A DNA stretch of 64,000 nucleotides, taken from NCBI RefSeq assembly GCF_030698125.1, contig NZ_JAUYNV010000006.1, positions 62,001 through 126,000 on the forward strand, in the 5' to 3' direction. The DNA comes from Methyloversatilis sp. Its GTDB lineage: Bacteria > Pseudomonadota > Gammaproteobacteria > Burkholderiales > Rhodocyclaceae. Shown piece by piece: positions 1 to 64,000 of the stretch (positions are counted from its first letter, which is position 1; each line of letters opens with the position of its first letter). The notes below the pieces were generated by a model. That model worked only from the letters and a program-made list of their open reading frames with translations, ran no database searches and was not told the DNA's origin. The position numbers were made by a program, and so were the translations under genes.

Positions 1-907
1 CGGCCGGTGCGACCTCTGGCTGCAGTTCGGACAGGATGTCGCGCGCGTCATCCACCAGTTTGGCCCCCTGGCGGATCAACTGATGGCAGCCCTTGGACAG
101 CGGCGAGTGGATGGACCCCGGAATCGCGAACACCTCGCGCCCCTGGTCGCCGGCAAGGCGGGCGGTAATGAGCGTACCGCTGCGTGCTGCCGCCTCGACC
201 ACCAGCACACCGCGTGACAGGCCGGAAATGATGCGATTGCGGCGCGGAAAGTTCTCCCGGAGCGCCGGTGTGCCGAGCGGAAATTCGGTGACCACCGCAC
301 CCTGCGCGGCCACGCGGCGCGCGAGGTCCTGATTGCGCGGTGGGTAGATGCGGTCGGCACCGGTGCCGATTACCGCAATGGTCGAACCCGGACCGTCGAG
401 CGCACCGTTGTGGGCGGCGGCGTCGCAGCCCAGCGCGAGGCCGCTGACGATGGTCAGGCCGCCGCGCGACAGCTCGCGCGCAAATTGTTCGGCTGTCTGC
501 GCGCCCTGCGCGGTGGCGTTGCGCGCGCCGACAATGGCCAGCGCACGCCGGTTAAGCAGCTCGACGCGGCCTTTTACGTACAGCAGCGTCGGCGGGTCGG
601 AAATTTCCAGCAGTGCTTGCGGATACGCGGCGTCTGCCAGTGTCACGAGGTGATTGCCGGGCTGCTGCGCCCAGTCGAGCGTACGGGCAATCGCTGCATC
701 GTCATCGAAGGCGGCCAGCAGGCGGGCCGCCTTGTCGCCGACCGCCGCCGCGATCGCCGGGCCGGATGCCGCGAATACCCGCTCGGGCGGACCGAATGCC
801 GACAGCAGACGGCGTTGCGCCTCCAGCCCGAGTCCGCGTGTCAGCGTGAGCCGCAGCCAGGCTGCGAGCGAAGCATCGGATACGGGCGCCACCGGCGACC
901 GCGCCAT
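1..907 (-). CDS. dprA: DNA processing protein DprA (3' end outside window)
   Basis: DprA/Smf binds incoming single-stranded DNA in the cytoplasm and loads RecA during natural transformation. The frame stays open from an ATG at 907 to the window edge, giving the first 302 residues; the C-terminal end is missing. An N-terminal helical region is followed by a Rossmann-like DprA domain with the family signatures VGARNAT, IVSGLALGCDAAAH and PRRNRIISGLS, and a late IPGSIHSPLSKG stretch. The ATG lies 14 nt after the stop of the LysM gene on the same strand, so the two are probably co-transcribed; no good ribosome-binding site is visible there. The family is confidently recognised. Whether the strain is transformable cannot be told from this window. 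Confidence 0.93.
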   Translation of the reverse strand, partial: MARSPVAPVSDASLAAWLRLTLTRGLGLEAQRRLLSAFGPPERVFAASGPAIAAAVGDKAARLLAAFDDDAAIARTLDWAQQPGNHLVTLADAAYPQALLEISDPPTLLYVKGRVELLNRRALAIVGARNATAQGAQTAEQFARELSRGGLTIVSGLALGCDAAAHNGALDGPGSTIAVIGTGADRIYPPRNQDLARRVAAQGAVVTEFPLGTPALRENFPRRNRIISGLSRGVLVVEAAARSGTLITARLAGDQGREVFAIPGSIHSPLSKGCHQLIRQGAKLVDDARDILSELQPEVAPA

Positions 908-921
908 CGAGCCGTCGGCGT

Positions 922-1941
922 TCAGGGCTTGCGGACGCGGTCGCCGACGGTGATCGGGCGCTTGGCATCCATCACCAGCGCGTAGGAAATGGTGTCGAAC
1001 ACCCGGAACACGAACACCACGCCCGAACGTTCATCCGGCATCTGGAACGTGTTGATCTGCTGGTCGCGGCGCTCTGTGACCTGCTTGCCGGCGACAAAGG
1101 CGGCGAACACGTGGCCGACCTCCACACCATCGTTCGCGCCGCGGTTCAGCAGCACGACGTTGTGACGTCCGGCCGACGCTACGCCACCGACGATGCGTGC
1201 CACGCTGCCTTCGATATCCTTCTCGGGGGCACGCGGCACGTAGGCGACCAGTTCAGCCGGTGGCGCCGGCATCAAGCGGTCGCCCTTGCCCATTTCGAAC
1301 TGCGCTTTCTCGACTTCGAAAGTCGCCGGGTCGCCCTCGCGCGTCAGCCGCGCATCGCCGAGGTATTCGGCCTCGAAGCCGAGCACGGCCTTGGTCTCGG
1401 GATCGCGGATCGGGGCAGCCGGTCGATAGACATGCCACAGCGACGAGCTGTCGGTCACGCCGGTCACGTAGGCCACATCGCCCGCGCTGAGGTACACACG
1501 GCCTTCCTGCGTGCCGACGATGCGCGGCGCCGTTTCGTTGAAACCGGCTTCGACCGCAATCGGCCGGGTCAGGAAGGGTTCGATGGCCTTGTGCGGAATC
1601 GAGGCAATCGGCTCGGGCACCGCTTCTTCGTAGGTCCTGGGCGACAGTTTGACCGGCTGACCGACGCGCAGGCGAGGCGAACCGTTGAAATCTTCCAGAT
1701 AGACGATCTGCCCGGGGTAGATCAGGTGCGGGTTGCGGATCTGTTCGCGATTCATCCGCCAGACTTCGGGCCAGCGCCACGGCTCCTTCAGGAACAGGCC
1801 GGCAATGCCCCACAGCGTGTCGCCCGGCTTGACGACATGGCGATCAGGCGCGTTGCTGGCCATTGCGGGCGCACGGTCTGACTGGGCGAAGGCGGTCGCG
1901 CTTGAAAGGGCGACCAGCAGGGAGCATATAATCTTGCGCAT
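922..1941 (-). CDS. LysM peptidoglycan-binding protein, secreted
   Basis: Protein of 339 residues with an N-terminal signal peptide (MRKIICSLLVALSSATAFAQ). A LysM domain follows (about residues 36-85: HVVKPGDTLWGIAGLFL, then RNPHLIYPGQ), predicted to bind peptidoglycan in the periplasm. The remaining 250 residues are a conserved extension often seen in proteobacterial LysM proteins encoded beside dprA, without a recognisable catalytic motif. The start was placed at 1941 rather than upstream because a GAGG-type ribosome-binding site precedes it and the signal peptide begins there. It is transcribed away from def and followed after 14 nt by dprA. A cell-envelope role is inferred; the exact function is unknown. 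Confidence 0.85.
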   Translation of the reverse strand: MRKIICSLLVALSSATAFAQSDRAPAMASNAPDRHVVKPGDTLWGIAGLFLKEPWRWPEVWRMNREQIRNPHLIYPGQIVYLEDFNGSPRLRVGQPVKLSPRTYEEAVPEPIASIPHKAIEPFLTRPIAVEAGFNETAPRIVGTQEGRVYLSAGDVAYVTGVTDSSSLWHVYRPAAPIRDPETKAVLGFEAEYLGDARLTREGDPATFEVEKAQFEMGKGDRLMPAPPAELVAYVPRAPEKDIEGSVARIVGGVASAGRHNVVLLNRGANDGVEVGHVFAAFVAGKQVTERRDQQINTFQMPDERSGVVFVFRVFDTISYALVMDAKRPITVGDRVRKP

Positions 1942-2270
1942 GTTGTGGCCTCGCACTGGCGGATGCCGGTAGCACAACGGTTACGGACGGATGGTCGCCG
2001 CGTTTCGTGTTGCACCGCCGGAACCCGGCCGGGGGTTTGCCTCTCGATATTGGTTCAAGCGTTTGCTACGGCAGCGTGTGCGGCGACTTGAGCCACGCAC
2101 GTCCTGGTTCCGCCGCCGGAAATCATGGCTTGCATCATGGATTGCGGCGCGCGGAGCCTGACGGCAGGCAAGGCTCAGGCCATCGGCATGCATCAGTGTA
2201 GCAAGCTGCTTCAACTAATGACAGTCTGCATGAAAATTCACTGCTAATCCATTAAATCAGCACGACTTTT
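1942..2270. other. Divergent intergenic region, LysM gene / def
   Basis: About 330 nt separate the divergently transcribed LysM gene and def. No ORF here has a believable protein. The def-proximal 60 nt are AT-richer than their surroundings, as expected for a promoter, but I cannot assign -35 and -10 boxes with confidence. A weak imperfect dyad (CCGGAAATCATG ... CATGGATTGCGG, about 2116-2147) is present and has no known meaning. Confidence 0.5.
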
Positions 2271-2774
2271 ATGGCACTACTCCCGATACTGAAGTTTCCC
2301 GATCCCCGTCTGCGCAAGAAGGCGTCGCCGGTGCACGCGGTCGATGAAAGCACCCGCAGACTGGCCGCCGACATGGCGGAAACGATGTATGCCGCACCCG
2401 GAATCGGACTGGCCGCGACCCAAGTCGATGTGCACAAGCAGGTCATCGTGATCGATATCAGTGAGGACAAGACCGGGCTGATCACGCTGATCAACCCGCG
2501 CATCGTCGAGCGCGACGGCGAGCAGGTGTATGAGGAAGGCTGTCTGTCGGTGCCCGGCATCTACGAAAAGGTGACGCGCTCGGAGCACATCCGGGTGATC
2601 ACGCTGTCGCTCGACGGCGTCGAGCACGAGATCGAGGCACACGGCCTGCTTGCCGTGTGCATCCAGCACGAAATGGATCACCTGCAGGGCAAGGTGTTCG
2701 TCGACCACCTGTCGCTACTGAAGCAGACCCGCATCAAGAACCGCATCGCGAAGCAGGCCCGCGAAAGCGCCTGA
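2271..2774 (+). CDS. def: Peptide deformylase
   Basis: Removes the formyl group from the N-terminal formyl-methionine of nascent proteins, at the ribosome exit. The 167-residue length is typical. All three family motifs are present: GIGLAATQ (residues 44-51), EEGCLSVP with the metal ligand Cys91, and HEMDH (133-137) with the two His ligands and catalytic Glu134. The stop codon overlaps the fmt start as TGATG (2772-2776), so the enzymes that remove and add the formyl group are translationally coupled, the usual bacterial def-fmt arrangement. Confidence 0.97.
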
Positions 2775-3733
2775 TGTCCTCATTCACTCCCACGGCCCGG
2801 CCGCGCATCGCGTTTGCCGGCACACCGGAATTCGCCGCCCGTGCGCTCGACGCGCTGATCGGTTTCGATTGCGACATCCCGCTCGTGCTGACCCAGCCTG
2901 ACCGGCCGTCCGGCCGCGGCATGAAGCTCACGCCCGGTCCGGTCAAGGCACGCGCCCTGGCACACGGTCTGACGGTGGCCCAGCCCGATACGCTGAAAAC
3001 GCCGGAACTGCGCGCGCCGCTGGCGGAGGCCGCGCCCGACCTGCTGGTGGTCGTCGCCTACGGCCTGCTGCTGCCGCGCGCCGTGCTCGATCTCCCGCGC
3101 CTCGGCTGCATCAACATCCACGCGTCGCTGCTGCCGCGCTGGCGCGGCGCTGCGCCGATACAGCGCGCCATTGAAGCGGGCGACGCCCGGACCGGCATCA
3201 CGTTGATGCAGATGGACATCGGCCTCGATACCGGCCCGATGCTGGCCGAATGCGCGGTCGACATCACGGACACCGACAGTGCCGCCTCGCTGCACGACCG
3301 GCTGGCCGAAGCCGGCGCGCGGCTGCTGATCGACACCTTGCCTGACCTGCTGGCCGGCCGCATCACGCCGCGCGCGCAGCCGGAGGCGGGCGCCTGCTAC
3401 GCCGCCAAGATCAGCAAGCACGAAGCGGCACTCGACTTTCGTCGTCCGGCGCTCGAACTGGGTCGCAGGCTGCGCGCCTTCGATCCCTTCCCCGGCGGGC
3501 TGATGACGGTGGAGGCCACGCCGATCAAGCTGTGGCGGGCCGAGGTGCTCGCGGAACCGGGCGCACCCGGCCTGATCAGCCGGGTCGATGATCATGGCGT
3601 GGTGATCGGCTGCGGCGAAGGATCGCTGTGCGTCACCGAACTGCAGAAGGCCGGCGGGCGCAGGCTGCCGGTCGCCGAATTCCTGCGCGGCCATCCTCTG
3701 GCGCCCGGCCAGCAGGCGCAACTTCCGGACTGA
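2774..3733 (+). CDS. fmt: Methionyl-tRNA formyltransferase
   Basis: Transfers a formyl group from 10-formyltetrahydrofolate to Met-tRNA(fMet) for translation initiation. The 319-residue protein has the N-terminal catalytic domain, with the formyl-transferase core around [16 protein letters not shown] and [18 protein letters not shown], and a C-terminal tRNA-binding domain of normal length. The ATG at 2774 was chosen because it overlaps the def stop and begins immediately before the conserved [11 protein letters not shown] strand; the longer upstream reading frame is only def read out of frame. About 90 nt separate it from htpX. Confidence 0.97.
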
Positions 3734-3822
3734 ATACCTGACGTCGCGTGCGCGGCACGCTTGAATTTTCGGCTATGTGCGCAATCTATAGCGCGTCCGA
3801 TTTTCACTGACGGGAAAGCACA

Positions 3823-4671
3823 ATGTTTGGCAACTGGCTGAAAACCTCGATCCTGATGGCCGGCATCGTCGCGCTGTTCGGTGTCGTCGGCGCGGCCATC
3901 GGCGGGCAGCAGGGCATGCTGCTGGCGCTCCTGTTCGGCGGCGCAATGAATGTGTGGGCGTACTGGTTTTCCGACAAGATGGTGCTGCGCATGTACAACG
4001 CGCGCGAAGTCGACGCCGCCTCGTCGCCCTATCTGTACAACATGGTGGCCGAACTGGCGCAGCGGGCCGGACTGCCGATGCCGCGCGTCTACCTCATCGA
4101 CGAAGCACAACCGAATGCCTTCGCAACCGGCCGCAATCCGGAGAACGCGGCCGTGGCGGCGACCACCGGCATCGTCCGCATGCTGTCCGCGCGCGAGCTG
4201 CGCGGCGTGATGGCGCACGAACTGGCGCACGTGAAGAACCGCGACATCCTGATCTCGACCATTTCGGCCACGGTGTCCGGCGCGATTTCGGCGCTGGCGC
4301 AGTTCGGCATGCTGTTTGGCGGCAGCCGCGATGCGGAAGGCCGCCCGGCCAATCCGGTGGTCGGCATCATTGTTGCCCTGCTGGCGCCGATTGCTGCCAT
4401 GCTGATCCAGATGGCGATCTCGCGCACACGCGAGTTCGGGGCCGACCGGGGTGGTGCGGAAATATCGGATGATCCGCATGCATTGGCCGACGCCCTCACT
4501 AAAATAGACGCTTTCGCGCGGGGTATCCCCATGGCGACCGCCGAAGCGCACCCGGAGACCGGCCAGATGATGATCATGAATCCCCTTTCGGGCGGCGGCC
4601 TGCGCGGCCTGTTCAGCACGCACCCGGCAACGGCGGAACGCGTGGCACGCCTGCTCGCGCTGGCCCGCTGA
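3823..4671 (+). CDS. htpX: Membrane zinc protease HtpX
   Basis: Inner-membrane M48 metalloprotease that degrades misfolded membrane proteins and is stress-induced in other bacteria. It has 282 residues with two N-terminal hydrophobic segments (about 5-25 and 30-50), the zinc motif HELAH near residue 130 ([11 protein letters not shown]), two further hydrophobic segments and the third-ligand region [10 protein letters not shown]. It ends with the family's C-terminal sequence containing [14 protein letters not shown]. The stop is followed 1 nt later by the next start, so the DUF2237 gene is probably co-transcribed. Confidence 0.96.
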
Positions 4672-4672
4672 C

Positions 4673-5062
4673 ATGGATCGCGACTGGCGCCCTGACGGCA
4701 ATGCGCGCAACGTGCTTGGCGGGCCGCTCGAGCCCTGTTCGTTCAAGCCGCTGACCGGGTTTTTCCGCGACGGCTGCTGCAACACCGACGACAACGATCT
4801 GGGCTCACACACGGTGTGTGCGGTGATGACCGACGATTTCCTCGTGTTTTCCCGCGCCCGCGGCAACGACCTGTCGACGCCGCGTCCGGAGTACGACTTC
4901 CCGGGCCTGCAGGCGGGCGACCGCTGGTGCCTGTGCGCAGCACGCTGGCGCGAAGCCTTTGATGCCGGTCAGGCACCGCAAGTGATTCTGGTCGCCACGC
5001 ACGAGGCTGCGTTGCGCTATGTTCCGATCGAAGCGCTGCGCCAGCACGCCTGGGCGGGTTGA
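4673..5062 (+). CDS. DUF2237 family protein
   Basis: Small soluble protein of 129 residues belonging to the DUF2237 family, recognised from NVLGGPLEPCSF, GFFRDGCCNT, GSHTVCAVMT, RGNDLSTPRPE and GDRWCLCAARW. The conserved cysteines and acidic residues suggest a metal site, but no reaction is established for the family. Its ATG lies 1 nt after the htpX stop. The family assignment is secure and the function unknown. Confidence 0.9.
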   Translation: MDRDWRPDGNARNVLGGPLEPCSFKPLTGFFRDGCCNTDDNDLGSHTVCAVMTDDFLVFSRARGNDLSTPRPEYDFPGLQAGDRWCLCAARWREAFDAGQAPQVILVATHEAALRYVPIEALRQHAWAG

Positions 5063-5135
5063 TCATCCGGTTCGCCCCTGATTCCGGACGCACTCCGGAG
5101 CGGGTCACGACCCGGATTTTTCCGGTGCCCCTACC

Positions 5136-6443
5136 TTGAATTCCGCCTCTTCCGCCGGCCAGCCGGTCGCCGCCGATTCACTGGCTGCAGCCCTGCTTGG
5201 CGCAGCCCACGCCGTGGCTGCCGTGCTCAAGGGTGATGCGCTGGACGACGCGTTCAGCCGCACGCCCGACGCACTGTCGACCAATACCGCCGCCGTGCGC
5301 GACCTGGCCTACCAGTGTCTGCGCGCGCACGCCGCCATCGAGGCCCGGCTCGCCGTGCTGGTGCCCAAGCCGTTGCGCGAGCTCGACCGGCGTGCATTGC
5401 TGCTGGTCGCGCTGTGCCGTCTCGAGGCGCGACCCGACAGTGCGCACACCACGGTCAGCCAGGCGGTCGACGCGGCGCGCACGCTCGGTGGTGACCGCTA
5501 CGGCGGGCTGATGAATGCGGTGCTGCGCAGCGCGCAGCGGCGCGGCGCCGAACTCGACGCCGCCGCATCCGGTGACGATGCAGCGCGCCTGCAGCACCCG
5601 CGCTGGTGGCTTGACCGGCTGCGCCGCGATCACCCGAATCACTGGCAGGACATCGCGCAGCAGGGCAACAACCATCCGCCGATGGCGCTGCGCGTCAATC
5701 GCCGGCGCGCCTCCGTGGATGAGGTACAGGCCCGCCTGGCGGCCGAAGACATCGCGACCACCCGGCACGGCGACACGGGCCTGCTGCTTGAAAAGCCCTG
5801 CCCGGTCGCCCGCCTGCCGGGCTTCGCCGAAGGCTTGATGTCGGTGCAGGATCTCGGTGCCCAGCGCGCCGCCGGGCTGCTCGACGTGCGTGCCGGGCAG
5901 CGCGTGCTCGATGCCTGCGCAGCGCCCGGCGGCAAGGCATCGCATCTGCTGGAATGCGCCGACATCGAACTGCTGGCACTCGACCACAGCGCGCCGCGCG
6001 CGCAGCGCATCAGCGAAAACTTCGCGCGGCTGGGGCTGACCGGCCAGGTGCAGATCGGCGACGCCGCGGCGGTCGACGCGTGGTGGGACGGCCGTCCGTT
6101 CGAGCGCATCCTGGCTGACGTGCCGTGCAGCGCGTCCGGTGTCGTGCGGCGGCATCCGGACGCGAAGTGGTTGCGCCGGCCGGACGACATTGCCCGTTTC
6201 GCCAGGCAGCAGCGCGCCATCCTGGACAGCCTTTGGCGCGTGCTGGCGCCCGGTGGTAAATTGCTTTACGCCACCTGTTCGGTCTTCCGCGCGGAAAACC
6301 ACAAGCAGGTCGCTGCCTTCGTGACCCGCCATGCCGACTGCCAACGCCTGAGCCCATGCGGCGCATTCGATCTGCAACTGCTGCCGGACGCCGAGCATGA
6401 CGGGTTCTACTACGCCCTGCTGCAGAAAACCCCCGGTGTCTGA
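5136..6443 (+). CDS. rsmB: 16S rRNA m5C967 methyltransferase RsmB
   Basis: SAM-dependent methyltransferase that makes m5C967 in 16S rRNA. It has 435 residues: an N-terminal NusB-like RNA-binding domain (about 15-150) and a C-terminal Rossmann methyltransferase domain. The latter carries DACAAPGGK (SAM binding), DVPCSASGV (catalytic-loop PC motif) and YATCS with the second, catalytic cysteine. The start is taken as a TTG at 5136 because no in-frame ATG or GTG precedes the conserved NusB-like helix; this is uncertain. The end overlaps the GTG of the DUF4390 gene by 8 nt. Confidence 0.93.
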   Translation: MNSASSAGQPVAADSLAAALLGAAHAVAAVLKGDALDDAFSRTPDALSTNTAAVRDLAYQCLRAHAAIEARLAVLVPKPLRELDRRALLLVALCRLEARPDSAHTTVSQAVDAARTLGGDRYGGLMNAVLRSAQRRGAELDAAASGDDAARLQHPRWWLDRLRRDHPNHWQDIAQQGNNHPPMALRVNRRRASVDEVQARLAAEDIATTRHGDTGLLLEKPCPVARLPGFAEGLMSVQDLGAQRAAGLLDVRAGQRVLDACAAPGGKASHLLECADIELLALDHSAPRAQRISENFARLGLTGQVQIGDAAAVDAWWDGRPFERILADVPCSASGVVRRHPDAKWLRRPDDIARFARQQRAILDSLWRVLAPGGKLLYATCSVFRAENHKQVAAFVTRHADCQRLSPCGAFDLQLLPDAEHDGFYYALLQKTPGV

Positions 6444-7029
6444 ACGCCCGCCGCTCTGGCCGGGCGTCTGGCGCGTCGTCGTGGCCTGCCTGCTGGCGGT
6501 CTGCCTGGCGATGCCCGGCCACGTCGCGGCGGACGTTGAAATGCGCGACGTGCGGCTCGATCACGGCGACGAGGGCTATCAGCTGTCCACCGACATCGGC
6601 GTCACGCTGTCGCCGCGACTGGCCGAAGCGGTCATGCGCGGCGTGGCACTGTACTTCGTGCTCGAATTCGAAATCAGCCGGCCACGCTGGTACTGGCTCG
6701 ATGAAGAGGTGGTCGAGCGCGCGTTGACCTATCGCCTGAGCTATCACGCACTGACCCAGCAGTACCGGGTATCCACCGGCGCGCTGCACCAGGGCTTCGA
6801 CACGCTCGACGAAGCGCTCAAGCTGATCGGCCGACTGCGCAGCTGGCCGGTGATCGACTCGGCACGCCTGAAGCCCGGCGGCAACTACGTCGCCGCATTG
6901 CGCCTGCGGCTCGATGTGACGCAACTGCCCAAACCGTTCCAGCTCAGCGCGATGAGCAACCGTGACTGGACGCTTGAATCCGAATGGCAGCGCTGGGGCT
7001 TCACCGCGCAGCAGGCGGTGCCGCGATGA
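6436..7029 (+). CDS. DUF4390 secreted/membrane-anchored protein
   Basis: 197-residue protein with an N-terminal hydrophobic segment or signal peptide (VVVACLLAVCLAMPGHVAAD). The DUF4390 domain follows, recognised from DIGVTLSPRLAEAVMRGVALYF and FEISRPRWYWLDE-type sequence (quoted in parts). This family is almost always encoded between rsmB and ntrY in betaproteobacteria, as here. The GTG at 6436 is chosen because it gives a clean signal peptide and overlaps the rsmB stop; an ATG 39 nt upstream is possible. Its stop overlaps the ntrY ATG (ATGA), so coupling to the NtrYX sensor pathway is likely. Function unknown. Confidence 0.82.
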   Translation: MSERPPLWPGVWRVVVACLLAVCLAMPGHVAADVEMRDVRLDHGDEGYQLSTDIGVTLSPRLAEAVMRGVALYFVLEFEISRPRWYWLDEEVVERALTYRLSYHALTQQYRVSTGALHQGFDTLDEALKLIGRLRSWPVIDSARLKPGGNYVAALRLRLDVTQLPKPFQLSAMSNRDWTLESEWQRWGFTAQQAVPR

Positions 7030-9128
7030 GGAACTTCATCTTCGCCAGCGCCGCGCTCAGTGGCGTGCTGCTGCTGCTGCTGTCGCTGGCCAGCGAAAAC
7101 ACCGCGCTGTTTGCGCGCAGCTACCCGTTGCTGCTCGGCCTGAATGTTGCCGTGGCGCTCGGTCTGCTCGGTCTGGTGACGTGGCTGGTGGCGCACCTGC
7201 TGCGCGAACACCGCGCCGCCGTGTTCGGCTCGCGCCTGAAGCTGCGCCTGTTCGCGGCGTTTGCCGCACTGGCGGTGGCGCCGGGCGCGCTGATCTACGT
7301 GCTGTCGGTGAATTTCGTGTCGCGTTCCGTCGATTCGTGGTTCAACGTGCGCATCGAACAGGCACTCGAAGGCGGCCTCATCCTCGGGCGCAACACACTC
7401 GACTACCTGTCAGCCGACCTGCTTGAAAAGGCCCGCACGATGGCGCGCGACCTGTCCGACACACCGCCGCTCAAACGCAGCGCACGGCTCGACGTGCTGC
7501 GCGAACAGGCCGGTGTGGCCAGTGCAACGCTGATTTCGCCGCAGGGGCAGGTGGTCACGACCAGCTCGGCGGCCACCCAGCTCGTGCCGGCATTGCCGTC
7601 GCCGTCGCAGCTGCGGCGGGCGCGCCAGGGCATGGGCCTGACCACGGTGGACACCGACAGCAATGACGGCCTGACCGTGCGTGCGCTGGTATTCATCGGC
7701 GGCGCAACGCTGGCATCCGACGCCCCGGTGCTGCAGTTGCTCCAGCCGCTGCCGGCCTCGCTCGCGCTGAACGCGGAAGCGGTGCAGAGCGCCTATCGCG
7801 ACTATCAGGAACTGTCGCTGGCGCGCGCCGGGCTCAAGCGGATTTTCGCGCTGACGCTGACGCTGGCACTGTTGCTTGCGCTGCTGTCGGCGCTGGCCGT
7901 GGCTTTCGTGATCAGCCGGCGCATGTCGGCGCCGCTGTCCATCCTGGCGCGCGGTACCGATGCCGTGATGCAGGGCGACTTCAGCCCGATTCCGGCGCTC
8001 GCCACGCGCGACGAACTGGGCACGCTGACCCAGTCCTTCCGCCGCATGACCGAACAGCTCAACGATGCGCGCGCGCAGGCCGAGCGCAGCCGCAGCGAAA
8101 CCGAGGCGGCACGCACCTACCTCGAAGGCGTGCTCGGCAACCTGTCGACCGGTGTGCTGGCGTTCAGCCCGTCCACCCGGCTGCGCGCCGCCAACCAGGG
8201 CGCGCTGGCCATCCTGGATGACCGGCTCGAAGGCTGGGAAGACATTGCGCTGGCTCAGTGGCCGCGCCATCCGGAGTTGCGCGACACCATCCTGGCGGCC
8301 ATCGACGAGGGGCAGGAGTCATGGAGCCGGCAGATCGATATCGCCGATCCGGTCGGCCCGGGCAAGACGCTGCTGCTGCGCGGCTCGCAGCTGCCGCAGG
8401 CCGGCGGCGGCGGTTTCGTCGTGGTGTTCGACAACATCACGCAGCTGATCGCGGCGCAACGCAGCGCCGCATGGGGCGAGGTGGCGCGCCGGCTGGCGCA
8501 CGAGATCAAGAATCCGCTGACGCCGATCCAGCTGTCGGCCGAGCGGCTGCAGTTCAAGCTGTCCGACAAGCTCGACGAGGACGGCCAGCGCCTGCTGGCG
8601 CGCGCGACTTCGACCATCGTCGATCAGGTCGAGGCAATGAAGAACATGGTCAATTCCTTCCGCGACTATGCGCGCCTGCCGCAGCCGGTGCTGACGTCGC
8701 TTGACCTGAACCGGCTGGTGGACGAAGTGCTCGGCCTGTACGAAAACTCGACGCCGCGCATCGAACGGCAGCTGGCAAACGATCTGCCGCACATCAGCGG
8801 CGACGCCGGCCAGCTGCGACAGGTCATCCACAACCTGCTGCAAAATGCGCAGGACGCCTCGGCCGATGCCGGCGCCCCGCAGATCAGCGTACATACGCGT
8901 CGCCGCGGCAATCGCGTCGAACTGTCGGTGCGCGACAACGGCCACGGCTTTCCGGCCCAGGTGCTGGCGCGCGCGTTCGAACCCTATGTCACGTCGAAAG
9001 CACGTGGCACAGGCCTGGGGCTGGCCATCGTGAAGAAGATCGTGGATGAGCACGATGGTCGGATCGAAATCGAAAACATCGCGCCGCAAGGCGCTGAAAT
9101 CCGCATTGCGCTGCCGCTGGCAGCCTGA
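7026..9128 (+). CDS. ntrY: Sensor histidine kinase NtrY
   Basis: Membrane kinase of the NtrYX two-component system, which responds to nitrogen or redox conditions in other proteobacteria. The 700-residue protein has two N-terminal membrane helices (about 5-25 and 35-60), a large extracytoplasmic sensor region and another membrane helix near 275-300. A HAMP domain, a PAS domain (about 365-475), HisKA with HEIKNPLTPIQLSAERL (phospho-accepting His) and HATPase_c with DNGHGFP and GTGLGLAIVKK follow. The ATG at 7026 overlaps the preceding stop as ATGA. NtrX starts 13 nt downstream. Confidence 0.95.
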   Translation: MRNFIFASAALSGVLLLLLSLASENTALFARSYPLLLGLNVAVALGLLGLVTWLVAHLLREHRAAVFGSRLKLRLFAAFAALAVAPGALIYVLSVNFVSRSVDSWFNVRIEQALEGGLILGRNTLDYLSADLLEKARTMARDLSDTPPLKRSARLDVLREQAGVASATLISPQGQVVTTSSAATQLVPALPSPSQLRRARQGMGLTTVDTDSNDGLTVRALVFIGGATLASDAPVLQLLQPLPASLALNAEAVQSAYRDYQELSLARAGLKRIFALTLTLALLLALLSALAVAFVISRRMSAPLSILARGTDAVMQGDFSPIPALATRDELGTLTQSFRRMTEQLNDARAQAERSRSETEAARTYLEGVLGNLSTGVLAFSPSTRLRAANQGALAILDDRLEGWEDIALAQWPRHPELRDTILAAIDEGQESWSRQIDIADPVGPGKTLLLRGSQLPQAGGGGFVVVFDNITQLIAAQRSAAWGEVARRLAHEIKNPLTPIQLSAERLQFKLSDKLDEDGQRLLARATSTIVDQVEAMKNMVNSFRDYARLPQPVLTSLDLNRLVDEVLGLYENSTPRIERQLANDLPHISGDAGQLRQVIHNLLQNAQDASADAGAPQISVHTRRRGNRVELSVRDNGHGFPAQVLARAFEPYVTSKARGTGLGLAIVKKIVDEHDGRIEIENIAPQGAEIRIALPLAA

Positions 9129-9141
9129 AAGTCAGGAAAAC

Positions 9142-10389
9142 ATGGCTCGCATACTGGTGGTCGACGACGAGATGGGCATCCGGGAGTTGCTGTCCGAAAT
9201 CCTGCGGGACGAAGGGCACGACGTGACACTGGCAGAGAATGCGGCTGCCGCACGCAGTGCGCGGCTCGCCGCACGACCCGATCTGGTGCTGCTGGACATC
9301 TGGATGCCCGACACCGACGGCATCACGCTGTTGAAGGAATGGGCCTCGGGCGGGCAGCTGACGATGCCGGTCATCATGATGTCCGGTCACGGCACCATCG
9401 ATTCGGCGGTCGAGGCGACACGCATCGGCGCGCTCGACTTCCTCGAAAAGCCGATCGCACTGGCCAAGCTGCTGTCCAGCGTGAAGCGCGCGCTGATCCG
9501 CAGTGCGCCGGCCGAACAGCGCCCGGCCGCACCTTCGCTGGCCGGCATCACGCGCGGTGGTCCGCTGCGCGACCTGCGCCGCCGGCTGGAACAGATGGCC
9601 AGCCGCTCGCGCATCATCATGCTGCGCTGCGGGCCGTCGAGCTTCGCCGAACTGGCCGCGCGCACGCTGGCGGTGCCGGGACGGCGCTGGATCGAACTGG
9701 CCGGCATCCCGGGCGCCATCACGCAGGAACAGCTCGACGCGGCGCGCGGCGGCGTGATCCACGCGGGCGACATCGGCACGCTGTCGCGCATGCAGCAGAA
9801 GAACCTCGCCTTCGCGGTCGACCGGCTGGAGCGGCTCGACGCGAAACTGATCGCCAGCTGTGCCCAGCAGCCGGCGGAGCTGCAGGCGGCTGGCTGGGAC
9901 GATGCCGTGCTGTCGCGGCTGTTCGACGTCGTGCTGCCGCTGCCGACGCTGGCCGAGCTGCGCGACGAAATCGGCGATCTGGCCGACGACGTGCTCAAAC
10001 ACATGGCGGACGCGGGCGAAATTCCGGTGCGCGCGCTGGCCGAGTCGGCCCGCCCGTTGCTGCGCCAGCACCCGTGGCCGGGCGGTTACGCAGAACTGGT
10101 GTCGGCGCTGCGCTCGGCCGCGCTGGCCACCCTCGACGACGATCTGGACGCGAGCGCGCTGCGCGCGCTGCTGCGCCCGGCCGGCAACGCGGCACTGCCC
10201 GGCCTGAACCAGCCGTTGCGCGATGCGCGCGAGGCGTTCGAGCGGCTGTACTTCGAACACCACATGGAACGCGAAGGCGGCAACATGACCCGGCTGGCCG
10301 AGCGCTCCGGGCTGGAGCGCACCCACCTGTACCGCAAGCTCAAACAGCTCGGGCTGCCGGTCGGCCGGCGCACCGAGCATCAGGAGTGA
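9142..10389 (+). CDS. ntrX: NtrX-type response regulator with degenerate AAA+ domain
   Basis: Cognate regulator of NtrY, 415 residues. The receiver domain (1-120) is intact: acidic pocket DDE at 8-10, phospho-acceptor Asp52 and Lys103. A Fis-type helix-turn-helix closes the protein (about 365-410: GGNMTRLAERSGLERTHLYR). The central region, where sigma-54 activators carry an AAA+ ATPase, lacks recognisable Walker A and GAFTGA sequences. Its Walker B equivalent reads GGVIHAGDIGTLSRMQQ, so ATP hydrolysis and sigma-54 remodelling are not expected. It is presumably a classical DNA-binding regulator. The ATG at 9142 follows a CAGGAAAA ribosome-binding site; the longer frame upstream is ntrY out of frame. 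Confidence 0.9.
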   Translation: MARILVVDDEMGIRELLSEILRDEGHDVTLAENAAAARSARLAARPDLVLLDIWMPDTDGITLLKEWASGGQLTMPVIMMSGHGTIDSAVEATRIGALDFLEKPIALAKLLSSVKRALIRSAPAEQRPAAPSLAGITRGGPLRDLRRRLEQMASRSRIIMLRCGPSSFAELAARTLAVPGRRWIELAGIPGAITQEQLDAARGGVIHAGDIGTLSRMQQKNLAFAVDRLERLDAKLIASCAQQPAELQAAGWDDAVLSRLFDVVLPLPTLAELRDEIGDLADDVLKHMADAGEIPVRALAESARPLLRQHPWPGGYAELVSALRSAALATLDDDLDASALRALLRPAGNAALPGLNQPLRDAREAFERLYFEHHMEREGGNMTRLAERSGLERTHLYRKLKQLGLPVGRRTEHQE

Positions 10390-10462
10390 AATACGGGGCT
10401 GAACGGCACGCGTGAGCCGCAGGACCGAACCGGAAGCCCGGGCAGAATCGGCCCGGGCGCCG

Positions 10463-11284
10463 TCAGGCGCGCTGGCGGAACGTCAGGTAATACACCCCGG
10501 CGACCAGGATGCTGCCGCCGACGATGTTGCCCAGCGTCGCCGCGACCAGATTGCCGGCCAGCCCGGCCGCGGTCAGGCCGGACAGATCGACGCCTGCCGG
10601 CAGCACGCCGTTGGCGTGCAGCAGCATGCCCATCGGAATGAAATACATGTTGGCGATGCAGTGTTCGAAGCCGGCGGCGACGAAGGCCGACACCGGAAAC
10701 ACGATGGCCAGCACCTTGTCGGTCACGCTGCGCCCGGCGGTCGCCAGCCAGACCGCGAGGCAGACCAGGGCGTTGCACAGGATGCCCTTCACGAACACGA
10801 CCAGGAAAGGCGTCGCCGTTTTGGCCGCCGCCACCTTCACATAGGTTTCGGCCACCGCGCCACCGTTCATGTCGCCGTGATGCGACAGGAACACCAGTGC
10901 CACCATGCCCAGCGCGCCGACCGCATTCGCCACATAGACAATGGCCCAGTTGCGCGCCAGCAGGCTGAACGGGATGCGCCCTTCGGCCCAGGCCATGACC
11001 AGGAAATTGTTGCCGGTGAACAACTCGGCGCCGGCCACGGCAACCAGGATGAGGCCGAGCGAGAAGGCCAGCCCGCCGAGCACACGGGTCAGCGCAAAAC
11101 CGAGCGAGGCATCGCTGGCCACCAGCGTGAAATACAGCGCACCGAAGCCGATGAAGGCGCCGGCCAGCACACCGAGCATGAACATCGTGCGTACCGGCAG
11201 GTTGGCTTTGACGATGCCGATGTTCTCGACCTTCTCGGCAATCTCCTTCGGCGAGTAGAGATCGATCCCCAGATTGCTGGCCAT
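10463..11284 (-). CDS. Formate/nitrite transporter (FNT) family channel
   Basis: Inner-membrane pentameric channel for small monovalent anions such as formate or nitrite. The 273-residue protein has six predicted membrane helices and FNT signatures: GAELFTGNN in the third helix region and GFEHCIANMYFIPMG carrying the family's central His. The start at 11284 has a strong AAGGAG site 10 nt upstream; a longer upstream frame is not credible. The substrate cannot be decided from sequence alone. It sits alone, transcribed towards ntrX, so nitrogen-related transport (nitrite) is a reasonable inference but unproven. Confidence 0.92.
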   Translation of the reverse strand: MASNLGIDLYSPKEIAEKVENIGIVKANLPVRTMFMLGVLAGAFIGFGALYFTLVASDASLGFALTRVLGGLAFSLGLILVAVAGAELFTGNNFLVMAWAEGRIPFSLLARNWAIVYVANAVGALGMVALVFLSHHGDMNGGAVAETYVKVAAAKTATPFLVVFVKGILCNALVCLAVWLATAGRSVTDKVLAIVFPVSAFVAAGFEHCIANMYFIPMGMLLHANGVLPAGVDLSGLTAAGLAGNLVAATLGNIVGGSILVAGVYYLTFRQRA

Positions 11285-11603
11285 GCCTGCTCCTTGTCGG
11301 TTTTGTGTGCGGAACCCGTCTCGCGCGGGCAGGCCGACAGTGTAGGATGCTGTCCGTGACGCCGGTAGATAGCCGGCCCCGCGGCAGCCCACCAGTTCGC
11401 TCGCCGCGTGGAACATGCACCACAGAAGTCAGCCAGACGCACAGTGCCGGTGAGCAATCCGCCCGCCGGCCCGCGCACCCGCCGGACCACCCGTCACGGC
11501 CAAGCGTCGCACGAAAACCCCTGACCGGCCTTCTCCGCAGCGCTGCGGAGCAGCACCGGCTTTCGGGTTCAACGCCCTCTCTTGACATTGACGGAGTACG
11601 ACC
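11285..11603. other. Divergent intergenic region, FNT / GlcG-like gene
   Basis: About 320 nt between two divergently transcribed genes. It must hold both promoters, but I cannot place boxes with confidence. The main structured element is an 18-nt perfect palindrome at 11533-11550, listed separately. No ORF here has a believable protein. Confidence 0.5.
11533..11550. promoter_or_regulatory. 18-nt perfect palindrome, possible operator
   Basis: CTCCGCAGCGCTGCGGAG is self-complementary over its whole length. It lies 54 nt before the start of the GlcG/HbpS-like gene and about 250 nt from the divergent FNT gene. It could bind a dimeric regulator or fold into a hairpin in the 5' untranslated region. 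No U-tract follows, so it is not a simple terminator. Confidence 0.4.
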
Positions 11604-12023
11604 ATGAGAACCCGCCTCACCCTGACGCTCGACGACGCGCGGCAGATTGCGGCCGCGGCGGAAGCCGAAGCCCTGAAACGCAACTGGCCCGTCACCATCG
11701 CCATCGTCGACGACGGCGGCAACCTGATGTGGCTGCAGCGCCTTGACGGTGCGCCGCCGATGAGCACCCAGATCGCACCCGAGAAGGCCCGCACCTGCGC
11801 ACTGGCGCGCAAGCCGAGCAAGGCGATCGAGGACGTGGTCAATAGCGGTCGTCTGGCCGCATTGCGCATGCCGGTGCTGCCGCTGGAAGGCGGCGAAATG
11901 ATCATCGTGGACGGCGAATGCGTCGGCGGAGTCGGCGTATCGGGCGTGAAGTCCAGCGAGGATGCCATCGTCGCCCGCACCGGTATCTCGGCCATCGGCG
12001 CAAGCTGGGAACTGCCGATCTGA
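11604..12023 (+). CDS. GlcG/HbpS-family heme-binding-like protein
   Basis: 139-residue protein of the GlcG/HbpS (formerly DUF336) family, recognised from LTLDDARQIAAAAEAEA at the N-terminus, VTIAIVDDGGNLMWLQRLDGA and the C-terminal GGVGVSGVKSSEDAIVA. Members bind heme or degrade small molecules, or accompany alcohol and glycolate oxidation genes; none of these roles is proven here. No signal peptide is evident. A GGAG site precedes the ATG. It stands alone between divergent and convergent neighbours. Confidence 0.85.
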   Translation: MRTRLTLTLDDARQIAAAAEAEALKRNWPVTIAIVDDGGNLMWLQRLDGAPPMSTQIAPEKARTCALARKPSKAIEDVVNSGRLAALRMPVLPLEGGEMIIVDGECVGGVGVSGVKSSEDAIVARTGISAIGASWELPI

Positions 12024-12226
12024 CGAGCCCTGTGGGTGCGGACCTTGCCGGAGCGGCGCCCCAGATTTACGCCATGCCGTAAACGCAGGGCCGTGGGAGC
12101 GACGTCCCCGTCGCGATCAGTGCGGTGACCATCACCGTGCGCAGTGCGCATCGCGGCGAGGGCGGAGCGGGGGTTCAGGCGAGCACTGCTCGCCGCCGCC
12201 TGCTCGCCGCCAGCACTGGCCGCAGC

Positions 12227-14452
12227 TCAGCGGCCGAACAGCCCTTTCAGCTTGTCGCCGACCTGTTCCTGCACCTTGTCACGGGCTTTTTCCTGCAGTT
12301 TCTGGCTCTGTTGTTCGACCGCCTTTCTGGCGGCGCCCTTCACCAGATCGCCGAACTCGATCTTGTAGTCGAGGCTGGCGAATGGTCCGTACAGGCGCAC
12401 CGGCACCGTCACGCCCCTGAGCTCGTCTGCCGCGCGGCCGTCCTGTCCCTTGCTGGTCGCGGCCAGCGTCACGCGCGCGAGGTAATCCACACTTTCGTCC
12501 GGCAGATTGACGGTCCCGGCGCCGGCCAGCCGCAGAAAGGGCGAACTGGCCGTCAGATCCGAATTGCGGGCGATGCCGTCGTCGATGCGGAAGCTGGCGC
12601 TGAGCGCTGAAAAGTCGGTCTTTTCGGTGGCACTGGCCTGCTGAACGGTGGCGCCGCCGCCCAGTTTCGCCTTCGCTTCGCGCAGGCTTTTTGCCAGATT
12701 GATGCCGCGGATGGCGCCGTCGCGCAGCTTCAGCGAGGCACTGCCACCGAGCGCACGTTTCAGGGCACCGACCGTCGTACCCGCCGTCGCGACATCCAGC
12801 ATGACCGTGCCGCGCCCTTCGAGCAGGTCCTTGCCGGCGGCGTCGCGGATCAGCGGATGCACGTCGACATCCGACAGCGTCTGCTTGAGCGCGATGCGGT
12901 TGCCATCGGCATTCAGGCTGAGCGCTCCGCTGGCAGCGCCCTGATACAGCGCGGCCGAGTAGGGCGACACCTCCAGCTTGCCGTTCGCCGCCTTCACGTT
13001 CAGCGTCATCTTTGTCATTTTCACGCCGGCCAGTTGCAGCGCACCGATGCGCACGCTGCCGCTGGCATTGATGCCGCGCAGCGCGGACAGGTCGACCGGG
13101 GTGTCGTCCGGGTTGCCGGCGGCGGGTCCGGCCGCTGCGGGCGGGCGATAACGATCGAGATCGAGCTGGTCGATGTCGACATCGAAGGTCAGCGCCAGCG
13201 GTTGCAGACGGGTCGCGGCGAGCTTGAGCAGGATGTGGCTGTCGTCGAGCTGCGTGTCGAGATCAAGCGCTGCGGTCTGCGCCTTGAGGTCTGCGCGCGC
13301 AGAGCCCTTGACCGGAAGCTTGACGCTTTTCATCGGCAACGAGGGGTATGCGATGTCGATCGAGCCGTCCAGCGCCGACAGCTCGCCGGACGGCCCGTCC
13401 AGTTGAATGTTCAGAGGCGAGGCGAGGGCGGCCTTGACGGTGGCGGTGTCCAGACGGGCGTCCAGCGCCAGCGTCAGTCCGTCGACCCGGATCGCCTGCG
13501 CGTTGCCTTCGATGCCCTTGAGCTGCAACTTGATGTCCGCCATGCGGGCGCTCGAATCGATCTTCGCAGTCAGGCCGATTTCGTCGCTGCGGGCGCCGCC
13601 GGCATCGAGTTGCAGCGCAGGCGCGGCCAGTTTCGCCGACAGCGCTTCGCCGGCCCGCGTGGCGGACAGGTCAAGCGCCAGCTTCCGGATGTCGATGCGG
13701 CCATCGGCGCCGGCTTCGAGCCGATCCGAGGTCAGCGCGGCACGCAGATCCGTCAGGTCGAACAGCGTGCCGTCCATCGTCGCGCTCAGCGCTTCAAGCG
13801 CGAAGCGCTGCGCCGGCAGGTCATAGTCGTAGCCGGCGGCCAGCACGATGCGCGCGTCGGCCGTCGGCTGCGCCGACGACCAGCGCGCCGCCATGTCGAG
13901 CCTGCCGCGCGCTGCATTCGACAGCTTGCCGACCGACAGTTCGATGTCGTCCAGCGTGTGCGCCGCACCGCTGCCCTCGTCGCGGAAAGCGAGCGCCGAA
14001 CGCGACAGCTTCAGCCCCGCGATATCGAAGCGGACCGGCGAGCTCTCGTCCTTCTCGGCCGAGAGCAGGTCTTCGAAGTTGAACGAGCCGTCCTTGTACC
14101 GGATCAGCGTGACGCTCGCCCCCTCGACCCGGATTTCATCGACCACCAGCGACCCCGACAGCAGCGGCAGCACGGCGACGGATACGCGCGCACCGTCGAT
14201 GGCCGCAAAACGCTCGGTCGAATTGTGTTCGGACAACGCGGTGCGGCCCAGCTTGAGGCCGAGGTTCGGGTAGAAGGACAGGTCGACATCGCCTTCGATG
14301 TCCAGCGTGCGCTGCTTCTGTTCGAGCACGACCCGCCTGAGTTCTTCCTTCACGCGGACGGCATCGAAGGTGATCGCCACGTACAGCACGGCCGCAGCGA
14401 GCAGCGCAGCGACGCCGCCGAGCGCGAAAGCGGCAAGCTTGAGTATCTTCAT
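12227..14452 (-). CDS. AsmA family envelope protein
   Basis: 741-residue protein with one N-terminal membrane helix (about 5-28: LAAFALGGVAALLAAAVLYVAI) and an otherwise extracytoplasmic beta-rich body. The AsmA N-terminal domain covers FDAVRVKEELRRVVLEQ through the DGSFNFEDLL region. The conserved AsmA C-terminal domain includes SASLKLRDGAIRGINLAKS. The tail is a charged helical segment ending KLKGLFGR. AsmA-like proteins bridge the periplasm and are implicated in phospholipid transport and outer-membrane biogenesis. The start at 14452 has GGAGAAG upstream. It is divergent from mscL across 229 nt and convergent with the GlcG-like gene. Confidence 0.88.
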   Translation of the reverse strand: MKILKLAAFALGGVAALLAAAVLYVAITFDAVRVKEELRRVVLEQKQRTLDIEGDVDLSFYPNLGLKLGRTALSEHNSTERFAAIDGARVSVAVLPLLSGSLVVDEIRVEGASVTLIRYKDGSFNFEDLLSAEKDESSPVRFDIAGLKLSRSALAFRDEGSGAAHTLDDIELSVGKLSNAARGRLDMAARWSSAQPTADARIVLAAGYDYDLPAQRFALEALSATMDGTLFDLTDLRAALTSDRLEAGADGRIDIRKLALDLSATRAGEALSAKLAAPALQLDAGGARSDEIGLTAKIDSSARMADIKLQLKGIEGNAQAIRVDGLTLALDARLDTATVKAALASPLNIQLDGPSGELSALDGSIDIAYPSLPMKSVKLPVKGSARADLKAQTAALDLDTQLDDSHILLKLAATRLQPLALTFDVDIDQLDLDRYRPPAAAGPAAGNPDDTPVDLSALRGINASGSVRIGALQLAGVKMTKMTLNVKAANGKLEVSPYSAALYQGAASGALSLNADGNRIALKQTLSDVDVHPLIRDAAGKDLLEGRGTVMLDVATAGTTVGALKRALGGSASLKLRDGAIRGINLAKSLREAKAKLGGGATVQQASATEKTDFSALSASFRIDDGIARNSDLTASSPFLRLAGAGTVNLPDESVDYLARVTLAATSKGQDGRAADELRGVTVPVRLYGPFASLDYKIEFGDLVKGAARKAVEQQSQKLQEKARDKVQEQVGDKLKGLFGR

Positions 14453-14681
14453 GCCTTCTCCATACGAAACAGACCGGCTGATGACACGTGCCGCGTTGCC
14501 GGACGGTGCTCGATCCGGCTGACGCATGCGGCACGGTGGCTGGCGAGCGTATCAGAGATGGCGGAAGGCAGCCCGGACCGGCGGCACGCCGGCCGTGTGC
14601 TATCTTCCTCGCCGCCGGAAGTCACCGGTTCGCGCGCGCCGCCTGCGCGCGAATGGCACCCATATCAACAAGGAGATCAGC

Positions 14682-15113
14682 ATGAGCTTCGTTTCGGAAT
14701 TCAAGGCGTTCGCCATGAAGGGCAATGTCGTCGACCTCGCGGTGGGCGTCATCATCGGCGCAGCCTTCGGCAAGATCGTTGACTCGATCGTCGCCGACCT
14801 GATCATGCCCATCGTGGGTGCGATATTCGGTGGCCTGGATTTCAGCCAGTTCTTCATCGTGCTCAAGGACATTCCGCCCGGTGTGCCGGAAACGCTGGCC
14901 GACCTGAAGAAGGCGGGCGTACCGGTGTTCGCCTGGGGCAGCTTCCTGACGATCGCGCTGAACTTCCTCATTCTTGCCTTCATCATCTTCATCATGGTGA
15001 AGCAGATCAACCGGCTCAAGCGTGAAGAGGCGGCCGCACCGGCGGCGGCACCGGCGGAGCCGCCCGAAGAGGTCGTGCTGCTGCGCCAGATCCGCGACTC
15101 GCTGTCGAAGTAG
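14682..15113 (+). CDS. mscL: Large-conductance mechanosensitive channel MscL
   Basis: Pentameric inner-membrane channel that opens under membrane tension and protects against hypo-osmotic shock. The 143-residue length is typical. It has an N-terminal amphipathic helix ([15 protein letters not shown]), a first membrane helix with the pore-lining [20 protein letters not shown] stretch, a periplasmic loop, a second helix ([19 protein letters not shown]) and a cytoplasmic bundle ending [11 protein letters not shown]. An Ala/Pro-rich linker separates the second helix from the bundle. AAGGAG precedes the ATG. A perfect terminator hairpin follows the stop. Confidence 0.97.
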
Positions 15114-15125
15114 TCCGCACCGCAC

Positions 15126-15162
15126 ACAACAAAAAAGGAGCCGATGGCTCCTTTTTTGTTGT
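15126..15162. terminator. Bidirectional rho-independent terminator
   Basis: A 17-bp perfect stem, ACAACAAAAAAGGAGCC at 15126-15142 paired with 15146-15162, closes over the loop GAT. The GC-rich top flanked by A6 and T6 tracts works in both directions. It separates mscL (plus strand) from the response regulator gene (minus strand). Confidence 0.92.
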
Positions 15163-15182
15163 CGGTCCGCGAGCGGTGCAGC

Positions 15183-15968
15183 TCAGTCGACCGCTTCGCC
15201 CTCGGTCGGACGGGTATCGCTCGACACCCGCTCCAGCCGGTAACCATAGTTGTAGGTCGACGCCAGTCGATAACCATTCTCCGGACGCAGGGCGAGCTTG
15301 GAGCGCACGCGCGACATGTGGGTATCGACGGTGCGTGTCGGCACATCGCCCTTGCGGCCCCACAACGATTCCAGCAGGTGGCCGCGCGACACCAGGCGAC
15401 CGACGTTGCGGAACAGGAATACGGCCAGTTCGAACTCGCGTTCGGTCAGGTCGACCACCTCGTTGTGCAGGCGAGCCGTGTGCGAATTCAGATCGAAATG
15501 GTAGGGCTCGGCTTCGACCACCGGCTGGTCTGCCGGCGGGCGGCTGCGGCGCAGCACGGCTTCGATCCGGGTCAGCAGTTCCAGGCGTCGCGCCGGCTTG
15601 ACGATGTAGTCGTCGGCGCCCGCTGCCAGCGCGGTGACGATGTCGTTCTCGTCCTGCCGCGCCGTCACGAAAATGACCGGTGTCTGCAGCTGGCGCTCGT
15701 TGCGCAGCCAGCGCAGCACATCGGCACCCGGCAGGTCGGGCAATTCCCAGTCGATCAGCAGCAGGTCGTAACTTTCACGCACCGCTTCGCGCATCAGGTC
15801 ACGGGAACGCATGAACACATGCACGTCGTGGCCTGCGGCACGCAGCCAGGTGCCCAGTATTTCAACCTGGACCGGGTCGTCTTCCAGCAAAGCTATTCGG
15901 GCAGTCTGCACGGCGGGATCTGTATCCGTAGAAATGAGCGGGTCACACTGGGTTGACGGCAGGCGCAT
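15183..15968 (-). CDS. OmpR-family response regulator, orphan
   Basis: 261-residue two-domain regulator. The receiver domain (about 20-140) has the acidic pair in LLEDDP, the phospho-acceptor Asp in LLLIDWELPD, the conserved Thr in VIFVTARQ and Lys in YIVKPARR. A winged-helix OmpR/PhoB DNA-binding domain follows (DLTEREFELAVFLFRNVG; TRTVDTHMSRVRSKL; STYNYGYRLE). No histidine kinase gene is adjacent, so its partner is unknown. The start is uncertain: the ATG at 15968 lacks a clear ribosome-binding site, and a GTG at 15911, directly before the receiver, is an alternative. Confidence 0.87.
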   Translation of the reverse strand: MRLPSTQCDPLISTDTDPAVQTARIALLEDDPVQVEILGTWLRAAGHDVHVFMRSRDLMREAVRESYDLLLIDWELPDLPGADVLRWLRNERQLQTPVIFVTARQDENDIVTALAAGADDYIVKPARRLELLTRIEAVLRRSRPPADQPVVEAEPYHFDLNSHTARLHNEVVDLTEREFELAVFLFRNVGRLVSRGHLLESLWGRKGDVPTRTVDTHMSRVRSKLALRPENGYRLASTYNYGYRLERVSSDTRPTEGEAVD

Positions 15969-16058
15969 CGCGGACTGAAGGGCCGGAATGCATGATAAAT
16001 GCCGCGCAAAGCGTGACCGGATACCGCTCAATGAGCATTCGAGTATGCCACAGCGGGG

Positions 16059-16559
16059 TCAGCAGCCCTTCGCGGCGTCGAAGTGCGCAATCATCCACCG
16101 CAGATAGCGCATCGCTGAGGGGTCGCCGGGCGCGGGCGCCCACGGTGCGAGCTCGTCGATATCGAGTGGCCGATAGGGTCCCGACTTGGCTTCGAACATG
16201 ACCGAGCCCGATTCAAGCGAAACCAGGCTGTGATACTGGCCATGGCCGATATCGATGCCGCAGGCGTCGCCCGCACCCAGCCGGTGCACAGACTGCACGG
16301 CGCCCGCGGCGTCGAACAGGATGCAGCCGAAACGGCCGCGCAGACACAGGATGGTTTCATCCTTAGCCGGATCCAGGTGGCGATGCGGCTGGACGTAACT
16401 GTCCGGCTCGACGGCATTGAGCAGGCGGTGCGCCGGATGGCCGTCATGCGGATGCAGGTTGTCGTTCATGCGCCGGCGCGGGCTGGCCTGCGCCCGGGCA
16501 GTGAGTGCGTCGAGCGCGGCCAGGTCGATCAGGCGGGTGCGCGACGAATGCTCAGGCAT
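16059..16559 (-). CDS. WbuC-type cupin metalloprotein
   Basis: 166-residue cupin-fold protein resembling WbuC. It has the RRRMNDNLHPHDGHPAHR segment, the metal-binding cupin motif YVQPHRHLDPAKDETI and downstream strands with GDACGIDIGHGQYHSLVSLE. The His cluster and Glu suggest a bound metal ion. WbuC proteins are found near surface-polysaccharide genes in enterobacteria, but their activity is undefined. Here the ATG overlaps the dnaE stop by 8 nt (ATGCCTGA), so it is translated from the dnaE message. This pairing tells little about function. Confidence 0.82.
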   Translation of the reverse strand: MPEHSSRTRLIDLAALDALTARAQASPRRRMNDNLHPHDGHPAHRLLNAVEPDSYVQPHRHLDPAKDETILCLRGRFGCILFDAAGAVQSVHRLGAGDACGIDIGHGQYHSLVSLESGSVMFEAKSGPYRPLDIDELAPWAPAPGDPSAMRYLRWMIAHFDAAKGC

Positions 16560-19500
16560 AGGTGACGCCGACCGATTCAGGCGGCAGCCAGTCACGCAGC
16601 CCGTCGAACAAGGCGTCGTCCAGCCGCACGCGCCACTGGTCGCCAAAATCGAGGGGTGCGATGGCCTGGCCGCTGCTGTAGTGCAGCCGCACCCGGCAGC
16701 CGCCTTCGGCGCGGAACGGTTCGAGCAGGCTGCGCAGGCGTGCGCAGGCCGCGCGCGCACCGCCTGCGCCGGCCACTTCGCCATTGACCCGGAGTTCGAG
16801 CCGGCGGGCGAAGCGGGCGCGCGCCTCGCCGGCGGTCAGCAGGCTTTCGGCAACCACGCGCATCGAATTGGAGTAGTCGTCGAACTGCGCGCGGCCTTCG
16901 ATCACCAGCACTTCGTCCTCGCGCAGCTTGTTGCGCGAAGCGTCGAAAAGCTCATTGAACACCGACACCTCGACCTGCGCCGTGCCGTCGTCGAGCACGA
17001 CGAAAGCCATCTTGCCGCGGCGCGTCATCTGCACACGCGAACTGACGACCAACCCCGCTACCACGGTCGGATCGCGCGACGATTCGAGCTGTGCCAGCTT
17101 GCGCCGCGCAAAGCGCGAAAACTCTTGCGCATAGCTGTTGAACGGGTGACCGGACAGATAGAAGCCCAGCGCCTGCTTTTCGTTCTGCAGCTTTTCGCGT
17201 TCATTCCACGGCTTGCAACTCACGTACTCGGGGGCGCGTGTGCCGACCCCCGTCGGTGCGTCGTCGAACAGGCCGCCCTGATGCGCGTTGGCGGCCGCCT
17301 GTTCGGCCGCTTCCATGGCGAGTGCAACGCTGGACATCAGGATGTTGCGGTCCGGGTCGGCGCCCTCGCGGGTCGCGTCGAAGGCGCCGGCGCGGATCAG
17401 CGCCTCGATCGTGCGGCGGTTTACCGTGCGGCGGTCGACGCGCAGGCAGAAGTCGAACAGGTCCTTGAACGGCCCGCCGCCGGTGCGCGCTTCGATGATG
17501 GCCGTGACCGCCTGTTCGCCGGTGCCCTTCACCGCACCCAGGCCATAGCGGATTTCGCTGCGCGACACCGGCACGAAGCGGTATTCGGAGCGGTTGATGT
17601 CGGGCGGCAGCACGGTCAGCCGGTTTTTCTTCGCGTCGAGGAAGAAAATGTTCACGGTGTCGGTGTTGTCCATGTCGGACGACAGCGACGCCGCCATGAA
17701 GGCCGCGCAGTGGTGCGCCTTCAGCCAGGCCGTGTGATAGGTGACGACGGCATAGGCGGCGGTGTGCGACTTGTTGAAGCCGTATTCCGCAAACTTCGTC
17801 ATCAGGTCGAACAGCTGTTCGGCCAGCGCCGGGTCATAACCCTTGGTGGCGGCACCGGCGGCGATGGTTTCGCGGTGCTTGGCCATTTCCTCCGGCTTCT
17901 TCTTGCCCATGGCGCGGCGCAGCATGTCCGCACCGCCAAGCGTGTAGCCGCCGATGATCTGCGAAATCTGCATCACCTGTTCCTGATACACGATGACGCC
18001 ATAGGTCGGCGACAGGCAGCCTTCGAGATCGGGATGGAAGTAGTCGATCGCCTGCTGACCCTTCTTGCGCAGGATGAAGTCATCGACCATGCCGGAGCCG
18101 AGCGGCCCCGGGCGGTACAGCGCGAGCACGGCGATGATGTCCTCGAAACGGTCCGGGGCGAGTTTGGACAGCAGCTTCTTCATGCCTTCCGATTCCAGTT
18201 GGAAGATGGCCGTGGTGTTGGCTTCCTTCAGCACCTGGTAGGCGGCCGGATCGGTAAAGGGCAGGCTCAGCAGATCCGGTCGCTCGCCGGTCATGCGCTC
18301 GATGTAGTCGACGGCCAGTTCGATGATGGTGAGGTTGCGCAGGCCCAGAAAGTCGAACTTCACCAGACCGATGGCTTCGACGTCGTCCTTGTCGAACTGG
18401 CTGACCGGCGCCGCGTCGTCGCCGTCCTGCTGGTACAGCGGACAGAAATCGGTCAGCTTGCCGGGCGCGATCAGCACGCCGCCGGCGTGCATGCCGACAT
18501 TGCGCGCCAGCCCCTCCAGCGGCTCGGCCAGGCGCAGCAGTTCGCGCACTTCCTCCTCGTTCTGCTCCCGCTCGGCCAGCTGCGGCGCCTGTTCGCGCGC
18601 CTCGGCCAGCGACAGCGGCTTGTTCTGCACCACCGGAATCAGCTTCGACAGCTGGTCGCAGAAGTTGTAGCCCATGTCGAGCACGCGGCCGACGTCGCGG
18701 ATGACCGCACGCGACGCCATCGTGCCGTAGGTGGCGATCTGGCTCACTGCGTCGGCACCGTACTTCTGGCGCACATACTCGATCACCATCCAGCGCTTGT
18801 CCTGGCAGAAGTCGACGTCGAAGTCGGGCATCGACACCCGTTCCGGATTCAGGAAGCGTTCGAACAGCAGTGCATAGGCCAGCGGATCGAGATCGGTGAT
18901 GCCCAGCGAGTAGGCGACCAGCGAGCCGGCCCCCGAGCCGCGACCCGGCCCGACCGGCACGCCGTTCTTCTTGGCCCAGTTGATGAAGTCGGCCACGATC
19001 AGGAAGTAGCCGGGGAAGCCCATCTGGATGATGGTGTCGCACTCGAACCTGAGCCGCGCCTCGTATTCGTCGCGTCTCGCCGCACGCACCGCTTCGTCCG
19101 GAAACAGCAGCGCCAGCCGTGTTTCCAGACCGGCCTTCGCCTCGGCGATCATGAAATCGTCGATCGTCATGCCCGGTGGCGTCGGAAACTGTGGCAGATA
19201 GTTCTTGCCCAGCGTCAGCGTGAGATTGCAGCGGCGCGCGATCTCGACCGTGTTGTCCAGCGCTTCGGGGATGTCGGCGAACAGTTCGGCCATTTCGGCC
19301 GAGGTCTTGAAGTACTGCTGTTCGGTGAAATCGCGCGGCCGGCGCTTGTCGGTCAGCACATAGCCCTGGGCGATGCACACGCGCGCCTCGTGCGCCTTGT
19401 AATCGTCCGGCGCCATGAACTGCACCGGGTGTGTGGCCACCACCGGAATGCCGGTTTCGATGGCCAGCGCGCACGCATCGGCCACATACACCTCGGTGTT

Positions 19501-20076
19501 CGGATGGCCGGCGCGCTGCAGCTCGATGCAGTAATCGCCGTTGAACAGGCGCGACCAGTCGGCCGCCAGCCGGCGCGCCGATTCCATGTTGCCGGCCAGC
19601 AGCGCCAGCCCGACGTCTCCCTGCATCGCGCCGGACAGCGCGATCAGGCCGGCTGAGCCGGTGTCGGCCGCCTCGAACCACTCGCGCCGGATTTCGGCCC
19701 GGCCACGGTGCTTGTTTTCCAGATAGGCGCGGGTCAGCAGGCGGCACAGCGTGCCGTAGCCCTCGCGGTTGCGCGCCAGCAGCAGCAGTCGGTACGGCTT
19801 GTCGCGTTCGGCTTCATTGGTGATGAAGACATCCACCGCCGCAATCGGCTTCACGCCCTTGCTGCGAGCGGCCTTGTAGAACTTCACCAGGCCGAACACA
19901 TTGGTCAGATCGGAAATCGCCAGCGCCGGCATGCGGTCCTGCGCGGCCGCCTTGACGGCCGCGTCCAGCGTGACGATGCCGTCGACAATCGAAAATTCGC
20001 TGTGTACGCGAAGATGGACGAAAGCGGTGCTGCCGGTTGGCGAGGCTGATGTTGCTGCGGGGCTGATGTCGTTCAT
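16552..20076 (-). CDS. dnaE: DNA polymerase III alpha subunit
   Basis: Replicative polymerase, 1174 residues, full length. It begins with a PHP domain (FVHLRVHSEFSIVDG), followed by the polymerase palm with the catalytic MPDFDVDFCQDKR near residue 415 and PGRGSGAGSLVAYSLGI. Fingers sequences such as ALYRPGPLGSGMVDDF and AEYGFNKSHTAAYAVV follow. An OB-fold (VVAGLVVSSRVQMTRRGKMA) lies in the C-terminal third. A QGGLF sequence near residue 930 matches the position and pattern of the internal beta-clamp-binding motif. The gene is divergent from the quinoprotein gene and overlaps the cupin gene at its 3' end. Long antisense reading frames over it are artefacts of high GC. Confidence 0.97.
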   Translation of the reverse strand: MNDISPAATSASPTGSTAFVHLRVHSEFSIVDGIVTLDAAVKAAAQDRMPALAISDLTNVFGLVKFYKAARSKGVKPIAAVDVFITNEAERDKPYRLLLLARNREGYGTLCRLLTRAYLENKHRGRAEIRREWFEAADTGSAGLIALSGAMQGDVGLALLAGNMESARRLAADWSRLFNGDYCIELQRAGHPNTEVYVADACALAIETGIPVVATHPVQFMAPDDYKAHEARVCIAQGYVLTDKRRPRDFTEQQYFKTSAEMAELFADIPEALDNTVEIARRCNLTLTLGKNYLPQFPTPPGMTIDDFMIAEAKAGLETRLALLFPDEAVRAARRDEYEARLRFECDTIIQMGFPGYFLIVADFINWAKKNGVPVGPGRGSGAGSLVAYSLGITDLDPLAYALLFERFLNPERVSMPDFDVDFCQDKRWMVIEYVRQKYGADAVSQIATYGTMASRAVIRDVGRVLDMGYNFCDQLSKLIPVVQNKPLSLAEAREQAPQLAEREQNEEEVRELLRLAEPLEGLARNVGMHAGGVLIAPGKLTDFCPLYQQDGDDAAPVSQFDKDDVEAIGLVKFDFLGLRNLTIIELAVDYIERMTGERPDLLSLPFTDPAAYQVLKEANTTAIFQLESEGMKKLLSKLAPDRFEDIIAVLALYRPGPLGSGMVDDFILRKKGQQAIDYFHPDLEGCLSPTYGVIVYQEQVMQISQIIGGYTLGGADMLRRAMGKKKPEEMAKHRETIAAGAATKGYDPALAEQLFDLMTKFAEYGFNKSHTAAYAVVTYHTAWLKAHHCAAFMAASLSSDMDNTDTVNIFFLDAKKNRLTVLPPDINRSEYRFVPVSRSEIRYGLGAVKGTGEQAVTAIIEARTGGGPFKDLFDFCLRVDRRTVNRRTIEALIRAGAFDATREGADPDRNILMSSVALAMEAAEQAAANAHQGGLFDDAPTGVGTRAPEYVSCKPWNEREKLQNEKQALGFYLSGHPFNSYAQEFSRFARRKLAQLESSRDPTVVAGLVVSSRVQMTRRGKMAFVVLDDGTAQVEVSVFNELFDASRNKLREDEVLVIEGRAQFDDYSNSMRVVAESLLTAGEARARFARRLELRVNGEVAGAGGARAACARLRSLLEPFRAEGGCRVRLHYSSGQAIAPLDFGDQWRVRLDDALFDGLRDWLPPESVGVTYA

Positions 20077-20166
20077 GTGGCCGATTTTACGTCGGACCGC
20101 AGGTGCGGCATCGGGCTATCGTCAGTGGCCCTATCATCGGGGCCTTCGACGAACCGGTTCCTCACC

Positions 20167-21918
20167 ATGATCCGCCCCACCCTTGCAATGGTGCTCGCGC
20201 TGCACGCCGGGCTGACTTTCGCCGCCCCGCCGAAAGACCGGGAATGGCCCACCTTCGGCCTCGATCACGCCAATACGCGCCTTGCCGACGTCCCGGGCCT
20301 GACGCCGAAGACCGTGCAGAAGCTGGTACCGAAGTGGATCTACCAGAGCGGCATCGCGCAGACCTTCCAGGCCACGCCGCTGGTCGTCGGCGGAAGGATG
20401 TATGTGTCGCTGCCCGGTTCGCATGTGGTGGCGCTCGACGCGCGGTCCGGTGTCGAACTGTGGCGCTACACGCACAAGAAGCGTACCGACAAGGTGTGCT
20501 GCGGCCCGGCGAATCGGGGCGTGGCGTTCGACGACGGCCGCGTGTTCGTCGCCACCGTGGACGCGCGCCTGGTTGCACTCGACGCCGCCAGCGGCAAGCC
20601 GCACTGGGACATCGAACTGGCGCGGCCGGACAACGCGACGACCGAAAGCAGCGAAGGCATCAAGGGCGAAGTCGGCGGCGGGTCGGGCGTCGGCGCGGCC
20701 GCCGCACCGCTGGTCATCGACGGCAAGGTGATCGTCGGCATCAACGGCGTGGGTTACGGACTGCATCTGGACGTGCCGGGACGTGCCGGCCAGCTCGCGT
20801 CGGTCGTCGGCATGGCGGGCAAATATGGCGGCATCGGCTTCCTGGCAGCGTTCGACGCGAAGACCGGCCGGCGCGTGTGGCAGTTCGACACCGTGCGCAA
20901 GCCGCAGGAGGGCGGCTGGGAAGGCGATTTCGTCGAGAAAACCGCCGACGGCCTGCCGCTGAACCGCGACATCGCCGGCGAGCGTGCCAGCGCTGCGCTG
21001 CACAAGGACGCCTGGGAGTACGGCGGCGGCTCGGTGTGGAACGCGCCGGCGTATGACGCGAAAAGCGGCCTGCTCTATTTCGGCACCGGCAACCCCAGCC
21101 CGCAGATCAACGACACCACGCGCCCGGGCGACAATCTGTATACCGCGTCGCTGGTTGCCGTCGATGCGAAGACCGGCGCCTACGCCTGGCACTTCCAGCA
21201 GATTCCGCACGACAAGTGGGGCTACGACGTGGCCAGCCCGGCGGTGCTGTTTGACCACCGCGAACCGGATGGCCGCATGGTGCCGGCGGTCGGTCAGGCG
21301 TCGAAGCTGGGCTGGTTCTACGTACATGACCGCGCCAGCGGCGCGCTGCTGTACAAGTCCGAGCCCTTCGTGCTGCAGGACAACCTGTTCGCCGGTGCCA
21401 GCAAGGAAGGCACGCGCATCACGCCGGGCGTTGCCGGCGGCGTGAACTGGTCGCCGGCCGCCGTCGATGCCGGTCGCGGCCTGGCTTTCGTCGCCGCGAT
21501 GCACATGCCGATGCGCTACTGGATCAAGGAAACAGCCGCCACGGCGGGCAAGCCGGCGCAGCGCTACGACAGCATGGAACCGTCGGACGAGGCGAACTGG
21601 GGCGTGCTCGCTGCGATCGACCTCAGGCAGCGCGGCAAGATCAAATGGACGGCGAAAACCGATGAGCCGCTGGTGGGCGGCGTGCTTGCGCTGAAATCCG
21701 GCGTGGTGTTCACGGGCGAAGGCAACGGCCACCTGTCCGCGTTCGACAGCGTCAGCGGCAAGCGCCTGTGGCGCTTCCAGACCGGCGCTGGCGTGAATGC
21801 ACCGCCGATTGCCTTCACCCTCGACGGCAATCCGTATGTGGCGGTGGCGGCCGGTGGCAGCGCCATCTGGGGCTACCGTCAGGGTGACGCCGTCATCGTG
21901 TTCGGGCTGCCGGACTGA
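20167..21918 (+). CDS. PQQ-dependent alcohol dehydrogenase-like quinoprotein
   Basis: 583-residue periplasmic quinoprotein with a signal peptide (MIRPTLAMVLALHAGLTFAA). It is an eight-bladed propeller with repeated tryptophan-docking motifs (ALDAASGKPHWDIEL, AFDAKTGRRVWQF, VDAKTGAYAWHFQQ). The vicinal Cys111-Cys112 pair characteristic of PQQ alcohol dehydrogenases is present. Asp333 lies in the position of the catalytic base. The residue two positions on, an Asp in lanthanide-dependent enzymes, is Lys335, which argues against the lanthanide type. No heme-binding CXXCH is present, so an external cytochrome acceptor is needed. The substrate is unknown. The ATG at 20167 is chosen because it starts the signal peptide. 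Confidence 0.85.
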   Translation: MIRPTLAMVLALHAGLTFAAPPKDREWPTFGLDHANTRLADVPGLTPKTVQKLVPKWIYQSGIAQTFQATPLVVGGRMYVSLPGSHVVALDARSGVELWRYTHKKRTDKVCCGPANRGVAFDDGRVFVATVDARLVALDAASGKPHWDIELARPDNATTESSEGIKGEVGGGSGVGAAAAPLVIDGKVIVGINGVGYGLHLDVPGRAGQLASVVGMAGKYGGIGFLAAFDAKTGRRVWQFDTVRKPQEGGWEGDFVEKTADGLPLNRDIAGERASAALHKDAWEYGGGSVWNAPAYDAKSGLLYFGTGNPSPQINDTTRPGDNLYTASLVAVDAKTGAYAWHFQQIPHDKWGYDVASPAVLFDHREPDGRMVPAVGQASKLGWFYVHDRASGALLYKSEPFVLQDNLFAGASKEGTRITPGVAGGVNWSPAAVDAGRGLAFVAAMHMPMRYWIKETAATAGKPAQRYDSMEPSDEANWGVLAAIDLRQRGKIKWTAKTDEPLVGGVLALKSGVVFTGEGNGHLSAFDSVSGKRLWRFQTGAGVNAPPIAFTLDGNPYVAVAAGGSAIWGYRQGDAVIVFGLPD

Positions 21919-22075
21919 GCGCATCCGGGCGTCGAAGAATCTTACATATCGCAGGCGGCCGGCATGAGCCCCACGGCGTACGGCGCTTTGCGGCAGGCGG
22001 CGCGATGTTTGCTAGGGCTCCAGTAAGGTCTTTTCTGCCGGTGCGTCACCGGCCCACGATCCGGAGGATGCTTTC

Positions 22076-22768
22076 ATGACACTGCCTGCCTTTTCATCGA
22101 TGTCCCGCGCGCTGCTGCTCGCGGCCGGTCTGGGCTTCACGTCGGCACCGCTGCTGGCCGCCGACATCCTGGTCGACGTGCAGACACAGAACAGCGGTAC
22201 CAATCCGGGCCCGTTTTCGGCCGGCGCGGGCGCCCGGTTCAACATGAGTTTCCGCATCGACGCCACCGTAGCGCCCTCGGGCAGCACGCCGACCTGGAGC
22301 GGCGCGCTCGACGATCTGTTCATCGACATCGTCGACGTCAATCTGGGCAGCTTCACGATCCAGGCGCAGAACGGACGCTGGCAGCAGATCGACGGCGATT
22401 TCCTGACCGGCGGCTGGGGCAGCTTCAACGGCGGCAGCATCGCGCCCTTTGCGGTGTTCAATCCCTCGATCAGCGCCACCGCCTTCGTGCTCGAATCGAT
22501 CAGCTTCGACTTTCGGGGTGCAGCCTTGCTGGCCGACGAGCAGACCCTGCCCGGTGCGCTCGACATCGACGACTTCAACTTCCTGAGTCTGGTGCTGAAC
22601 TTCAGCAACGCCGATCCGGACGTGAACATCATTCCGAAGAGCAGCATCATCCGCAGCAGCGCCTTCGACGTCGTGAACATCACGCCGGTACCCGAGCCGA
22701 CCACCTGGGCCATGCTGGGGCTGGGCCTCGCGCTGGTCGGCGCTGCGGCACGTCGCGCGCGTGCCTGA
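22076..22768 (+). CDS. PEP-CTERM sorting domain protein
   Basis: 230-residue exported protein. It has an N-terminal signal peptide (to about residue 29, APLLAAD) and an unrecognised beta-rich body without catalytic motifs. The C-terminal PEP-CTERM tag is VPEPTTWAMLGLGLALVGAA followed by an Arg-rich tail (RRARA). Such proteins are processed by exosortase and linked to exopolysaccharide and surface display; no exosortase gene is in this window. A GGAGG-like site precedes the ATG. The body contains repeated Asp/Asn-rich strands. Function unknown. Confidence 0.88.
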   Translation: MTLPAFSSMSRALLLAAGLGFTSAPLLAADILVDVQTQNSGTNPGPFSAGAGARFNMSFRIDATVAPSGSTPTWSGALDDLFIDIVDVNLGSFTIQAQNGRWQQIDGDFLTGGWGSFNGGSIAPFAVFNPSISATAFVLESISFDFRGAALLADEQTLPGALDIDDFNFLSLVLNFSNADPDVNIIPKSSIIRSSAFDVVNITPVPEPTTWAMLGLGLALVGAAARRARA

Positions 22769-22904
22769 CTGCAACAGGATGCAACCGGCGGGTCGGTCAT
22801 CCCCTACAGCGGGCTTCGTGATCGCCCGCAGCCGGGCGGGCCGCGTTTCCCTAGGATGAAGTCTCGACAGCGCACATGCCTGTCATTCATCCCAAGGAGA
22901 CATC

Positions 22905-23357
22905 ATGAACCAGAGCGAAACGATTGAAGTGCTGAACGGCCTGATCGAAACCTGCAAGGATGGCGAGTACGGATTCAACACCTGCGCCGATCAGGCGGAC
23001 TCGGTGAAGCTGCAGGCGATGTTCAGGCAGCGGGCGCAGGAATGCCTGACCGCGGCACAGGAACTGCAGACCGAGGTGGTGCGCGCCGGCGGCGATGCGG
23101 ATACCTCGGGCACCGTGGTCGGCGCACTGCATCGCGGCTGGGTGAGCGTGCGCGGCGCGCTGCCTGGCAAGGACGATGTGGCGATGCTGGAAGAAGCCGA
23201 ACGCGGCGAGGACCGCGCGCTGGCCCGCTACCGCAAGGCGCTCGAAGCGCCGCTGCCGCCCGAACTGCGCAATCTGGTGCAGCGCCAGCTGATCGGCGCG
23301 CAGCGCAACCATGACCAGATCCGTGCGCTGCGTGACCAATACCGCGCGGCGGCCTGA
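22905..23357 (+). CDS. DUF2383 (PA2169-type) four-helix-bundle protein
   Basis: 150-residue, highly helical, ferritin-like-fold protein of the PA2169/DUF2383 family, recognised from ETIEVLNGLIETCKDGEYGF, the FRQRAQECLTAAQELQ helix and ALHRGWVSVRGAL. Family members are small stress-associated proteins of unknown activity. No signal peptide. AAGGAG precedes the ATG and a strong terminator follows, so it is monocistronic. Confidence 0.9.
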   Translation: MNQSETIEVLNGLIETCKDGEYGFNTCADQADSVKLQAMFRQRAQECLTAAQELQTEVVRAGGDADTSGTVVGALHRGWVSVRGALPGKDDVAMLEEAERGEDRALARYRKALEAPLPPELRNLVQRQLIGAQRNHDQIRALRDQYRAAA

Positions 23358-23400
23358 TCGGTTGCATGAGGACGGTGGTTTGATGACCGCCCGGTAAAGG

Positions 23401-23427
23401 AAGCCGGCCCTCACGGGCCGGCTTTTT
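23401..23427 (+). terminator. Rho-independent terminator after DUF2383 gene
   Basis: Stem AAGCCGGCCC at 23401-23410, loop TCAC, partner GGGCCGGCTT at 23415-23424, followed by a run of T to 23427. It ends the DUF2383 transcript ahead of the chemoreceptor gene. Confidence 0.88.
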
Positions 23428-23545
23428 TACGTGCGGAGCAAACGCGGCGCGTGCCGCGCGGACGGTGCGAGGCAACAAACAGCCGGGCTCGCGTGCCTTC
23501 TCTCATCGGGCGGGATTAATGCACTGCGTTCACAAATTGTTCCCC

Positions 23546-23572
23546 TAAAGAAACTTTCTTGATCGTCGTCAA
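23546..23572 (+). promoter_or_regulatory. Possible sigma-28 (FliA) promoter for chemoreceptor
   Basis: TAAAGAAA at 23546-23553, an 11-nt spacer and GTCGTCAA at 23565-23572 resemble the FliA pattern TAAAGTTT-N11-GCCGATAA with 5 of 8 matches in each half and exact spacing. It lies 28 nt before the chemoreceptor ATG. FliA control of chemoreceptors is common, but the match is only moderate. Confidence 0.35.
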
Positions 23573-23600
23573 CGCCTTGTCACCCGAACCGAGATCAATC

Positions 23601-25604
23601 ATGGATCTGCACGCTCTTAATCTGCGCACCAAGCTGCTGGCATCCACCGTCATCACCGTCCTGCTCTGCTTCTCGGTCACGCTTGGGGTACTTGCCTGGC
23701 GCAGCCATCAGGCCGTGCTGGAGCAGGGGCTGGCGCGCGCCGACAGCGTGGCCGCCTCGGTCGCGCATGACGTCGGCGCCAATCTGGACGAAGCGATGGC
23801 GGTGTCGTCCACGCTGGCACTGTCGCTCGAAGGCCTGCACGCAAAGGGCACGCCGGATCGCGACGCCATCAGCCGTGTGCTGCGTCGCACGCTGGAAGGC
23901 AGGCCCGCGCTGCTGGGCGTCTATACCGGCTGGGAAGCCAATGCCTTCGATGCGCGCGACGCCGACTTTGCCGGTGCCGTCGGTCATGACGCCAGTGGCC
24001 GCTTCGTGCCCTACTGGAGCCGCAGCGGAGACAAACTGTCGGTCGAGGCGCTGATCGATTACGACAAGCCGGGCGCCGGCGATTATTACCAGCAGCCGAA
24101 GCAGACCGGCCGCGCCTATCTCGCCGAACCGTACGAGTATGTCGTCGGCGGCAGGAAGATGCTCATCACCTCGCTGGTCAAGCCGCTGGCTGTCAATGGC
24201 CGCTTTGCCGGCATTGCGGGCGTCGACATGGCACTCGACCAGCTGGCCGACGATCTTGGCCGCATCAAGCCTTTCGACATCGGCACGGTTGCGCTGTACG
24301 CACCGTCCGGGCTCGTGGTCGCGCATGCCGACACCGCCCGCATCGGCAAGCCGGCCGCCGATCTGCCGGCCGATGCGCTGGCTGCGCTGCGCGAAGGTCG
24401 CAGCCTGCAGTGGCGTGACGCCGCCGGCGTGCTTCACTTCCTGCAGCGCGTGTCGCTGAGCGACAGCGACGCCTGGTGGGGCAGCGTGGTGTCGGTGCCG
24501 GAAGGCGTGATCACCGCCTCGGCGGATTCGCTGCGCAACACCGCCATCGCGATGGGTGTCGGCAGCGTGCTGCTGACCGCCGGCGTGCTGTTCGTGTTGC
24601 TCGGCGCGATGACCCGGCCGCTGGAAACCCTGGCCAACGCGATGCAGGCGCTGGCCGGCGGCGAAGGCGACCTGACGCGCCGCCTGCCGGAAACCGGCAG
24701 TCGTGACGAGCTGGGCCGCGTCGCCACCTCGGTCAATGCCTTCCTCGGCAGCCTGCAGCGCATGTTCATCGAGGTGCGCGACCAGAGCCACACACTGGTC
24801 AGCGGCATCCGCGACGCATCGGACGCCACCCGTCACATCGCCGACAGCTCGCGCTCGCTGGCCGGCACCACCGGCGACAACGCGGCAACGATAGAGGAAA
24901 TCACCGTGTCGATCGGCCACATCGCCAGCCACGCGACTGAAGCCAATGGCGTCATGCTCGACACGCACACCGCGTCACAACGCAGCGGCGAGGCGGTACG
25001 CGGCATGCAGACGCACATGCGCGACATCGCCGGCAGCATGGAAACGCTGGCCGGCTCGCTGACCGGTCTGGCCGAGCGGTCAGTGCAGATCAACGGCATC
25101 GTGCAGGTGATCCGCGAAATCGCCGACCAGACCAATCTGCTGGCGCTCAATGCCGCCATCGAAGCCGCCCGCGCCGGCGAACAGGGCCGCGGCTTCGCGG
25201 TGGTGGCCGACGAGGTGCGCAAGCTGGCCGAGCGCACCAGCAACGCGACCACCGAAATCCGCGACATGATTGCCGCCATGCACGGCGAAACCGACCGCGC
25301 GGTGCAGAGCATGAACAGCACGCGCGAAGCGGTCGAATCGGGCGTCGAACGCGCTGCCCGCGTGGCCGAGGAGATCGGCGGCATCGAGGCCGGCATGCAG
25401 CGCGCCGCTGAACGGGTGCGCGAAATCGCCGAAGCGACGCAGGAACAGTCGGCTGCCACCACGGCGCTGGCGCAGTCGGCGGAGCAGGCTTCCGAAGTGG
25501 TGCAGAACACCGACCAGGCGATACAGCGCACTTCGGCCACGCTGTCGCAGATCGGGCGTGCATCCGATCATCTTGGCGAACTGGTGGGGCGCTTCAAGCT
25601 GTAG
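23601..25604 (+). CDS. Methyl-accepting chemotaxis protein with Cache-type sensor
   Basis: 667-residue chemoreceptor. The first membrane helix (about 8-35) is followed by a periplasmic Cache-like sensor (about 40-300) whose core reads [18 protein letters not shown] and [11 protein letters not shown] second membrane helix lies near 315-335, then HAMP and the cytoplasmic signalling domain. The conserved hairpin tip carries [20 protein letters not shown] and [15 protein letters not shown]. No NWETF-type CheR tether is at the C-terminus. The ligand is unknown. ATG 23601 is chosen over an upstream start because it directly precedes the membrane helix. No chemotaxis genes are adjacent. Confidence 0.93.
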
Positions 25605-25623
25605 GCGCACAAACGGCCCCGCA

Positions 25624-25648
25624 CCGGCCCCCGGCGGGCCGGCTTGTT
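25624..25648. terminator. Hairpin between convergent chemoreceptor and GNAT genes
   Basis: Inverted repeat CCGGCCC (25624-25630) and GGGCCGG (25636-25642) around a 5-nt loop, followed on the plus strand by CTTGTTC. It sits between the two convergent stop codons and could serve either gene. The U-tract is poor. Confidence 0.45.
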
Positions 25649-26223
25649 CACGTTCCGAGCAGGCGCGGCACGTCCGGCGCGTCAAGCAGCAGCACGTACT
25701 CGAGACCGTCGATCTCGTCGATGAACGATGCGATGCGCCGGAAACCCGCGCTGGCGAGCAGCGCGCACGAGGCGATATTGTCGGGGCTGACCGACGCGAC
25801 GAAGCGCGGCACCCCCTGTTCGACGTGCGCCCAGCGGATCAGCGCGACCAGCGTCTCGCGCGCCAGCCCCTGCCGGCGGTGGCGCGGGTAGATCGTGTAG
25901 CCGACTTCGACCGCATCGGCGGCGTACGGCGCCAGGTAGTCGGGCGCCGGGCGGGAATGAAAGCCGGCGTGGCCGATCATTTCGCCGCTGTCGCGCCGTG
26001 CCAGCGCGCGTACCGACCAGGGAAGGCTGGCCGGGTCGGTCGTGATGTCATGCAGACGCAGGGCGGCCAGATCGGATTCAGGCAGCCACGCGGGGGCCAC
26101 CTTCAGACTGATCAGCGCGGACAGTTCGTCGATGTCGCACCCGTCGGCGGACGCAGCGAGGAAATCGGCATCCATGGCGCGCAGCCGCAGGCGCGGCGTC
26201 AGGATGTCGGGGGGCGTCATCAT
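25648..26223 (-). CDS. GNAT family N-acetyltransferase (RimJ/RimL-like)
   Basis: 191-residue acyl-CoA-dependent acetyltransferase. It starts with the typical ILTPRLRLRAMDADF strand and contains the acetyl-CoA-binding loop RHRRQGLARETLVALI (motif A, Q/RxxGxA type) and the later SVSPDNIASCALLASAGFRR, characteristic of the RimJ/RimL subgroup. The substrate may be a small molecule or a protein N-terminus and is not predictable. The start at 26223 (ATGATG) was chosen because sequence upstream in the same frame belongs to other genes read out of frame. Confidence 0.85.
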   Translation of the reverse strand: MMTPPDILTPRLRLRAMDADFLAASADGCDIDELSALISLKVAPAWLPESDLAALRLHDITTDPASLPWSVRALARRDSGEMIGHAGFHSRPAPDYLAPYAADAVEVGYTIYPRHRRQGLARETLVALIRWAHVEQGVPRFVASVSPDNIASCALLASAGFRRIASFIDEIDGLEYVLLLDAPDVPRLLGT

Positions 26224-26267
26224 GCAGTCCGGTGACGGGTGGCAAGTCCCGACCGGCCGCGCCGGAT

Positions 26268-26654
26268 TCAGCGAGCCGCCAGCGCGAAATACAGGCTGGC
26301 CGCCAGCGCCACGCTGAATACCACTGCAGCGACGAGCATGACGCGCGAGCGCAGGCGCAGCACTTCGATCTCGCGTACCAGCTGCACATTCTGTTCCGCC
26401 AGCGAGCGGATCAGCTGCGACGAGGCGAGCGCCTCCTTCTGCAGTTCGGTCACCACGCGTTCGACGGCGGCCAGCCGCACCTCGGCCGGCGCGCCGGCCG
26501 GTGCAGTCGCCGGTGCGTCCGCCGGCTCGCCCTTCGGCCGCTTTTTCGCGACGCGATCCCACAACGCATTGGCGCCTTGCACCACGCTCGGGGCCGCCGC
26601 AATGACTTCGCCCCAGGGCACGGCCTTCACCGCGCCCAGCAGACTGATGGACAT
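26268..26654 (-). CDS. Small coiled-coil protein with C-terminal membrane anchor
   Basis: 128-residue protein of no family I recognise. It has a short hydrophobic N-terminus (MSISLLGAVKAVPWGEVIAA), an Ala/Pro-rich low-complexity linker (about 50-70) and a predicted coiled coil (about 72-105: ERVVTELQKEALASSQLIRS). It ends in a single membrane helix (VMLVAAVVFSVALAASLYFA). The start at 26654 is fixed by AAGGAG upstream. It is divergent from the pterin-synthase-like gene and just upstream of the GNAT gene on the same strand (44-nt gap), so the two may be co-transcribed. Confidence 0.72.
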   Translation of the reverse strand: MSISLLGAVKAVPWGEVIAAAPSVVQGANALWDRVAKKRPKGEPADAPATAPAGAPAEVRLAAVERVVTELQKEALASSQLIRSLAEQNVQLVREIEVLRLRSRVMLVAAVVFSVALAASLYFALAAR

Positions 26655-26749
26655 GAGGTGTGCTCCTTCTGCAATTCGATCGATACTGATAGTACTGCGC
26701 ACTCAGGCACACTGCGGCGCTGCCGCAACCGTGTGACCCGACCCCGATC

Positions 26750-27841
26750 ATGAAAGACATGCTGCTCCATGTTGCCGCTGCGGACTTCGAAGCCGCGCGC
26801 CACCTCGAACACCTGCCGACCACCCACCGCGCGCACGCGCTGCACGGCCACAGCTTCACCGGCAGCGTGCGCGCCGCGCTGCCCGAGGGCTGGGGCGGTG
26901 TGGCCGGCGGCGAGGTCGATGCGCTGGCGGCTCGCCTGCGCACGGTGCTCGCGCCGCTCGACTACCGGCTGCTGAACGACACCGTCACCCGGCCCGGCGA
27001 CGAAAATCTCGCGCGCTGGCTGCACGGGCAACTCAACCTGCCCGGCGTGCAAGCGGTCGATGTGCGCAGCACCCGCCACGCCGGCGTGCAGCTGGACGGG
27101 CACGGCGACGCCCACGTGTGGCGCCGCTACGTGTTCCAGTCGGCGCACCAGCTGCCGCGCGTGGCACCCGGCCACAAGTGCGGCCGCATGCACGGCCACG
27201 GCTTCGAAGTGCTGCTGCACGCGAAGGCGGCGCCCGATGCAGCGGTCGACCCGGAACGGATCGATGCCCTGTGGGCGCCGCTGCACGAGCAACTGCATCT
27301 GGCCTGCCTGAACGACATCGCCGGGCTCGACAATCCGACCAGCGAAAACATCGCGGGCTGGATCTGGCAGCAGTTGAAGCCCGGGCTGCCCGGCCTGAGC
27401 TGGGTCACCGTGTACGAAACCGCCAGTTGCGGCGCGCAATTCGACGGCCGGCAGCACCGTGTGTGGAAGGAATTCACGCTCGACAGTGCGGTGCGGCTGA
27501 AGCGCGCACCCGACGGCGACCCGCGCCGGCGCATTCACGGCCACACCTTCACGCTGCGCCTGCACTTGGCTGCGCCGCTCGATCCGGTCATGGGCTGGAC
27601 GGTCGATTTCGGCGACGTGAAGGCGCAGTTCGCGCCGCTGTTCGACCGGCTGGACCACGCGCCGCTGCATGAATTGATGGAGGTGGCGGGCAGCGACGCC
27701 GACAGCGCGAGCCTGGCGCGCCGCATCATGACGCTGGCGACACCGCTGATCCCGTCACTCGACCGGCTCGACCTGTATGAAACCCGCGGCTGCGGCGTCA
27801 TCCTGCAACGCGGCAACAGTGAGCCGACATTGCCGGTGTGA
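26750..27841 (+). CDS. Triple-module 6-pyruvoyl-tetrahydropterin synthase/QueD-like protein
   Basis: 363 residues made of three tandem copies of the 6-PTPS/QueD fold (about 1-118, 124-238 and 239-363), each with an HGH motif: LHGHSF at 31-36, MHGHGF at 147-152, IHGHTF at 262-267. In module 2 the zinc site is complete (His133, His148, His150), as are Cys144 and Glu223. Module 1 keeps the zinc histidines (18, 32, 34) but has Ala28 for the Cys and Ser107 for the Glu. Module 3 has Val248 for the first His but keeps Glu344 and the Asp302-His303 pair, which module 2 lacks (Leu182-His183). The protein probably acts on a dihydroneopterin-like substrate through a composite site. Substrate and pathway (queuosine or pterin) are unknown. 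Confidence 0.8.
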   Translation: MKDMLLHVAAADFEAARHLEHLPTTHRAHALHGHSFTGSVRAALPEGWGGVAGGEVDALAARLRTVLAPLDYRLLNDTVTRPGDENLARWLHGQLNLPGVQAVDVRSTRHAGVQLDGHGDAHVWRRYVFQSAHQLPRVAPGHKCGRMHGHGFEVLLHAKAAPDAAVDPERIDALWAPLHEQLHLACLNDIAGLDNPTSENIAGWIWQQLKPGLPGLSWVTVYETASCGAQFDGRQHRVWKEFTLDSAVRLKRAPDGDPRRRIHGHTFTLRLHLAAPLDPVMGWTVDFGDVKAQFAPLFDRLDHAPLHELMEVAGSDADSASLARRIMTLATPLIPSLDRLDLYETRGCGVILQRGNSEPTLPV

Positions 27842-27889
27842 TGGACTGCGGCCGATAGAATCTTCGGTCTGTCGTTGTGCGCCAAGGAC

Positions 27890-28381
27890 TCACCAGCGCC
27901 CCAGATCGATGCCGAAGGTCACCATGAAACCGGCCGTGCCGAGCAGCGCGACCTGGGCGTTGTAGCGGTCGTACTGGTAGCCCAGCGCCGGAATGACCGC
28001 AAACGCCACGCCCTTGCGGTTGAATGGAATCTTGTCTTCGTACTCGCCGGTATAGCCGAGCAGCGCGCCAGCGGTCACCTTCACGTACAGGTTCGGGCTG
28101 ACCGCGTCGATCGGCCAGCTGCGGCCCGCGTAGTAATACTGGCTGGCCTGCTCATAGGAGTTGCGGAACCAGGCTGCACCGGCATTCCAGCGCGTCGGCG
28201 ACTGGTACTCGAGACCGAACAGGGCCGGGGTGGTGTTGTGGTCCGGATCGCGGTCCCAGTGGTGGACATAAGGTCCGATCTGCAGGCCGATGCGGTGTGA
28301 CGGTGCGGTGGTATCGGCCGAGGCGACGCCACTGGCAAGACAGGCCACGCACAACAGGATGCAGCGGAAGGAAGATGTCAA
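27890..28381 (-). CDS. Predicted outer-membrane beta-barrel protein
   Basis: 163-residue exported protein with a signal peptide (SSFRCILLCVACLASGVASA). Alternating amphipathic strands end in a hydrophobic/aromatic strand (GFMVTFGIDLGRW). Conserved-looking segments are PALFGLEYQSPTRWNAGAAW, LLGYTGEYEDKIPFN and AFAVIPALGYQYDR. I cannot name a family with certainty. The start is taken as TTG at 28381, directly before the signal peptide, because no ATG or GTG fits; this is uncertain. It lies 128 nt downstream of the bufferin-cluster DoxX gene on the same strand and may be part of that transcript, but the gap argues for caution. Confidence 0.62.
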   Translation of the reverse strand: MTSSFRCILLCVACLASGVASADTTAPSHRIGLQIGPYVHHWDRDPDHNTTPALFGLEYQSPTRWNAGAAWFRNSYEQASQYYYAGRSWPIDAVSPNLYVKVTAGALLGYTGEYEDKIPFNRKGVAFAVIPALGYQYDRYNAQVALLGTAGFMVTFGIDLGRW

Positions 28382-28509
28382 AACGAGAGCCCGATAACGA
28401 ATACCGGTTGGGCAACACAAACGGCCGGGCGTTCCCGGGCAGCGCTTTTGCTGTGTTGCACCATGTTTCAGCGCAGACGCGCACCGGCCCGCCCGGCATC
28501 CGCGTCGAA

Positions 28510-28968
28510 TCAGTCGCGGCGGCGGCCCAGCAGCCGATCGACAGACAGCGCGCCGGGCCCGAATGCGACCAGCGCCAGCAACCCGACGCCCCACCACAGG
28601 TGCGCCTCGACGGCCGCCGGGCACTCGAATTCCCACAGCGCAGGGTAGGACACGACGGCCATCACATTCACGATGAACAGGCCCAGCGCGGCAAAGCGTC
28701 CGGCCAGACCGATGGCGAGCAGCGGCGGCAGCACGATTTCGCCGACGGTACCCATGAAGGCTGCGATGGCGGGCGGCAGCAGCGGCACCTTGTACTCTTC
28801 GGTGAACAGGAAAAGCGTGGTGTCCCAGTCCTCGATCTTGGTCAGACCGGCTTTCATGAACACCCAGGCGATATACAGGCGCAGGGCCAGCAGCAGCAGC
28901 GGCTGCACCTGATCGGCGAGGCGCGCGAGCGGCGCGCCGAGGTCGTATGCGCGGGTTACAGCGTTCAT
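28510..28968 (-). CDS. DoxX family membrane protein of bufferin cluster
   Basis: 152-residue inner-membrane protein with four predicted helices, DoxX family. It begins with LRLYIAWVFMKAGLTKIEDW, has an acidic loop (DTTLFLFTEEYKVP) and a second core segment PPAIAAFMGTVGEIVLPPLL. DoxX-like proteins are frequent last genes of DUF692/DUF2063 operons, where they may deliver electrons or assist export; the role is not proven. Its ATG overlaps the stop of the DUF2063 gene as ATGA (28965-28968), showing tight translational coupling. Confidence 0.86.
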   Translation of the reverse strand: MNAVTRAYDLGAPLARLADQVQPLLLLALRLYIAWVFMKAGLTKIEDWDTTLFLFTEEYKVPLLPPAIAAFMGTVGEIVLPPLLAIGLAGRFAALGLFIVNVMAVVSYPALWEFECPAAVEAHLWWGVGLLALVAFGPGALSVDRLLGRRRD

Positions 28969-29765
28969 TGTTCGTTTCCCCTGGTTTCGATGTGGTGCAG
29001 CCAGCCGCATGCAATGGCCTGTTCGATGGCGGCTGCGAGGTTGAAATCCTGTTCGTGCGTGGTGGCGCCGGCCCAGGCGTCGCCGAAGCTGGCACCCACC
29101 AGCGCGATGGCGGCCCAGAATGCGTGGGCGCCGACGGACAGCGACGCCACCCGCACGCGCAGCCCGTCACGCCACACGACGGCGTACTGGGCCTGTTCAA
29201 GATCGATGTCGAAGGCGTCGCCCGACCCGGCGGCGGCGTCCGGCTGATGCTGCAGCCAGATGTCGGCAATCGGCCATGCACTGCCGAGCAGCGCGAAGCC
29301 GGGCGTCATGTGCAGGCGCGCCGTGGCCAGCGCATCGGGGTCGAGGCCGGCAAAGGCCTCGCCGCCAAGCGGCGCGGTATCGGCCGCCGTCGTCGCGACA
29401 TGCACCAACCATTCGAGGCGGGCTACGTCGGGCAGGTAGGGCAGCGCGCGCACCGGCTCGAAGCCGTCGAGAAAGTCGGCGAAGTGGTCGCCGTAACGAT
29501 TGAGGTCGCCGTCGGTCGATGGCGTCAGCGCCCAGTAGCGGCGCACCAGCGCGTCGAAGTAGTCGTCGCCGGTGATCTGCCGGCACACCGGGTAGGCCAG
29601 CGTCAGTGCGGCATTGGCGTTCGCTACCGCATTGCCGCGATAGACACCGAGCAGGCCGCGGTTGCGTTCGGCGTCGCCGGTGAGCAGCGGCAGCATGGCC
29701 GGTTCGCCCTGCGCGCTGCGCAAGGCGCCCGCGAAGCGGCGCTGGGCGTCAAGCAGCGCAGACAT
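28965..29765 (-). CDS. bufC: BufC-like DUF2063 protein (RiPP partner)
   Basis: 266-residue soluble protein with an N-terminal DUF2063 (putative DNA-binding domain) region: LLDAQRRFAGALRS, then GLLGVYRGNAVANANAALT and YPVCRQITGDDYFDALVRRY. The C-terminal domain is less conserved. In bufferin and methanobactin systems such partners bind the precursor and work with the DUF692 enzyme during cysteine modification. The start at 29765 is preceded by GGAGA and overlaps the DUF692 gene by 17 nt; an in-frame ATG 12 nt upstream is an alternative. Family and context agree. The exact role is inferred from described systems. Confidence 0.85.
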   Translation of the reverse strand: MSALLDAQRRFAGALRSAQGEPAMLPLLTGDAERNRGLLGVYRGNAVANANAALTLAYPVCRQITGDDYFDALVRRYWALTPSTDGDLNRYGDHFADFLDGFEPVRALPYLPDVARLEWLVHVATTAADTAPLGGEAFAGLDPDALATARLHMTPGFALLGSAWPIADIWLQHQPDAAAGSGDAFDIDLEQAQYAVVWRDGLRVRVASLSVGAHAFWAAIALVGASFGDAWAGATTHEQDFNLAAAIEQAIACGWLHHIETRGNEQ

Positions 29766-30603
29766 GGCGGTCTCCATCCGACGTGCCGGCGTCGGCTCCG
29801 ATGCGATCGGCACGGGCCGCCTCGGCCAGCAGGATGTCGAGTTCCGGCAGATCGGTATCCCACTCGATCAGCGCCGGTGCGCCGACACCACGCCGGCGCA
29901 CGGCGGTGAGCAGCGCCCACACGTCGTCGCACACCGCGCTGCCGTGGGTATCGATCAGGCCGTACTCGGTCACCGCGTGACCGGCCAGATGGATTTCCCG
30001 CACCGCGTGCATCGGCAGCTGTTCGAGCGCGTCCATCGGGTCGCTGCCGAAGTTGCGCGCATTCACGTACAGGTTGTTCAGGTCCAGCAACAGTCCGCAA
30101 CCGGTCAGGCAGACCAGATCGGCCAGAAACTGTGCTTCGGTCATCTGCGCGTCGCGAAACTGCACGTAGGCCGACAGGTTTTCGATCAGGACCGGGCGGC
30201 GCAGGCGGTCCTGCAACGCATTCACGCGCGCCGCGACCAGCGCCAGTGCCTCGCCGGTGTAGGGAAAGGGCAGCAGATCGTTGAAGTGGATGCCATCAAC
30301 CGCGCCCCAGCACAGGTGCTCGGACACGAACGCAGGTTCGATGCGCTCGACCAGCTTTGCCAGCCGTTCGACATGCGCCTGGCTGCGCGCATCGACCGAC
30401 GCCAGCGCCAGCCCGACGCCGTGCAGGCTGACCGGATAGCATTCGCGGGCGCGTTCCAGCGTGCGCAATGCGGCGCCACCGTCATGAAAGAAGTTTTCGC
30501 TGTGCACCTCGACAAAGCCGATGCGCGGTCGTTCTTCCAGTACGCGGGCGTAGTGCGGCTGGCGCAGACCGATGCCGGTCGGCGATACAGGATGCAGGAT
30601 CAT
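29749..30603 (-). CDS. bufB: BufB-like DUF692 multinuclear iron enzyme (MNIO)
   Basis: 284-residue DUF692 protein with a TIM-barrel fold and 2-3 iron sites. Metal-ligand motifs seen: SLHGVGLAL (His61), SEHLCW (His96), IENLSAY (Glu141), LDLNNLYVNARN (Asp174), EIHLAGH (His205, His209), DTHG (Asp218, His220) and IEWDTDLP (Glu247). MNIOs use oxygen to modify cysteines of peptide precursors; bufferin enzymes convert core cysteines to thiooxazoles that bind copper. It sits 48 nt after the precursor gene and overlaps the DUF2063 partner gene. All visible catalytic motifs are intact. Confidence 0.92.
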   Translation of the reverse strand: MILHPVSPTGIGLRQPHYARVLEERPRIGFVEVHSENFFHDGGAALRTLERARECYPVSLHGVGLALASVDARSQAHVERLAKLVERIEPAFVSEHLCWGAVDGIHFNDLLPFPYTGEALALVAARVNALQDRLRRPVLIENLSAYVQFRDAQMTEAQFLADLVCLTGCGLLLDLNNLYVNARNFGSDPMDALEQLPMHAVREIHLAGHAVTEYGLIDTHGSAVCDDVWALLTAVRRRGVGAPALIEWDTDLPELDILLAEAARADRIGADAGTSDGDRHVCAA

Positions 30604-30651
30604 GGGAATCTCGGGACAGGGATGCAGCCGTCCGGCCGCATCCCCGGGGCA

Positions 30652-30918
30652 TCAGCCCTTCTTTGGCGCTGCGGTCTTGCCGCCCATCTTTTCGCAGGTG
30701 CCCGACGCGACATACTTCCATTCGTTCGGATCATTGTCGGCCTTGGCCTGACCGGCGCAGCTGTGCGAGCCATTTGCCGAAGCGCAGTCATTCGCGCCCT
30801 TCTTGGCAACGCCGAAGCATTTCTCCTTGCCTTCTTCGGCAGCGAACACGGGCGTCGACACGACACCGAGGGCGAATACGGAAGCGAGTGCGGCAGAAAG
30901 GGCGGCGGACTTGTTCAT
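30652..30918 (-). CDS. bufA1: Bufferin-type RiPP precursor (DUF2282)
   Basis: 88-residue exported precursor. A Sec signal peptide (residues 1-26, cleavage after PVFA) precedes a short mature part with four cysteines at 34, 45, 54 and 75 in the DUF2282 pattern [20 protein letters not shown] and GTCEKMGG. The tail is Lys-rich (KTAAPKKG). Such precursors are modified in the cytoplasm by the DUF692/DUF2063 pair, exported and thought to chelate copper in the periplasm. The ATG at 30918 follows AGGAG. It is the first gene of the operon precursor / DUF692 / DUF2063 / DoxX. Confidence 0.9.
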
Positions 30919-30971
30919 GTGTGATCTCCTGAGGGTGAAAAAATCAAACCGGTCATGTGGTTTGCACCGCA

Positions 30972-31000
30972 GTAGACCCTGCAGTACGCAGAACCTTACC
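30972..31000 (-). promoter_or_regulatory. Possible ECF-type promoter of bufferin operon
   Basis: On the minus strand GGTAAGG (30994-31000), a 16-nt spacer and GTCTAC (30972-30977) resemble the GTAAGG / CGTCTA pattern of some extracytoplasmic-function sigma promoters. It lies about 54 nt upstream of the precursor ATG. Bufferin operons elsewhere can be under ECF sigma control, but no sigma gene is adjacent here, so this remains a guess. Confidence 0.3.
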
Positions 31001-31026
31001 GCACCGCAGACAAAAATCCACATCGA

Positions 31027-31920
31027 CTACCAGAGCCAGGCGGCACCGCGCACGCCGGATGAACCACCATGCACCGGCGGGCAAAGCCGGGTCGTGATCA
31101 GGTCGGAAAAGACGTGGGGGGGCCAGTGTTGCGGCACCCGTTCGTACAGCCCGGGCAAGGCGGACAGTCCTCCGCCGAGCACGATGACCTGCGGGTCGAG
31201 CAGGTTGATGACGCCCGCCAGCGCGCGCGCCAGCCGGATTTCGTAGCGCGCCAGCGTGGCGGCGCAGGCGGCATCACCGGCTGCGGCGCGCGCGACGATC
31301 TGCTCCGGCGCCAGCGGCTCGCCGGTCACCCGGCGGTGATCGGCCGCCAGCGCCGGGCCGGACAGCCAGGTTTCGATGCAGCCGGCGCGACCGCAGTAGC
31401 ACGGCGGCGGCGCGCTGCCCGCGGTATCCGGCCCCGCGGGCATCGGATTGTGCCCCCACTCTCCGGCCACGCCATTGGCGCCTTCCAGCACCCGGCCATC
31501 GACGACGATGCCGCCGCCGACACCGGTGCCCAGGATGACGCCGAACACCACCGGTGCCGCCCGCCCCGCGCCGTCCACCGCTTCGGACAGCGCGAAGCAA
31601 TTGGCGTCATTGGCCATGCGCACCTCGCGTCCGAGTGCAGCTTCGACGTCCTGCTGCAGGGGCTGGCCGTTCAGGCAGGTGGAATTGGCGTTGCGCATGC
31701 GCCCGGTCAGCGGCGACCGAGAACCCGGGGTGCCGATGCCCACCGTGGCGGGCACGCCGGTCCGGTGTTCGGCGTCATGCACCAGCCGGGCGATCAGGGC
31801 GACCGTGGCCGCATACTGGCCGGCTGGTGTCGATTCGCGCCGGCGCAGGCACTCCCTGCCGTCGTCGTCGAGCGCAATCAATTCGGTCTTTGTTCCACCC
31901 AGATCAATGCCGATGCGCAT
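31027..31920 (-). CDS. ROK family sugar kinase
   Basis: 297-residue cytoplasmic ATP-dependent hexose kinase. It has the N-terminal phosphate loop GIDLGGTKTELIAL, the substrate/catalytic segment MANDANCFALSEA and LGTGVGGGIVVDG. The ROK zinc site is GEWGHNPMP with CYCGRAGCIETWLSG. The absence of an N-terminal helix-turn-helix marks it as a kinase rather than a repressor. Fructose or N-acetylglucosamine kinase activity is most likely; the sequence does not decide. GGGAG precedes the ATG at 31920. It is convergent with nothing and ends about 108 nt upstream of the bufferin precursor gene on the same strand. Confidence 0.9.
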   Translation of the reverse strand: MRIGIDLGGTKTELIALDDDGRECLRRRESTPAGQYAATVALIARLVHDAEHRTGVPATVGIGTPGSRSPLTGRMRNANSTCLNGQPLQQDVEAALGREVRMANDANCFALSEAVDGAGRAAPVVFGVILGTGVGGGIVVDGRVLEGANGVAGEWGHNPMPAGPDTAGSAPPPCYCGRAGCIETWLSGPALAADHRRVTGEPLAPEQIVARAAAGDAACAATLARYEIRLARALAGVINLLDPQVIVLGGGLSALPGLYERVPQHWPPHVFSDLITTRLCPPVHGGSSGVRGAAWLW

Positions 31921-31976
31921 GCTGTCTCCCGCACGATGCGACAATTGGATTTTCCTCATCCGACGGCGGAGCCATC

Positions 31977-32294
31977 ATGATCATCACCTTCAAATCCCGG
32001 GCCACTGCGGACACCATCATGTTCGGCGATGTCGCGAAGGACCTGCTGTCGTTGATGGGCAAGGCTTTCGAGCCGCGCGGAATTATCACACTCGAACAGC
32101 TGCCCGACGCCATCGCGCGGCTGCGCGAGGCGGCCGAAAGCAGCCGCGCGGCACAGCGTGGCCAGCCAGAGCCGGACGACATCGATCCGGCCCGTGCACC
32201 GGTGCCGGTGTCGCTGGCACAGCGCGCCGTACCGCTGATCGAACAGCTGGAACGGTCGCTGCGTGCCGGCCAGCCGGTGATCTGGGAAAGCTGA
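31977..32294 (+). CDS. DUF1840 family protein
   Basis: 105-residue soluble protein of the betaproteobacterial DUF1840 family: it begins MIITFKSRATADTIMFGD, with VAKDLLSLMGK, and ends SLRAGQPVIWES. A central Ala/Pro-rich linker is present (about 55-75). Nothing is known of its function. It is divergent from the ROK kinase (56-nt gap), so the two probably share a promoter region. Confidence 0.85.
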   Translation: MIITFKSRATADTIMFGDVAKDLLSLMGKAFEPRGIITLEQLPDAIARLREAAESSRAAQRGQPEPDDIDPARAPVPVSLAQRAVPLIEQLERSLRAGQPVIWES

Positions 32295-32354
32295 GCGGCA
32301 TTCAGCCGGCGCGCCCGCGGCCGATAACGAAGCACCCAAACGTCGGAAAAATGC

Positions 32355-32723
32355 ATGCCTCCCGAAGCTGACATTGCTGCGAGCCAGGTCATCGACGCGG
32401 CACGGCTTGACGACCTGCGTGCGCTGCTCGGCGATGCGCTGGACGACATCCTGCGCACCTGGCTCGACGACGCGCCGGCCGGTCTCGCTGCTGCACGCCG
32501 GGCAGGACAGAATGACGACCCGGATGCGCTGCTCAAGGCGATTCACGGCGTGAAGGGCTGCGCGGGAAACGTTGGCGCACTGGAGCTGTCCGACGGAGCA
32601 GGCACGCTGGAACGACGCTTGAAGCGTGCCGATCCGGCGCTCGACCTCGATGCCGAACTGACTCGACTTGATACCTGCTACGACCGCGCCGCCAACCATA
32701 TCCGAACACTGATCCGATCATGA
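32355..32723 (+). CDS. Orphan HPt phosphotransfer protein
   Basis: 122-residue helical protein with an HPt domain; the phospho-accepting His lies in AIHGVKGCAGNVGA (residues about 61-74), the standard HXXKGXXXXXG pattern. It should shuttle phosphate between a hybrid kinase and a receiver. No kinase is immediately adjacent, although the MASE1 kinase operon starts 3.3 kb away. Its stop overlaps the next ATG (ATGA), coupling it to a small Cys-rich gene. Confidence 0.87.
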   Translation: MPPEADIAASQVIDAARLDDLRALLGDALDDILRTWLDDAPAGLAAARRAGQNDDPDALLKAIHGVKGCAGNVGALELSDGAGTLERRLKRADPALDLDAELTRLDTCYDRAANHIRTLIRS

Positions 32724-32920
32724 CCGACCTGACCATCGCCCGCCCTTCCATCCCGACCGACCCGGCTCCGGTGCCACCCAGCATGCCGATGGATTCCGAA
32801 TGCTGCGAATCCGCCTGCGAACGCTGCGTGTGGACCGTCTATCAGGAAGACAAGCTGGAGTACGAGCGCCGTTACGCCGCGTGGCTGATCCGCCACCCGG
32901 AACACGCCCCGCATATATAG
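32720..32920 (+). CDS. Small Cys-rich oxidoreductase-like domain protein
   Basis: 66-residue protein whose core matches the oxidoreductase-like (PF09791-type) motif: SECCESACERCVWTVYQED, with four cysteines, followed by YERRYAAWLIRHPE. The family is found in bacteria and in mitochondrial proteins; its activity is not established. A Pro-rich N-terminus precedes the motif. ATGA overlap with the HPt gene indicates co-translation. Confidence 0.83.
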   Translation: MTDLTIARPSIPTDPAPVPPSMPMDSECCESACERCVWTVYQEDKLEYERRYAAWLIRHPEHAPHI

Positions 32921-32926
32921 ACACGC

Positions 32927-34936
32927 TCAGCGCACGCAGACCTTCGTCCAGGCCGTCGCCGCTGGCCACTGTCCGCGCGCGGCGGCGCGGCCGCCGGCCA
33001 GCGTGACCCAGCCCTGCTGCCCATAGTGCGGCAGGGCGCGCGTCGCCCTGGTCAGCGCGTCGGCATCGCGTGCGGCGACCAGCGCCAGCGTGCCGCCGGC
33101 CGGTGCGCGCATCGCCCAGGCGACGACCTCGCCGTCACGGTCGCGCGCCGGCAGACGGTGCCGTGCCAGCCAGCCGTCGATGGCCGCGAAACTGCCGATG
33201 ACCATGCGCGACGCGCGGCCGGGTGGTTGCGCGGCGTCGATGGCGCCCGGCGCGCGATCCAGCCACTGTGCAGTCAGCGTGCGGGCCGCCGTCGCGAGGC
33301 GCTCGTCGCCCAGCACGGTCAGGCCGAGCGTGTCGTCCAGCGTGGCTTCGCGCAGCACCGGCGGTGCTTCGCCCGGTGCCAGACGGCGCGCCAGACGGAA
33401 ATCCGGGTCGAGCGCCAGCTCGGCGCAGCCCGCCGTGAGCGGCAGGCTGACCCGTGCCTGCGCACCCTGCAGCGCCACCTGTTCGACCCGCGTTTCCCCT
33501 GAAATCCGCACATGCAGCGGCACCGCCAGTGGGTAGTGCGGTGCCGGCTGCTGCAGCGTGACGGTCAGACCGTCAGGCCCGGCCACGGCCCCGGCGATCG
33601 TCGGGGCAGCCAGTCCGCTGCCGTTCACCCACAGTGCGAAGTGGCGTCCGAGGTCGCGGCCCGAGGCGTGTTCGAACGCCGCGCGCAGGTCCGGCCAGCC
33701 GGCGCGGCGATGGCGATGTGTCTGCCAGAAGTCGCGCAATGCGCTGTCGAAAGCCGTTGCGCCCAGCGTGTCGCGCAGCATCAGGAACACCAGTGCTGCC
33801 TTGTGATATCCGATGGCTTGCGACGCGTCATGCGTGCGTCCGCCGAAGTCGGCCAGCCTACCCTGCGCCGCCGGCGACAGCGCCGACAGGCCGCGCAGCC
33901 AGTCGAGCCGCATGGCGCGCGCGCCGTCCTCGCCCTGACTGGCCTCGCGCAGCGCGTAGTCGGCCATGAACGTGGTCAGCCCTTCCGACCAGTTGCCGCC
34001 CGTCAGTGCCAGATAGACGCCGTTACCCCACCAGTTGTGCAGGATTTCGTGTGGCAGCGAGGTGTGGCGGATGAAGGGCAGACGCAGCACGTCGACCCCC
34101 AGATAGGTCAGGCCGGCCATGCCGAATCCGGTCGGCGTGGGTGACGACGCAATGCTGAAGCGGCTGTACGGGTAGGCGCCCAGGGTCTGTTCGATGCGCG
34201 CCAGGTGGCTTGCGGCGGCGTCCAGGTAGCCCTCGGCCTGATCGGCGATGTCCGGGTGAAACAATGTGGCCAGCGTCAGCGTGCGGCCATCGATCGAGCG
34301 CACGCTGCGCTCGGCTTCGACCCACGGTCCGGCCATCAGGTCGGCCCCTTCGCTGTCCTGTGCCATGTCGAAACGCACCGTGCGCCGGCCGTCGCGCACC
34401 GTGTCGAGCTGGCGGTCGCCGGGCGCCAGTGCGCGCTGTGCGGCCGGCAGGTCGACGGTCAGGCGGTAACGGTGCAGCAGCGGGCCGGCGCCGTCGAAGG
34501 GCAGCGGATACCAGGCACCGCCAGCCGGCAGGAAGCTGCCGGCTTCGCCGATCTGCGGCGCAAAGGCGGTCAGCGTGTCGCGGTGCGAGGCGGCGGCATC
34601 CGGCGCATCGGCCCGGATGGCCCAGCGCAGTTCCAGCCGGCGAGGCTGCTTTGCCGCTGCGATGCGGATGCGCTGCAGGCCGCCTTCGGTCGAGGCGCGC
34701 AGCGCACCGCCATCGAGCTGCATCGACGTGATGCGGTGGCGGGCATCGATACGCAGGTCGATCGCTTCGTGCGCCGGCAGCGCAATCAGCGCCTGTGCGC
34801 TCAGGCTGCCCTGCGCCGGTTCCAGCTTCACGGTGAGGTCGAGCTGCGGCGCAGCGAGCGCCGGCAGACCGGGCTGTGCCGCGCACAACACCACGGCCAG
34901 CCGCCCGGCAAGCGCACGCCAGCCGGGCAGCCGCAT
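32927..34936 (-). CDS. M1-family aminopeptidase-like exported protein
   Basis: 669-residue exported protein with a signal peptide (RLAVVLCAAQPGLPALAA). The middle holds a gluzincin zinc site LPHEILHNWWGN plus the downstream Glu ligand in GGNWSEGLTTFMADY, as in M1 peptidases. This implies an active metalloprotease, although the usual GAMEN-type substrate loop is replaced by GFGMAGLTYLG. An extended C-terminal region without a known motif follows. The start at 34936 overlaps the preceding ChaN-like stop (TGATG), so the two envelope proteins are made together. Substrate unknown. Confidence 0.82.
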   Translation of the reverse strand: MRLPGWRALAGRLAVVLCAAQPGLPALAAPQLDLTVKLEPAQGSLSAQALIALPAHEAIDLRIDARHRITSMQLDGGALRASTEGGLQRIRIAAAKQPRRLELRWAIRADAPDAAASHRDTLTAFAPQIGEAGSFLPAGGAWYPLPFDGAGPLLHRYRLTVDLPAAQRALAPGDRQLDTVRDGRRTVRFDMAQDSEGADLMAGPWVEAERSVRSIDGRTLTLATLFHPDIADQAEGYLDAAASHLARIEQTLGAYPYSRFSIASSPTPTGFGMAGLTYLGVDVLRLPFIRHTSLPHEILHNWWGNGVYLALTGGNWSEGLTTFMADYALREASQGEDGARAMRLDWLRGLSALSPAAQGRLADFGGRTHDASQAIGYHKAALVFLMLRDTLGATAFDSALRDFWQTHRHRRAGWPDLRAAFEHASGRDLGRHFALWVNGSGLAAPTIAGAVAGPDGLTVTLQQPAPHYPLAVPLHVRISGETRVEQVALQGAQARVSLPLTAGCAELALDPDFRLARRLAPGEAPPVLREATLDDTLGLTVLGDERLATAARTLTAQWLDRAPGAIDAAQPPGRASRMVIGSFAAIDGWLARHRLPARDRDGEVVAWAMRAPAGGTLALVAARDADALTRATRALPHYGQQGWVTLAGGRAAARGQWPAATAWTKVCVR

Positions 34937-35826
34937 CAAGGCTGCGCGCTCCGCGCCGGCGCCACGATGCCGAATACCGCATCAGCCACCCCGGCGACCA
35001 GATCGGCGCAGTCTCCGTCGGCGTCCCACGGCAGCAGACTGCCGACATCGGGCACGCCGAGGTCGTGCAACTGGTGTTCCACGCCGTAGCCGTGAATGAC
35101 GTGGCCGCTGCCCACCAGGCCGACGACGAGCGCGTCCGGCTGTTCGCGTACCGCGTCGGCCAGTGCCTCGGCCATGGCGCGGTCCCACAGCAGCTGGCCA
35201 TCGAGAAAGCGGGTGAAGGCGTCGTCCGGCATCGCCTTGCCGGCCGGCATGTGGTCGCTCCAGATCTGTCTGAGCCAGTCGCGATAGGGCGGCTGGGCGC
35301 CGGCCGGCGTGCCGACGCCTTCGCGGCTCGCCGTCGGTACGCCGGCCAGACCCAGGCGCGACACCTCGCGCACCACCTTGCGGTCGATATTGAGGGCGCG
35401 CAGCGGCACCGCCTTGTCGCGCGCGAAACGGAAGATGCCGGCATACAGCTCGGGCGGCATGCCCCAGACACGCTTCCAGTCGGTGCGCTCGAACAGCGCC
35501 GCCTCGCTCAGTTCGCCGCGCACCCAGGCATCAAGCACCGGCTGGGCGCCGCGCGGCAGCATTTCTAGCCCGATCACCATGCGCGGACGCAGCGCATGCA
35601 GCGCGCGCAGCGTGTCGAGCTGCCAGTCGTGGTGAGCGGCGCTGTCGTGCGTTTCGCCCAGCAGCACGATGGATTGCCGGCTCATGCGCCGCATCAGCGC
35701 GGCACTTTCCGTCTCGCCCTGCCCCGGTTCCATCCAGCTGCCGGGGGCCACGCAGGCGGCCGCCGGTACCGCAGGCGCCAGAAGGAGTCCTCCGCACAGG
35801 GCGGCCGTCCGCATCATTGATCGCAT
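34936..35826 (-). CDS. ChaN-like heme-binding lipoprotein family
   Basis: 296-residue exported protein of the ChaN family. It has IVLLGETHDSAAHHDWQLD near the N-terminus, VIGLEMLPRGAQPVLDAW and LVVGLVGSGHVIHGYGVEHQL towards the end. ChaN binds heme pairs and is linked to iron acquisition in Campylobacter; the role here is inferred. The signal sequence (ALCGGLLLAPAVPAAAC) ends in a Cys but lacks a perfect lipobox, so lipid attachment is uncertain. ATG choices at 35826, 35817 and 35814 all fit. It is translationally coupled to the downstream M1-like gene. Confidence 0.82.
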   Translation of the reverse strand: MRSMMRTAALCGGLLLAPAVPAAACVAPGSWMEPGQGETESAALMRRMSRQSIVLLGETHDSAAHHDWQLDTLRALHALRPRMVIGLEMLPRGAQPVLDAWVRGELSEAALFERTDWKRVWGMPPELYAGIFRFARDKAVPLRALNIDRKVVREVSRLGLAGVPTASREGVGTPAGAQPPYRDWLRQIWSDHMPAGKAMPDDAFTRFLDGQLLWDRAMAEALADAVREQPDALVVGLVGSGHVIHGYGVEHQLHDLGVPDVGSLLPWDADGDCADLVAGVADAVFGIVAPARSAQP

Positions 35827-36005
35827 CGCAAGGTCATCAGGTGGGGTGAGCAGGGCGTGGAAAAACGTCGGGGTGAGCATCCGCACACATCCCGGTGCAG
35901 GTGTCAGCCCTCATCGCGCAGGTGGACGCATCGCCCGGGCGTTCGTTCCGCACACTATCCCGGGGCGGAAGGACGTTAACATGCAGATCAGTTTATCGCC
36001 GACAC

Positions 36006-38969
36006 GTGAACGTGCTCCATTCCGTGAAGATACTTCCGCTGGTCGCCGTCGTGCCTGCCTACGCCGCAGCCGTGCTGGTCAATCCGCTGCTCGGCCTGTC
36101 GGACGGCCAGCCGCCGGTCATCCAGCTGGAGCTCGGCGCCGCGTTCGCCATCGTGCTGCTGTTCGGCCTGCGTCACCTGCCCGCGATCATGCTGACCGAC
36201 CTCGCGCTGGCGCTGTACGCAGGCCAGACACCGCTGTCGGCGCTTGGCTCGGCCGGCCTTATCGGCCTGCTGACCGGCGCCGGGACCCAGGTGCTGCGAC
36301 GTTGTCCGGTGCAGCCCTTCCCGCGCATGCGCGCCGACCACTACATGTGGTTCCTCGCGGTCGCGCTGCTGCTGTCGGTCATCCACGGCGCCCGGCTCGC
36401 CTGGCATCCGGGTGCGCCGCTATACGTGTCGGACTGGACGCTGCACGCGGCCGCCAGCTTCGCCGGTACGGTGCTGACGGTGCAGCTGGTGGCCGGCTGG
36501 CTGGACAGGCAGGACTGGCGGCGTGCAGCGGCCGATCTGCCGAAGGTGCTGCCCTGGTTCGCGCTGACCCTGCTGACCACGGCGGCAATCTTCCTGCGCG
36601 TGCTGGATGGCCCGGAGCCGTTCATGTTCCTGCTGCCGGCCGTGCTGGTGCTGTCGGCCCTCCGCCTCAGGGTGCGCTGGATGAGCCTGCTGCTGGTGTT
36701 CATGCAAGGTCTCGCCTTCTGGGGCACGAACCAGGGCATCGGGCCGTTCGGCAACGACACGCCGTTGCGCTCGCTGCTGCTGTTGCAGACCTTCATCATC
36801 ACGCTGTCGATCGCGTCCTATGCCCTGTCGATCACGCTGAGCGAGCGCGCGAACGCCTCGCGCCGGGCACGCACGCGCGAGGCGCAACTGCTCGACCTGT
36901 TCGACGGCTCCATCCAGGGCATCCTGATCCACCGGCGCTTCCAGCCGCTGTTCGCGAACCGGCGCGCGGCTGAGCTGCTGGGATTCCAGTCGGTAGCCGA
37001 TCTGATGGCGCAAAGTACGCTGGCCGACATGATTGCCGCCGACGATCTGCCGGTGGTCGACAGCGACAGCAACCGGCGCCAGCTGTCGTCCGGCCGCATC
37101 CTGCCGATGCAGGCCGGCGTGACGCGCGCCGACGGTGAGCGACGCACGCTGGACGCCTACATCCGGCAGGTCATGTGGCGGGGCGAGCCAGCCATCCAGG
37201 CCACCTTCATCGACGTGACCGACGATCTGCGCGCGCGGCGCGAACAACGCGGCCGGCTCGAGCGGCAGGACAGGCAGCTGGCGGCAATCATGCGCCTGAG
37301 CACCGACGCCGCGCTGTCGGCCGGTGACGATGATGCACTGGTCACGCTGACTGAAGTCGCTGCCGCCGCGCTGTCGGTCAGCCGCGCCAGCGTGTGGCGA
37401 CTCGACGACGACACGCGGCAACTGGTCTGCCTCGATCTGTTCGACCTCGACCAGCTGGCCGTCGCGCGCGGCCACACGCAGGGCAAGGTGCTCGATGCCG
37501 CGGCGTTCCCCGAATACTTCTCCGCGCTGCGCAGCGGCCGCACCATCACGGCCGGCGACGCCCGTGCACACCCTGCCACCGCACAGCTCGCCGACACCTA
37601 TCTCGACCGGGAAGGCCTCGCCGCCATGCTCGATGCGCCGGCCTTTCTCGATGGCCGGCTGGCCGGCGTGGTCTGTCTCGAACAGCGTGGCCGGATACGC
37701 GAGTGGGCGCATGACGAAGCCCGCTTTGCTGCTGAACTGGCCTCCCAGCTGGGGCGCTTCCTGGTGGCGCGCGAAAGGCGACTCGCCCAGGAGGAACAGG
37801 CGCGCCTGTCGGCCATCCTCGATGCGACGCCCGACTACGTGTCCACCGTCGACACCGACCTCAACGTGTCCTACCTCAATCTGGCGGCGCGCCGCCTGCA
37901 CGGACTGCCTCTGGACGGGTTGCCGGAACGGCTGCAGTCACGCGACTTCTACCCGGCCGACAGCTACCGCCATTACGTTGACGTGCAACTGCCGACCGTG
38001 CTGCGCGACGGCATCTGGATCGGCGAAACAACGTTGCGTGCAGGCAACGGCACGCTGGTGCCGATGTCGGTGGTACGGCTGGCGCATCTCGATGGCAATG
38101 GCAAGGTGCAATACATTTCCAGCGTGCTGCGCGATATCAGCGACATCAAGCGCAACGAGGTTGCGCTGCGCGTGGCCAACGAAACACTGGAACAGCGCGT
38201 CACCGAACGTACCGCCGAACTGGCGCAGGCGAACGAACAGCTGAAGGACCTCGACCGGCTCAAGTCGATGTTCATCGCCTCGATGTCGCATGAGCTTCGC
38301 ACACCGCTCAATTCCATCATCGGCTTCACCGGTGTCGTGCTGGCCGGCATGGCGGGCGAACTGACGGCGCGTCAGCAGGATCAGCTGCAGCGTGTTTATG
38401 GCTCCGCAAAGCACCTGCTCGCGCTGATCACCGACGTGATCGACATATCGAAGATCGAAGCCGGCTTCATCGACGTATTCGAGGAACGCATCGAGGTGAC
38501 GGCGCTGGTCGATGAAGCCGTGCACACCGTGCAGCCGGCTGCGCGCGAGAAGAAGCTGGAAATCCGGGTGTCGGTGCCGCCCGGCATCCTGGTGCAGGCA
38601 GACCGTCGCAGGCTGCTGCAATGCCTTCTGAATTTCATGAGCAACGCGGTAAAGTACACCGTGGCAGGACACATCACCGTGGAGGCTTGTGTGCGCGGAA
38701 ACTGGCTCGACATCAGCGTTGAAGACACAGGCATTGGCGTGGACGAAGCCGGACTGAGCCGCTTGTTCCAGCCTTTCGAACGGATCGATTCCAAGCTGCG
38801 CGTGAAAACCCCCGGCACCGGTCTCGGCCTCTACCTGACGCGCAAGATCGCGACCGAACTGTTGGCCGGTTCGGTCGAGGTCAGCAGCACGCCGGGGCTC
38901 GGCAGCCGCTTCACACTGCACGTGCCGCGCGAGGGCTCGGGACGTGCCAGCAACGGGGTCAAGCCATGA
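36006..38969 (+). CDS. MASE1-PAS-GAF-PAS hybrid-free sensor histidine kinase
   Basis: 987-residue membrane kinase. The N-terminal integral-membrane sensor of about eight helices (1-295) resembles MASE1. It is followed by a PAS domain (about 305-410), a GAF domain (about 425-590), a second PAS (about 605-730), a short coiled coil, HisKA with MSHELRTPLNSIIGF (His near 762) and HATPase_c (DTGIGVDEAGLSRLFQPFER; GTGLGLYLTRKIA). The start is uncertain: no ATG fits, and GTG codons at 36006, 36012 and 36024 are candidates. The stop overlaps the receiver gene as ATGA. The stimulus is unknown. Confidence 0.88.
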   Translation: MNVLHSVKILPLVAVVPAYAAAVLVNPLLGLSDGQPPVIQLELGAAFAIVLLFGLRHLPAIMLTDLALALYAGQTPLSALGSAGLIGLLTGAGTQVLRRCPVQPFPRMRADHYMWFLAVALLLSVIHGARLAWHPGAPLYVSDWTLHAAASFAGTVLTVQLVAGWLDRQDWRRAAADLPKVLPWFALTLLTTAAIFLRVLDGPEPFMFLLPAVLVLSALRLRVRWMSLLLVFMQGLAFWGTNQGIGPFGNDTPLRSLLLLQTFIITLSIASYALSITLSERANASRRARTREAQLLDLFDGSIQGILIHRRFQPLFANRRAAELLGFQSVADLMAQSTLADMIAADDLPVVDSDSNRRQLSSGRILPMQAGVTRADGERRTLDAYIRQVMWRGEPAIQATFIDVTDDLRARREQRGRLERQDRQLAAIMRLSTDAALSAGDDDALVTLTEVAAAALSVSRASVWRLDDDTRQLVCLDLFDLDQLAVARGHTQGKVLDAAAFPEYFSALRSGRTITAGDARAHPATAQLADTYLDREGLAAMLDAPAFLDGRLAGVVCLEQRGRIREWAHDEARFAAELASQLGRFLVARERRLAQEEQARLSAILDATPDYVSTVDTDLNVSYLNLAARRLHGLPLDGLPERLQSRDFYPADSYRHYVDVQLPTVLRDGIWIGETTLRAGNGTLVPMSVVRLAHLDGNGKVQYISSVLRDISDIKRNEVALRVANETLEQRVTERTAELAQANEQLKDLDRLKSMFIASMSHELRTPLNSIIGFTGVVLAGMAGELTARQQDQLQRVYGSAKHLLALITDVIDISKIEAGFIDVFEERIEVTALVDEAVHTVQPAAREKKLEIRVSVPPGILVQADRRRLLQCLLNFMSNAVKYTVAGHITVEACVRGNWLDISVEDTGIGVDEAGLSRLFQPFERIDSKLRVKTPGTGLGLYLTRKIATELLAGSVEVSSTPGLGSRFTLHVPREGSGRASNGVKP

Positions 38970-39337
38970 CGACGGCGCTGGTGGTCGAGGACAATGAAGA
39001 CAATCTCGAACTGATCACTTTCATCCTGCATGCCGGCGGCTATGCCACGCGCTGCGCGATCACCGGGCTCGACGGCGTGGCCGAGGCGCTGCGCGAACGC
39101 CCTGACTTCATCCTGCTCGACATCCTGCTGCCTGACATCGACGGCCTCGAAGTGGCGCGCCGCATCCGGGCCGGCGAGACCGGGGCACCGATTCCGATGA
39201 TCGCCATCACCTCCTTCGCCATGGCGGGCGACCGAGAGCGTGTGCTGGCGGCCGGCTGCAACGGTTACATCGAAAAGCCGGTCGACCCGCTGCGCGTGAT
39301 GGCGCAGATCGAAGACGTTTTGTTGCAGGCCCGCTGA
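38966..39337 (+). CDS. Single-domain response regulator (DivK/CheY-like)
   Basis: 123 residues, receiver domain only: acidic pocket VVEDNED, phospho-acceptor Asp52 in LLDILLPDIDG, Ser/Thr in IAITSFAM and Lys in YIEKPVDP. It has no output domain, so it passes phosphate on or acts by protein contact. It starts inside the stop codon of the MASE1 kinase gene, and its own stop overlaps the next start as TGATG, so the three proteins are made in fixed proportion. Confidence 0.94.
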   Translation: MTTALVVEDNEDNLELITFILHAGGYATRCAITGLDGVAEALRERPDFILLDILLPDIDGLEVARRIRAGETGAPIPMIAITSFAMAGDRERVLAAGCNGYIEKPVDPLRVMAQIEDVLLQAR

Positions 39338-40920
39338 TGCACATCCTGATTGCCGAAGACGACGAGAACTCCCGCCTGATGCTGAGCACGGCACTGGAAG
39401 CGCGTGGCCACGAGGTGCAGGCCGCGCCTGACGGCCGGCAGGCTCTCGAACTGGCGCTGGCCGGCACCCCCGACCTCATCGTGTCGGACATCCTGATGCC
39501 GGAGCTTGACGGCTACGGCCTGTGCCGCGCAGTGCGCGCCCATCCGCAGCTGTCGGGCGTTCCATTCGTGTTCTACACCGCCACCTTCACCGACCGGCGC
39601 GACGAGGAACTGGCCTACCAGCTGGGTGCCGACCTGTTCCTGGTGAAGCCGTGCGAAATCGACAAGCTCATCCTCGAACTGGAATCGGCCGCGAGCCGCA
39701 ACGCGATCCGGCCGGTCCCGGCAGACTCGGACGCGATGTATGCCGAACGTCTGCGCGACAAGCTGGACAAGAAAATCTGCGAACTGGAAGCGGAGCGCAC
39801 GCGGCTGCGCGACTTTGCCGAAGCGGCGGCCGACTGGTTCTGGGAAACCGATATCGATGGCGTCATCGTGCATACCTCGGACGGCGCCTGGCCACTGCGC
39901 GGACTGACGCTGGACGGCCTGTTCGCGATGCGCCGGCCCGGTCTGCAGCGGCCGGACGATCCGGCGCAGCTGGCGCGCGAGGTGCGCAGCTTCCGCGACG
40001 TCGTGATCGACTGGCGGCAACAGGATGGCAGCGTGCGCATCATGGCGCTGTCCGCCCGCCCCTGGCGCGATGCCGGTGGCCACATCGCCGGCTACCGCGG
40101 CAGCGCACGCGACGTCAGCCGCCAGGTGCGCGCCGAAGAGGAGCTGCGCGCGCTCAATCAGGAGCTGGACGAGCGGGTGCGCAGCCGTACCGCCAGCCTG
40201 AAGGCCGCGTTCGAGGAACTGGAAAGCTTCAGCTACTCGGTGTCGCACGACCTGCGCGGGCCGCTGCGTGCGATCCACGGCTTCGCCAGTGTGCTCGACA
40301 CCGAACTGAACAGCCCCGCCGTGACCGGCTTGTCGGACAGCGCGCGCGACTCGCTGCAGCGCATCCTGCGCGCCGCGCTGCGCATGGAACACCTGGTCGA
40401 CGACCTGCTTGAACTGGCGCGTGTCACGCGCTTGCCGCTGCAGCGCCAGCCGGTCGACCTGAGCGCGCTGGCGCAGGACATCGCCGACGCGCTGCGCAAC
40501 GCCGAGCCGTCGCGCCAGTGCGACATCCGCATACAGCCCGGTCTGCTGGTCGCCGGTGATGTCGGTCTGCTGCGCATCGTGCTCGACAATCTGCTGCGCA
40601 ATGCCTGGAAGTTCTCCGCCCCGACCGCGCATGCGCGGATCGAAGTCGGCAGCGAAGGCAAGGGCCAGCAGGCCGTGATCTACGTGCGGGACAACGGCGT
40701 CGGCTTCGACATGGCCCATGCCGACAAGCTGTTCCAGCCGTTCAACCGGCTGCACCGCGACGGCGAGTTCGACGGTACCGGCATCGGTCTGGCGCTGGTC
40801 CAGCGCATCATCCGTCGCCACAACGGCCGCGTATGGGCGCGTTCCGAACCCGGCGCCGGTGCCACTTTCTGCTTCACGCTGGGCGACACCGAAGCCAGCC
40901 TGCCGTCGCTTGCGGCCTGA
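39337..40920 (+). CDS. Receiver-PAS-histidine kinase
   Basis: 527-residue soluble protein with the receiver first: DDE pocket at 8-10, Asp51 and Lys in FLVKPCE. A coiled coil (about 135-160) and a PAS domain (about 165-270) follow. HisKA has SVSHDLRGPLRAIHGF (His304), the variant seen in phytochrome-like kinases, and HATPase_c has DNGVGFDM and GTGIGLALVQRII. There is no membrane segment. Being coupled to the MASE1 kinase and the single receiver, it probably takes its input through its own receiver domain, allowing a phosphorelay or cross-regulation between the two kinases. No DNA-binding output is encoded in the operon. Confidence 0.92.
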   Translation: MHILIAEDDENSRLMLSTALEARGHEVQAAPDGRQALELALAGTPDLIVSDILMPELDGYGLCRAVRAHPQLSGVPFVFYTATFTDRRDEELAYQLGADLFLVKPCEIDKLILELESAASRNAIRPVPADSDAMYAERLRDKLDKKICELEAERTRLRDFAEAAADWFWETDIDGVIVHTSDGAWPLRGLTLDGLFAMRRPGLQRPDDPAQLAREVRSFRDVVIDWRQQDGSVRIMALSARPWRDAGGHIAGYRGSARDVSRQVRAEEELRALNQELDERVRSRTASLKAAFEELESFSYSVSHDLRGPLRAIHGFASVLDTELNSPAVTGLSDSARDSLQRILRAALRMEHLVDDLLELARVTRLPLQRQPVDLSALAQDIADALRNAEPSRQCDIRIQPGLLVAGDVGLLRIVLDNLLRNAWKFSAPTAHARIEVGSEGKGQQAVIYVRDNGVGFDMAHADKLFQPFNRLHRDGEFDGTGIGLALVQRIIRRHNGRVWARSEPGAGATFCFTLGDTEASLPSLAA

Positions 40921-41236
40921 GCGGACGCGTTCAGTTCAGCTTCAGGCGCTCGTTCATGCGATGGGTCTGGCAGACCGCACGCTCAACTTTGCACGGCAGC
41001 CTGCAGCGGATGTACTTAAATGAAACAGCGGAACCGCGCCGCCGCCTTCTGCGCCGCGTCGGGTGACGTGGGAATCAGCACGCCATCGATCGCCACCTGA
41101 CCCGCCGCGGTCGCCGTCGCTTCCCTCGGGTAGTCATGCAGCGGCGCATCAAGATGAGATCGTTTTTGATTGCGATTAAACTTTTTTTACAAGGTGCCGT
41201 TACCCTCGCACGCAAATCATCCGGAGTACCTGTTTC
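40921..41236. other. Intergenic region with possible gene remnant
   Basis: Stretch of 316 nt between the kinase operon and the autotransporter gene. On the minus strand, 41186 down to 41024 is open without a proper start and reads like a protein C-terminus (LDAPLHDYPREATATAAG, then IDGVLIPTSPDAAQK). It could be the tail of a lost gene or chance. The AT-rich 41150-41195 part (TTTTTGATTGCGATTAAAC) is the likely promoter area for the autotransporter gene; exact boxes were not assigned. Confidence 0.4.
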
Positions 41237-42913
41237 ATGCGCACGCACTCTGCTCGTCGTTCGTTGACTTATCTGGCCAGTGCGCTCGCACTGGCCTTCG
41301 CAGCGCTGCCGGCCGCCGGCCAGGCGGTGTTCTTCACCATCGACAACAGCAATGCCACGACCGGCTCGATGTCACTGTCGTCGGGATTTCTGGGCAATGC
41401 CCAGTTGAACAACCCGTCGGCACTGACCACCGGTGCGAACGCGTTCAACTACGCGACTGTTTATTTTGTGCCAACGCTCACGCGCACCTACACCTTCGGC
41501 CAGACCTCGGCACCGGTCGATACCGTCATGATCCTCTACGACGGCGTGTTCGACGCCTCCACGCCAGGAGCCGGCGCCGCGGCGGGCAATGACGACACGT
41601 CGCAAGCGAATCACCGCACGGCGGTCGGCGATCCGGCGCAGGTGGTGTCCTGTGGTGGCAGCTCCGGCCTGTGCCCGCAGGTGAGCACCGCGGTGACTGC
41701 CGGCAACCGCTACACCCTGCTGGTGTCCACTTTTGCCAACGGCAGTGTTCTGAACCTGCCGCTGGAGTTCTATTCGGACGGCGCAGGCAACTTCTTTGCT
41801 GCGCCGCCGCCTGCTGCGGCCGGTGTGCTGGCCGCGACTCGTGCGATGACCAATTCACCCGCCTATGGCGCGGCCCAGGTGATCGACGACACGCCGGCCC
41901 TGCAAGCGCTGTTTTCCGGGGTCAGCGGCGATGCCCAGGTATCCGAGGCGGCGACTCAGACCTTGCCGCTGATGGTCGGTGGTACCACGACCGCCATCCA
42001 GGGCACGCTCAACGGTGTGAACCGGCTGATCCAGGCGCGCATGTCGGCCAACCGCGGTCTCTCCTCCGGTGAATCCTTCGCCGGTGACCGCAATATCTGG
42101 ATGAAGCCGTTCGGGGCCTGGGCCGACCAGAACAGTCGCAACGGCGTAGCCGGCTACAAGGCCGACACCTATGGTGTGCTGGCGGGCGTCGACGGCACGC
42201 TGTCGCAGGCGCTCCGTATCGGCGCGGCCTTTGCCTACGCCCGTACCGACATCGACGGCGGCACCCGGATCGCGCCGCAAGGGGCGAACATCGACACCTA
42301 TACGCTGATCGCCTACGGCAGCTACAGTCTCGATGATCGCACCGAGGTCAATCTTCAGGCGGACGTCGGCCTGAACCGCAACGACGGCCGTCGCACGATC
42401 GCCCTCACCAACACGACGGCCCGGGCCGATTACGACACGCACACCGCCCATATCGGCGGCGGCATCGGCCGTGTGCTTTCCCTGAGCGAGAAGACCGCGA
42501 TCACGCCCTCGGTGCGCATGGACTACACATGGATACGTGACCAGAGCTATTCCGAGAGCGGCGCCGGCCTGCTCGACCTGAACGTAAACAGCCGCACCAC
42601 GGAACTTCTGGTATTCGCGGTGGATAGCAAGCTGTCGCATTCGGTGAATGACCAGTCCACCCTGTTGGCCAATCTGGGCGTGGGCTATGACGTGTTCAAC
42701 GAACGTGCTGCGCTGACCAGTTCCTTTGCTGGCGCGCCGGGCGCGCTGTTCGTGACGCGCGGCATCGACGCCAGCGCCTGGCTGCTGCGCGGCGGGCTGG
42801 GCGTGGCCCACCTGACCCGCAGTGGGCTGGAAGTTACCGGTCGCTATGATGTCGAGCTGCGCGACAGCTTCGTGATCCAGTCAGCCTCGGTCAAGTTGAA
42901 CTGGTTGTTCTGA
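41237..42913 (+). CDS. Autotransporter beta-domain protein
   Basis: 558-residue exported protein. A signal peptide (LASALALAFAALPAAGQA) is followed by an unrecognised passenger (about 30-280) with Gly/Asn-rich strands and one Cys pair (SCGGSSGLC). A C-terminal autotransporter barrel (about 285-558) begins at IWMKPFGAWADQNS and ends in the aromatic strand SVKLNWLF. The passenger is short and lacks long beta-helix repeats, so the exposed part is small. Function unknown. The hydrolase lipoprotein gene begins 4 nt after the stop, suggesting an operon. Confidence 0.87.
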   Translation: MRTHSARRSLTYLASALALAFAALPAAGQAVFFTIDNSNATTGSMSLSSGFLGNAQLNNPSALTTGANAFNYATVYFVPTLTRTYTFGQTSAPVDTVMILYDGVFDASTPGAGAAAGNDDTSQANHRTAVGDPAQVVSCGGSSGLCPQVSTAVTAGNRYTLLVSTFANGSVLNLPLEFYSDGAGNFFAAPPPAAAGVLAATRAMTNSPAYGAAQVIDDTPALQALFSGVSGDAQVSEAATQTLPLMVGGTTTAIQGTLNGVNRLIQARMSANRGLSSGESFAGDRNIWMKPFGAWADQNSRNGVAGYKADTYGVLAGVDGTLSQALRIGAAFAYARTDIDGGTRIAPQGANIDTYTLIAYGSYSLDDRTEVNLQADVGLNRNDGRRTIALTNTTARADYDTHTAHIGGGIGRVLSLSEKTAITPSVRMDYTWIRDQSYSESGAGLLDLNVNSRTTELLVFAVDSKLSHSVNDQSTLLANLGVGYDVFNERAALTSSFAGAPGALFVTRGIDASAWLLRGGLGVAHLTRSGLEVTGRYDVELRDSFVIQSASVKLNWLF

Positions 42914-42917
42914 GCCT

Positions 42918-43781
42918 GTGCGGCATGCGCTGCAGCTGACTGGCGGCGCCGCCCTCGCGCTGCTTCTGTGCGTACTGCTGGCGGCCTGTGTGGCACTGCC
43001 CGACCCGGCCGCGCGGCGGCTGAATGCTGATTTGCTCGCTGCCGGCCGAGGCTGGCAACCGCTCGATCTGCCCGCCGGCCCTTTCCTGCTGCGCGCCTAT
43101 GCGCCGTCGGAGCGTGCTGTCGGCACGCTCACGATCTACATCGAAGGTGACGGGCTGGCCTGGGTGACCGCCAGCCTGCCGTCGGATGATCCGACGCCGG
43201 GCGACCCGCTTGCGCTGCGCCTGGCGCTGGCCCAGCCGTCCGGTGCTGCAGCCTATCTGGCTCGGCCCTGCCAGTACGTGCATTCCCCCGCTTGTTCGGT
43301 GCGCGACTGGACCGACGGCCGCTTCTCGGCCAAGGTGGTGGCCGCCAGCTCGCGTGCGGTCGATCAGCTCAAGGCGCGAGCCGGCGCGCAGCGCATCGTG
43401 CTGGTCGGCTATTCCGGTGGTGGCGCGATCGCCGCTCTGGTGGCGGCCGGCCGCGATGACGTCGAGCGCCTGGTCACGGTCGCCGGAAATCTGGACCATG
43501 TGGTCTGGACCCGGCTGCACCGGGTCACACCGCTGTCTGCATCGCTGAACGCGGCCGATGTTGCGGCGACCCTGGCGCCTGTGCATCAGTGGCATTGGGT
43601 GGGCGATCGCGATGACGTGCTGCCGGAGCGGGTGGTTCGTGCCTTCCTCGAGCGTCCGGGTGGTGGCACCGCCCGCAGGATGCAGGTGATGCCGGAATTC
43701 GATCACCGCTGCTGTTGGGTCGAGCACTGGCCCGATCTGTGGCAACAGATGCGGGGCACCCCGCTGGAGCCGCTCCGCTGA
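42918..43781 (+). CDS. Lipoprotein alpha/beta hydrolase
   Basis: 287-residue predicted lipoprotein with signal and lipobox LLAAC (lipidated Cys24). The alpha/beta-hydrolase body shows a nucleophile elbow GYSGGGAIAAL, a strand with an acidic residue (VGDRDDVLP) and a His in EFDHRCCW, compatible with a Ser-Asp-His triad. The substrate may be an ester or peptidoglycan/lipid; nothing decides it. The start is GTG at 42918, 4 nt after the autotransporter stop, because no ATG in frame gives the lipobox. Confidence 0.78.
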   Translation: MRHALQLTGGAALALLLCVLLAACVALPDPAARRLNADLLAAGRGWQPLDLPAGPFLLRAYAPSERAVGTLTIYIEGDGLAWVTASLPSDDPTPGDPLALRLALAQPSGAAAYLARPCQYVHSPACSVRDWTDGRFSAKVVAASSRAVDQLKARAGAQRIVLVGYSGGGAIAALVAAGRDDVERLVTVAGNLDHVVWTRLHRVTPLSASLNAADVAATLAPVHQWHWVGDRDDVLPERVVRAFLERPGGGTARRMQVMPEFDHRCCWVEHWPDLWQQMRGTPLEPLR

Positions 43782-43797
43782 AGGCGGCCGCCTCCGG

Positions 43798-44583
43798 TCA
43801 GCGCCTGCCCACCCACAACACGCCGGCGATCACCAGCACGGTTCCTGCCACCTGCAGGCCCGACACCGGTTCGGCAAGCAGCCACCAGGCAAGGAACACC
43901 GTGATGACCGGACCGGTGCTGCCGACCAGCGCCGCGGTCTGGGCACCCATGCGGCGGATCGCGGCGGACTGCAGGAATACCGGCAGCACGGTGGCGAACA
44001 GCGCCATCGCCAACGCCAGCCACCACACCGGTGCCGGCTGGGCCAGCGCGTCGAGCGGGCGCACGGCGGCGAAGTGCAGGCCGACCGCCACCGTGGACAC
44101 CAGCGTCGCGAGTGCTGAAAAGCGCGTCGCGCCGAGCTTGCGGATCGGTGCGGCCGCCCCGGTCAGATAGATCGCAAAACTCAGCGCCGAGCCGAACACC
44201 AGCACACAGCCCAGCGCGATGGTCGCTGCTTCGCCGCTGACCTCAATGTCGTGCACCACGGCCAGTGCGATGCCGCCATAGCACAGCAGACTGGCGACGA
44301 TTTCGCGCGGCGTGATGCGCCGCCCCTGCGCCAGCCAGCCGATCAGCAGGGTCAGTGTCGGGTAGGTGAACAGCACCAGGCGTTCCAGCCCGGCGGATAT
44401 ATAGAGCAGGCCGTAGAAATCCAGCATGCTCGCACCGTAGTAGCCGAACAGGCCGAGTACCCCGACGGTCAGCCAGTCCCGGGGCGTCAGCGGCTCACCG
44501 CGCGCCGCTTCGCGCCACGCGACGACGATGAACACCGGCGCCGACAGCAGCATGCGCAGCGCAACCAGCGTCACCGGGTCCAC
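43798..44583 (-). CDS. EamA/DMT family transporter (start not canonical)
   Basis: Drug/metabolite transporter superfamily protein with ten expected membrane helices, two EamA repeats and conserved FTYPTLTLLIGWL and STGPVITVFLAWWLLAEP. The given GTG start (44583) leaves out most of the first helix. Upstream, the same frame continues without a stop as RLGIWLAVIASAGFSLKAIL, which clearly belongs to the family. No ATG, GTG or TTG is available there, so translation may begin at a non-standard codon (CTG at 44664 or ATA at 44697), next to the stop of the HerA-like gene. The substrate is unknown. Confidence 0.82.
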   Translation of the reverse strand: MDPVTLVALRMLLSAPVFIVVAWREAARGEPLTPRDWLTVGVLGLFGYYGASMLDFYGLLYISAGLERLVLFTYPTLTLLIGWLAQGRRITPREIVASLLCYGGIALAVVHDIEVSGEAATIALGCVLVFGSALSFAIYLTGAAAPIRKLGATRFSALATLVSTVAVGLHFAAVRPLDALAQPAPVWWLALAMALFATVLPVFLQSAAIRRMGAQTAALVGSTGPVITVFLAWWLLAEPVSGLQVAGTVLVIAGVLWVGRR

Positions 44584-44693
44584 GCCATGGGGATACGCCA
44601 GCTTGGCCAGGATGGCCTTCAGCGAAAAACCGGCCGACGCGATGACGGCGAGCCAGATGCCCAGCCGGGCGTCCGCGGCGGCAGGCGGTGAGG

Positions 44694-46220
44694 CTATTTT
44701 CGTCGCCCGCCGAGGATGGAGCCGAGTACGCCGCGCATGATTTCGCGGCCGACCGAACTGGCGATGGTGCGCGCGACCGTCTTGGCCGCCATCTGCGCAA
44801 TGCCATCGCGCTGGCCGCCGCGCGGTCCGGTCGAGCCGAACACCAGATCGTTCAGACCACCGAGCAGGCCGCCTTCGCCTGCGGCGGGCGTGCCGGCGGT
44901 GGGTGCCGACGCGGTGGACGACGGCGTCGCCGAGGTGCCGGCGGCCACCGATGCGGTCAGCTTTTCGTAGGCGGATTCGCGGTCCAGCGTCTGTTCGTAG
45001 CGGCCGCGCATCGGTGAATGCTGGATGATGGCGGCGCGCTCGGCCTCGGTCAGCGGGCCGAGGCGCGACGCTGGCGGCAGCACGAAGGCGCGCTCGACCA
45101 CTGAAGGCCGGCCCTTTTCGTCCAGGAAGGACACCAGCGCCTCGCCGGTACCCAGTTCCATGATGGCCTGTTCGGCGTCGAATTCCGGATTGGCGCGCAT
45201 GGTCTGCGCGGCCGTCCTGACCGCCTTCTGATCGCGCGGCGTGAACGCGCGCAACGCATGCTGCACGCGATTGCCAAGCTGGCCGAGCACGGTGTCCGGC
45301 ACGTCGAGCGGGTTCTGCGTCACGAAATACACGCCGACGCCCTTGGAGCGGATCAGTCGCACCACTTGCTCGACCTTTTCCAGCAGCGCGGGCGGTGCGT
45401 CGTTGAACAGCAGGTGCGCCTCGTCGAAGAAGAACACCAGCTTGGGCTTGTCCATGTCGCCGACTTCCGGCAGCTGTTCGAACAGTTCGGCCAGCAGCCA
45501 GAGCAGGAAGGTGGAATACAGCTTGGGCGAGTTGTACAGCTGGTCGGCGGCCAGCACATTGATGGTGCCGCGGCCGTGCTCGTCGTGCGTCATCAGGTCG
45601 GCGATGTCGAGCATCGGCTCGCCGAAGAAGCGGTCGGCGCCTTGTTCCTCCAGTGTCAGAAGGCCGCGCTGGATGGCGCCGATCGACGCTGTCGACACAT
45701 TGCCGTACTGCGTCTTGAACTGCGCCGCGTTGTCGCCGACGTGCTGCACCAGCGCCCGCAGGTCCTTCATGTCGAGCAGCAGCAGGCCGTGATCGTCGGC
45801 CACCTTGAACACGATGGTCAGCACGCCGGTCTGGGTGTCGTTCAGGCCGAGCAGGCGGGCCAGCAGCAGCGGGCCCATGTCGCTGATGGTGGCGCGGATC
45901 GGATGGCCGGACTGGCCGAACACGTCCCAGAAGCAGACCGGGCTCGGGTAGGGCGTGAAATCGGTGATGCCGAGCAGGTCAAGGCGCTGCTGAAGTTTCG
46001 GGCTCACGGTCCCGGCCGCCCCCATGCCGGACAGGTCGCCCTTCACGTCGGCCATGAATACCGGTGTACCTATATAGGAGAAGCGCTCGGCCAGCGATTG
46101 CAGCGTCACCGTCTTGCCGGTGCCGGTGGCGCCGGTGATCAGGCCATGGCGATTCGCCATATTGGGCAGCAGGGCGAGCGAGAGGTCGCCCGCGCGGGCA
46201 ACGTAAAGCGGATCGGCCAT
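44694..46220 (-). CDS. HerA-like ATPase (DUF853)
   Basis: 508-residue FtsK/HerA-superfamily ATPase of the DUF853 type. Walker A is GATGTGKT (residues 30-37), followed by [12 protein letters not shown] and Walker [13 protein letters not shown]. An arginine-finger region (RHAL-type, [16 protein letters not shown]) and a C-terminal domain follow, with low-complexity Ala/Thr/Ser near 435-465. It is hexameric and probably acts on DNA or as a morphogenetic ATPase; its biological role is unclear. The start at 46220 was chosen where the family alignment begins ([12 protein letters not shown]). Its stop is within a few nt of the coding sequence of the EamA transporter. Confidence 0.88.
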
Positions 46221-46326
46221 GGCTTTCAGTCCTTCGGAAGGGATGTCCGCGATGCTACCAGCGGACGCGGCCCGACTGGCAGGACCGACTTGGCGTGGCG
46301 GGCATCGCCCGGCCCAAGGGTTCGTC

Positions 46327-46412
46327 AAGTCGCCGCCGGGCCGCCCCAAGGCGACTTTCCCCCCTCGGGGGGCGGGGCGGGGGCAGCCCGGCCCAGGGGG
46401 CCGTCAACTCCC
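46327..46412. repeat. GC-rich double-hairpin repeat element
   Basis: Between the HerA-like and diguanylate cyclase genes (both on the minus strand) lies a 183-nt gap with two inverted repeats: AAGTCGCC (46327-46334) / GGCGACTT (46350-46357), and CCCCCC (46359-46364) / GGGGGG (46367-46372). GC-rich runs follow, reaching past the cyclase stop at 46404. The pattern resembles dispersed intergenic repeats of GC-rich betaproteobacteria and may also terminate the cyclase transcript. Confidence 0.5.
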
Positions 46413-48029
46413 GGTCGCGAAGCGGAACTGCGATTTGCCGGCGCGCTTGGCTTCGTACATCGCGTCGTCGGCGCGGCGCATCAGCTTGTCGGCTGCATCC
46501 GCCGGCGTCGCCGTATAGGCCACACCGACGCTGGCACCGATGGTGGCCGACTGGCCGTCGCCGCAGTCGACCGGGCGCGCCAGCGTGCTGACGATCTTCG
46601 ATGCGATGAAGCGGGCGGTGTCGGCGCTTTCGAGCGCGCACAGCACGACGACGAATTCGTCGCCACCGATGCGGGCGACCAGATCGGTACGTCGTACCAC
46701 CGCCTCCAGATGGCGGGCGGCGGCGACCAGCACGCGGTCACCGGCGTCATGCCCCATCGTGTCATTGACCTGCTTGAAGCCGTCGAGATCGACCACCATC
46801 AGCGCCAGGCCCGAGTCAGGCTGCAGCGAGGCCAGCGCATCGCCGAGCCGGTGTTCGATGCCGCGGCGGTTCAGCAGTCCGGTCAGCGGATCGCGCTCGG
46901 CCATGGCGATGGCGCTGGCTTCGGCCCGCTTCTGTTCGGTCACGTCATTGACGATGCCCTGCATCAGGTTGCCGGGCATCGGGTTGAGCACCAGATGCAG
47001 CCAGAGCGAACCCGCCGTGTCGTGCGGCATTTCGAAATCCGCTGCGGCCGGACGCTGGTCGCTCAGCGTGCGCACCATCAATGCATCGAGTCGCGACGTG
47101 TCGTCGCCCAGCAGCGTACCGAGTGCATAGCGGCGCTCGGCGTCACCGTGCGCTGGCAGGCCCAGCATGCGGGAAAACCACGGATTCCAGTCGTGCAGCA
47201 CGCCTTCGCCGTCGAGTGTGAAGATGCCGGTCTGCGCGCTTTCGAACAGCAACCTGAACTTGCGTTCCGATTCCTCGCGCTGCGCGCGCATGTCGCGCTC
47301 TGCCGCCAGCAGATCGCCGGTGCGGCCGATCAGGCTGTTGATGTCCTCGGTCAGCCGGCCGATCTCGTCGTTCCGGTGACCGGGCGGCAGCACGATCTGC
47401 TCGCCGCTGCCCACCTCGAGCAGGTGCAGGTCGTCGGACAGCTTCTTGACCGGACGCGTCACCACGTTGAGCACCACCCAGGCGACGGCCAGCACGACGA
47501 CGACCAGCTGCACCAGCAGAATGATGGCGATGTAGCGGGAATAGGCGCCAGCGTCGTGCTTGATGCGTTCGGCGGCCGGCCACAGCTGCAGCTCGCCGAC
47601 CCGCTCCGCCGGATCGAACGGGGAAGCAAGCGGCAGCGTGAGCACTGGCAACGCGACCGTCCGGGTATCGACCGAGGCTTCGCCGACGACCGCCAGTTCG
47701 TTTTCGCCTTCGCGGATGACCACCCGCGACACGGCGCCATTGCGCAGCAGGCCACGCGCGACCTCGTTGGCGAGCTGCTCGTCGCGGGCGAAGGCCGCGA
47801 CGCTTGCGGTGCGCTCCACCGTTTCCATCAGCTCGACCAGGCTCTGCTTCATGCGCTGGCGCTCTTCGCGCGCCACCATCACCGTGCTGGCGAGCGCGAC
47901 CAGGATGCCGACCAGTCCGGCAAAGAACAGGATAAGCAGCGTGGTGCGCCAGACGACGCTGGCGCCGAGCCGGCGCGACGGCGCCGTGCCGGCACCGGCA
48001 TCCGGTGCTCGCGTCAGCGGATCAGTCTT
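46404..48029 (-). CDS. Membrane diguanylate cyclase (CHASE8-HAMP-PAS-GGDEF)
   Basis: 541-residue c-di-GMP synthase. It has membrane helices at about 28-48 and 166-188 enclosing a CHASE8-like periplasmic domain (ERTASVAAFARDEQ), then HAMP, a coiled coil, PAS (about 260-365) and GGDEF. The active site is IGGDEF (GGDEF at 455-459), and an RxxD inhibitory site (446-449) stands five residues before it, so activity and feedback control are expected. The start is taken as TTG at 48029, overlapping the upstream stop by 8 nt; an ATG at 48074 is less likely. Last gene of the porin / binding protein / cyclase operon. Confidence 0.88.
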   Translation of the reverse strand, partial: KTDPLTRAPDAGAGTAPSRRLGASVVWRTTLLILFFAGLVGILVALASTVMVAREERQRMKQSLVELMETVERTASVAAFARDEQLANEVARGLLRNGAVSRVVIREGENELAVVGEASVDTRTVALPVLTLPLASPFDPAERVGELQLWPAAERIKHDAGAYSRYIAIILLVQLVVVVLAVAWVVLNVVTRPVKKLSDDLHLLEVGSGEQIVLPPGHRNDEIGRLTEDINSLIGRTGDLLAAERDMRAQREESERKFRLLFESAQTGIFTLDGEGVLHDWNPWFSRMLGLPAHGDAERRYALGTLLGDDTSRLDALMVRTLSDQRPAAADFEMPHDTAGSLWLHLVLNPMPGNLMQGIVNDVTEQKRAEASAIAMAERDPLTGLLNRRGIEHRLGDALASLQPDSGLALMVVDLDGFKQVNDTMGHDAGDRVLVAAARHLEAVVRRTDLVARIGGDEFVVVLCALESADTARFIASKIVSTLARPVDCGDGQSATIGASVGVAYTATPADAADKLMRRADDAMYEAKRAGKSQFRFATGS

Positions 48030-48453
48030 CAAGGCGCAGCACCGTCCTGACGCGCGAATCGACCAGGGCGGCATCGATGTAGCCGATGGCGTTGCGGTCG
48101 CGTGCGACGCGTTCGATCACCGCGTCCGCGTCCTCGATCTGCATCGGCGGCTGGGTGCGACCGGAGAAGCGCAGACGCGCCCAATAAGCGTCGATCTCCG
48201 GAATGCCGCGCCGCACCAGCGCCTGATAGAAAGCCTGGCGCAGCGGCACGGTGTCGATGACCAGGGCCGGCATACCCGGCTGCAGGTGCTTGATGCGACC
48301 AAGAAACAGATGGCTCACCTCTTCACGGCTGATGCTTTCGATACCGCTGTCGGGATTGACGATCACCGCGATGCCATGGGCAGCGGCCGCAGCGCTGTAA
48401 AGCGCGAGCCAGAGCGCCAGCAGCAGACGGGCCGGCCTGAGTGTAGCTGGCAT
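48022..48453 (-). CDS. Small periplasmic binding-like protein (PstS-like fold)
   Basis: 143-residue exported protein with a signal peptide (LLLALWLALYSAAAAAHG). A short PBP-like domain has VIVNPDSGIESISREEVSHL, FLGRIKHLQPGMPALVIDT and DRNAIGYIDAAL, as in phosphate-binding-like proteins reduced to one lobe. It is too small for a complete two-lobe transporter receptor, and no ABC permease is adjacent, so a sensory or adaptor role is more likely. The ATG at 48453 overlaps the porin stop (TGATG) and its stop overlaps the cyclase start. The family name is tentative. Confidence 0.75.
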   Translation of the reverse strand: MPATLRPARLLLALWLALYSAAAAAHGIAVIVNPDSGIESISREEVSHLFLGRIKHLQPGMPALVIDTVPLRQAFYQALVRRGIPEIDAYWARLRFSGRTQPPMQIEDADAVIERVARDRNAIGYIDAALVDSRVRTVLRLED

Positions 48454-49688
48454 CAAAACACGAAATCCAGCGTGATCGAATAGAGCGTCATGCCGACATT
48501 GCGCGCCGGCATGCCGCGCGAATCGATGATCAGTATCGACTCGGCGGCGTTGATGCGATCAACCTGGAACTTGAGCGCGTAGTCACGCGCGAAGTCGTAA
48601 CGTACGCCGGCACCGAACGAGCGCTGGTCCATCGTCAGGCGATCGACCACCCGGTCATAGGCCGACTGCAGCCCGGCGTAGGGCGCGGGCAGCGACAGGT
48701 CGCGCGGCTCCTTGGGGTCGAAAGAGATGCTTGAGTAGGTGAGGTAGGGCTTGAAGGCGCCGACACGGTAGGCGAGGATGACATTCATTCCCTGGCCGCG
48801 ATAGGTCGGAAACTGTGAAAAACGCGACCAGCTGAACATGCCTTGCGCCGAGAAGGGGCCCTGCTCGTAAAGGAAACCCAGGCCGGCAAAAGTCAGGTGA
48901 TGAGACGTATCGAACTGCGCCCCGCGGGTGCGCGCAAGCGGAAACGGGGCGGACAGCAACGCGGTGGCAAGCGGCTGCAGCACCGTGTCGTTCGATGTGT
49001 GGGTATCGCCCCAGGCAGCGCGCAATGTGAGCCCCTCGCTCAGCCAGTCCAGTGTGGCGCCGAGCCGCTGGGCATCGGGCGGACGGTACTGGCTGCCGTA
49101 CAGCGAAAGGTTACCGCGCGAACGCCCGCCATACAGGCGCAGGCTGAGCAATCCTGCGCCGGCTGGATGCCGTGCCGTCACATCAACACCGTCGAACAGG
49201 TCTTGCGTCACCACGCCCAGTACTTCGGGTGCCGGTCGCACGGTGGTGAAGGCGTAGCCGACATGGCGCGAGTCGCCGTCGAGATAGAGGTCGACGCCCA
49301 GCCTGCCGACGCGCACATCCAGCGTGTCCGAGGGTGAATAGCGGAGGAAGGTCCAGGACAGTTGCGGCGTCCATTTGCCTTCACTGTCGAGCCGGCTCAC
49401 GCTCTGGATCTGCGCCGACCAGCGGCTGTCAAAGGTCGCGCTGGCCTGCACGCCGATACGGCTGTCGCCGCGAAACCCGAGCCGTCCGCCGTCGTGGCCG
49501 GCGGCCTGTTCGAGATCGCGCCTGTAGGTGAGCCCGTCGCTGCCGTGGTAGCCGGCGCCGAACGTGCCGAAGCCGCCGAAGCGCCAGACGGGTTCCGCCG
49601 TGCCGGTGTCGGCGCCGGCGGCGGCGGCGGCCGGCAGAGACAGAAGGATGAACAGCAGGCGAAGGGGTGTCGAAAGTCGAGTTTTCAT
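48453..49688 (-). CDS. Outer-membrane porin-like protein
   Basis: 411-residue predicted outer-membrane barrel. A signal peptide ([16 protein letters not shown]) is followed by regular amphipathic strands and a terminal strand (YSITLDFVF) ending in Phe, the usual barrel-assembly signal. Strand turns are Gly/Asp-rich ([30 protein letters not shown]). It is likely a channel or structural barrel; no ligand can be named. The start at 49688 begins the signal peptide. First gene of a three-gene overlapping operon. Confidence 0.8.
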
Positions 49689-49832
49689 GCGTTCGGGCAA
49701 AAGTCCATAAGGTCCGGGCGTGGCAAGCCTTACCCGCAAAGCGTTAACGGGTACCCTGCGTCCCACTTGAGCGCGCGCGGGCGACGCTCTCGACTAAAAT
49801 CACGGCTCGCACAACACGGACGGAAGTCATTC

Positions 49833-50561
49833 ATGGCAGGTCATTCGAAATGGGCCAATATCCAGCACCGCAAGGGGCGGCAGGACGCCAAGCGGGGCAA
49901 GGTATTCACCAAGCTGATCAAGGAAGTCACGGTAGCGGCCCGCATGGGTGGCGGTGACCTCAACTTCAACCCGCGCCTGCGCATGGCGGTTGACAAGGCC
50001 AAGGCGGAGAACATGCCGGGCGAAAACATCGAGCGTGCCATCAAGCGCGGTACCGGTGAGCTCGAAGGCGTGAGCTACGAGGAAATCCGCTACGAGGGCT
50101 ACGGCATCGGCGGTACGGCGGTCATGGTCGATTGCCTGACCGACAACCGCACGCGCACCGTGGCCGATGTGCGCCATGCTTTTTCGAAGTATGGCGGCAA
50201 TCTGGGTACCGACGGCTCGGTTGCCTTCATGTTCAAGCACTGCGGCCAGTTCATCTTCGCGCCCGGCACGCCGGAGGACGCACTGATGGAAGCTGCGCTC
50301 GAAGCCGGCGCCGAAGACGTCATCAGCAACGACGACGGTTCGATCGAAGTGCTGAGCCCGCCGAACGATTTCGTCGCTGTGAAGGATGCGCTCGAAAAGG
50401 CCGGCTTCAAGCCCGAATTCGCCGAAGTGACGATGAAGCCACTGAACGAAAACGTGCTGACCGGCGACGACACGGCACGGATGCAGAAACTTCTCGATGC
50501 GCTGGACAGTCTGGACGATGTGCAGGACGTCTACACCACCGCCGTGATGGACGAAGACTGA
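49833..50561 (+). CDS. yebC: YebC/PmpR family translation/transcription factor
   Basis: 242-residue protein of the TACO1/YebC family. It has the invariant N-terminus [40 protein letters not shown] and the acidic C-terminus. Members either relieve ribosome stalling at proline-rich motifs or bind DNA as regulators. The start at 49833 is set by this invariant N-terminus. The YbjQ-like gene follows after 19 nt. Confidence 0.96.
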
Positions 50562-50580
50562 CCGGCCAGGGACACGATAC

Positions 50581-50898
50581 ATGCTGATGACCACCACGCA
50601 GACGCTCGAAGGCCGACCGATACGCCAGTACTACGGCGTCGTCACCGGTGAGGCGATCGTTGGCGCCAACATCTTCAAGGACATGTTCGCCAGCATCCGC
50701 AACGTGGTCGGCGGCCGCGCCGGCGCCTACGAAAGTACGCTGGCCGACGCGCGCGCGGTCGCGATGGCGGAAATGGGCGAGGTCGCCGCAAAGCTCGGCG
50801 CCAACGCCATTGTCGGCATCGACATCGACTACGAAGTGCTGGGCGCCGACAACGGCATGCTGATGGTGTGCGTCAGCGGCACCGCGGTCAGCATCTGA
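50581..50898 (+). CDS. YbjQ family (DUF74) heavy-metal-binding-like protein
   Basis: 105-residue soluble protein of the YbjQ/UPF0145 family. It begins with [20 protein letters not shown] and continues [21 protein letters not shown] and [17 protein letters not shown]. It forms a pentameric fold in known structures. A heavy-metal role has been suggested for the family but not shown. It sits between yebC and the metX riboswitch. Confidence 0.92.
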
Positions 50899-50950
50899 CC
50901 GGGACGGCACGAGATTGACAAACCCGCCCGTTTCGCCAGAATGCGGGCTC

Positions 50951-51010
50951 AGTGTGGTGCGCCGATTTGTCTCAGCTTGCGGGCGCATAATAAATACGGC
51001 TAAAGCGAGG
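50951..51010 (+). promoter_or_regulatory. SAM-II (SAM-alpha) riboswitch
   Basis: The aptamer fits the SAM-II class. The P1 stem pairs TGCGCC (50958-50963) with GGCGCA (50982-50987). The loop carries GATTTG (50964-50969) and CTTGC, and the 3' part reads TAATAAAT then GGCTAAAG (to 51004). A loop/tail pseudoknot is possible through GCTT and AAGC. It sits directly upstream of metX, a known SAM-II target, and should lower expression when S-adenosylmethionine is high. Confidence 0.85.
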
Positions 51011-51013
51011 GCG

Positions 51014-51046
51014 ACCCGGTCCTGGCTTTGGCCTACCGGGTTTTTT
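51014..51046 (+). terminator. metX: Riboswitch terminator abutting metX start
   Basis: Stem ACCCGGT (51014-51020) and ACCGGGT (51035-51041) enclose an inner GGC/GCC hairpin. A six-T tract (51041-51046) ends 1 nt before the metX ATG at 51048. It is positioned to act as the expression platform of the SAM-II riboswitch and also covers the place where a ribosome-binding site would be. Confidence 0.7.
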
Positions 51047-51047
51047 C

Positions 51048-52190
51048 ATGGCCATTGATTTCCCCCCTTCGTCCGGCAGCGTGGGCGTCGTCGCACCGCA
51101 GTCAGCCCGTTTCGACACGCCGCTGACGCTGAAGAGCGGTGCCGTGCTGCCCGGTTTCGAGCTGATGTACGAAACCTACGGCGCGCTCAACGACGCACGC
51201 TCGAACGCCGTACTGGTGTGTCCGGCGCTGTCCGGCCACCACCACGCGGCGGGTGTGCATGCCGACGCGCCGGACAACAGCGGCTGGTGGGACAACCTGA
51301 TCGGCCCTGGCAAGCCGCTCGATACGTCGAAATTCTTCGTCGTCAGCATCAACAACCTCGGTGGCTGTCACGGCTCGACCGGTCCGGTGAGTGCCAATCC
51401 CGACACCGGCCGGCCCTGGGGCGCCGATTTCCCGGTCGTGACGGTGGAAGACTGGATGGCCGCGCAGGCGCTGCTGGCGGACCGTCTGGGTGTCGAAAGC
51501 TGGGCCGCCATCATCGGCGGCAGCCTGGGCGGCATGCAGGCGATGGCCTGGGCCATTCACCTGCCGGCGCGCGTGCGCCACGCCATCGTGATTGCGTCGG
51601 CGCCCAAGCTGACGGCGCAGAACATCGCCTTCAACGAGGTGGCACGACAGGCCATCATCACCGACCCGGATTTCCACGGCGGCCACTTCTACGAACACGA
51701 CACCCTGCCGCGCCGCGGCTTGCGGCTGGCCCGCATGCTGGGCCACATCACCTATCAGTCCGACGACCTCATGGCGGAGAAATTCGGCCGCCGGCTGCGC
51801 GAGGGCGGCCGCAAGTTCAGCTTCGAGGTCGAGTTCGAGGTCGAGTCCTACCTGCGCTACCAGGGCGACAAGTTCGCCGCCAGCTTCGACGCCAACACCT
51901 ACCTGCTGGCCACGCGCGCGCTCGACTACTTCGATCCGGCGGGTGACGCCGGTGGCGATCTGGCGGCGGCCTTCGCGCCGGCCACGGCCGACTTCCTGCT
52001 CGTATCTTTCTCGACCGACTGGCGGTTCGCGCCAGCGCGCTCGCGCGAAATCGTCGATGCGTTGATGCGCAACCGGCGCAACGTGAGCTATGCCGAAATC
52101 GAATCGAGCGCCGGCCACGACTCCTTCCTGCTCGACGACCCGCACTATCACGCGGTGCTGCGTGCCTATTTCGACAACATCACGGTGTGA
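51048..52190 (+). CDS. metX: Homoserine O-acyltransferase
   Basis: First committed step of methionine synthesis: acylation (acetyl- or succinyl-CoA) of homoserine. It is a 380-residue alpha/beta-hydrolase fold protein with the active-site Ser159 in [11 protein letters not shown], oxyanion/substrate motifs SGHHHAAG and [12 protein letters not shown], and the Asp/His pair in STDWRFAP and [13 protein letters not shown]. MetX families with this sequence include succinyltransferases in betaproteobacteria, so acetyl versus succinyl is undecided. It is regulated by the SAM-II riboswitch upstream. The metW gene starts 7 nt after the stop. Confidence 0.94.
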
Positions 52191-52197
52191 GGACGAC

Positions 52198-52788
52198 ATG
52201 AGCACACTGGACATCCGCATCGATCACGACGTCATCGCCTCCTGGGTTGCCGAAGGCGCGCGCGTGCTGGACCTGGGCTGTGGCGACGGCGAATTGCTGC
52301 GCTATCTGAAGGACAAGCGCGGCGTGAGCGGCTACGGCGTCGAGATCGACGTCGAGCGCGTGATCGCCGGCATGAAGAACGGCATCAACGTGCTGCAGAT
52401 TGACCTGGAAGAAGGGCTGTATGACTTCGAGGACCAGAGCTTCGACCTGGTCATCATTTCGAATGCGCTGCAGACGCTGCACCGCACCGAAAAGCTGCTG
52501 TGCGAAATGCTGCGCGTCGGCCGCGAAGCGGTGGTGAGCTTCCCGAATTTCGCCTACTGGAAGCACCGCGTGGCCATCATGGACGGCCACATGCCGGTGT
52601 CTGACCGGCTGCCCTTCCAGTGGTACGACACGCCGAACGTCCGCTTCTTCACCGTCGCCGACTTCGAGGCGCTGTGCGAAAAGCTGGGCATTTCGGTGCG
52701 CGAGCGACTGGTGCTCGATGACGCCGGCAAGCCGGTGACCGAAGAACACAACTTCCTCGGCAGCTTCGCGCTGTACCGGCTCGGCTGA
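52198..52788 (+). CDS. metW: Methionine biosynthesis protein MetW
   Basis: 196-residue class I SAM-dependent methyltransferase-like protein with RVLDLGCGDGELLRYL, the acidic strand GVEIDVERV and SFPNFAYWKHRVAIM. MetW partners MetX in many proteobacteria and is needed for full homoserine acylation activity; its own methyl acceptor is not known. GAGG precedes the ATG at 52198. It forms an operon with metX. Confidence 0.94.
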   Translation: MSTLDIRIDHDVIASWVAEGARVLDLGCGDGELLRYLKDKRGVSGYGVEIDVERVIAGMKNGINVLQIDLEEGLYDFEDQSFDLVIISNALQTLHRTEKLLCEMLRVGREAVVSFPNFAYWKHRVAIMDGHMPVSDRLPFQWYDTPNVRFFTVADFEALCEKLGISVRERLVLDDAGKPVTEEHNFLGSFALYRLG

Positions 52789-52818
52789 CGCACGGCGCAG
52801 CGCGCCGTCCCTGACCGG

Positions 52819-53277
52819 TCAGCGCGCCTGCGCCAGAAAGCGGTCCAGCGCCGCGGCGAAGGCGCGGCCGTCGCCGACCGAGAACGCCGACGGCCCGCCG
52901 CTCATGACGCCGCTGTCGCGCAGGTCATTCATCAGTGCGCGCATCTGCAGCCGCTCGTGGATGGTGCCGGGCGAGAACCACTCGCCGCGTGGCTCCAGCG
53001 CATGCGCACCGCGCGCCAGCACGGCGGCCGCCAGCGGAATGTCAGACGTGATCACCAGATCACCGGCGACCACCGCCGCTTCGATGTGGCGATCAGCGGC
53101 GTCAAAACCGTGCGCCACCTGCACGGCGCGGATCAGCGGAGACGCCGGCACGCGCAGCAGCCGGTTGGCGACCAGCGTCAGCCGCAGGCCGGTGCGTATG
53201 GCGGCGCGGAACAGGATGTCCTTCACCGGCGCCGGGCAGGCGTCGGCGTCCACCCAGATCGATATTCCGCCGCTCAC
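52819..53277 (-). CDS. YaiI/YqxD family (DUF188) protein
   Basis: 152-residue protein of the YaiI/YqxD (UPF0178) family, which has a PIN-like fold. Signatures: IWVDADACPAPVKDIL, FDAADRHIEAAVVAGDLVITSDIPLA and RALMNDLRDSG. The conserved Asp residues (DADACP, DAADRHI, TSDIP) could bind a metal, but nuclease activity is not shown. The start is GTG at 53277. It lies 6 nt after the stop of a small minus-strand gene, so the two form an operon. Confidence 0.9.
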   Translation of the reverse strand: MSGGISIWVDADACPAPVKDILFRAAIRTGLRLTLVANRLLRVPASPLIRAVQVAHGFDAADRHIEAAVVAGDLVITSDIPLAAAVLARGAHALEPRGEWFSPGTIHERLQMRALMNDLRDSGVMSGGPSAFSVGDGRAFAAALDRFLAQAR

Positions 53278-53283
53278 CGGAAC

Positions 53284-53547
53284 CTAATCCAGCGCCTTGC
53301 GCAGCAGTTCGTCGGTCAGGTCGTTCAGCGACATCTGCCGCTCGGTTGCCAGATCGCGCAACCGCGCCGCCAGGGCCGAATCGATCTTCACCGCGAAGGG
53401 CACCAGGCCGCGCGCCTGATCGAGCTTGCGCTGCTCCTTGCGGTCCGGTGCAGGCGCCTCGCCCAGCGTGGTGCGCTGTCCGGCGGCATGCTTCATCTGC
53501 GCCACTACTTTCAGGCGGTCATTCTTGTACAGATCGGTCTTCTTCAA
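53284..53547 (-). CDS. Small ribbon-helix-helix-like protein
   Basis: 87-residue basic protein. The N-terminal part is Lys/Arg-rich; the C-terminal half VPFAVKIDSALAARLRDLAT and SLNDLTDELLRKAL is compatible with a ribbon-helix-helix DNA-binding fold (strand, helix, helix). I do not recognise a named family. It sits 6 nt upstream of the DUF188 gene on the same strand and could regulate or merely accompany it. Confidence 0.66.
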   Translation of the reverse strand: MKKTDLYKNDRLKVVAQMKHAAGQRTTLGEAPAPDRKEQRKLDQARGLVPFAVKIDSALAARLRDLATERQMSLNDLTDELLRKALD

Positions 53548-53629
53548 GTCGGTATCCTGTCGGGTCTTGTTTCACGGCTCCGGCGCACCTTCGACGCGCC
53601 GGAACACTCACGGGACAGCATTGTCGGCC

Positions 53630-54184
53630 ATGGCTCTGAAATCCACCATCTACAAGATCAATCTGAACGTGTCCGACATGGACCGCGGCTACTACGCCGA
53701 GCATGCGCTGACCGTCGCCCGCCATCCGTCGGAGAACGATGAGCGCCTGATGGTGCGCGTGCTGGCCTTCGCGCTGTACGCGTCCGAGGATCTTCGTTTC
53801 GGGCGCGGGCTGAGCGCTGAAGACGAGGCAGATCTGTACGAAGCGGATCTGACCGGCGCCATCCGGCTGTGGCTCGACGTCGGCCTGCCGGATGAAAAGC
53901 TGGTGCGTCGCGCCGCCTCGCGCGCCGGGAAGGTGGTCGTCGTGACCTATGGCCGCACCGCGGTGCAATGGTGGGAACAGTCGAAGTCCACGCTGTCGCG
54001 GCTGAACAATCTCACCGTGCTGCGCCTGACCACAGCCGACACGCTCGCACTGGCCGGGCTGGCGCAGCGTGCGCTGAACCTGCAGTGCATCGTGAACGAA
54101 GGCCAGATCTGGCTCGGCGACGACGGCGCGATGCTGCAGCCGGTCCCGGAACGCGTATTCGGCCCGGACCCGGCAGGACGCTGA
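53630..54184 (+). CDS. YaeQ family protein
   Basis: 184-residue protein of the YaeQ family, recognised from LKSTIYKINLNVSDMDRGYY, ARHPSENDERLMVRVLAFAL and WLDVGLPDEKLVRRAASRAG. The fold is related to PD-(D/E)XK nucleases in known structures, with an acidic set (LWLDVG, DEK). Regulatory roles have been proposed. The start at 53630 is fixed by the conserved N-terminus. No operon partner. Confidence 0.94.
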   Translation: MALKSTIYKINLNVSDMDRGYYAEHALTVARHPSENDERLMVRVLAFALYASEDLRFGRGLSAEDEADLYEADLTGAIRLWLDVGLPDEKLVRRAASRAGKVVVVTYGRTAVQWWEQSKSTLSRLNNLTVLRLTTADTLALAGLAQRALNLQCIVNEGQIWLGDDGAMLQPVPERVFGPDPAGR

Positions 54185-54348
54185 CGTTTCTCCCGCGGGC
54201 TGCGCGGTCCGGCCAGTCTGAGGAGAACAAACGGTTCATCGGCGCTGTGAGCTGTCTGCTTTCGATGGGACCTCGTTCCCGTGGTGCGGCCGACAACAGG
54301 TGATCGACCGCAAGTCGCCCGTGTCGCGACACCCGAGGCCGGGACGTT

Positions 54349-54993
54349 TCAGGATGCGCCGTCCGGAACGGCTCCGGGCTTTTTCCGCGCCGTCGCTGAT
54401 TTCGTCCGGGCGCGTTGCAGGCGCATCAGGCGGCGCTGGATTTCGTCCGAATCCATCCAAAGGTCGCTGCCCTTCAGGATCTTCCCGATCTCTGCATCGG
54501 ACAGGAAAGGCTTGCAGATACGGCCCATTGCCTTTTCGAACCACTTTCCGACCGCGATCACTTCGGCCTGCTGTTCGTTGCCGCGCCCCGCGAAGCTGCC
54601 GGAGTAGATGTGGAACATGAGCTGGCAGTTGTCATGGATGACCAGTTCGTCGCCACTCAGGAAGATCAGCGCCGCCATCGAATAGGCACGCGCTTCAAGC
54701 ACGGTGATCACGTGTGCTTCGGAGGCGAGGATGTTGTTGATGATCTGCAGCCCCGTATCGAATTCTCCACCGGGCGAGTTCAGATGCAGATAGATCAGGT
54801 CGGTCTCACTTGCCGTGCGCAGTGTGTAGAACAGTTCGGTGTAGTGCTGCGGCTCTCCGATGTCGCCGCACAGATAGTAGGAGATCTGGTGGATCGGCAT
54901 CTGCCGCTCGTAGCGGATCAGGCCGTTGAACGGCACGGTTGCCTCTTCGGGATTGTCCGGTTCCGTCCCGTCCGGGATGGTTCTGTTCGGCAT
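54349..54993 (-). CDS. ClpP-like serine protease, orphan
   Basis: 214-residue ClpP-fold protein. The likely triad is Ser105 (ARAYSMAAL), His128 (LMFHIYSG) and Asp177 (GSDLWM), with the oxyanion turn SPGG (73-76), so it may be active. It is not the housekeeping ClpP: the flanks of the Ser and His are unusual (YSMAA instead of AASA, FHIYSG instead of IHQP), the family's YGLID end is missing, and no ClpX gene is adjacent. It resembles the variant ClpPs of phages and some genomes. AAGGAG precedes ATG 54993. It is divergent from the BON protein gene. Confidence 0.82.
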   Translation of the reverse strand: MPNRTIPDGTEPDNPEEATVPFNGLIRYERQMPIHQISYYLCGDIGEPQHYTELFYTLRTASETDLIYLHLNSPGGEFDTGLQIINNILASEAHVITVLEARAYSMAALIFLSGDELVIHDNCQLMFHIYSGSFAGRGNEQQAEVIAVGKWFEKAMGRICKPFLSDAEIGKILKGSDLWMDSDEIQRRLMRLQRARTKSATARKKPGAVPDGAS

Positions 54994-55166
54994 CGCGGGC
55001 TCCTTTACGGTTTCTTGCGGATTATGTGCCCATCGCCGGCTGTTCCGCCGATGCCCCGCAATGCGGACATTCCGAACAGGCGTTCCGGAATCGGTTCGCC
55101 AGCGCACAGAGCATCCGGCCCGATCGGTACACAGTCCGAGCGTCACGATTGGCTGACCTGCGCGGT

Positions 55167-55574
55167 ATGGCTGAAATGCAAGCATCTTCCCGCTGGCGGT
55201 CCGGAGTCGTGGTGCTTGCCGCCGCGCTTGCCGGTCTGGGTATCGTGCCGGCCGCCGGTTGCGGCGGGCGCGGCGACGCGACCCTCCCGGCCGCGCCGCC
55301 GCGGGTGTCCGCAGAAGTCGTCGAGGACCCGCTGGTGACCAGCGTCCGGTCGACCCTGCGCAAGGACGCGGAAGTGACGAGACAGGTCAGGATTGCGCTG
55401 CTGCAGGACGCCGGTGTCAGCCGCTTCGACATCGACGTCATCACGCTGACCGGCCGTACCAGCCTGATCGGCGTTGTTGATCACCGGCATCAGGCCGATC
55501 GTGCACTCGAACTTGCCAGCGCGGTCGACGGCGTGCGGGCGGTGCGCGACGAGCTGAGCCTCAAGCCGGATTGA
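55167..55574 (+). CDS. BON domain protein, secreted
   Basis: 135-residue exported protein. The hydrophobic N-terminus (GVVVLAAALAGLGIVPAAGC) ends in a Cys that could be lipidated, although the lipobox is weak (AAGC). One BON domain lies at about 55-130 (RSTLRKDAEVTRQVRIALLQ; ITLTGRTSLIGVVDHRHQADRA). BON domains bind phospholipid or outer-membrane components in osmotic-stress and secretion proteins. ATG 55167 is favoured; 55176 is possible. Its stop precedes the next hydrolase gene closely. Confidence 0.84.
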   Translation: MAEMQASSRWRSGVVVLAAALAGLGIVPAAGCGGRGDATLPAAPPRVSAEVVEDPLVTSVRSTLRKDAEVTRQVRIALLQDAGVSRFDIDVITLTGRTSLIGVVDHRHQADRALELASAVDGVRAVRDELSLKPD

Positions 55575-55657
55575 TGCGGCCGGGCGAAACGCAGATCAGG
55601 CACGCCGCCAGCGCGGCCCATCATTCAACGGTCAGGCATTCATCGACCCACTCGGTC

Positions 55658-56530
55658 ATGAAGCGCGGTGCCGCCGCCCTTGTCGCCGCACGGTGGGCGT
55701 TGAGCAGCGCCGCGCGGTCGCGGCTGCTGCGCGGGTTTGCCGCACCGCGACGCCCGCATCACCAGACGCCGGGAGACTTCGGCCTGACGGCCTGTCCGTT
55801 GCGCATCCCGGCCACTGGCGGCAAAACCCTGTTCGCCTGGTGGGTGCCGACGGCCACCCGCGCCGCCCTGCCATCGGCTGCGGTGCTGGTGATCCACGGC
55901 TGGGGCGTCAATGCCGCCATGATGCTGCCCGCCATGCTGCCGCTGCACGCGGCCGGCATGGCCGTGCTGCTGATCGACGCACGCTGCCACGGCGCCAGCG
56001 ACGAAGAGGATTTCATGTCGATGCCGCGCTTTGCAGAAGACATTGCCAGCGGGCTCGACTGGCTGCATCAGCGACCCGAGGTCGACGCCACGCGGCTGGC
56101 GGTGCTGGGCCATTCGGTCGGTGCCGCCGCCGCGCTGCTGTGCGCCGCCCGGCGGCGCGATGTCGCAGCCGTCGTCAGCCTGTCCGCATTCGCCCACCCG
56201 GCTGCGCTGCTGCGCCGCATGCTGACCGGCCGGCGCGTGCCGTGGATGCCGCTCGGCTGGGCGCTCACGCGCTACGTGCAGCACGTCATCGGCGCCCGTC
56301 TCGACGACATCGCACCGGCCACGACCCTGCCGGCCCTGAGCTGTCCGGTACTGCTGGTGCATGGCGTGCACGACGAGGTCGTGCCCTATGCCGATGCGCT
56401 GAGGCTGCAGGCGGCCAGCGGTGGCCGGGCGGAGCTGCTGCCGGTGGCCGCCGGTCATGACCTCAGCGATGCGGTAGGCTCTTGCGCCGGCCGCATCGTG
56501 GGTTTCCTCACCCGTACCCTTCATGTCTGA
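55658..56530 (+). CDS. Alpha/beta hydrolase
   Basis: 290-residue alpha/beta hydrolase with oxyanion segment IHGWGVNAAMM, strand AVLLIDARCHGAS, nucleophile elbow LGHSVGAAAAL, acid strand LLVHGVHDEVVP and catalytic His in AAGHDLSD. This is compatible with a Ser-Asp-His triad and esterase or lipase activity. The start is uncertain: a TGATG overlap at 55574 would extend it, but the extra 28 residues have codon use unlike the rest, so 55658 is preferred. It overlaps the downstream AsmA gene by 8 nt. Confidence 0.8.
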   Translation: MKRGAAALVAARWALSSAARSRLLRGFAAPRRPHHQTPGDFGLTACPLRIPATGGKTLFAWWVPTATRAALPSAAVLVIHGWGVNAAMMLPAMLPLHAAGMAVLLIDARCHGASDEEDFMSMPRFAEDIASGLDWLHQRPEVDATRLAVLGHSVGAAAALLCAARRRDVAAVVSLSAFAHPAALLRRMLTGRRVPWMPLGWALTRYVQHVIGARLDDIAPATTLPALSCPVLLVHGVHDEVVPYADALRLQAASGGRAELLPVAAGHDLSDAVGSCAGRIVGFLTRTLHV

Positions 56531-58496
56531 TTCATCAAGCCGTCCCTGGCGCCGACCGCGCGTCGTCGCCCTCACCCTGTTGCTCCTGCTGCTCACCGGC
56601 ATCGCAATCGGCGAGTTGCGCGGCTGGCCTTTCCTTGCGTCGCCACTGCAGAACCTGCTGTCCGGACAGCTGGAGCGGCGCGTGCGGTTCATCGACGACG
56701 CGCCGGGCACATTCGCCGTGCGTTTCATCGGCGGCGTGCGCCTGCACAGCGCGCGGCTCGACATCGCGAGCACGTCCTGGAGCACCGCGCCGCACCTGCT
56801 GGACGGCCGTGATGTCGCTCTGCGGCTGCGTTACATCGATCTGTGGCGTGCCTGGCGCGGGCAGCCGCTGCGCATCGAAAGCCTGCAGGCGGGTTCGCTC
56901 GACGCCCACCTCGAACGACTGGCTGACGGGCGCGCGTCCTGGCAGTTCGCCGCCGACAGCTCACCCGATGAAGCGACCGAATGGCCGCGCTTCGGCGAGT
57001 TCCGGATCAATGACGGTCTGTTGCGCTACAGCGACCTGCGGCACGACGTCACGCTCGAAGCGCGAATTTCAGTCGCTGGCGAGCAGGCGGACAGCGTCCT
57101 GAAGGTCGATCTGACCGGTGCCTACCGCGACCAGCCGGTACAGGTCACGCTGCGCGCCAGCGGTACCCGACCGGAGAGCGCGTCCGAAGCGCAGACCACG
57201 GCAGTCGCCTTGACAGTCAGCGGTTCGATCGGCCGCGCCACACTGGACTTCACCGGCAGTGCCCGCGGCGTACAGGATTTCGCCGGGCTGACCGGCCGAT
57301 TCAAGCTTGCCGGGCCGTCGCTGGCGGCGATCGGCGACCCGATCGGCGTCACGTTGCCGGGTACGCCGCCGTTTCGTGCCACCGGCACACTGACCAGGTC
57401 CGGCGGCGAGTGGCGGGTCGCCATCGATGACGCCACGGTGGGGTCGAGCCGGCTGAAGGGCGACTTCCTGTATCGCGCGGGCGCCGACCGGCCGTTGCTG
57501 AGCGGCCGGCTGGGCGGTGCGCGCCTGCTGCTGGCCGATCTCGGCCCGGCGCTCGGCGGTGCCAGGCCTGCCCCGCGCGAAGGCAAGGTGCTGCCCGGTG
57601 GCGCCTTCGATCTGGCCGCGCTGCGCGCCATGGATGCCGACATCGCCATCGACATCGCCGAAGTCGATCTGGGCACACCGCTGCTGGGCGCCCTGCAGCC
57701 ACTGCGCGCGCAGCTCGGGCTGGCTGCCGGCGTTCTGTCGATCAGCGAACTCGAGGCACGCACCGCCGAGGGCTGGCTCAAGGGTGATATCGGACTCGAT
57801 GGCCGGGGCGACCTCGCGCTGTGGTCGGCGGATCTGCGCTGGGGCGATGTCCGGCTCGAAAAGTGGCTGCGCCAGGCGCGCACCGACGCACCGCCATATG
57901 TTGCCGGCCGTCTCGGCGGGCGCGCCACGGTGACCGGTCAGGGGCGGTCGACGGCGGACATCCTCGCCAGCCTGAAAGGCCGGGTGCGGGCGCAATTGCG
58001 CGACGGCCGCATGTCGCATCTGGTGGTGGAAGCGGCCGGGCTGGATCTGGCCGAAGCGCTTGGCCTGCTGGTCAGCGGCGACAGCACGCTGCCGCTGGAC
58101 TGCGCGGTGGCGGACATTCAGGCCGAAGCAGGCGTGCTGCGCCCGCAGGTCATGGTGCTCGACACCGAAGATTCGACCGTATCGGTCAGCGGTTCACTGT
58201 CGCTTGCGGCCGAGACGCTGGACCTGACCGCCATCGCCTTGCCGAAGGATTTCAGTCCGCTGACCCTGCGTTCGCCGCTGCGGGTGCAGGGCAGTCTGGC
58301 CGACCCGCAAGTGTCGCTGGAGAAGGCACCGATCGGCATGAAGGTGGCGGGTGCTGCGTTGCTGGCGCTGCTCAATCCGCTGGCGGCGCTGCTGCCGCTG
58401 GTCGATACCGGCAGCAGCGATGAAGCGGAGCGCCTCGCCGCCGGCTGCGCGGCGCTGGCCCGGCGAGGTGCAACGAAGCGCGCGCCGGAAAAGTGA
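56523..58496 (+). CDS. AsmA family envelope protein, second copy
   Basis: 657-residue protein with a single N-terminal membrane helix (VVALTLLLLLLTGIAIGE) and a long beta-rich periplasmic body. The AsmA C-terminal domain shows up as GQGRSTADILASLKGRVRAQ followed by LVVEAAGLDLAEALGLLVSGD, with a hydrophobic C-terminal segment (AALLALLNPLAALLPLVDTG). It is distinct from the AsmA protein at 12.2-14.5 kb. The ATG overlaps the preceding hydrolase stop by 8 nt. An envelope lipid-transport role is likely by family; the partner is unknown. Confidence 0.85.
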   Translation: MSDSSSRPWRRPRVVALTLLLLLLTGIAIGELRGWPFLASPLQNLLSGQLERRVRFIDDAPGTFAVRFIGGVRLHSARLDIASTSWSTAPHLLDGRDVALRLRYIDLWRAWRGQPLRIESLQAGSLDAHLERLADGRASWQFAADSSPDEATEWPRFGEFRINDGLLRYSDLRHDVTLEARISVAGEQADSVLKVDLTGAYRDQPVQVTLRASGTRPESASEAQTTAVALTVSGSIGRATLDFTGSARGVQDFAGLTGRFKLAGPSLAAIGDPIGVTLPGTPPFRATGTLTRSGGEWRVAIDDATVGSSRLKGDFLYRAGADRPLLSGRLGGARLLLADLGPALGGARPAPREGKVLPGGAFDLAALRAMDADIAIDIAEVDLGTPLLGALQPLRAQLGLAAGVLSISELEARTAEGWLKGDIGLDGRGDLALWSADLRWGDVRLEKWLRQARTDAPPYVAGRLGGRATVTGQGRSTADILASLKGRVRAQLRDGRMSHLVVEAAGLDLAEALGLLVSGDSTLPLDCAVADIQAEAGVLRPQVMVLDTEDSTVSVSGSLSLAAETLDLTAIALPKDFSPLTLRSPLRVQGSLADPQVSLEKAPIGMKVAGAALLALLNPLAALLPLVDTGSSDEAERLAAGCAALARRGATKRAPEK

Positions 58497-58500
58497 AAAA

Positions 58501-58536
58501 CATCCTTAGGCCATCCATATGGATGGTGTTAGGATG
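58501..58536. promoter_or_regulatory. Palindromic operator of the ribbon-helix-helix regulator
   Basis: CCATCCATATGGATGG at 58511-58526 is a perfect 16-nt palindrome. It is flanked symmetrically by CATCCTTA (58501-58508) and TTAGGATG (58529-58536), giving four CATCC/GGATG half-sites about one point. The right half-site AGGATGG is also the ribosome-binding site of the regulator gene, so binding would block its own translation and transcription start region. Confidence 0.6.
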
Positions 58537-58542
58537 GTTTGC

Positions 58543-58968
58543 ATGAATACAGACCGTTCACTTCCCGCCGTCAAGGTGAAGCCTGCCGAGTCCGAGAAGA
58601 TCACCATCAATCTCGGTTTTGTCGATCTCGGCCAGATCGATCTGCTGGTCGCCGAGGGGTTCTACGGCAACCGCAGCGACTTCATCCGTACCGCCATCCG
58701 CAATCACCTCGCCAGCCACGCCGACGCAGTGAAGCATGTCGTGACGCGCCGCATGTTCGTGCTGGGCCTGCAGCACTTCAGTGCTGCCGACCTGCAGGCC
58801 GTGTGCGACGGCGGCGAAACGCTGCAGATACGCGTACTGGGCCTGGTCACGCTGGCCGACGACGTCACCCCTGAACTGGCGCGCGCCGCCATCGCGTCGA
58901 TCGATGTGCTGGGTGCGCTGCACGCGAGCCCCGCGGTGAAGGCCGCACTGGCCGATCGCGCGCCCTGA
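58543..58968 (+). CDS. CopG-type ribbon-helix-helix regulator
   Basis: 141-residue protein. The N-terminal ribbon-helix-helix is TINLGFVDLGQIDLLVAEGF followed by YGNRSDFIRTAIRNHLASH (about 22-60). A C-terminal domain of about 80 residues (RRMFVLGLQHFSAADLQAV; LQIRVLGLVTLADDVTPELA) may sense a ligand or mediate oligomerisation. The ATG at 58543 is preceded by AGGATGG inside the palindromic operator, suggesting autoregulation. The PHB-depolymerase-like esterase gene follows 36 nt later and is the probable target. Confidence 0.84.
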   Translation: MNTDRSLPAVKVKPAESEKITINLGFVDLGQIDLLVAEGFYGNRSDFIRTAIRNHLASHADAVKHVVTRRMFVLGLQHFSAADLQAVCDGGETLQIRVLGLVTLADDVTPELARAAIASIDVLGALHASPAVKAALADRAP

Positions 58969-59004
58969 GCCCCGACGACACCCGCTTCCATGAATGAGGT
59001 TCCC

Positions 59005-60138
59005 ATGAACACCCAGTTCCAGCTTCTGATGCGCGACGCCACCCGGCTCACGCAAGCCGGGCGGCTGAACGAAGCCACCGAAGCCATCCAGCGCGCGCTC
59101 GAAGGGATGGCCGCGGCGGCCGGCATGCCTTCGCAGACCTTCGAGGGCGAAGCTTTCGAAGTGAAGGAGATGCCGTCCGGCCTGATAGGCACCGATCAGC
59201 CGACGCTGCGGCCGGATGCGTCGGCTCCGCAGGCCGGCCGTTTCACCGACGAACGCTTCATGCATGGCGGTGTGACGCGCCAGTACAAGCTGTACCAGCC
59301 GGCCGGACGCACCGGCGAGGCGCTGCCGCTGGTGGTGATGCTGCACGGCTGCACGCAGAACCCGGACGACTTCGCAGCGGGCACCGGCATGAACGCACTG
59401 GCCGACGAACTCGGTTTCGTCGTGCTCTACCCGGCGCAATCGCAGGCCGCCAATCCGCAGGGCTGCTGGAATTGGTTCGAGCACGGCCACCAGAAGCGAG
59501 GCAGCGGCGAGCCCGCGGCCCTGGCCGCGCTGACGCTGTCGGTGATGCAGGCGCATGGCATCGACGCCCGGCGCGTGTACGTTGCCGGGTTGTCGGCAGG
59601 CGGGGCGATGGCCGACATCGTTGCCAACGCGTACCCGGACATTTTTGCGGCAGCGGGCGTGCATTCGGGTTTGCCGTGCGGCGCGGCCGGCAGTGTTGCC
59701 GAGGCGTTCGCGGCGATGTCGGGTGGTTCGCCGGATGCCTCGCCGCTGAAGGGTGTGATGAAGAAGCGGCGCGGCGCAGCGCAGCCGGAAGTGCGCGCGG
59801 TGCCGACCATTGTTTTTCACGGCGATCGCGACCACACGGTACATCCGCGCAATGGCGAACAGGTGATTGCCGCCGCGCTCGGCCGCGTTGCAGGTCAGCC
59901 GGAAAGGCGCCGCACGCACACGCAGCAGGGCGTATCGGAAAAGGGGCGCCACTACACGCGCATCGTGCATGACGATCACGACGGGGCGGCGCTCGCCGAG
60001 CACTGGGTGGTGCACGGCGCGGGTCACGCGTGGTCAGGGGGAAAGGCGGCCGGGTCCTATACGGATGCCGGCGGCCCGGACGCCACGCGCGAAATGCTGC
60101 GCTTCTTTCTTGCGCAGGTTCGCACGCCGGACGCCTGA
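59005..60138 (+). CDS. PHB depolymerase-family esterase
   Basis: 377-residue protein with an alpha/beta-hydrolase PHB-depolymerase (LpqC-like, type 1) domain at about 85-375: oxyanion VMLHGCTQNPDDFA, nucleophile GLSAGGAMADIVA, acid HGDRDHTVHP and catalytic His GAGHAWSGG. The N-terminal 80 residues are Gln/Ala-rich and there is no signal peptide, so it probably acts inside the cell on polyhydroxyalkanoate or an ester. ATG 59005 follows GAGG. It is co-oriented with the ribbon-helix-helix regulator upstream. A hairpin overlaps the stop codon. Confidence 0.86.
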   Translation: MNTQFQLLMRDATRLTQAGRLNEATEAIQRALEGMAAAAGMPSQTFEGEAFEVKEMPSGLIGTDQPTLRPDASAPQAGRFTDERFMHGGVTRQYKLYQPAGRTGEALPLVVMLHGCTQNPDDFAAGTGMNALADELGFVVLYPAQSQAANPQGCWNWFEHGHQKRGSGEPAALAALTLSVMQAHGIDARRVYVAGLSAGGAMADIVANAYPDIFAAAGVHSGLPCGAAGSVAEAFAAMSGGSPDASPLKGVMKKRRGAAQPEVRAVPTIVFHGDRDHTVHPRNGEQVIAAALGRVAGQPERRRTHTQQGVSEKGRHYTRIVHDDHDGAALAEHWVVHGAGHAWSGGKAAGSYTDAGGPDATREMLRFFLAQVRTPDA

Positions 60139-60155
60139 ATGTTTCAGGCGTCCGG
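60127..60155. terminator. Hairpin overlapping the depolymerase stop codon
   Basis: Perfect 13-bp inverted repeat CCGGACGCCTGAA (60127-60139) and its complement (60143-60155) around a 3-nt loop. The depolymerase TGA stop lies in the left arm. No U-tract follows. It may end both this gene and the small gene on the other strand. Confidence 0.5.
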
Positions 60156-60160
60156 GCGGG

Positions 60161-60235
60161 TCAGCGGAAGCCGAAGAAGGACAGGACGGCGAGAACGATG
60201 ACGACGGCGCCGACGATATAGACAATGCTGTTCAT
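60161..60235 (-). CDS. 24-residue single-helix membrane protein
   Basis: MNSIVYIVGAVVIVLAVLSF followed by FGFR: one hydrophobic helix almost from end to end. The stop TGA is at 60161-60163. It resembles the very small single-span membrane proteins scattered in betaproteobacteria. The ribosome-binding site is weak. Function unknown; too short for a confident family call. Confidence 0.55.
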   Translation of the reverse strand: MNSIVYIVGAVVIVLAVLSFFGFR

Positions 60236-60376
60236 GTAGGAAGTCCGTGTACGGGTTGAGTCGGATTGACAAGACGTGCAGGCGTGTCGCCGGCAAGCCG
60301 ACACTGACCCTAGCGCGTTGCCGCCGGGCTGACCGTCTGCCAGCGCACAAATCTCCCGTGCGTCGTGGCGGCGCTG

Positions 60377-60976
60377 TCAGTTGCCGGGCGCGAACGCGTT
60401 TGTCGCAGAGCCAGTCTCGGGCAGCACGTAGATCACCGCTGGCTTCAGCGATTGCGGACCGGGCCGGATGTGGCGGTCATAGAAGGCCCCAGGCACATTG
60501 ATGCAGCCGTAGGAGATCCGGTTGTCGTCCGGCGTTGCCGTCGCGAGGCGCTCCAGACGTCGTTCCGCGGGCTTTCCGGTACGGACGCGGTGCAGCGACA
60601 CCGCATTGTCGTAATCGACCCAGGTTACGTCCTCGCCCTTCAGATTCGTCCCCTGTTCCGAAACGAAGCGACCGGCGGGCGTGGTGCGTTCCTCCGGTCT
60701 GATCTGGCCCATCGGCCGGTTGCCGATGCCCGGGACCGAGTGGTCGCCGATGGCCGCGCCCAATAGCACCGCAGTCGTGCCGAGCAGGCGTCCGTCCGCG
60801 TCGAACGCGAACAGGCGCGCCTGCTTCTTGTCGATGACATGGAACGGCGCGCCAGCGTTGTCCTGCGATTCCTTGATCCCGAGGACGGTGCGGCGCACTT
60901 CGGGCGACGCCGCCGCGAGCGCCGGGTCGGTGCCCGGTCCGGCTGCGCCCGCCAGCCCGGGCGGTCCCGACAGCAT
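60377..60976 (-). CDS. L,D-transpeptidase (YkuD-like)
   Basis: 199-residue YkuD-fold protein whose C-terminal catalytic motif (HRVRTG ... DDNRISYGCINVPGAFYD) has the catalytic Cys in SYGCIN and the conserved His/Arg. It would form 3-3 peptidoglycan crosslinks or attach proteins in the periplasm. The ATG at 60976 cuts a hydrophobic segment: upstream in frame CVALVALA continues as a signal-like stretch, but no ATG, GTG or TTG is available there, so the true start may be a rare codon. It has no immediate operon partner. Confidence 0.78.
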   Translation of the reverse strand: MLSGPPGLAGAAGPGTDPALAAASPEVRRTVLGIKESQDNAGAPFHVIDKKQARLFAFDADGRLLGTTAVLLGAAIGDHSVPGIGNRPMGQIRPEERTTPAGRFVSEQGTNLKGEDVTWVDYDNAVSLHRVRTGKPAERRLERLATATPDDNRISYGCINVPGAFYDRHIRPGPQSLKPAVIYVLPETGSATNAFAPGN

Positions 60977-61086
60977 GGCCAGTGCGACGAGTGCGACACA
61001 GTGGGCGGCGCAGTGCCGGGCGCCGCCTTGAAACCGTCGCCATGCCGCCCCCCGGGTGGCAGGTGCGTGCCGCGTGTCAGGCGCTT

Positions 61087-61512
61087 TCAGTTGCGGTCTG
61101 CTCGCGCGGCACGCGGGCTGGTGGTGCTGTCGCCTGCTCCGGTCGCACCTTCATCCGACAGCCTGCGGGCTTCAGCCGCCGAGTCGGTCGAGGCGGCATT
61201 CGATGAATTCATGCGCAGCCGTTCGTCGGCGCTGGTGTTGTTCATCCGTTCCTGCGCGGCGGAACCCGGCTGTGCCGCGCTGCCCCGGACGGCGTCCGGA
61301 GAGGTCGTGAGCGGCTTCTGCGTGCTTTCGATCGCAGGGTGTGCAGGGGGTGCCGGTGTCTGCGTGGTCGCCGGGTCAGCGATCAGCGGGCTGCTGACCG
61401 TGCCGCTTGAACCCGCTGCCTTCGCCGGGTCGGACGGGGAGGACTGGGCCAGCGCATAGCCGGACAGCGCAAGCGCGGTAGCGCCTGCAAAGAGCATGTT
61501 CGATATTTTCAC
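61087..61512 (-). CDS. Secreted Ala/Ser/Thr-rich protein of unknown function
   Basis: 141 residues with a signal peptide (MLFAGATALALSGYALAQ). The rest is low-complexity, rich in Ser, Ala, Thr, Pro and Asn, with an acidic/basic C-terminus and no domain. GTG 61512 gives the signal peptide and has a CGAGG site upstream. Such proteins are often periplasmic or surface-associated; nothing more can be said. It is not clearly linked to neighbours. Confidence 0.62.
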   Translation of the reverse strand: MKISNMLFAGATALALSGYALAQSSPSDPAKAAGSSGTVSSPLIADPATTQTPAPPAHPAIESTQKPLTTSPDAVRGSAAQPGSAAQERMNNTSADERLRMNSSNAASTDSAAEARRLSDEGATGAGDSTTSPRAARADRN

Positions 61513-61657
61513 GGGATGTACCTCGGGTAGGGTGGGCCGGCTGGCCGGATTGGCGCAGCCGGATGACCCAACATAGGCGTCCCGTCAGTCCTGTTCCGTG
61601 CGACAGCGAACCAATCACGCCGACCTGATCGGGCGCGCGAACCCGCCCGTGGCCGCG

Positions 61658-62590
61658 TCAGGGCGGATAGCTGTAGCCGCTGCGGAAGAATTCGCGGATC
61701 AGGAAGTCCTCCAGCTGGGCGTTGTTCTCCGGTGCTGCCGACAGCACGACGGTGCGGCCGAGCACGCGCGATTCCCAGTTGAAATTGCCCTGGTAGTAGC
61801 GGCGGATCAGTTCGATCATGCGCTTGACCAGCGCACGCTCGATGTCGCCGCCGACACCGGCATCGACCTCGATGTATTCACGGCGTGCATTGACCGCGTC
61901 GGTGGTCCAGCCGCGGAACACGAAAGACGCCGTCCGTACGCCCTTGCGGGTGATCTGGAACACGCCGCTGGTGCCCGACTGCAGGTTGCGCTTGATGTTC
62001 GCCATGGCGATCTCGTCCGCGCTGAGCACCCGCTCGCGCGCGATGCCCGCAGCAGTCTCTTTCCCTTCCGAGGCTTCGGCCGCCTGCCGTCGTTCGCGCT
62101 GCCGATTGACGTACGACGCCATGTCGGTCGGTTCGTCGTCGAGTTTCGGCCGGGTCTGCGCCGGCGGCGGCGGGGCCGGGGCCGGGTCGGGCACCGGCGC
62201 ACGCAGCACTTCAGGTTGCGGCTTGACCGGGGCGGGCTTGCGGTCTCGCTTGGGTCGCTCGACCTGACGGGTCGGTGGCGGCGGAACGGGCGCCGGTTGC
62301 ACCGCAGGCGGTTGCGGCTCGGCCCGCGGACGCGGAGCTTCCGGCTGGACCAGGCGGGCGCTGATGGTTTCGCTCGGCGTGCCGGTCAGCGGCAGCTCGG
62401 GCAGGCTGTCCTTGTGCAGGATCCAGCCCAGCAGCGCCAGATGCAGGCACACCGCCACCGCCAGCGCGAACAGCACGCTGCGGCGCACGCGCAGGGTCAG
62501 GTAGACGACGCCTGGCGGGCTCGTTTCCCAGGCCATGTCGAACGCGTCGAAGCCGAGCGTGGAAGGATGTCGTCGGCGGTGTAAAGCCAT
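61658..62590 (-). CDS. TonB-like protein with Pro-rich linker and distinct C-terminal domain
   Basis: 310-residue protein. After a cytoplasmic start, a membrane helix (about 37-57: VLFALAVAVCLHLALLGWIL) and a Pro/Arg/Lys-rich periplasm-spanning linker (about 80-150: PEAPRPRAEPQPPA and repeated PPPPT/PAPAPPPP), a folded domain follows (about 185-310: GVFQITRKGVRTASFVFRGW; DIERALVKRMIELIRRYYQG). The architecture is that of TonB, but the C-terminal domain does not look like TonB's. No ExbB/ExbD genes are nearby. It may be a TonB-like linker for another envelope machine. Confidence 0.72.
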   Translation of the reverse strand: MALHRRRHPSTLGFDAFDMAWETSPPGVVYLTLRVRRSVLFALAVAVCLHLALLGWILHKDSLPELPLTGTPSETISARLVQPEAPRPRAEPQPPAVQPAPVPPPPTRQVERPKRDRKPAPVKPQPEVLRAPVPDPAPAPPPPAQTRPKLDDEPTDMASYVNRQRERRQAAEASEGKETAAGIARERVLSADEIAMANIKRNLQSGTSGVFQITRKGVRTASFVFRGWTTDAVNARREYIEVDAGVGGDIERALVKRMIELIRRYYQGNFNWESRVLGRTVVLSAAPENNAQLEDFLIREFFRSGYSYPP

Positions 62591-62784
62591 CTTCAGGTCT
62601 GGCCGCGCGCCGGCAGCATGCGGAGGGGGAAGGTGCACAAGTCGGTGCGGTCAGCGCCGGCACCGGAAGTCGAAGCGCGGACGATACGTGAAATCAGGGG
62701 TCTGCGGCAGCTTCGAGGCCGTCAGGAGCGCACCGGTTCCCCGGATGGCGTCGCGAAGACAAGGGCGGGGTCGCCCACCAGCGC

Positions 62785-63315
62785 TCAGCGCGCCGTCGGC
62801 TTGATCTTGCCGCAGTCGTCGGCCAGCCAGCGAGCGTCGGTGTCGGCACTCATCGCGCCTTCGGCAGACTGCATGTTCACCTTTGACGTGAAATGCGTCG
62901 GGCTGTCGATGAGGGCTTCGAAATCGCCGCTTGCCTTGGGCTTCGTGCAGGTGATGGTGCCCTTGACCCGGGTCGCGCTGTTGGTGACGTTCGTGTAGCG
63001 GCAGTCGCCGTCGGTCTTGCCGGTGTAGACGTTCGCGCCCCTGGCATCCTCCGGCGTGATGCACACCTGCAGCGCGCCGCCGCTGCCCATCGAGACGCCC
63101 TGGGCGGCCATCTGCTTCTCCATCATGGCGCGCGCCTCCGGCGGCAGGTTCTTCATCTGCTGCTGCATCATTTCCATCTGCGCCGACATGTCGGGCATGC
63201 CCGGTATTGCCAGCTTCGACTTGAATTCCCACAGGCCGGGCTTGATGTCGGCGGCGTGTGCGCTGCCGAAGGCGCACAGGGCAAGGGTGAGTGCGGCGGT
63301 CAGTCGTGTATTCAA
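62785..63315 (-). CDS. DUF3617 family secreted protein
   Basis: 176-residue exported protein with signal peptide RLTAALTLALCAFGSAHA. The DUF3617 body is typical: DIKPGLWEFKSKLAIPGMPD, a Met/Gln-rich helix (MSAQMEMMQQQMKNLP), the Cys pair region ALQVCITPEDARG and DGDCRYTNVTN, and a late Cys. The start is TTG at 63315, preceded by a strong GAAGGAG, and overlaps the stop of the DUF2339 gene. Function unknown. Confidence 0.88.
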   Translation of the reverse strand: MNTRLTAALTLALCAFGSAHAADIKPGLWEFKSKLAIPGMPDMSAQMEMMQQQMKNLPPEARAMMEKQMAAQGVSMGSGGALQVCITPEDARGANVYTGKTDGDCRYTNVTNSATRVKGTITCTKPKASGDFEALIDSPTHFTSKVNMQSAEGAMSADTDARWLADDCGKIKPTAR

Positions 63316-64000
63316 GATGTGGCTCCTTCGGGATCGGTGGCAGGCGGCACCGGCGCGACGTAACTGGCAATCAGGATAAGTGCGCCGATCCCGAGCAGGG
63401 AGGCGGTCCATTCGACAGTGCCCGCGCTGGCCAGATCGATCATCAGCAATTTGGCACCCACCGCAGCGAGCAGCGCGAAACCGGCGAACCACAGGGTACG
63501 CGCGCCGTTGCGGGTGGCGTGGATCATCAGTCCGAGTGCGCTCAGCGTCCAGGTCAGCGACAGCGTGGCCTGCAGCAGCGTGGACTGGAACATGGCTTGT
63601 GTCGACCAGGCCACCCCGGCCAGATGATGCACGCTGCGCGCGGCCAGCGCCGACACCCAAAGCAGGCCGACGGCACCGGTCAGCGGCACCGGCAGCAGTG
63701 GCTGCGGACGGCCAAGTGTCAGCCACAGCAGCGCAGCGATGCAGGCTACATCGAGGGCCGAGGCGAGCGGCAGGTAGCGCAATGCCGAACCGCCATCGTG
63801 CGCCAGTTGCAGTGCCGCGACCGACAACAGGAGCAGCGCGGCGACCGGTCGCAGCACGTAGCCGACGTAGCAGTCGCGTTGCGCGCTCCAGGGCCATTCG
63901 TCGCGATCGTCGGCCAGTGCTCGCTGCAGCGTGACGCCGGCCATCAGCCAGAGCATGATCCAGGCGAGCCAGCGCCACAGGTCCTGCCCGGGCAGCCACA
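63312..64000 (-). CDS. DUF2339 multi-spanning membrane protein (5' part outside window)
   Basis: The C-terminal 229 residues of a large DUF2339 membrane protein; the frame is open past the window end. It has helices such as RYLPLASALDVACIAALLWL, the conserved turn ARSVHHLAGVAW, TLSLTWTLSALGLMIHATRN and the final helix LLGIGALILIASYVAPVPP. Its function is unknown; length and start cannot be judged here. It overlaps the start of the DUF3617 gene (TTGA). Confidence 0.85.
   Translation of the reverse strand, partial: WLPGQDLWRWLAWIMLWLMAGVTLQRALADDRDEWPWSAQRDCYVGYVLRPVAALLLLSVAALQLAHDGGSALRYLPLASALDVACIAALLWLTLGRPQPLLPVPLTGAVGLLWVSALAARSVHHLAGVAWSTQAMFQSTLLQATLSLTWTLSALGLMIHATRNGARTLWFAGFALLAAVGAKLLMIDLASAGTVEWTASLLGIGALILIASYVAPVPPATDPEGATS

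Follow-up and report, generated by a model that had tools for sequence, protein, structure and literature searches.

The locus at positions 28510-30918 of the window (the whole stretch of 64,000 nucleotides that was analyzed) raises two questions: whether its four genes form a working bufferin system, and how their transcription is controlled. We consider it probable (roughly 0.78), judging from sequence comparisons, that this is a functional-looking Buf1 operon for a copper peptide, placed under a trans-encoded ECF sigma regulon that also includes a Buf2 operon and methionine repair. We infer that the peptide is modified, that it binds copper and that its expression depends on the sigma factor. 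The features of the locus are listed in Table 1.

Table 1. Features at and around the bufferin locus (positions in the window).
Feature	Position	Strand	Basis or remark
bufA, Buf1 (DUF2282) precursor, 88 aa, four Cys	30652..30918	-	Pfam DUF2282 and Cys pattern
bufB, MNIO (DUF692 / MbnB_TglH_ChrH) enzyme, 284 aa	29749..30603	-	PF05114 and MNIO_BufB
bufC, DUF2063 (PME type 1) partner, 266 aa	28965..29765 (given ATG start)	-	PF09836
DoxX-family membrane protein, 152 aa	28510..28968	-	PF07681
Barrel-like ORF (TTG start) 3' of DoxX	27890..28381	-	judged outside the system
Hairpin within bufA leader	30945..30964	-	
Candidate ECF-type promoter element GTAAG-N16-GGTCT	30974..30999 (-35 side at 30999)	-	motif comparison

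The sequence-only reading had described a four-gene operon of the Buf1 type, and all of its members (DUF2282 precursor, MNIO, DUF2063 and DoxX proteins) were identified. The precursor, which carries Cys34, 45, 54 and 75 as described, scored 86.2 bits against DUF2282 (cut-off 22.4), and its hydrophobic N-terminus, judged by eye from the sequence, appears to be of the Sec type. The MNIO scored 327.6 bits against PF05114 and passed the NCBIfam model MNIO_BufB (345.2 bits, cut-off 310), and the DUF2063 and DoxX proteins scored 72.2 bits against PF09836 and 57.2 bits against PF07681, respectively. NCBIfam cut-offs were missed by three operon proteins, the DUF2063 protein scoring under the HvfC cut-off and the DoxX protein under that of HvfX; a single-sequence search of the PDB with the DUF2063 protein returned no match. 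The reported junctions were also recovered: the DUF2063 gene overlaps the MNIO gene by 17 nt when the ATG start is taken (a GTG at 29813 is an alternative open start), and the DoxX gene stands in ATGA overlap with the DUF2063 gene.

The MNIO ligand motifs, described as intact, are indeed so: ten residues (His61, His96, Glu141, Asp174, Asn176, His205, Asp218, His220, Glu247 and Asp249) are identical in all 42 aligned MNIOs, an alignment from which L041 and L043 were excluded. All ten pair with identical residues of the solved MNIO 3bww, the final four through a weak second segment, and the iron ligands are expected among them. The four Cys are in register in 39/39 precursors examined. The gene order, proposed earlier as a check, recurs in relatives: of 42 related loci, 39 combine precursor, MNIO and DUF2063 genes, and 33 of the 42 contain a DoxX gene; the closest named relatives belong to Methyloversatilis. 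The scores against the profiles, the spacing of the Cys and the order of the genes thus lend good support to the sequence-based assignment to the Buf1/DUF2282 bufferin family, and the operon is an ordinary member of this known family. A peptide that is left unmodified or is non-functional would be scarcely credible, considering the intact ligand motifs and Cys pattern, the presence of the partner gene and the retention of the operon in all 13 genomes of the genus.

The barrel-like ORF, which starts 128 nt past the DoxX stop codon as stated before, has no Pfam or NCBIfam match. The seven loci of the genus type have a ROK gene (7/7), a QueD-like gene (5/7) and the barrel gene (7/7), and the latter was found in none of the 35 other loci within the flanks examined. 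Thus, the barrel gene belongs to a conserved synteny of the genus, nothing that we found ties it to the bufferin pathway, and it was rejected as a bufferin component.

The earlier claim of a single precursor holds for this locus and fails for the genome as a whole, because a second bufferin operon, of the Buf2 type, is located elsewhere. The statement that no sigma/anti-sigma pair adjoins the operon was upheld, and a candidate pair is encoded in trans. No ECF gene was found within the seven loci of the genus type; sigma/anti-sigma genes adjoin the operon in divergent orientation in 6 of 42 loci, none of them of that type. The candidate promoter element sits 55 nt upstream of the bufA start codon. 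Its pattern was derived from two sites in the genome under study and was surveyed in 13 genomes of the genus with a spacer of 16 or 17; these genomes are mutually related, so that the counts below are not independent. A longer motif, GTAAGGT-N14-GGTCTACTG with up to 3 mismatches, gave one exact match (bufA) and four at three mismatches, and was dropped in favor of the two-block core because the reversed control gave 18.

The pattern GTAAGN{16,17}GGTCTA has 22 matches across the 13 genomes, and all 22 precede an MNIO operon (by coordinates, with two such operons per genome). Thirty alternative spacings yielded 18 matches in total, or 0.6 per spacing, compared to 11 per spacing for 16 and 17. 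The core GTAAGN{16,17}GGTCT has 93 matches, of which 21 are unassigned and 72 precede orthologous genes: the Buf1 operon (13 of 13 genomes), the sigma gene (13), the Buf2 operon (12), MsrP (11), an ArsS-type radical SAM enzyme (10), the exported MsrB-MsrA (9) and a sensor-type regulator (4); an exact match is thus missing for MsrP, the radical SAM enzyme, MsrB-MsrA and the regulator in 2, 3, 4 and 9 of the 13 genomes, respectively. Alignments served as tests outside the sites from which the pattern was taken: 5' of the sigma gene, GTAAG-N17-GGTCT is present in 13/13 genomes amid surroundings that can barely be aligned, and 5' of Buf2, GTAAG-N17-GGTC is present in 13/13 genomes, the site of G012 reading GGTCAA.

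It should be noted that the reversed pattern gave higher counts than the motif itself (82 versus 22 for the longer pattern, 173 versus 93 for the core). Words containing CTA are rare in such genomes, and for this reason the control is imperfect; still, the raw counts are not enriched over it, and the evidence therefore lies solely in where the matches fall and how they are spaced. If these excess control counts are taken at face value, the element could be a fossil or a chance match, with a housekeeping promoter and/or a CueR- or CopR-type copper regulator controlling the operon. This we consider very improbable, because the Buf1 and sigma-gene sites keep a fixed spacing and are invariant in 13/13 genomes. 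No sigma-70-like site was found near bufA, a weak point against a housekeeping promoter, and in itself an uninformative null, since 0.5 such sites are expected in shuffled sequences. The element carries no information on copper specificity.

The candidate ECF sigma gene (G000:C41:6013-6519) lies on a different contig from the Buf1 operon and is adjoined by the gene of a DUF3379 protein (106.6 bits, cut-off 33.2), in which the zinc-anti-sigma (ZAS) motif, an N-terminal Cys and HxxxCxxC, is found in all 13 genomes. We regard the DUF3379 family, from these residues, as a candidate for the ZAS anti-sigma role; no paper under the name DUF3379 was found in the literature collection searched. From the shared motif, we infer a link between this sigma factor and the promoter of bufA. 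An alternative is that the element is real but serves a different sigma factor or a regulator that binds DNA, with the C41 sigma gene as just one further target, and the genome does have several more sigma genes of the ECF type. However, among 24 region-4 matches in the genome, the C41 sigma gene is the only one with the element before its start (a second core match near another region-4 gene, L061, is placed before msrB-msrA), and ECF sigma factors are usually autoregulated, as exemplified by meningococcal sigma-E (PMC2893595). Another reader of the element is, thus, improbable.

Under the preferred reading, BufA would be synthesized in the cytoplasm, and BufB together with BufC would convert its two central Cys to 5-thiooxazoles, by analogy with known bufferins, the outer two probably forming a disulfide bond. 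The modified peptide would then exit via Sec and bind copper in the periplasm, and DoxX probably assists at the membrane. Transcription of bufA would start from the ECF-type promoter rather than depend on an adjacent regulator, the likeliest activator being the distant, autoregulated sigma factor, restrained by the adjacently encoded DUF3379/ZAS protein. The same switch would also drive the Buf2 operon, MsrP, MsrB-MsrA and the ArsS-type radical SAM enzyme; copper or a thiol-attacking oxidant would free the sigma factor, and copper buffering would then go hand in hand with the repair of oxidized methionines. The element common to both operons, the trans sigma gene and the periplasmic Msr genes place the operon within a wider envelope-stress regulon, which suggests that the bufferin operons, the sigma gene and the oxidized-protein repair genes act as one envelope-stress response. 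In this environmental genus, the element would define a small regulon of two bufferins, two methionine sulfoxide reductase systems, a radical SAM enzyme and a sigma factor.

A close parallel in regulation comes from Caulobacter vibrioides (crescentus), for which PMC3511200 and PMC8224329 describe genes in the same order (DUF2282-MNIO-DUF2063-DoxX), another operon with MNIO and DUF2063 genes, and copper-induced control of both operons and MsrPQ by a single ECF factor, SigF, as is proposed here for both operons and MsrP. The differences are in the regulators. In Caulobacter, the DoxX-bearing operon has sigF-nrsF as its neighbor, NrsF acts as the anti-sigma factor and SigF recognizes GTAACC-N16-CGAA. 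In the present genome, the sigma gene is found on a separate contig next to that of the DUF3379/ZAS protein, a search for NrsF at E<=0.001 gave no match, and the element reads GTAAG-N16/17-GGTCT. With neither an NrsF match nor a sigma gene beside the operon, the system does not fit the SigF-NrsF type. We lean slightly toward the view that two bufferins and periplasmic methionine-repair enzymes are one conserved module, run by SigF-NrsF in Caulobacter. In this Methyloversatilis-like genus, the module would have been taken over by an ECF sigma factor that is autoregulated, encoded apart from the operon and restrained by a DUF3379/ZAS anti-sigma factor acting as a thiol switch, with the ArsS-type radical SAM enzyme as an addition. 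If so, bufferins would be an arm of a general envelope response to sulfur oxidation and soft metals, beyond copper alone, and the like effector set under a seemingly different anti-sigma factor suggests that selection keeps bufferins and methionine repair paired.

Whether bufferins serve as copper buffers, oxidant shields or both is decided by their trigger and by the genes produced with them. With the operon and regulon unchanged, the chief role could be defense against hypochlorite or thiol oxidants, the modified peptide serving as a thiol that is sacrificed or linked to repair, with copper binding secondary. The element shared with MsrP and the exported MsrB-MsrA and the ZAS protein encoded alongside the sigma factor are consistent with this, as are the HOCl-responsive RpoE2 regulon of Haemophilus influenzae, with similar kinds of genes (PMC7907618), and perchlorate reducers, described in PMC4623255 as detoxifying hypochlorite by sigF/nrsF with yedYZ. 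Conversely, copper induces the Caulobacter SigF regulon and the sigF mutant is copper-sensitive (PMC3511200 and PMC8224329), purified thiooxazole peptides bind copper, and none of the oxidants tested induced meningococcal sigma-E (PMC2893595). A chief role in oxidant defense is, thus, rather unlikely, and copper buffering is the function best supported by homology (PMC12452194, PMC8224329).

Sigma-E of Neisseria meningitidis (PMC2893595) recognizes a -35 GTMAGBWTT and a -10 CGTCTAAH with a spacer of 12-13, and the element here fits this consensus over its opening five bases, in its spacing and in GTCT, with variation in later positions. Both systems share a ZAS anti-sigma factor (NMB2145, MseR, in the meningococcus; the candidate DUF3379 protein here), probable autoregulation, msrA/msrB and an operon with a DoxX-like gene; the meningococcal sigma gene, however, is inside the MNIO operon, and here it is unlinked. 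RpoE2 of H. influenzae, likewise an ECF sigma factor, governs a DoxX/MNIO/DUF2063 operon together with msrAB and a periplasmic MetSO reductase, a set similar to that found here, with the molybdo-reductase MtsZ in place of MsrP and with HOCl induction demonstrated (as given in PMC7907618). The gigPABT operon of Cupriavidus metallidurans has four gene types identical to those here, and its transcription is induced by copper and gold; rpoQ-rsqA is adjacent and divergent there, in contrast to the unlinked sigma gene here, and control by RpoQ is assumed, yet deletion of rpoQ did not lower gig expression (PMC10304878). Given this result and the uninduced sigma-E, sigma control is not established for every operon of this kind.

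The leader hairpin is not claimed as an attenuator, its T-run being missing in several genomes. A scan for GTAA-type elements 5' of bufA in 31 loci beyond the genus gave three isolated matches (L022, L034 and L037). The gonococcal MNIO-DUF2063 operon yields a thiooxazole peptide (PMC13097082), and the precursors of the meningococcus and of H. influenzae (the latter by the same source) are of the EGKCG type, unlike the Buf1 and Buf2 precursors here.

The variant that we report combines two bufferin operons, Buf1 and Buf2, with genes for MsrP, MsrB-MsrA and ArsS under the putative control of an unlinked sigma gene that has a neighbour with a zinc-anti-sigma (ZAS) motif. All four Buf1 genes lie on the minus strand at the positions claimed in the sequence-only reading, and reading of the bufA frame confirmed the predicted length and cysteine positions of the precursor. 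The claimed 17-nt overlap of the MNIO and DUF2063 genes holds given the ATG start at 29765 (GTG 29813 is likewise open), and an ATGA overlap is indeed common to the DUF2063 and DoxX genes. All four proteins (4/4) passed the Pfam cut-offs in a profile search. Among NCBIfam models, the MNIO scored above the cut-off for the bufferin maturase (345.2 bits vs 310), and scores below the cut-off were obtained for the precursor with BufA2 (31.4 vs 60), the DUF2063 protein with HvfC (45.3 vs 142) and DoxX with HvfX (57 vs 80). The Buf1 operon itself is a typical bufferin operon.

Features of the window (positions without prefix) and of other contigs of the same genome (G000)
Feature	Position	Strand	Remarks
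bufA precursor, DUF2282	30652-30918	minus	88 residues; Cys 34, 45, 54, 75
bufB, MNIO	29749-30603	minus	
DUF2063 protein	28965-29765	minus	
DoxX	28510-28968	minus	
Leader hairpin	30945-30964	minus	
Barrel-like protein	27890-28381	minus	
QueD-like protein	26750-27841	plus	363 aa
Second MNIO (Buf2)	G000:C17:206891-207670		
ECF sigma gene (C41 sigma)	G000:C41:6013-6519	minus	
ArsS-type radical SAM site (L157)	G000:C17:121797-121823		TIGR04167, 451.6 bits, cut-off 300; element in 10/13 genomes
Sensor-type gene site (L156)	G000:C14:47809-47835		perhaps sigma-54 activator, by eye

Using the window MNIO as a query in a scan of public genomes, we obtained 42 related loci (L002-L043), the nearest being from Methyloversatilis, at 93-94% identity, so that the genome with the window is assigned to this genus. 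In these loci phmmer, within the flanks covered, detected a bufA-like ORF in 39/42 loci (all except L028, L041 and L043), DUF2063 in 41/42 and DoxX in 33/42. Four cysteines, with spacings of 11, 7-9 and 21, were present in 39/39 precursors compared, i.e., those of the window and 38 loci, leaving out the truncated L018 and a second copy in L023. The MNIO ligand motifs are intact, as claimed, and ten motif residues (His61, His96, Glu141, Asp174, Asn176, His205, Asp218, His220, Glu247 and Asp249) are identical in 42/42 aligned MNIOs. The alignment comprised both MNIOs of the genome itself and those of 40 loci, leaving out L041 and L043. All ten residues match the same residues in the solved MNIO 3bww, the last four via a weak second segment; the alignments to 8hci and 7tcr are more partial, and some motif residues differ or fall outside the match. 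In Aromatoleum anaerobium (L012, 6001-10425), the order is unusual, with a bufA-DoxX pair ~1.8 kb from the MNIO and DUF2063 genes. In Pelagibius marinus (L023, 5271-5855), one MNIO gene is preceded by two tandem DUF2282-type precursors.

Two MNIO matches were found in the genome itself. The second belongs to Buf2, in which a six-Cys precursor (101.9 bits with BufA2, cut-off 60) is followed by the MNIO and DUF2063 genes; a search of the 8 kb surrounding this MNIO for a DoxX homolog gave no match. In all 13 genomes examined from the genus, two MNIOs were matched, one similar to the Buf1 type and the other to the Buf2 type, and the six-Cys precursor pattern is present in 13/13.

The claimed absence of an adjacent sigma/anti-sigma pair holds. 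With a home-made ECF profile, and with some flanks short, an ECF gene was found beside bufA in at least 6 of the 42 loci (L024, L026, L027, L029, L030 and L031) and in 0/7 genus-type loci (L002-L008). NrsF had no match in the genome. We found that GTAAGGT and GGTCTACTGC form two invariant blocks, a fixed distance apart, in the upstream DNA of the window operon and L002-L008; at Buf2, by eye, GTAAG and GGTCTA are spaced one base wider. The pattern derived from both sites, GTAAGN{16,17}GGTCTA, matches the 4.2-Mb genome only at these two sites, and its 22 matches in the 13 genomes all precede an MNIO operon by coordinates (22/22); thirty alternative spacings gave 18 matches combined in the same genomes. 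It should be noted that the pattern comes from the two sites of the genome itself, that the reversed pattern gave 82 matches vs 22, and that the relaxed core GTAAGN{16,17}GGTCT gave 7 matches vs 12 for its reversed control in the genome itself and 93 vs 173 in all 13. Because the reversed control scores higher, the motif totals are no evidence, and the evidence for the element is its spacing and position. The spacer is 16 at the Buf1 sites (13/13) and 17 in the other six classes, in a comparison where GTAAG and GGTC are fixed by the search pattern itself; the alignment of the DNA before Buf2 shows no change in either GTAAG or GGTC (13/13 genomes). A hairpin lies in the bufA leader directly 3' of the -10 block; it is visible by eye in 11/13 genomes, with covarying arms (AAACC/GGTTT and AAGCC/GGCTT), and occurs in the minimum-energy fold in 8/13.

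By coordinates, 38 of the 93 core matches precede Buf1 (13), the sigma gene (13) or Buf2 (12). The remaining 55, classed by reading the DNA downstream, include MsrP (11), ArsS-type radical SAM (10), exported MsrB-MsrA (9) and a sensor-type regulator (4), so that 72/93 were given a gene class. MsrB, MsrA, MsrP and ArsS of the genome itself scored above NCBIfam cut-offs. At the sensor-type gene the element lies ~31 nt upstream of the start, in 4/13 genomes. The 21 unassigned matches include two DUF1223-like genes and one thioredoxin-like gene (named by eye). One PTS-like gene has the same site ahead of it in three genomes (G001-G003), and in G010 there is a site with the sequence of the sensor-type regulator's site, for which no ORF was recovered.

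The genome has 24 sigma region-4 matches, many of them response regulators by eye, and one ECF sigma gene among them, on contig C41, has the element directly ahead of its start. Its orthologs in the other 12 genomes are 85-99% identical; upstream of the sigma gene GTAAG and GGTCT are invariant (13/13) and the rest of the region is hardly alignable. The product of the gene beside the sigma gene matches DUF3379 (106.6 bits vs a cut-off of 33.2). In 13/13 genomes it carries an N-terminal Cys as well as HxxxCxxC, the ZAS motif; by eye it has a single hydrophobic stretch. The sigma factor and the DUF3379 protein are the likely switch of the element's genes.

Meningococcal sigma-E is autoregulated, drives msrA/msrB, has an operon including a DoxX-like gene and has an adjoining ZAS protein as its anti-sigma factor, and its expression was unaltered by the oxidants tested (PMC2893595). 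Its consensus (-35 GTMAGBWTT, spacer 12-13, -10 CGTCTAAH; PMC2893595), rewritten as GTMAG-N17/18-GTCTA, has the same layout as the Methyloversatilis element. H. influenzae RpoE2 under HOCl drives msrAB, a MetSO reductase and a DoxX operon (PMC7907618). The SigF regulon of Caulobacter, which includes its two MNIO operons as well as MsrPQ, is copper-induced in all conditions tested, and the sigF mutant is copper-sensitive (PMC3511200, PMC8224329). Therefore, the effector set here is like that of Caulobacter, whereas the promoter and anti-sigma type are like the neisserial ones. Further literature was drawn on (PMC10304878, PMC4623255, PMC3240639).

We established the gene content, its conservation, the shared element and the linked DUF3379 protein. 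In the mechanism that we propose, the C41 sigma factor would read the element, would be held by the DUF3379 protein and may be released by copper or thiol oxidants. Judging from relatives, as described in PMC12452194, PMC13097082 and PMC13419390, thiooxazoles would be made from the two central Cys by the MNIO with its partner, a disulphide would probably join the outer two, and the peptide would bind copper after Sec export. More than 20,000 captophorins are reported in RefSeq (PMC13097082). Among the open-licence literature matches listed, neither a bufferin regulon in this genus nor a DUF3379 anti-sigma factor is described.

Downstream of the Buf1 operon, a small barrel-like secreted protein, with no match in Pfam or NCBIfam, is encoded in 7/7 genus-type loci and 0/35 others (flanks covered). 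The protein encoded next to it has three 6-pyruvoyl-tetrahydropterin synthase (QueD-like) stretches within one chain, and a QueD-like homolog lies past the barrel gene in 5/7 genus-type loci.
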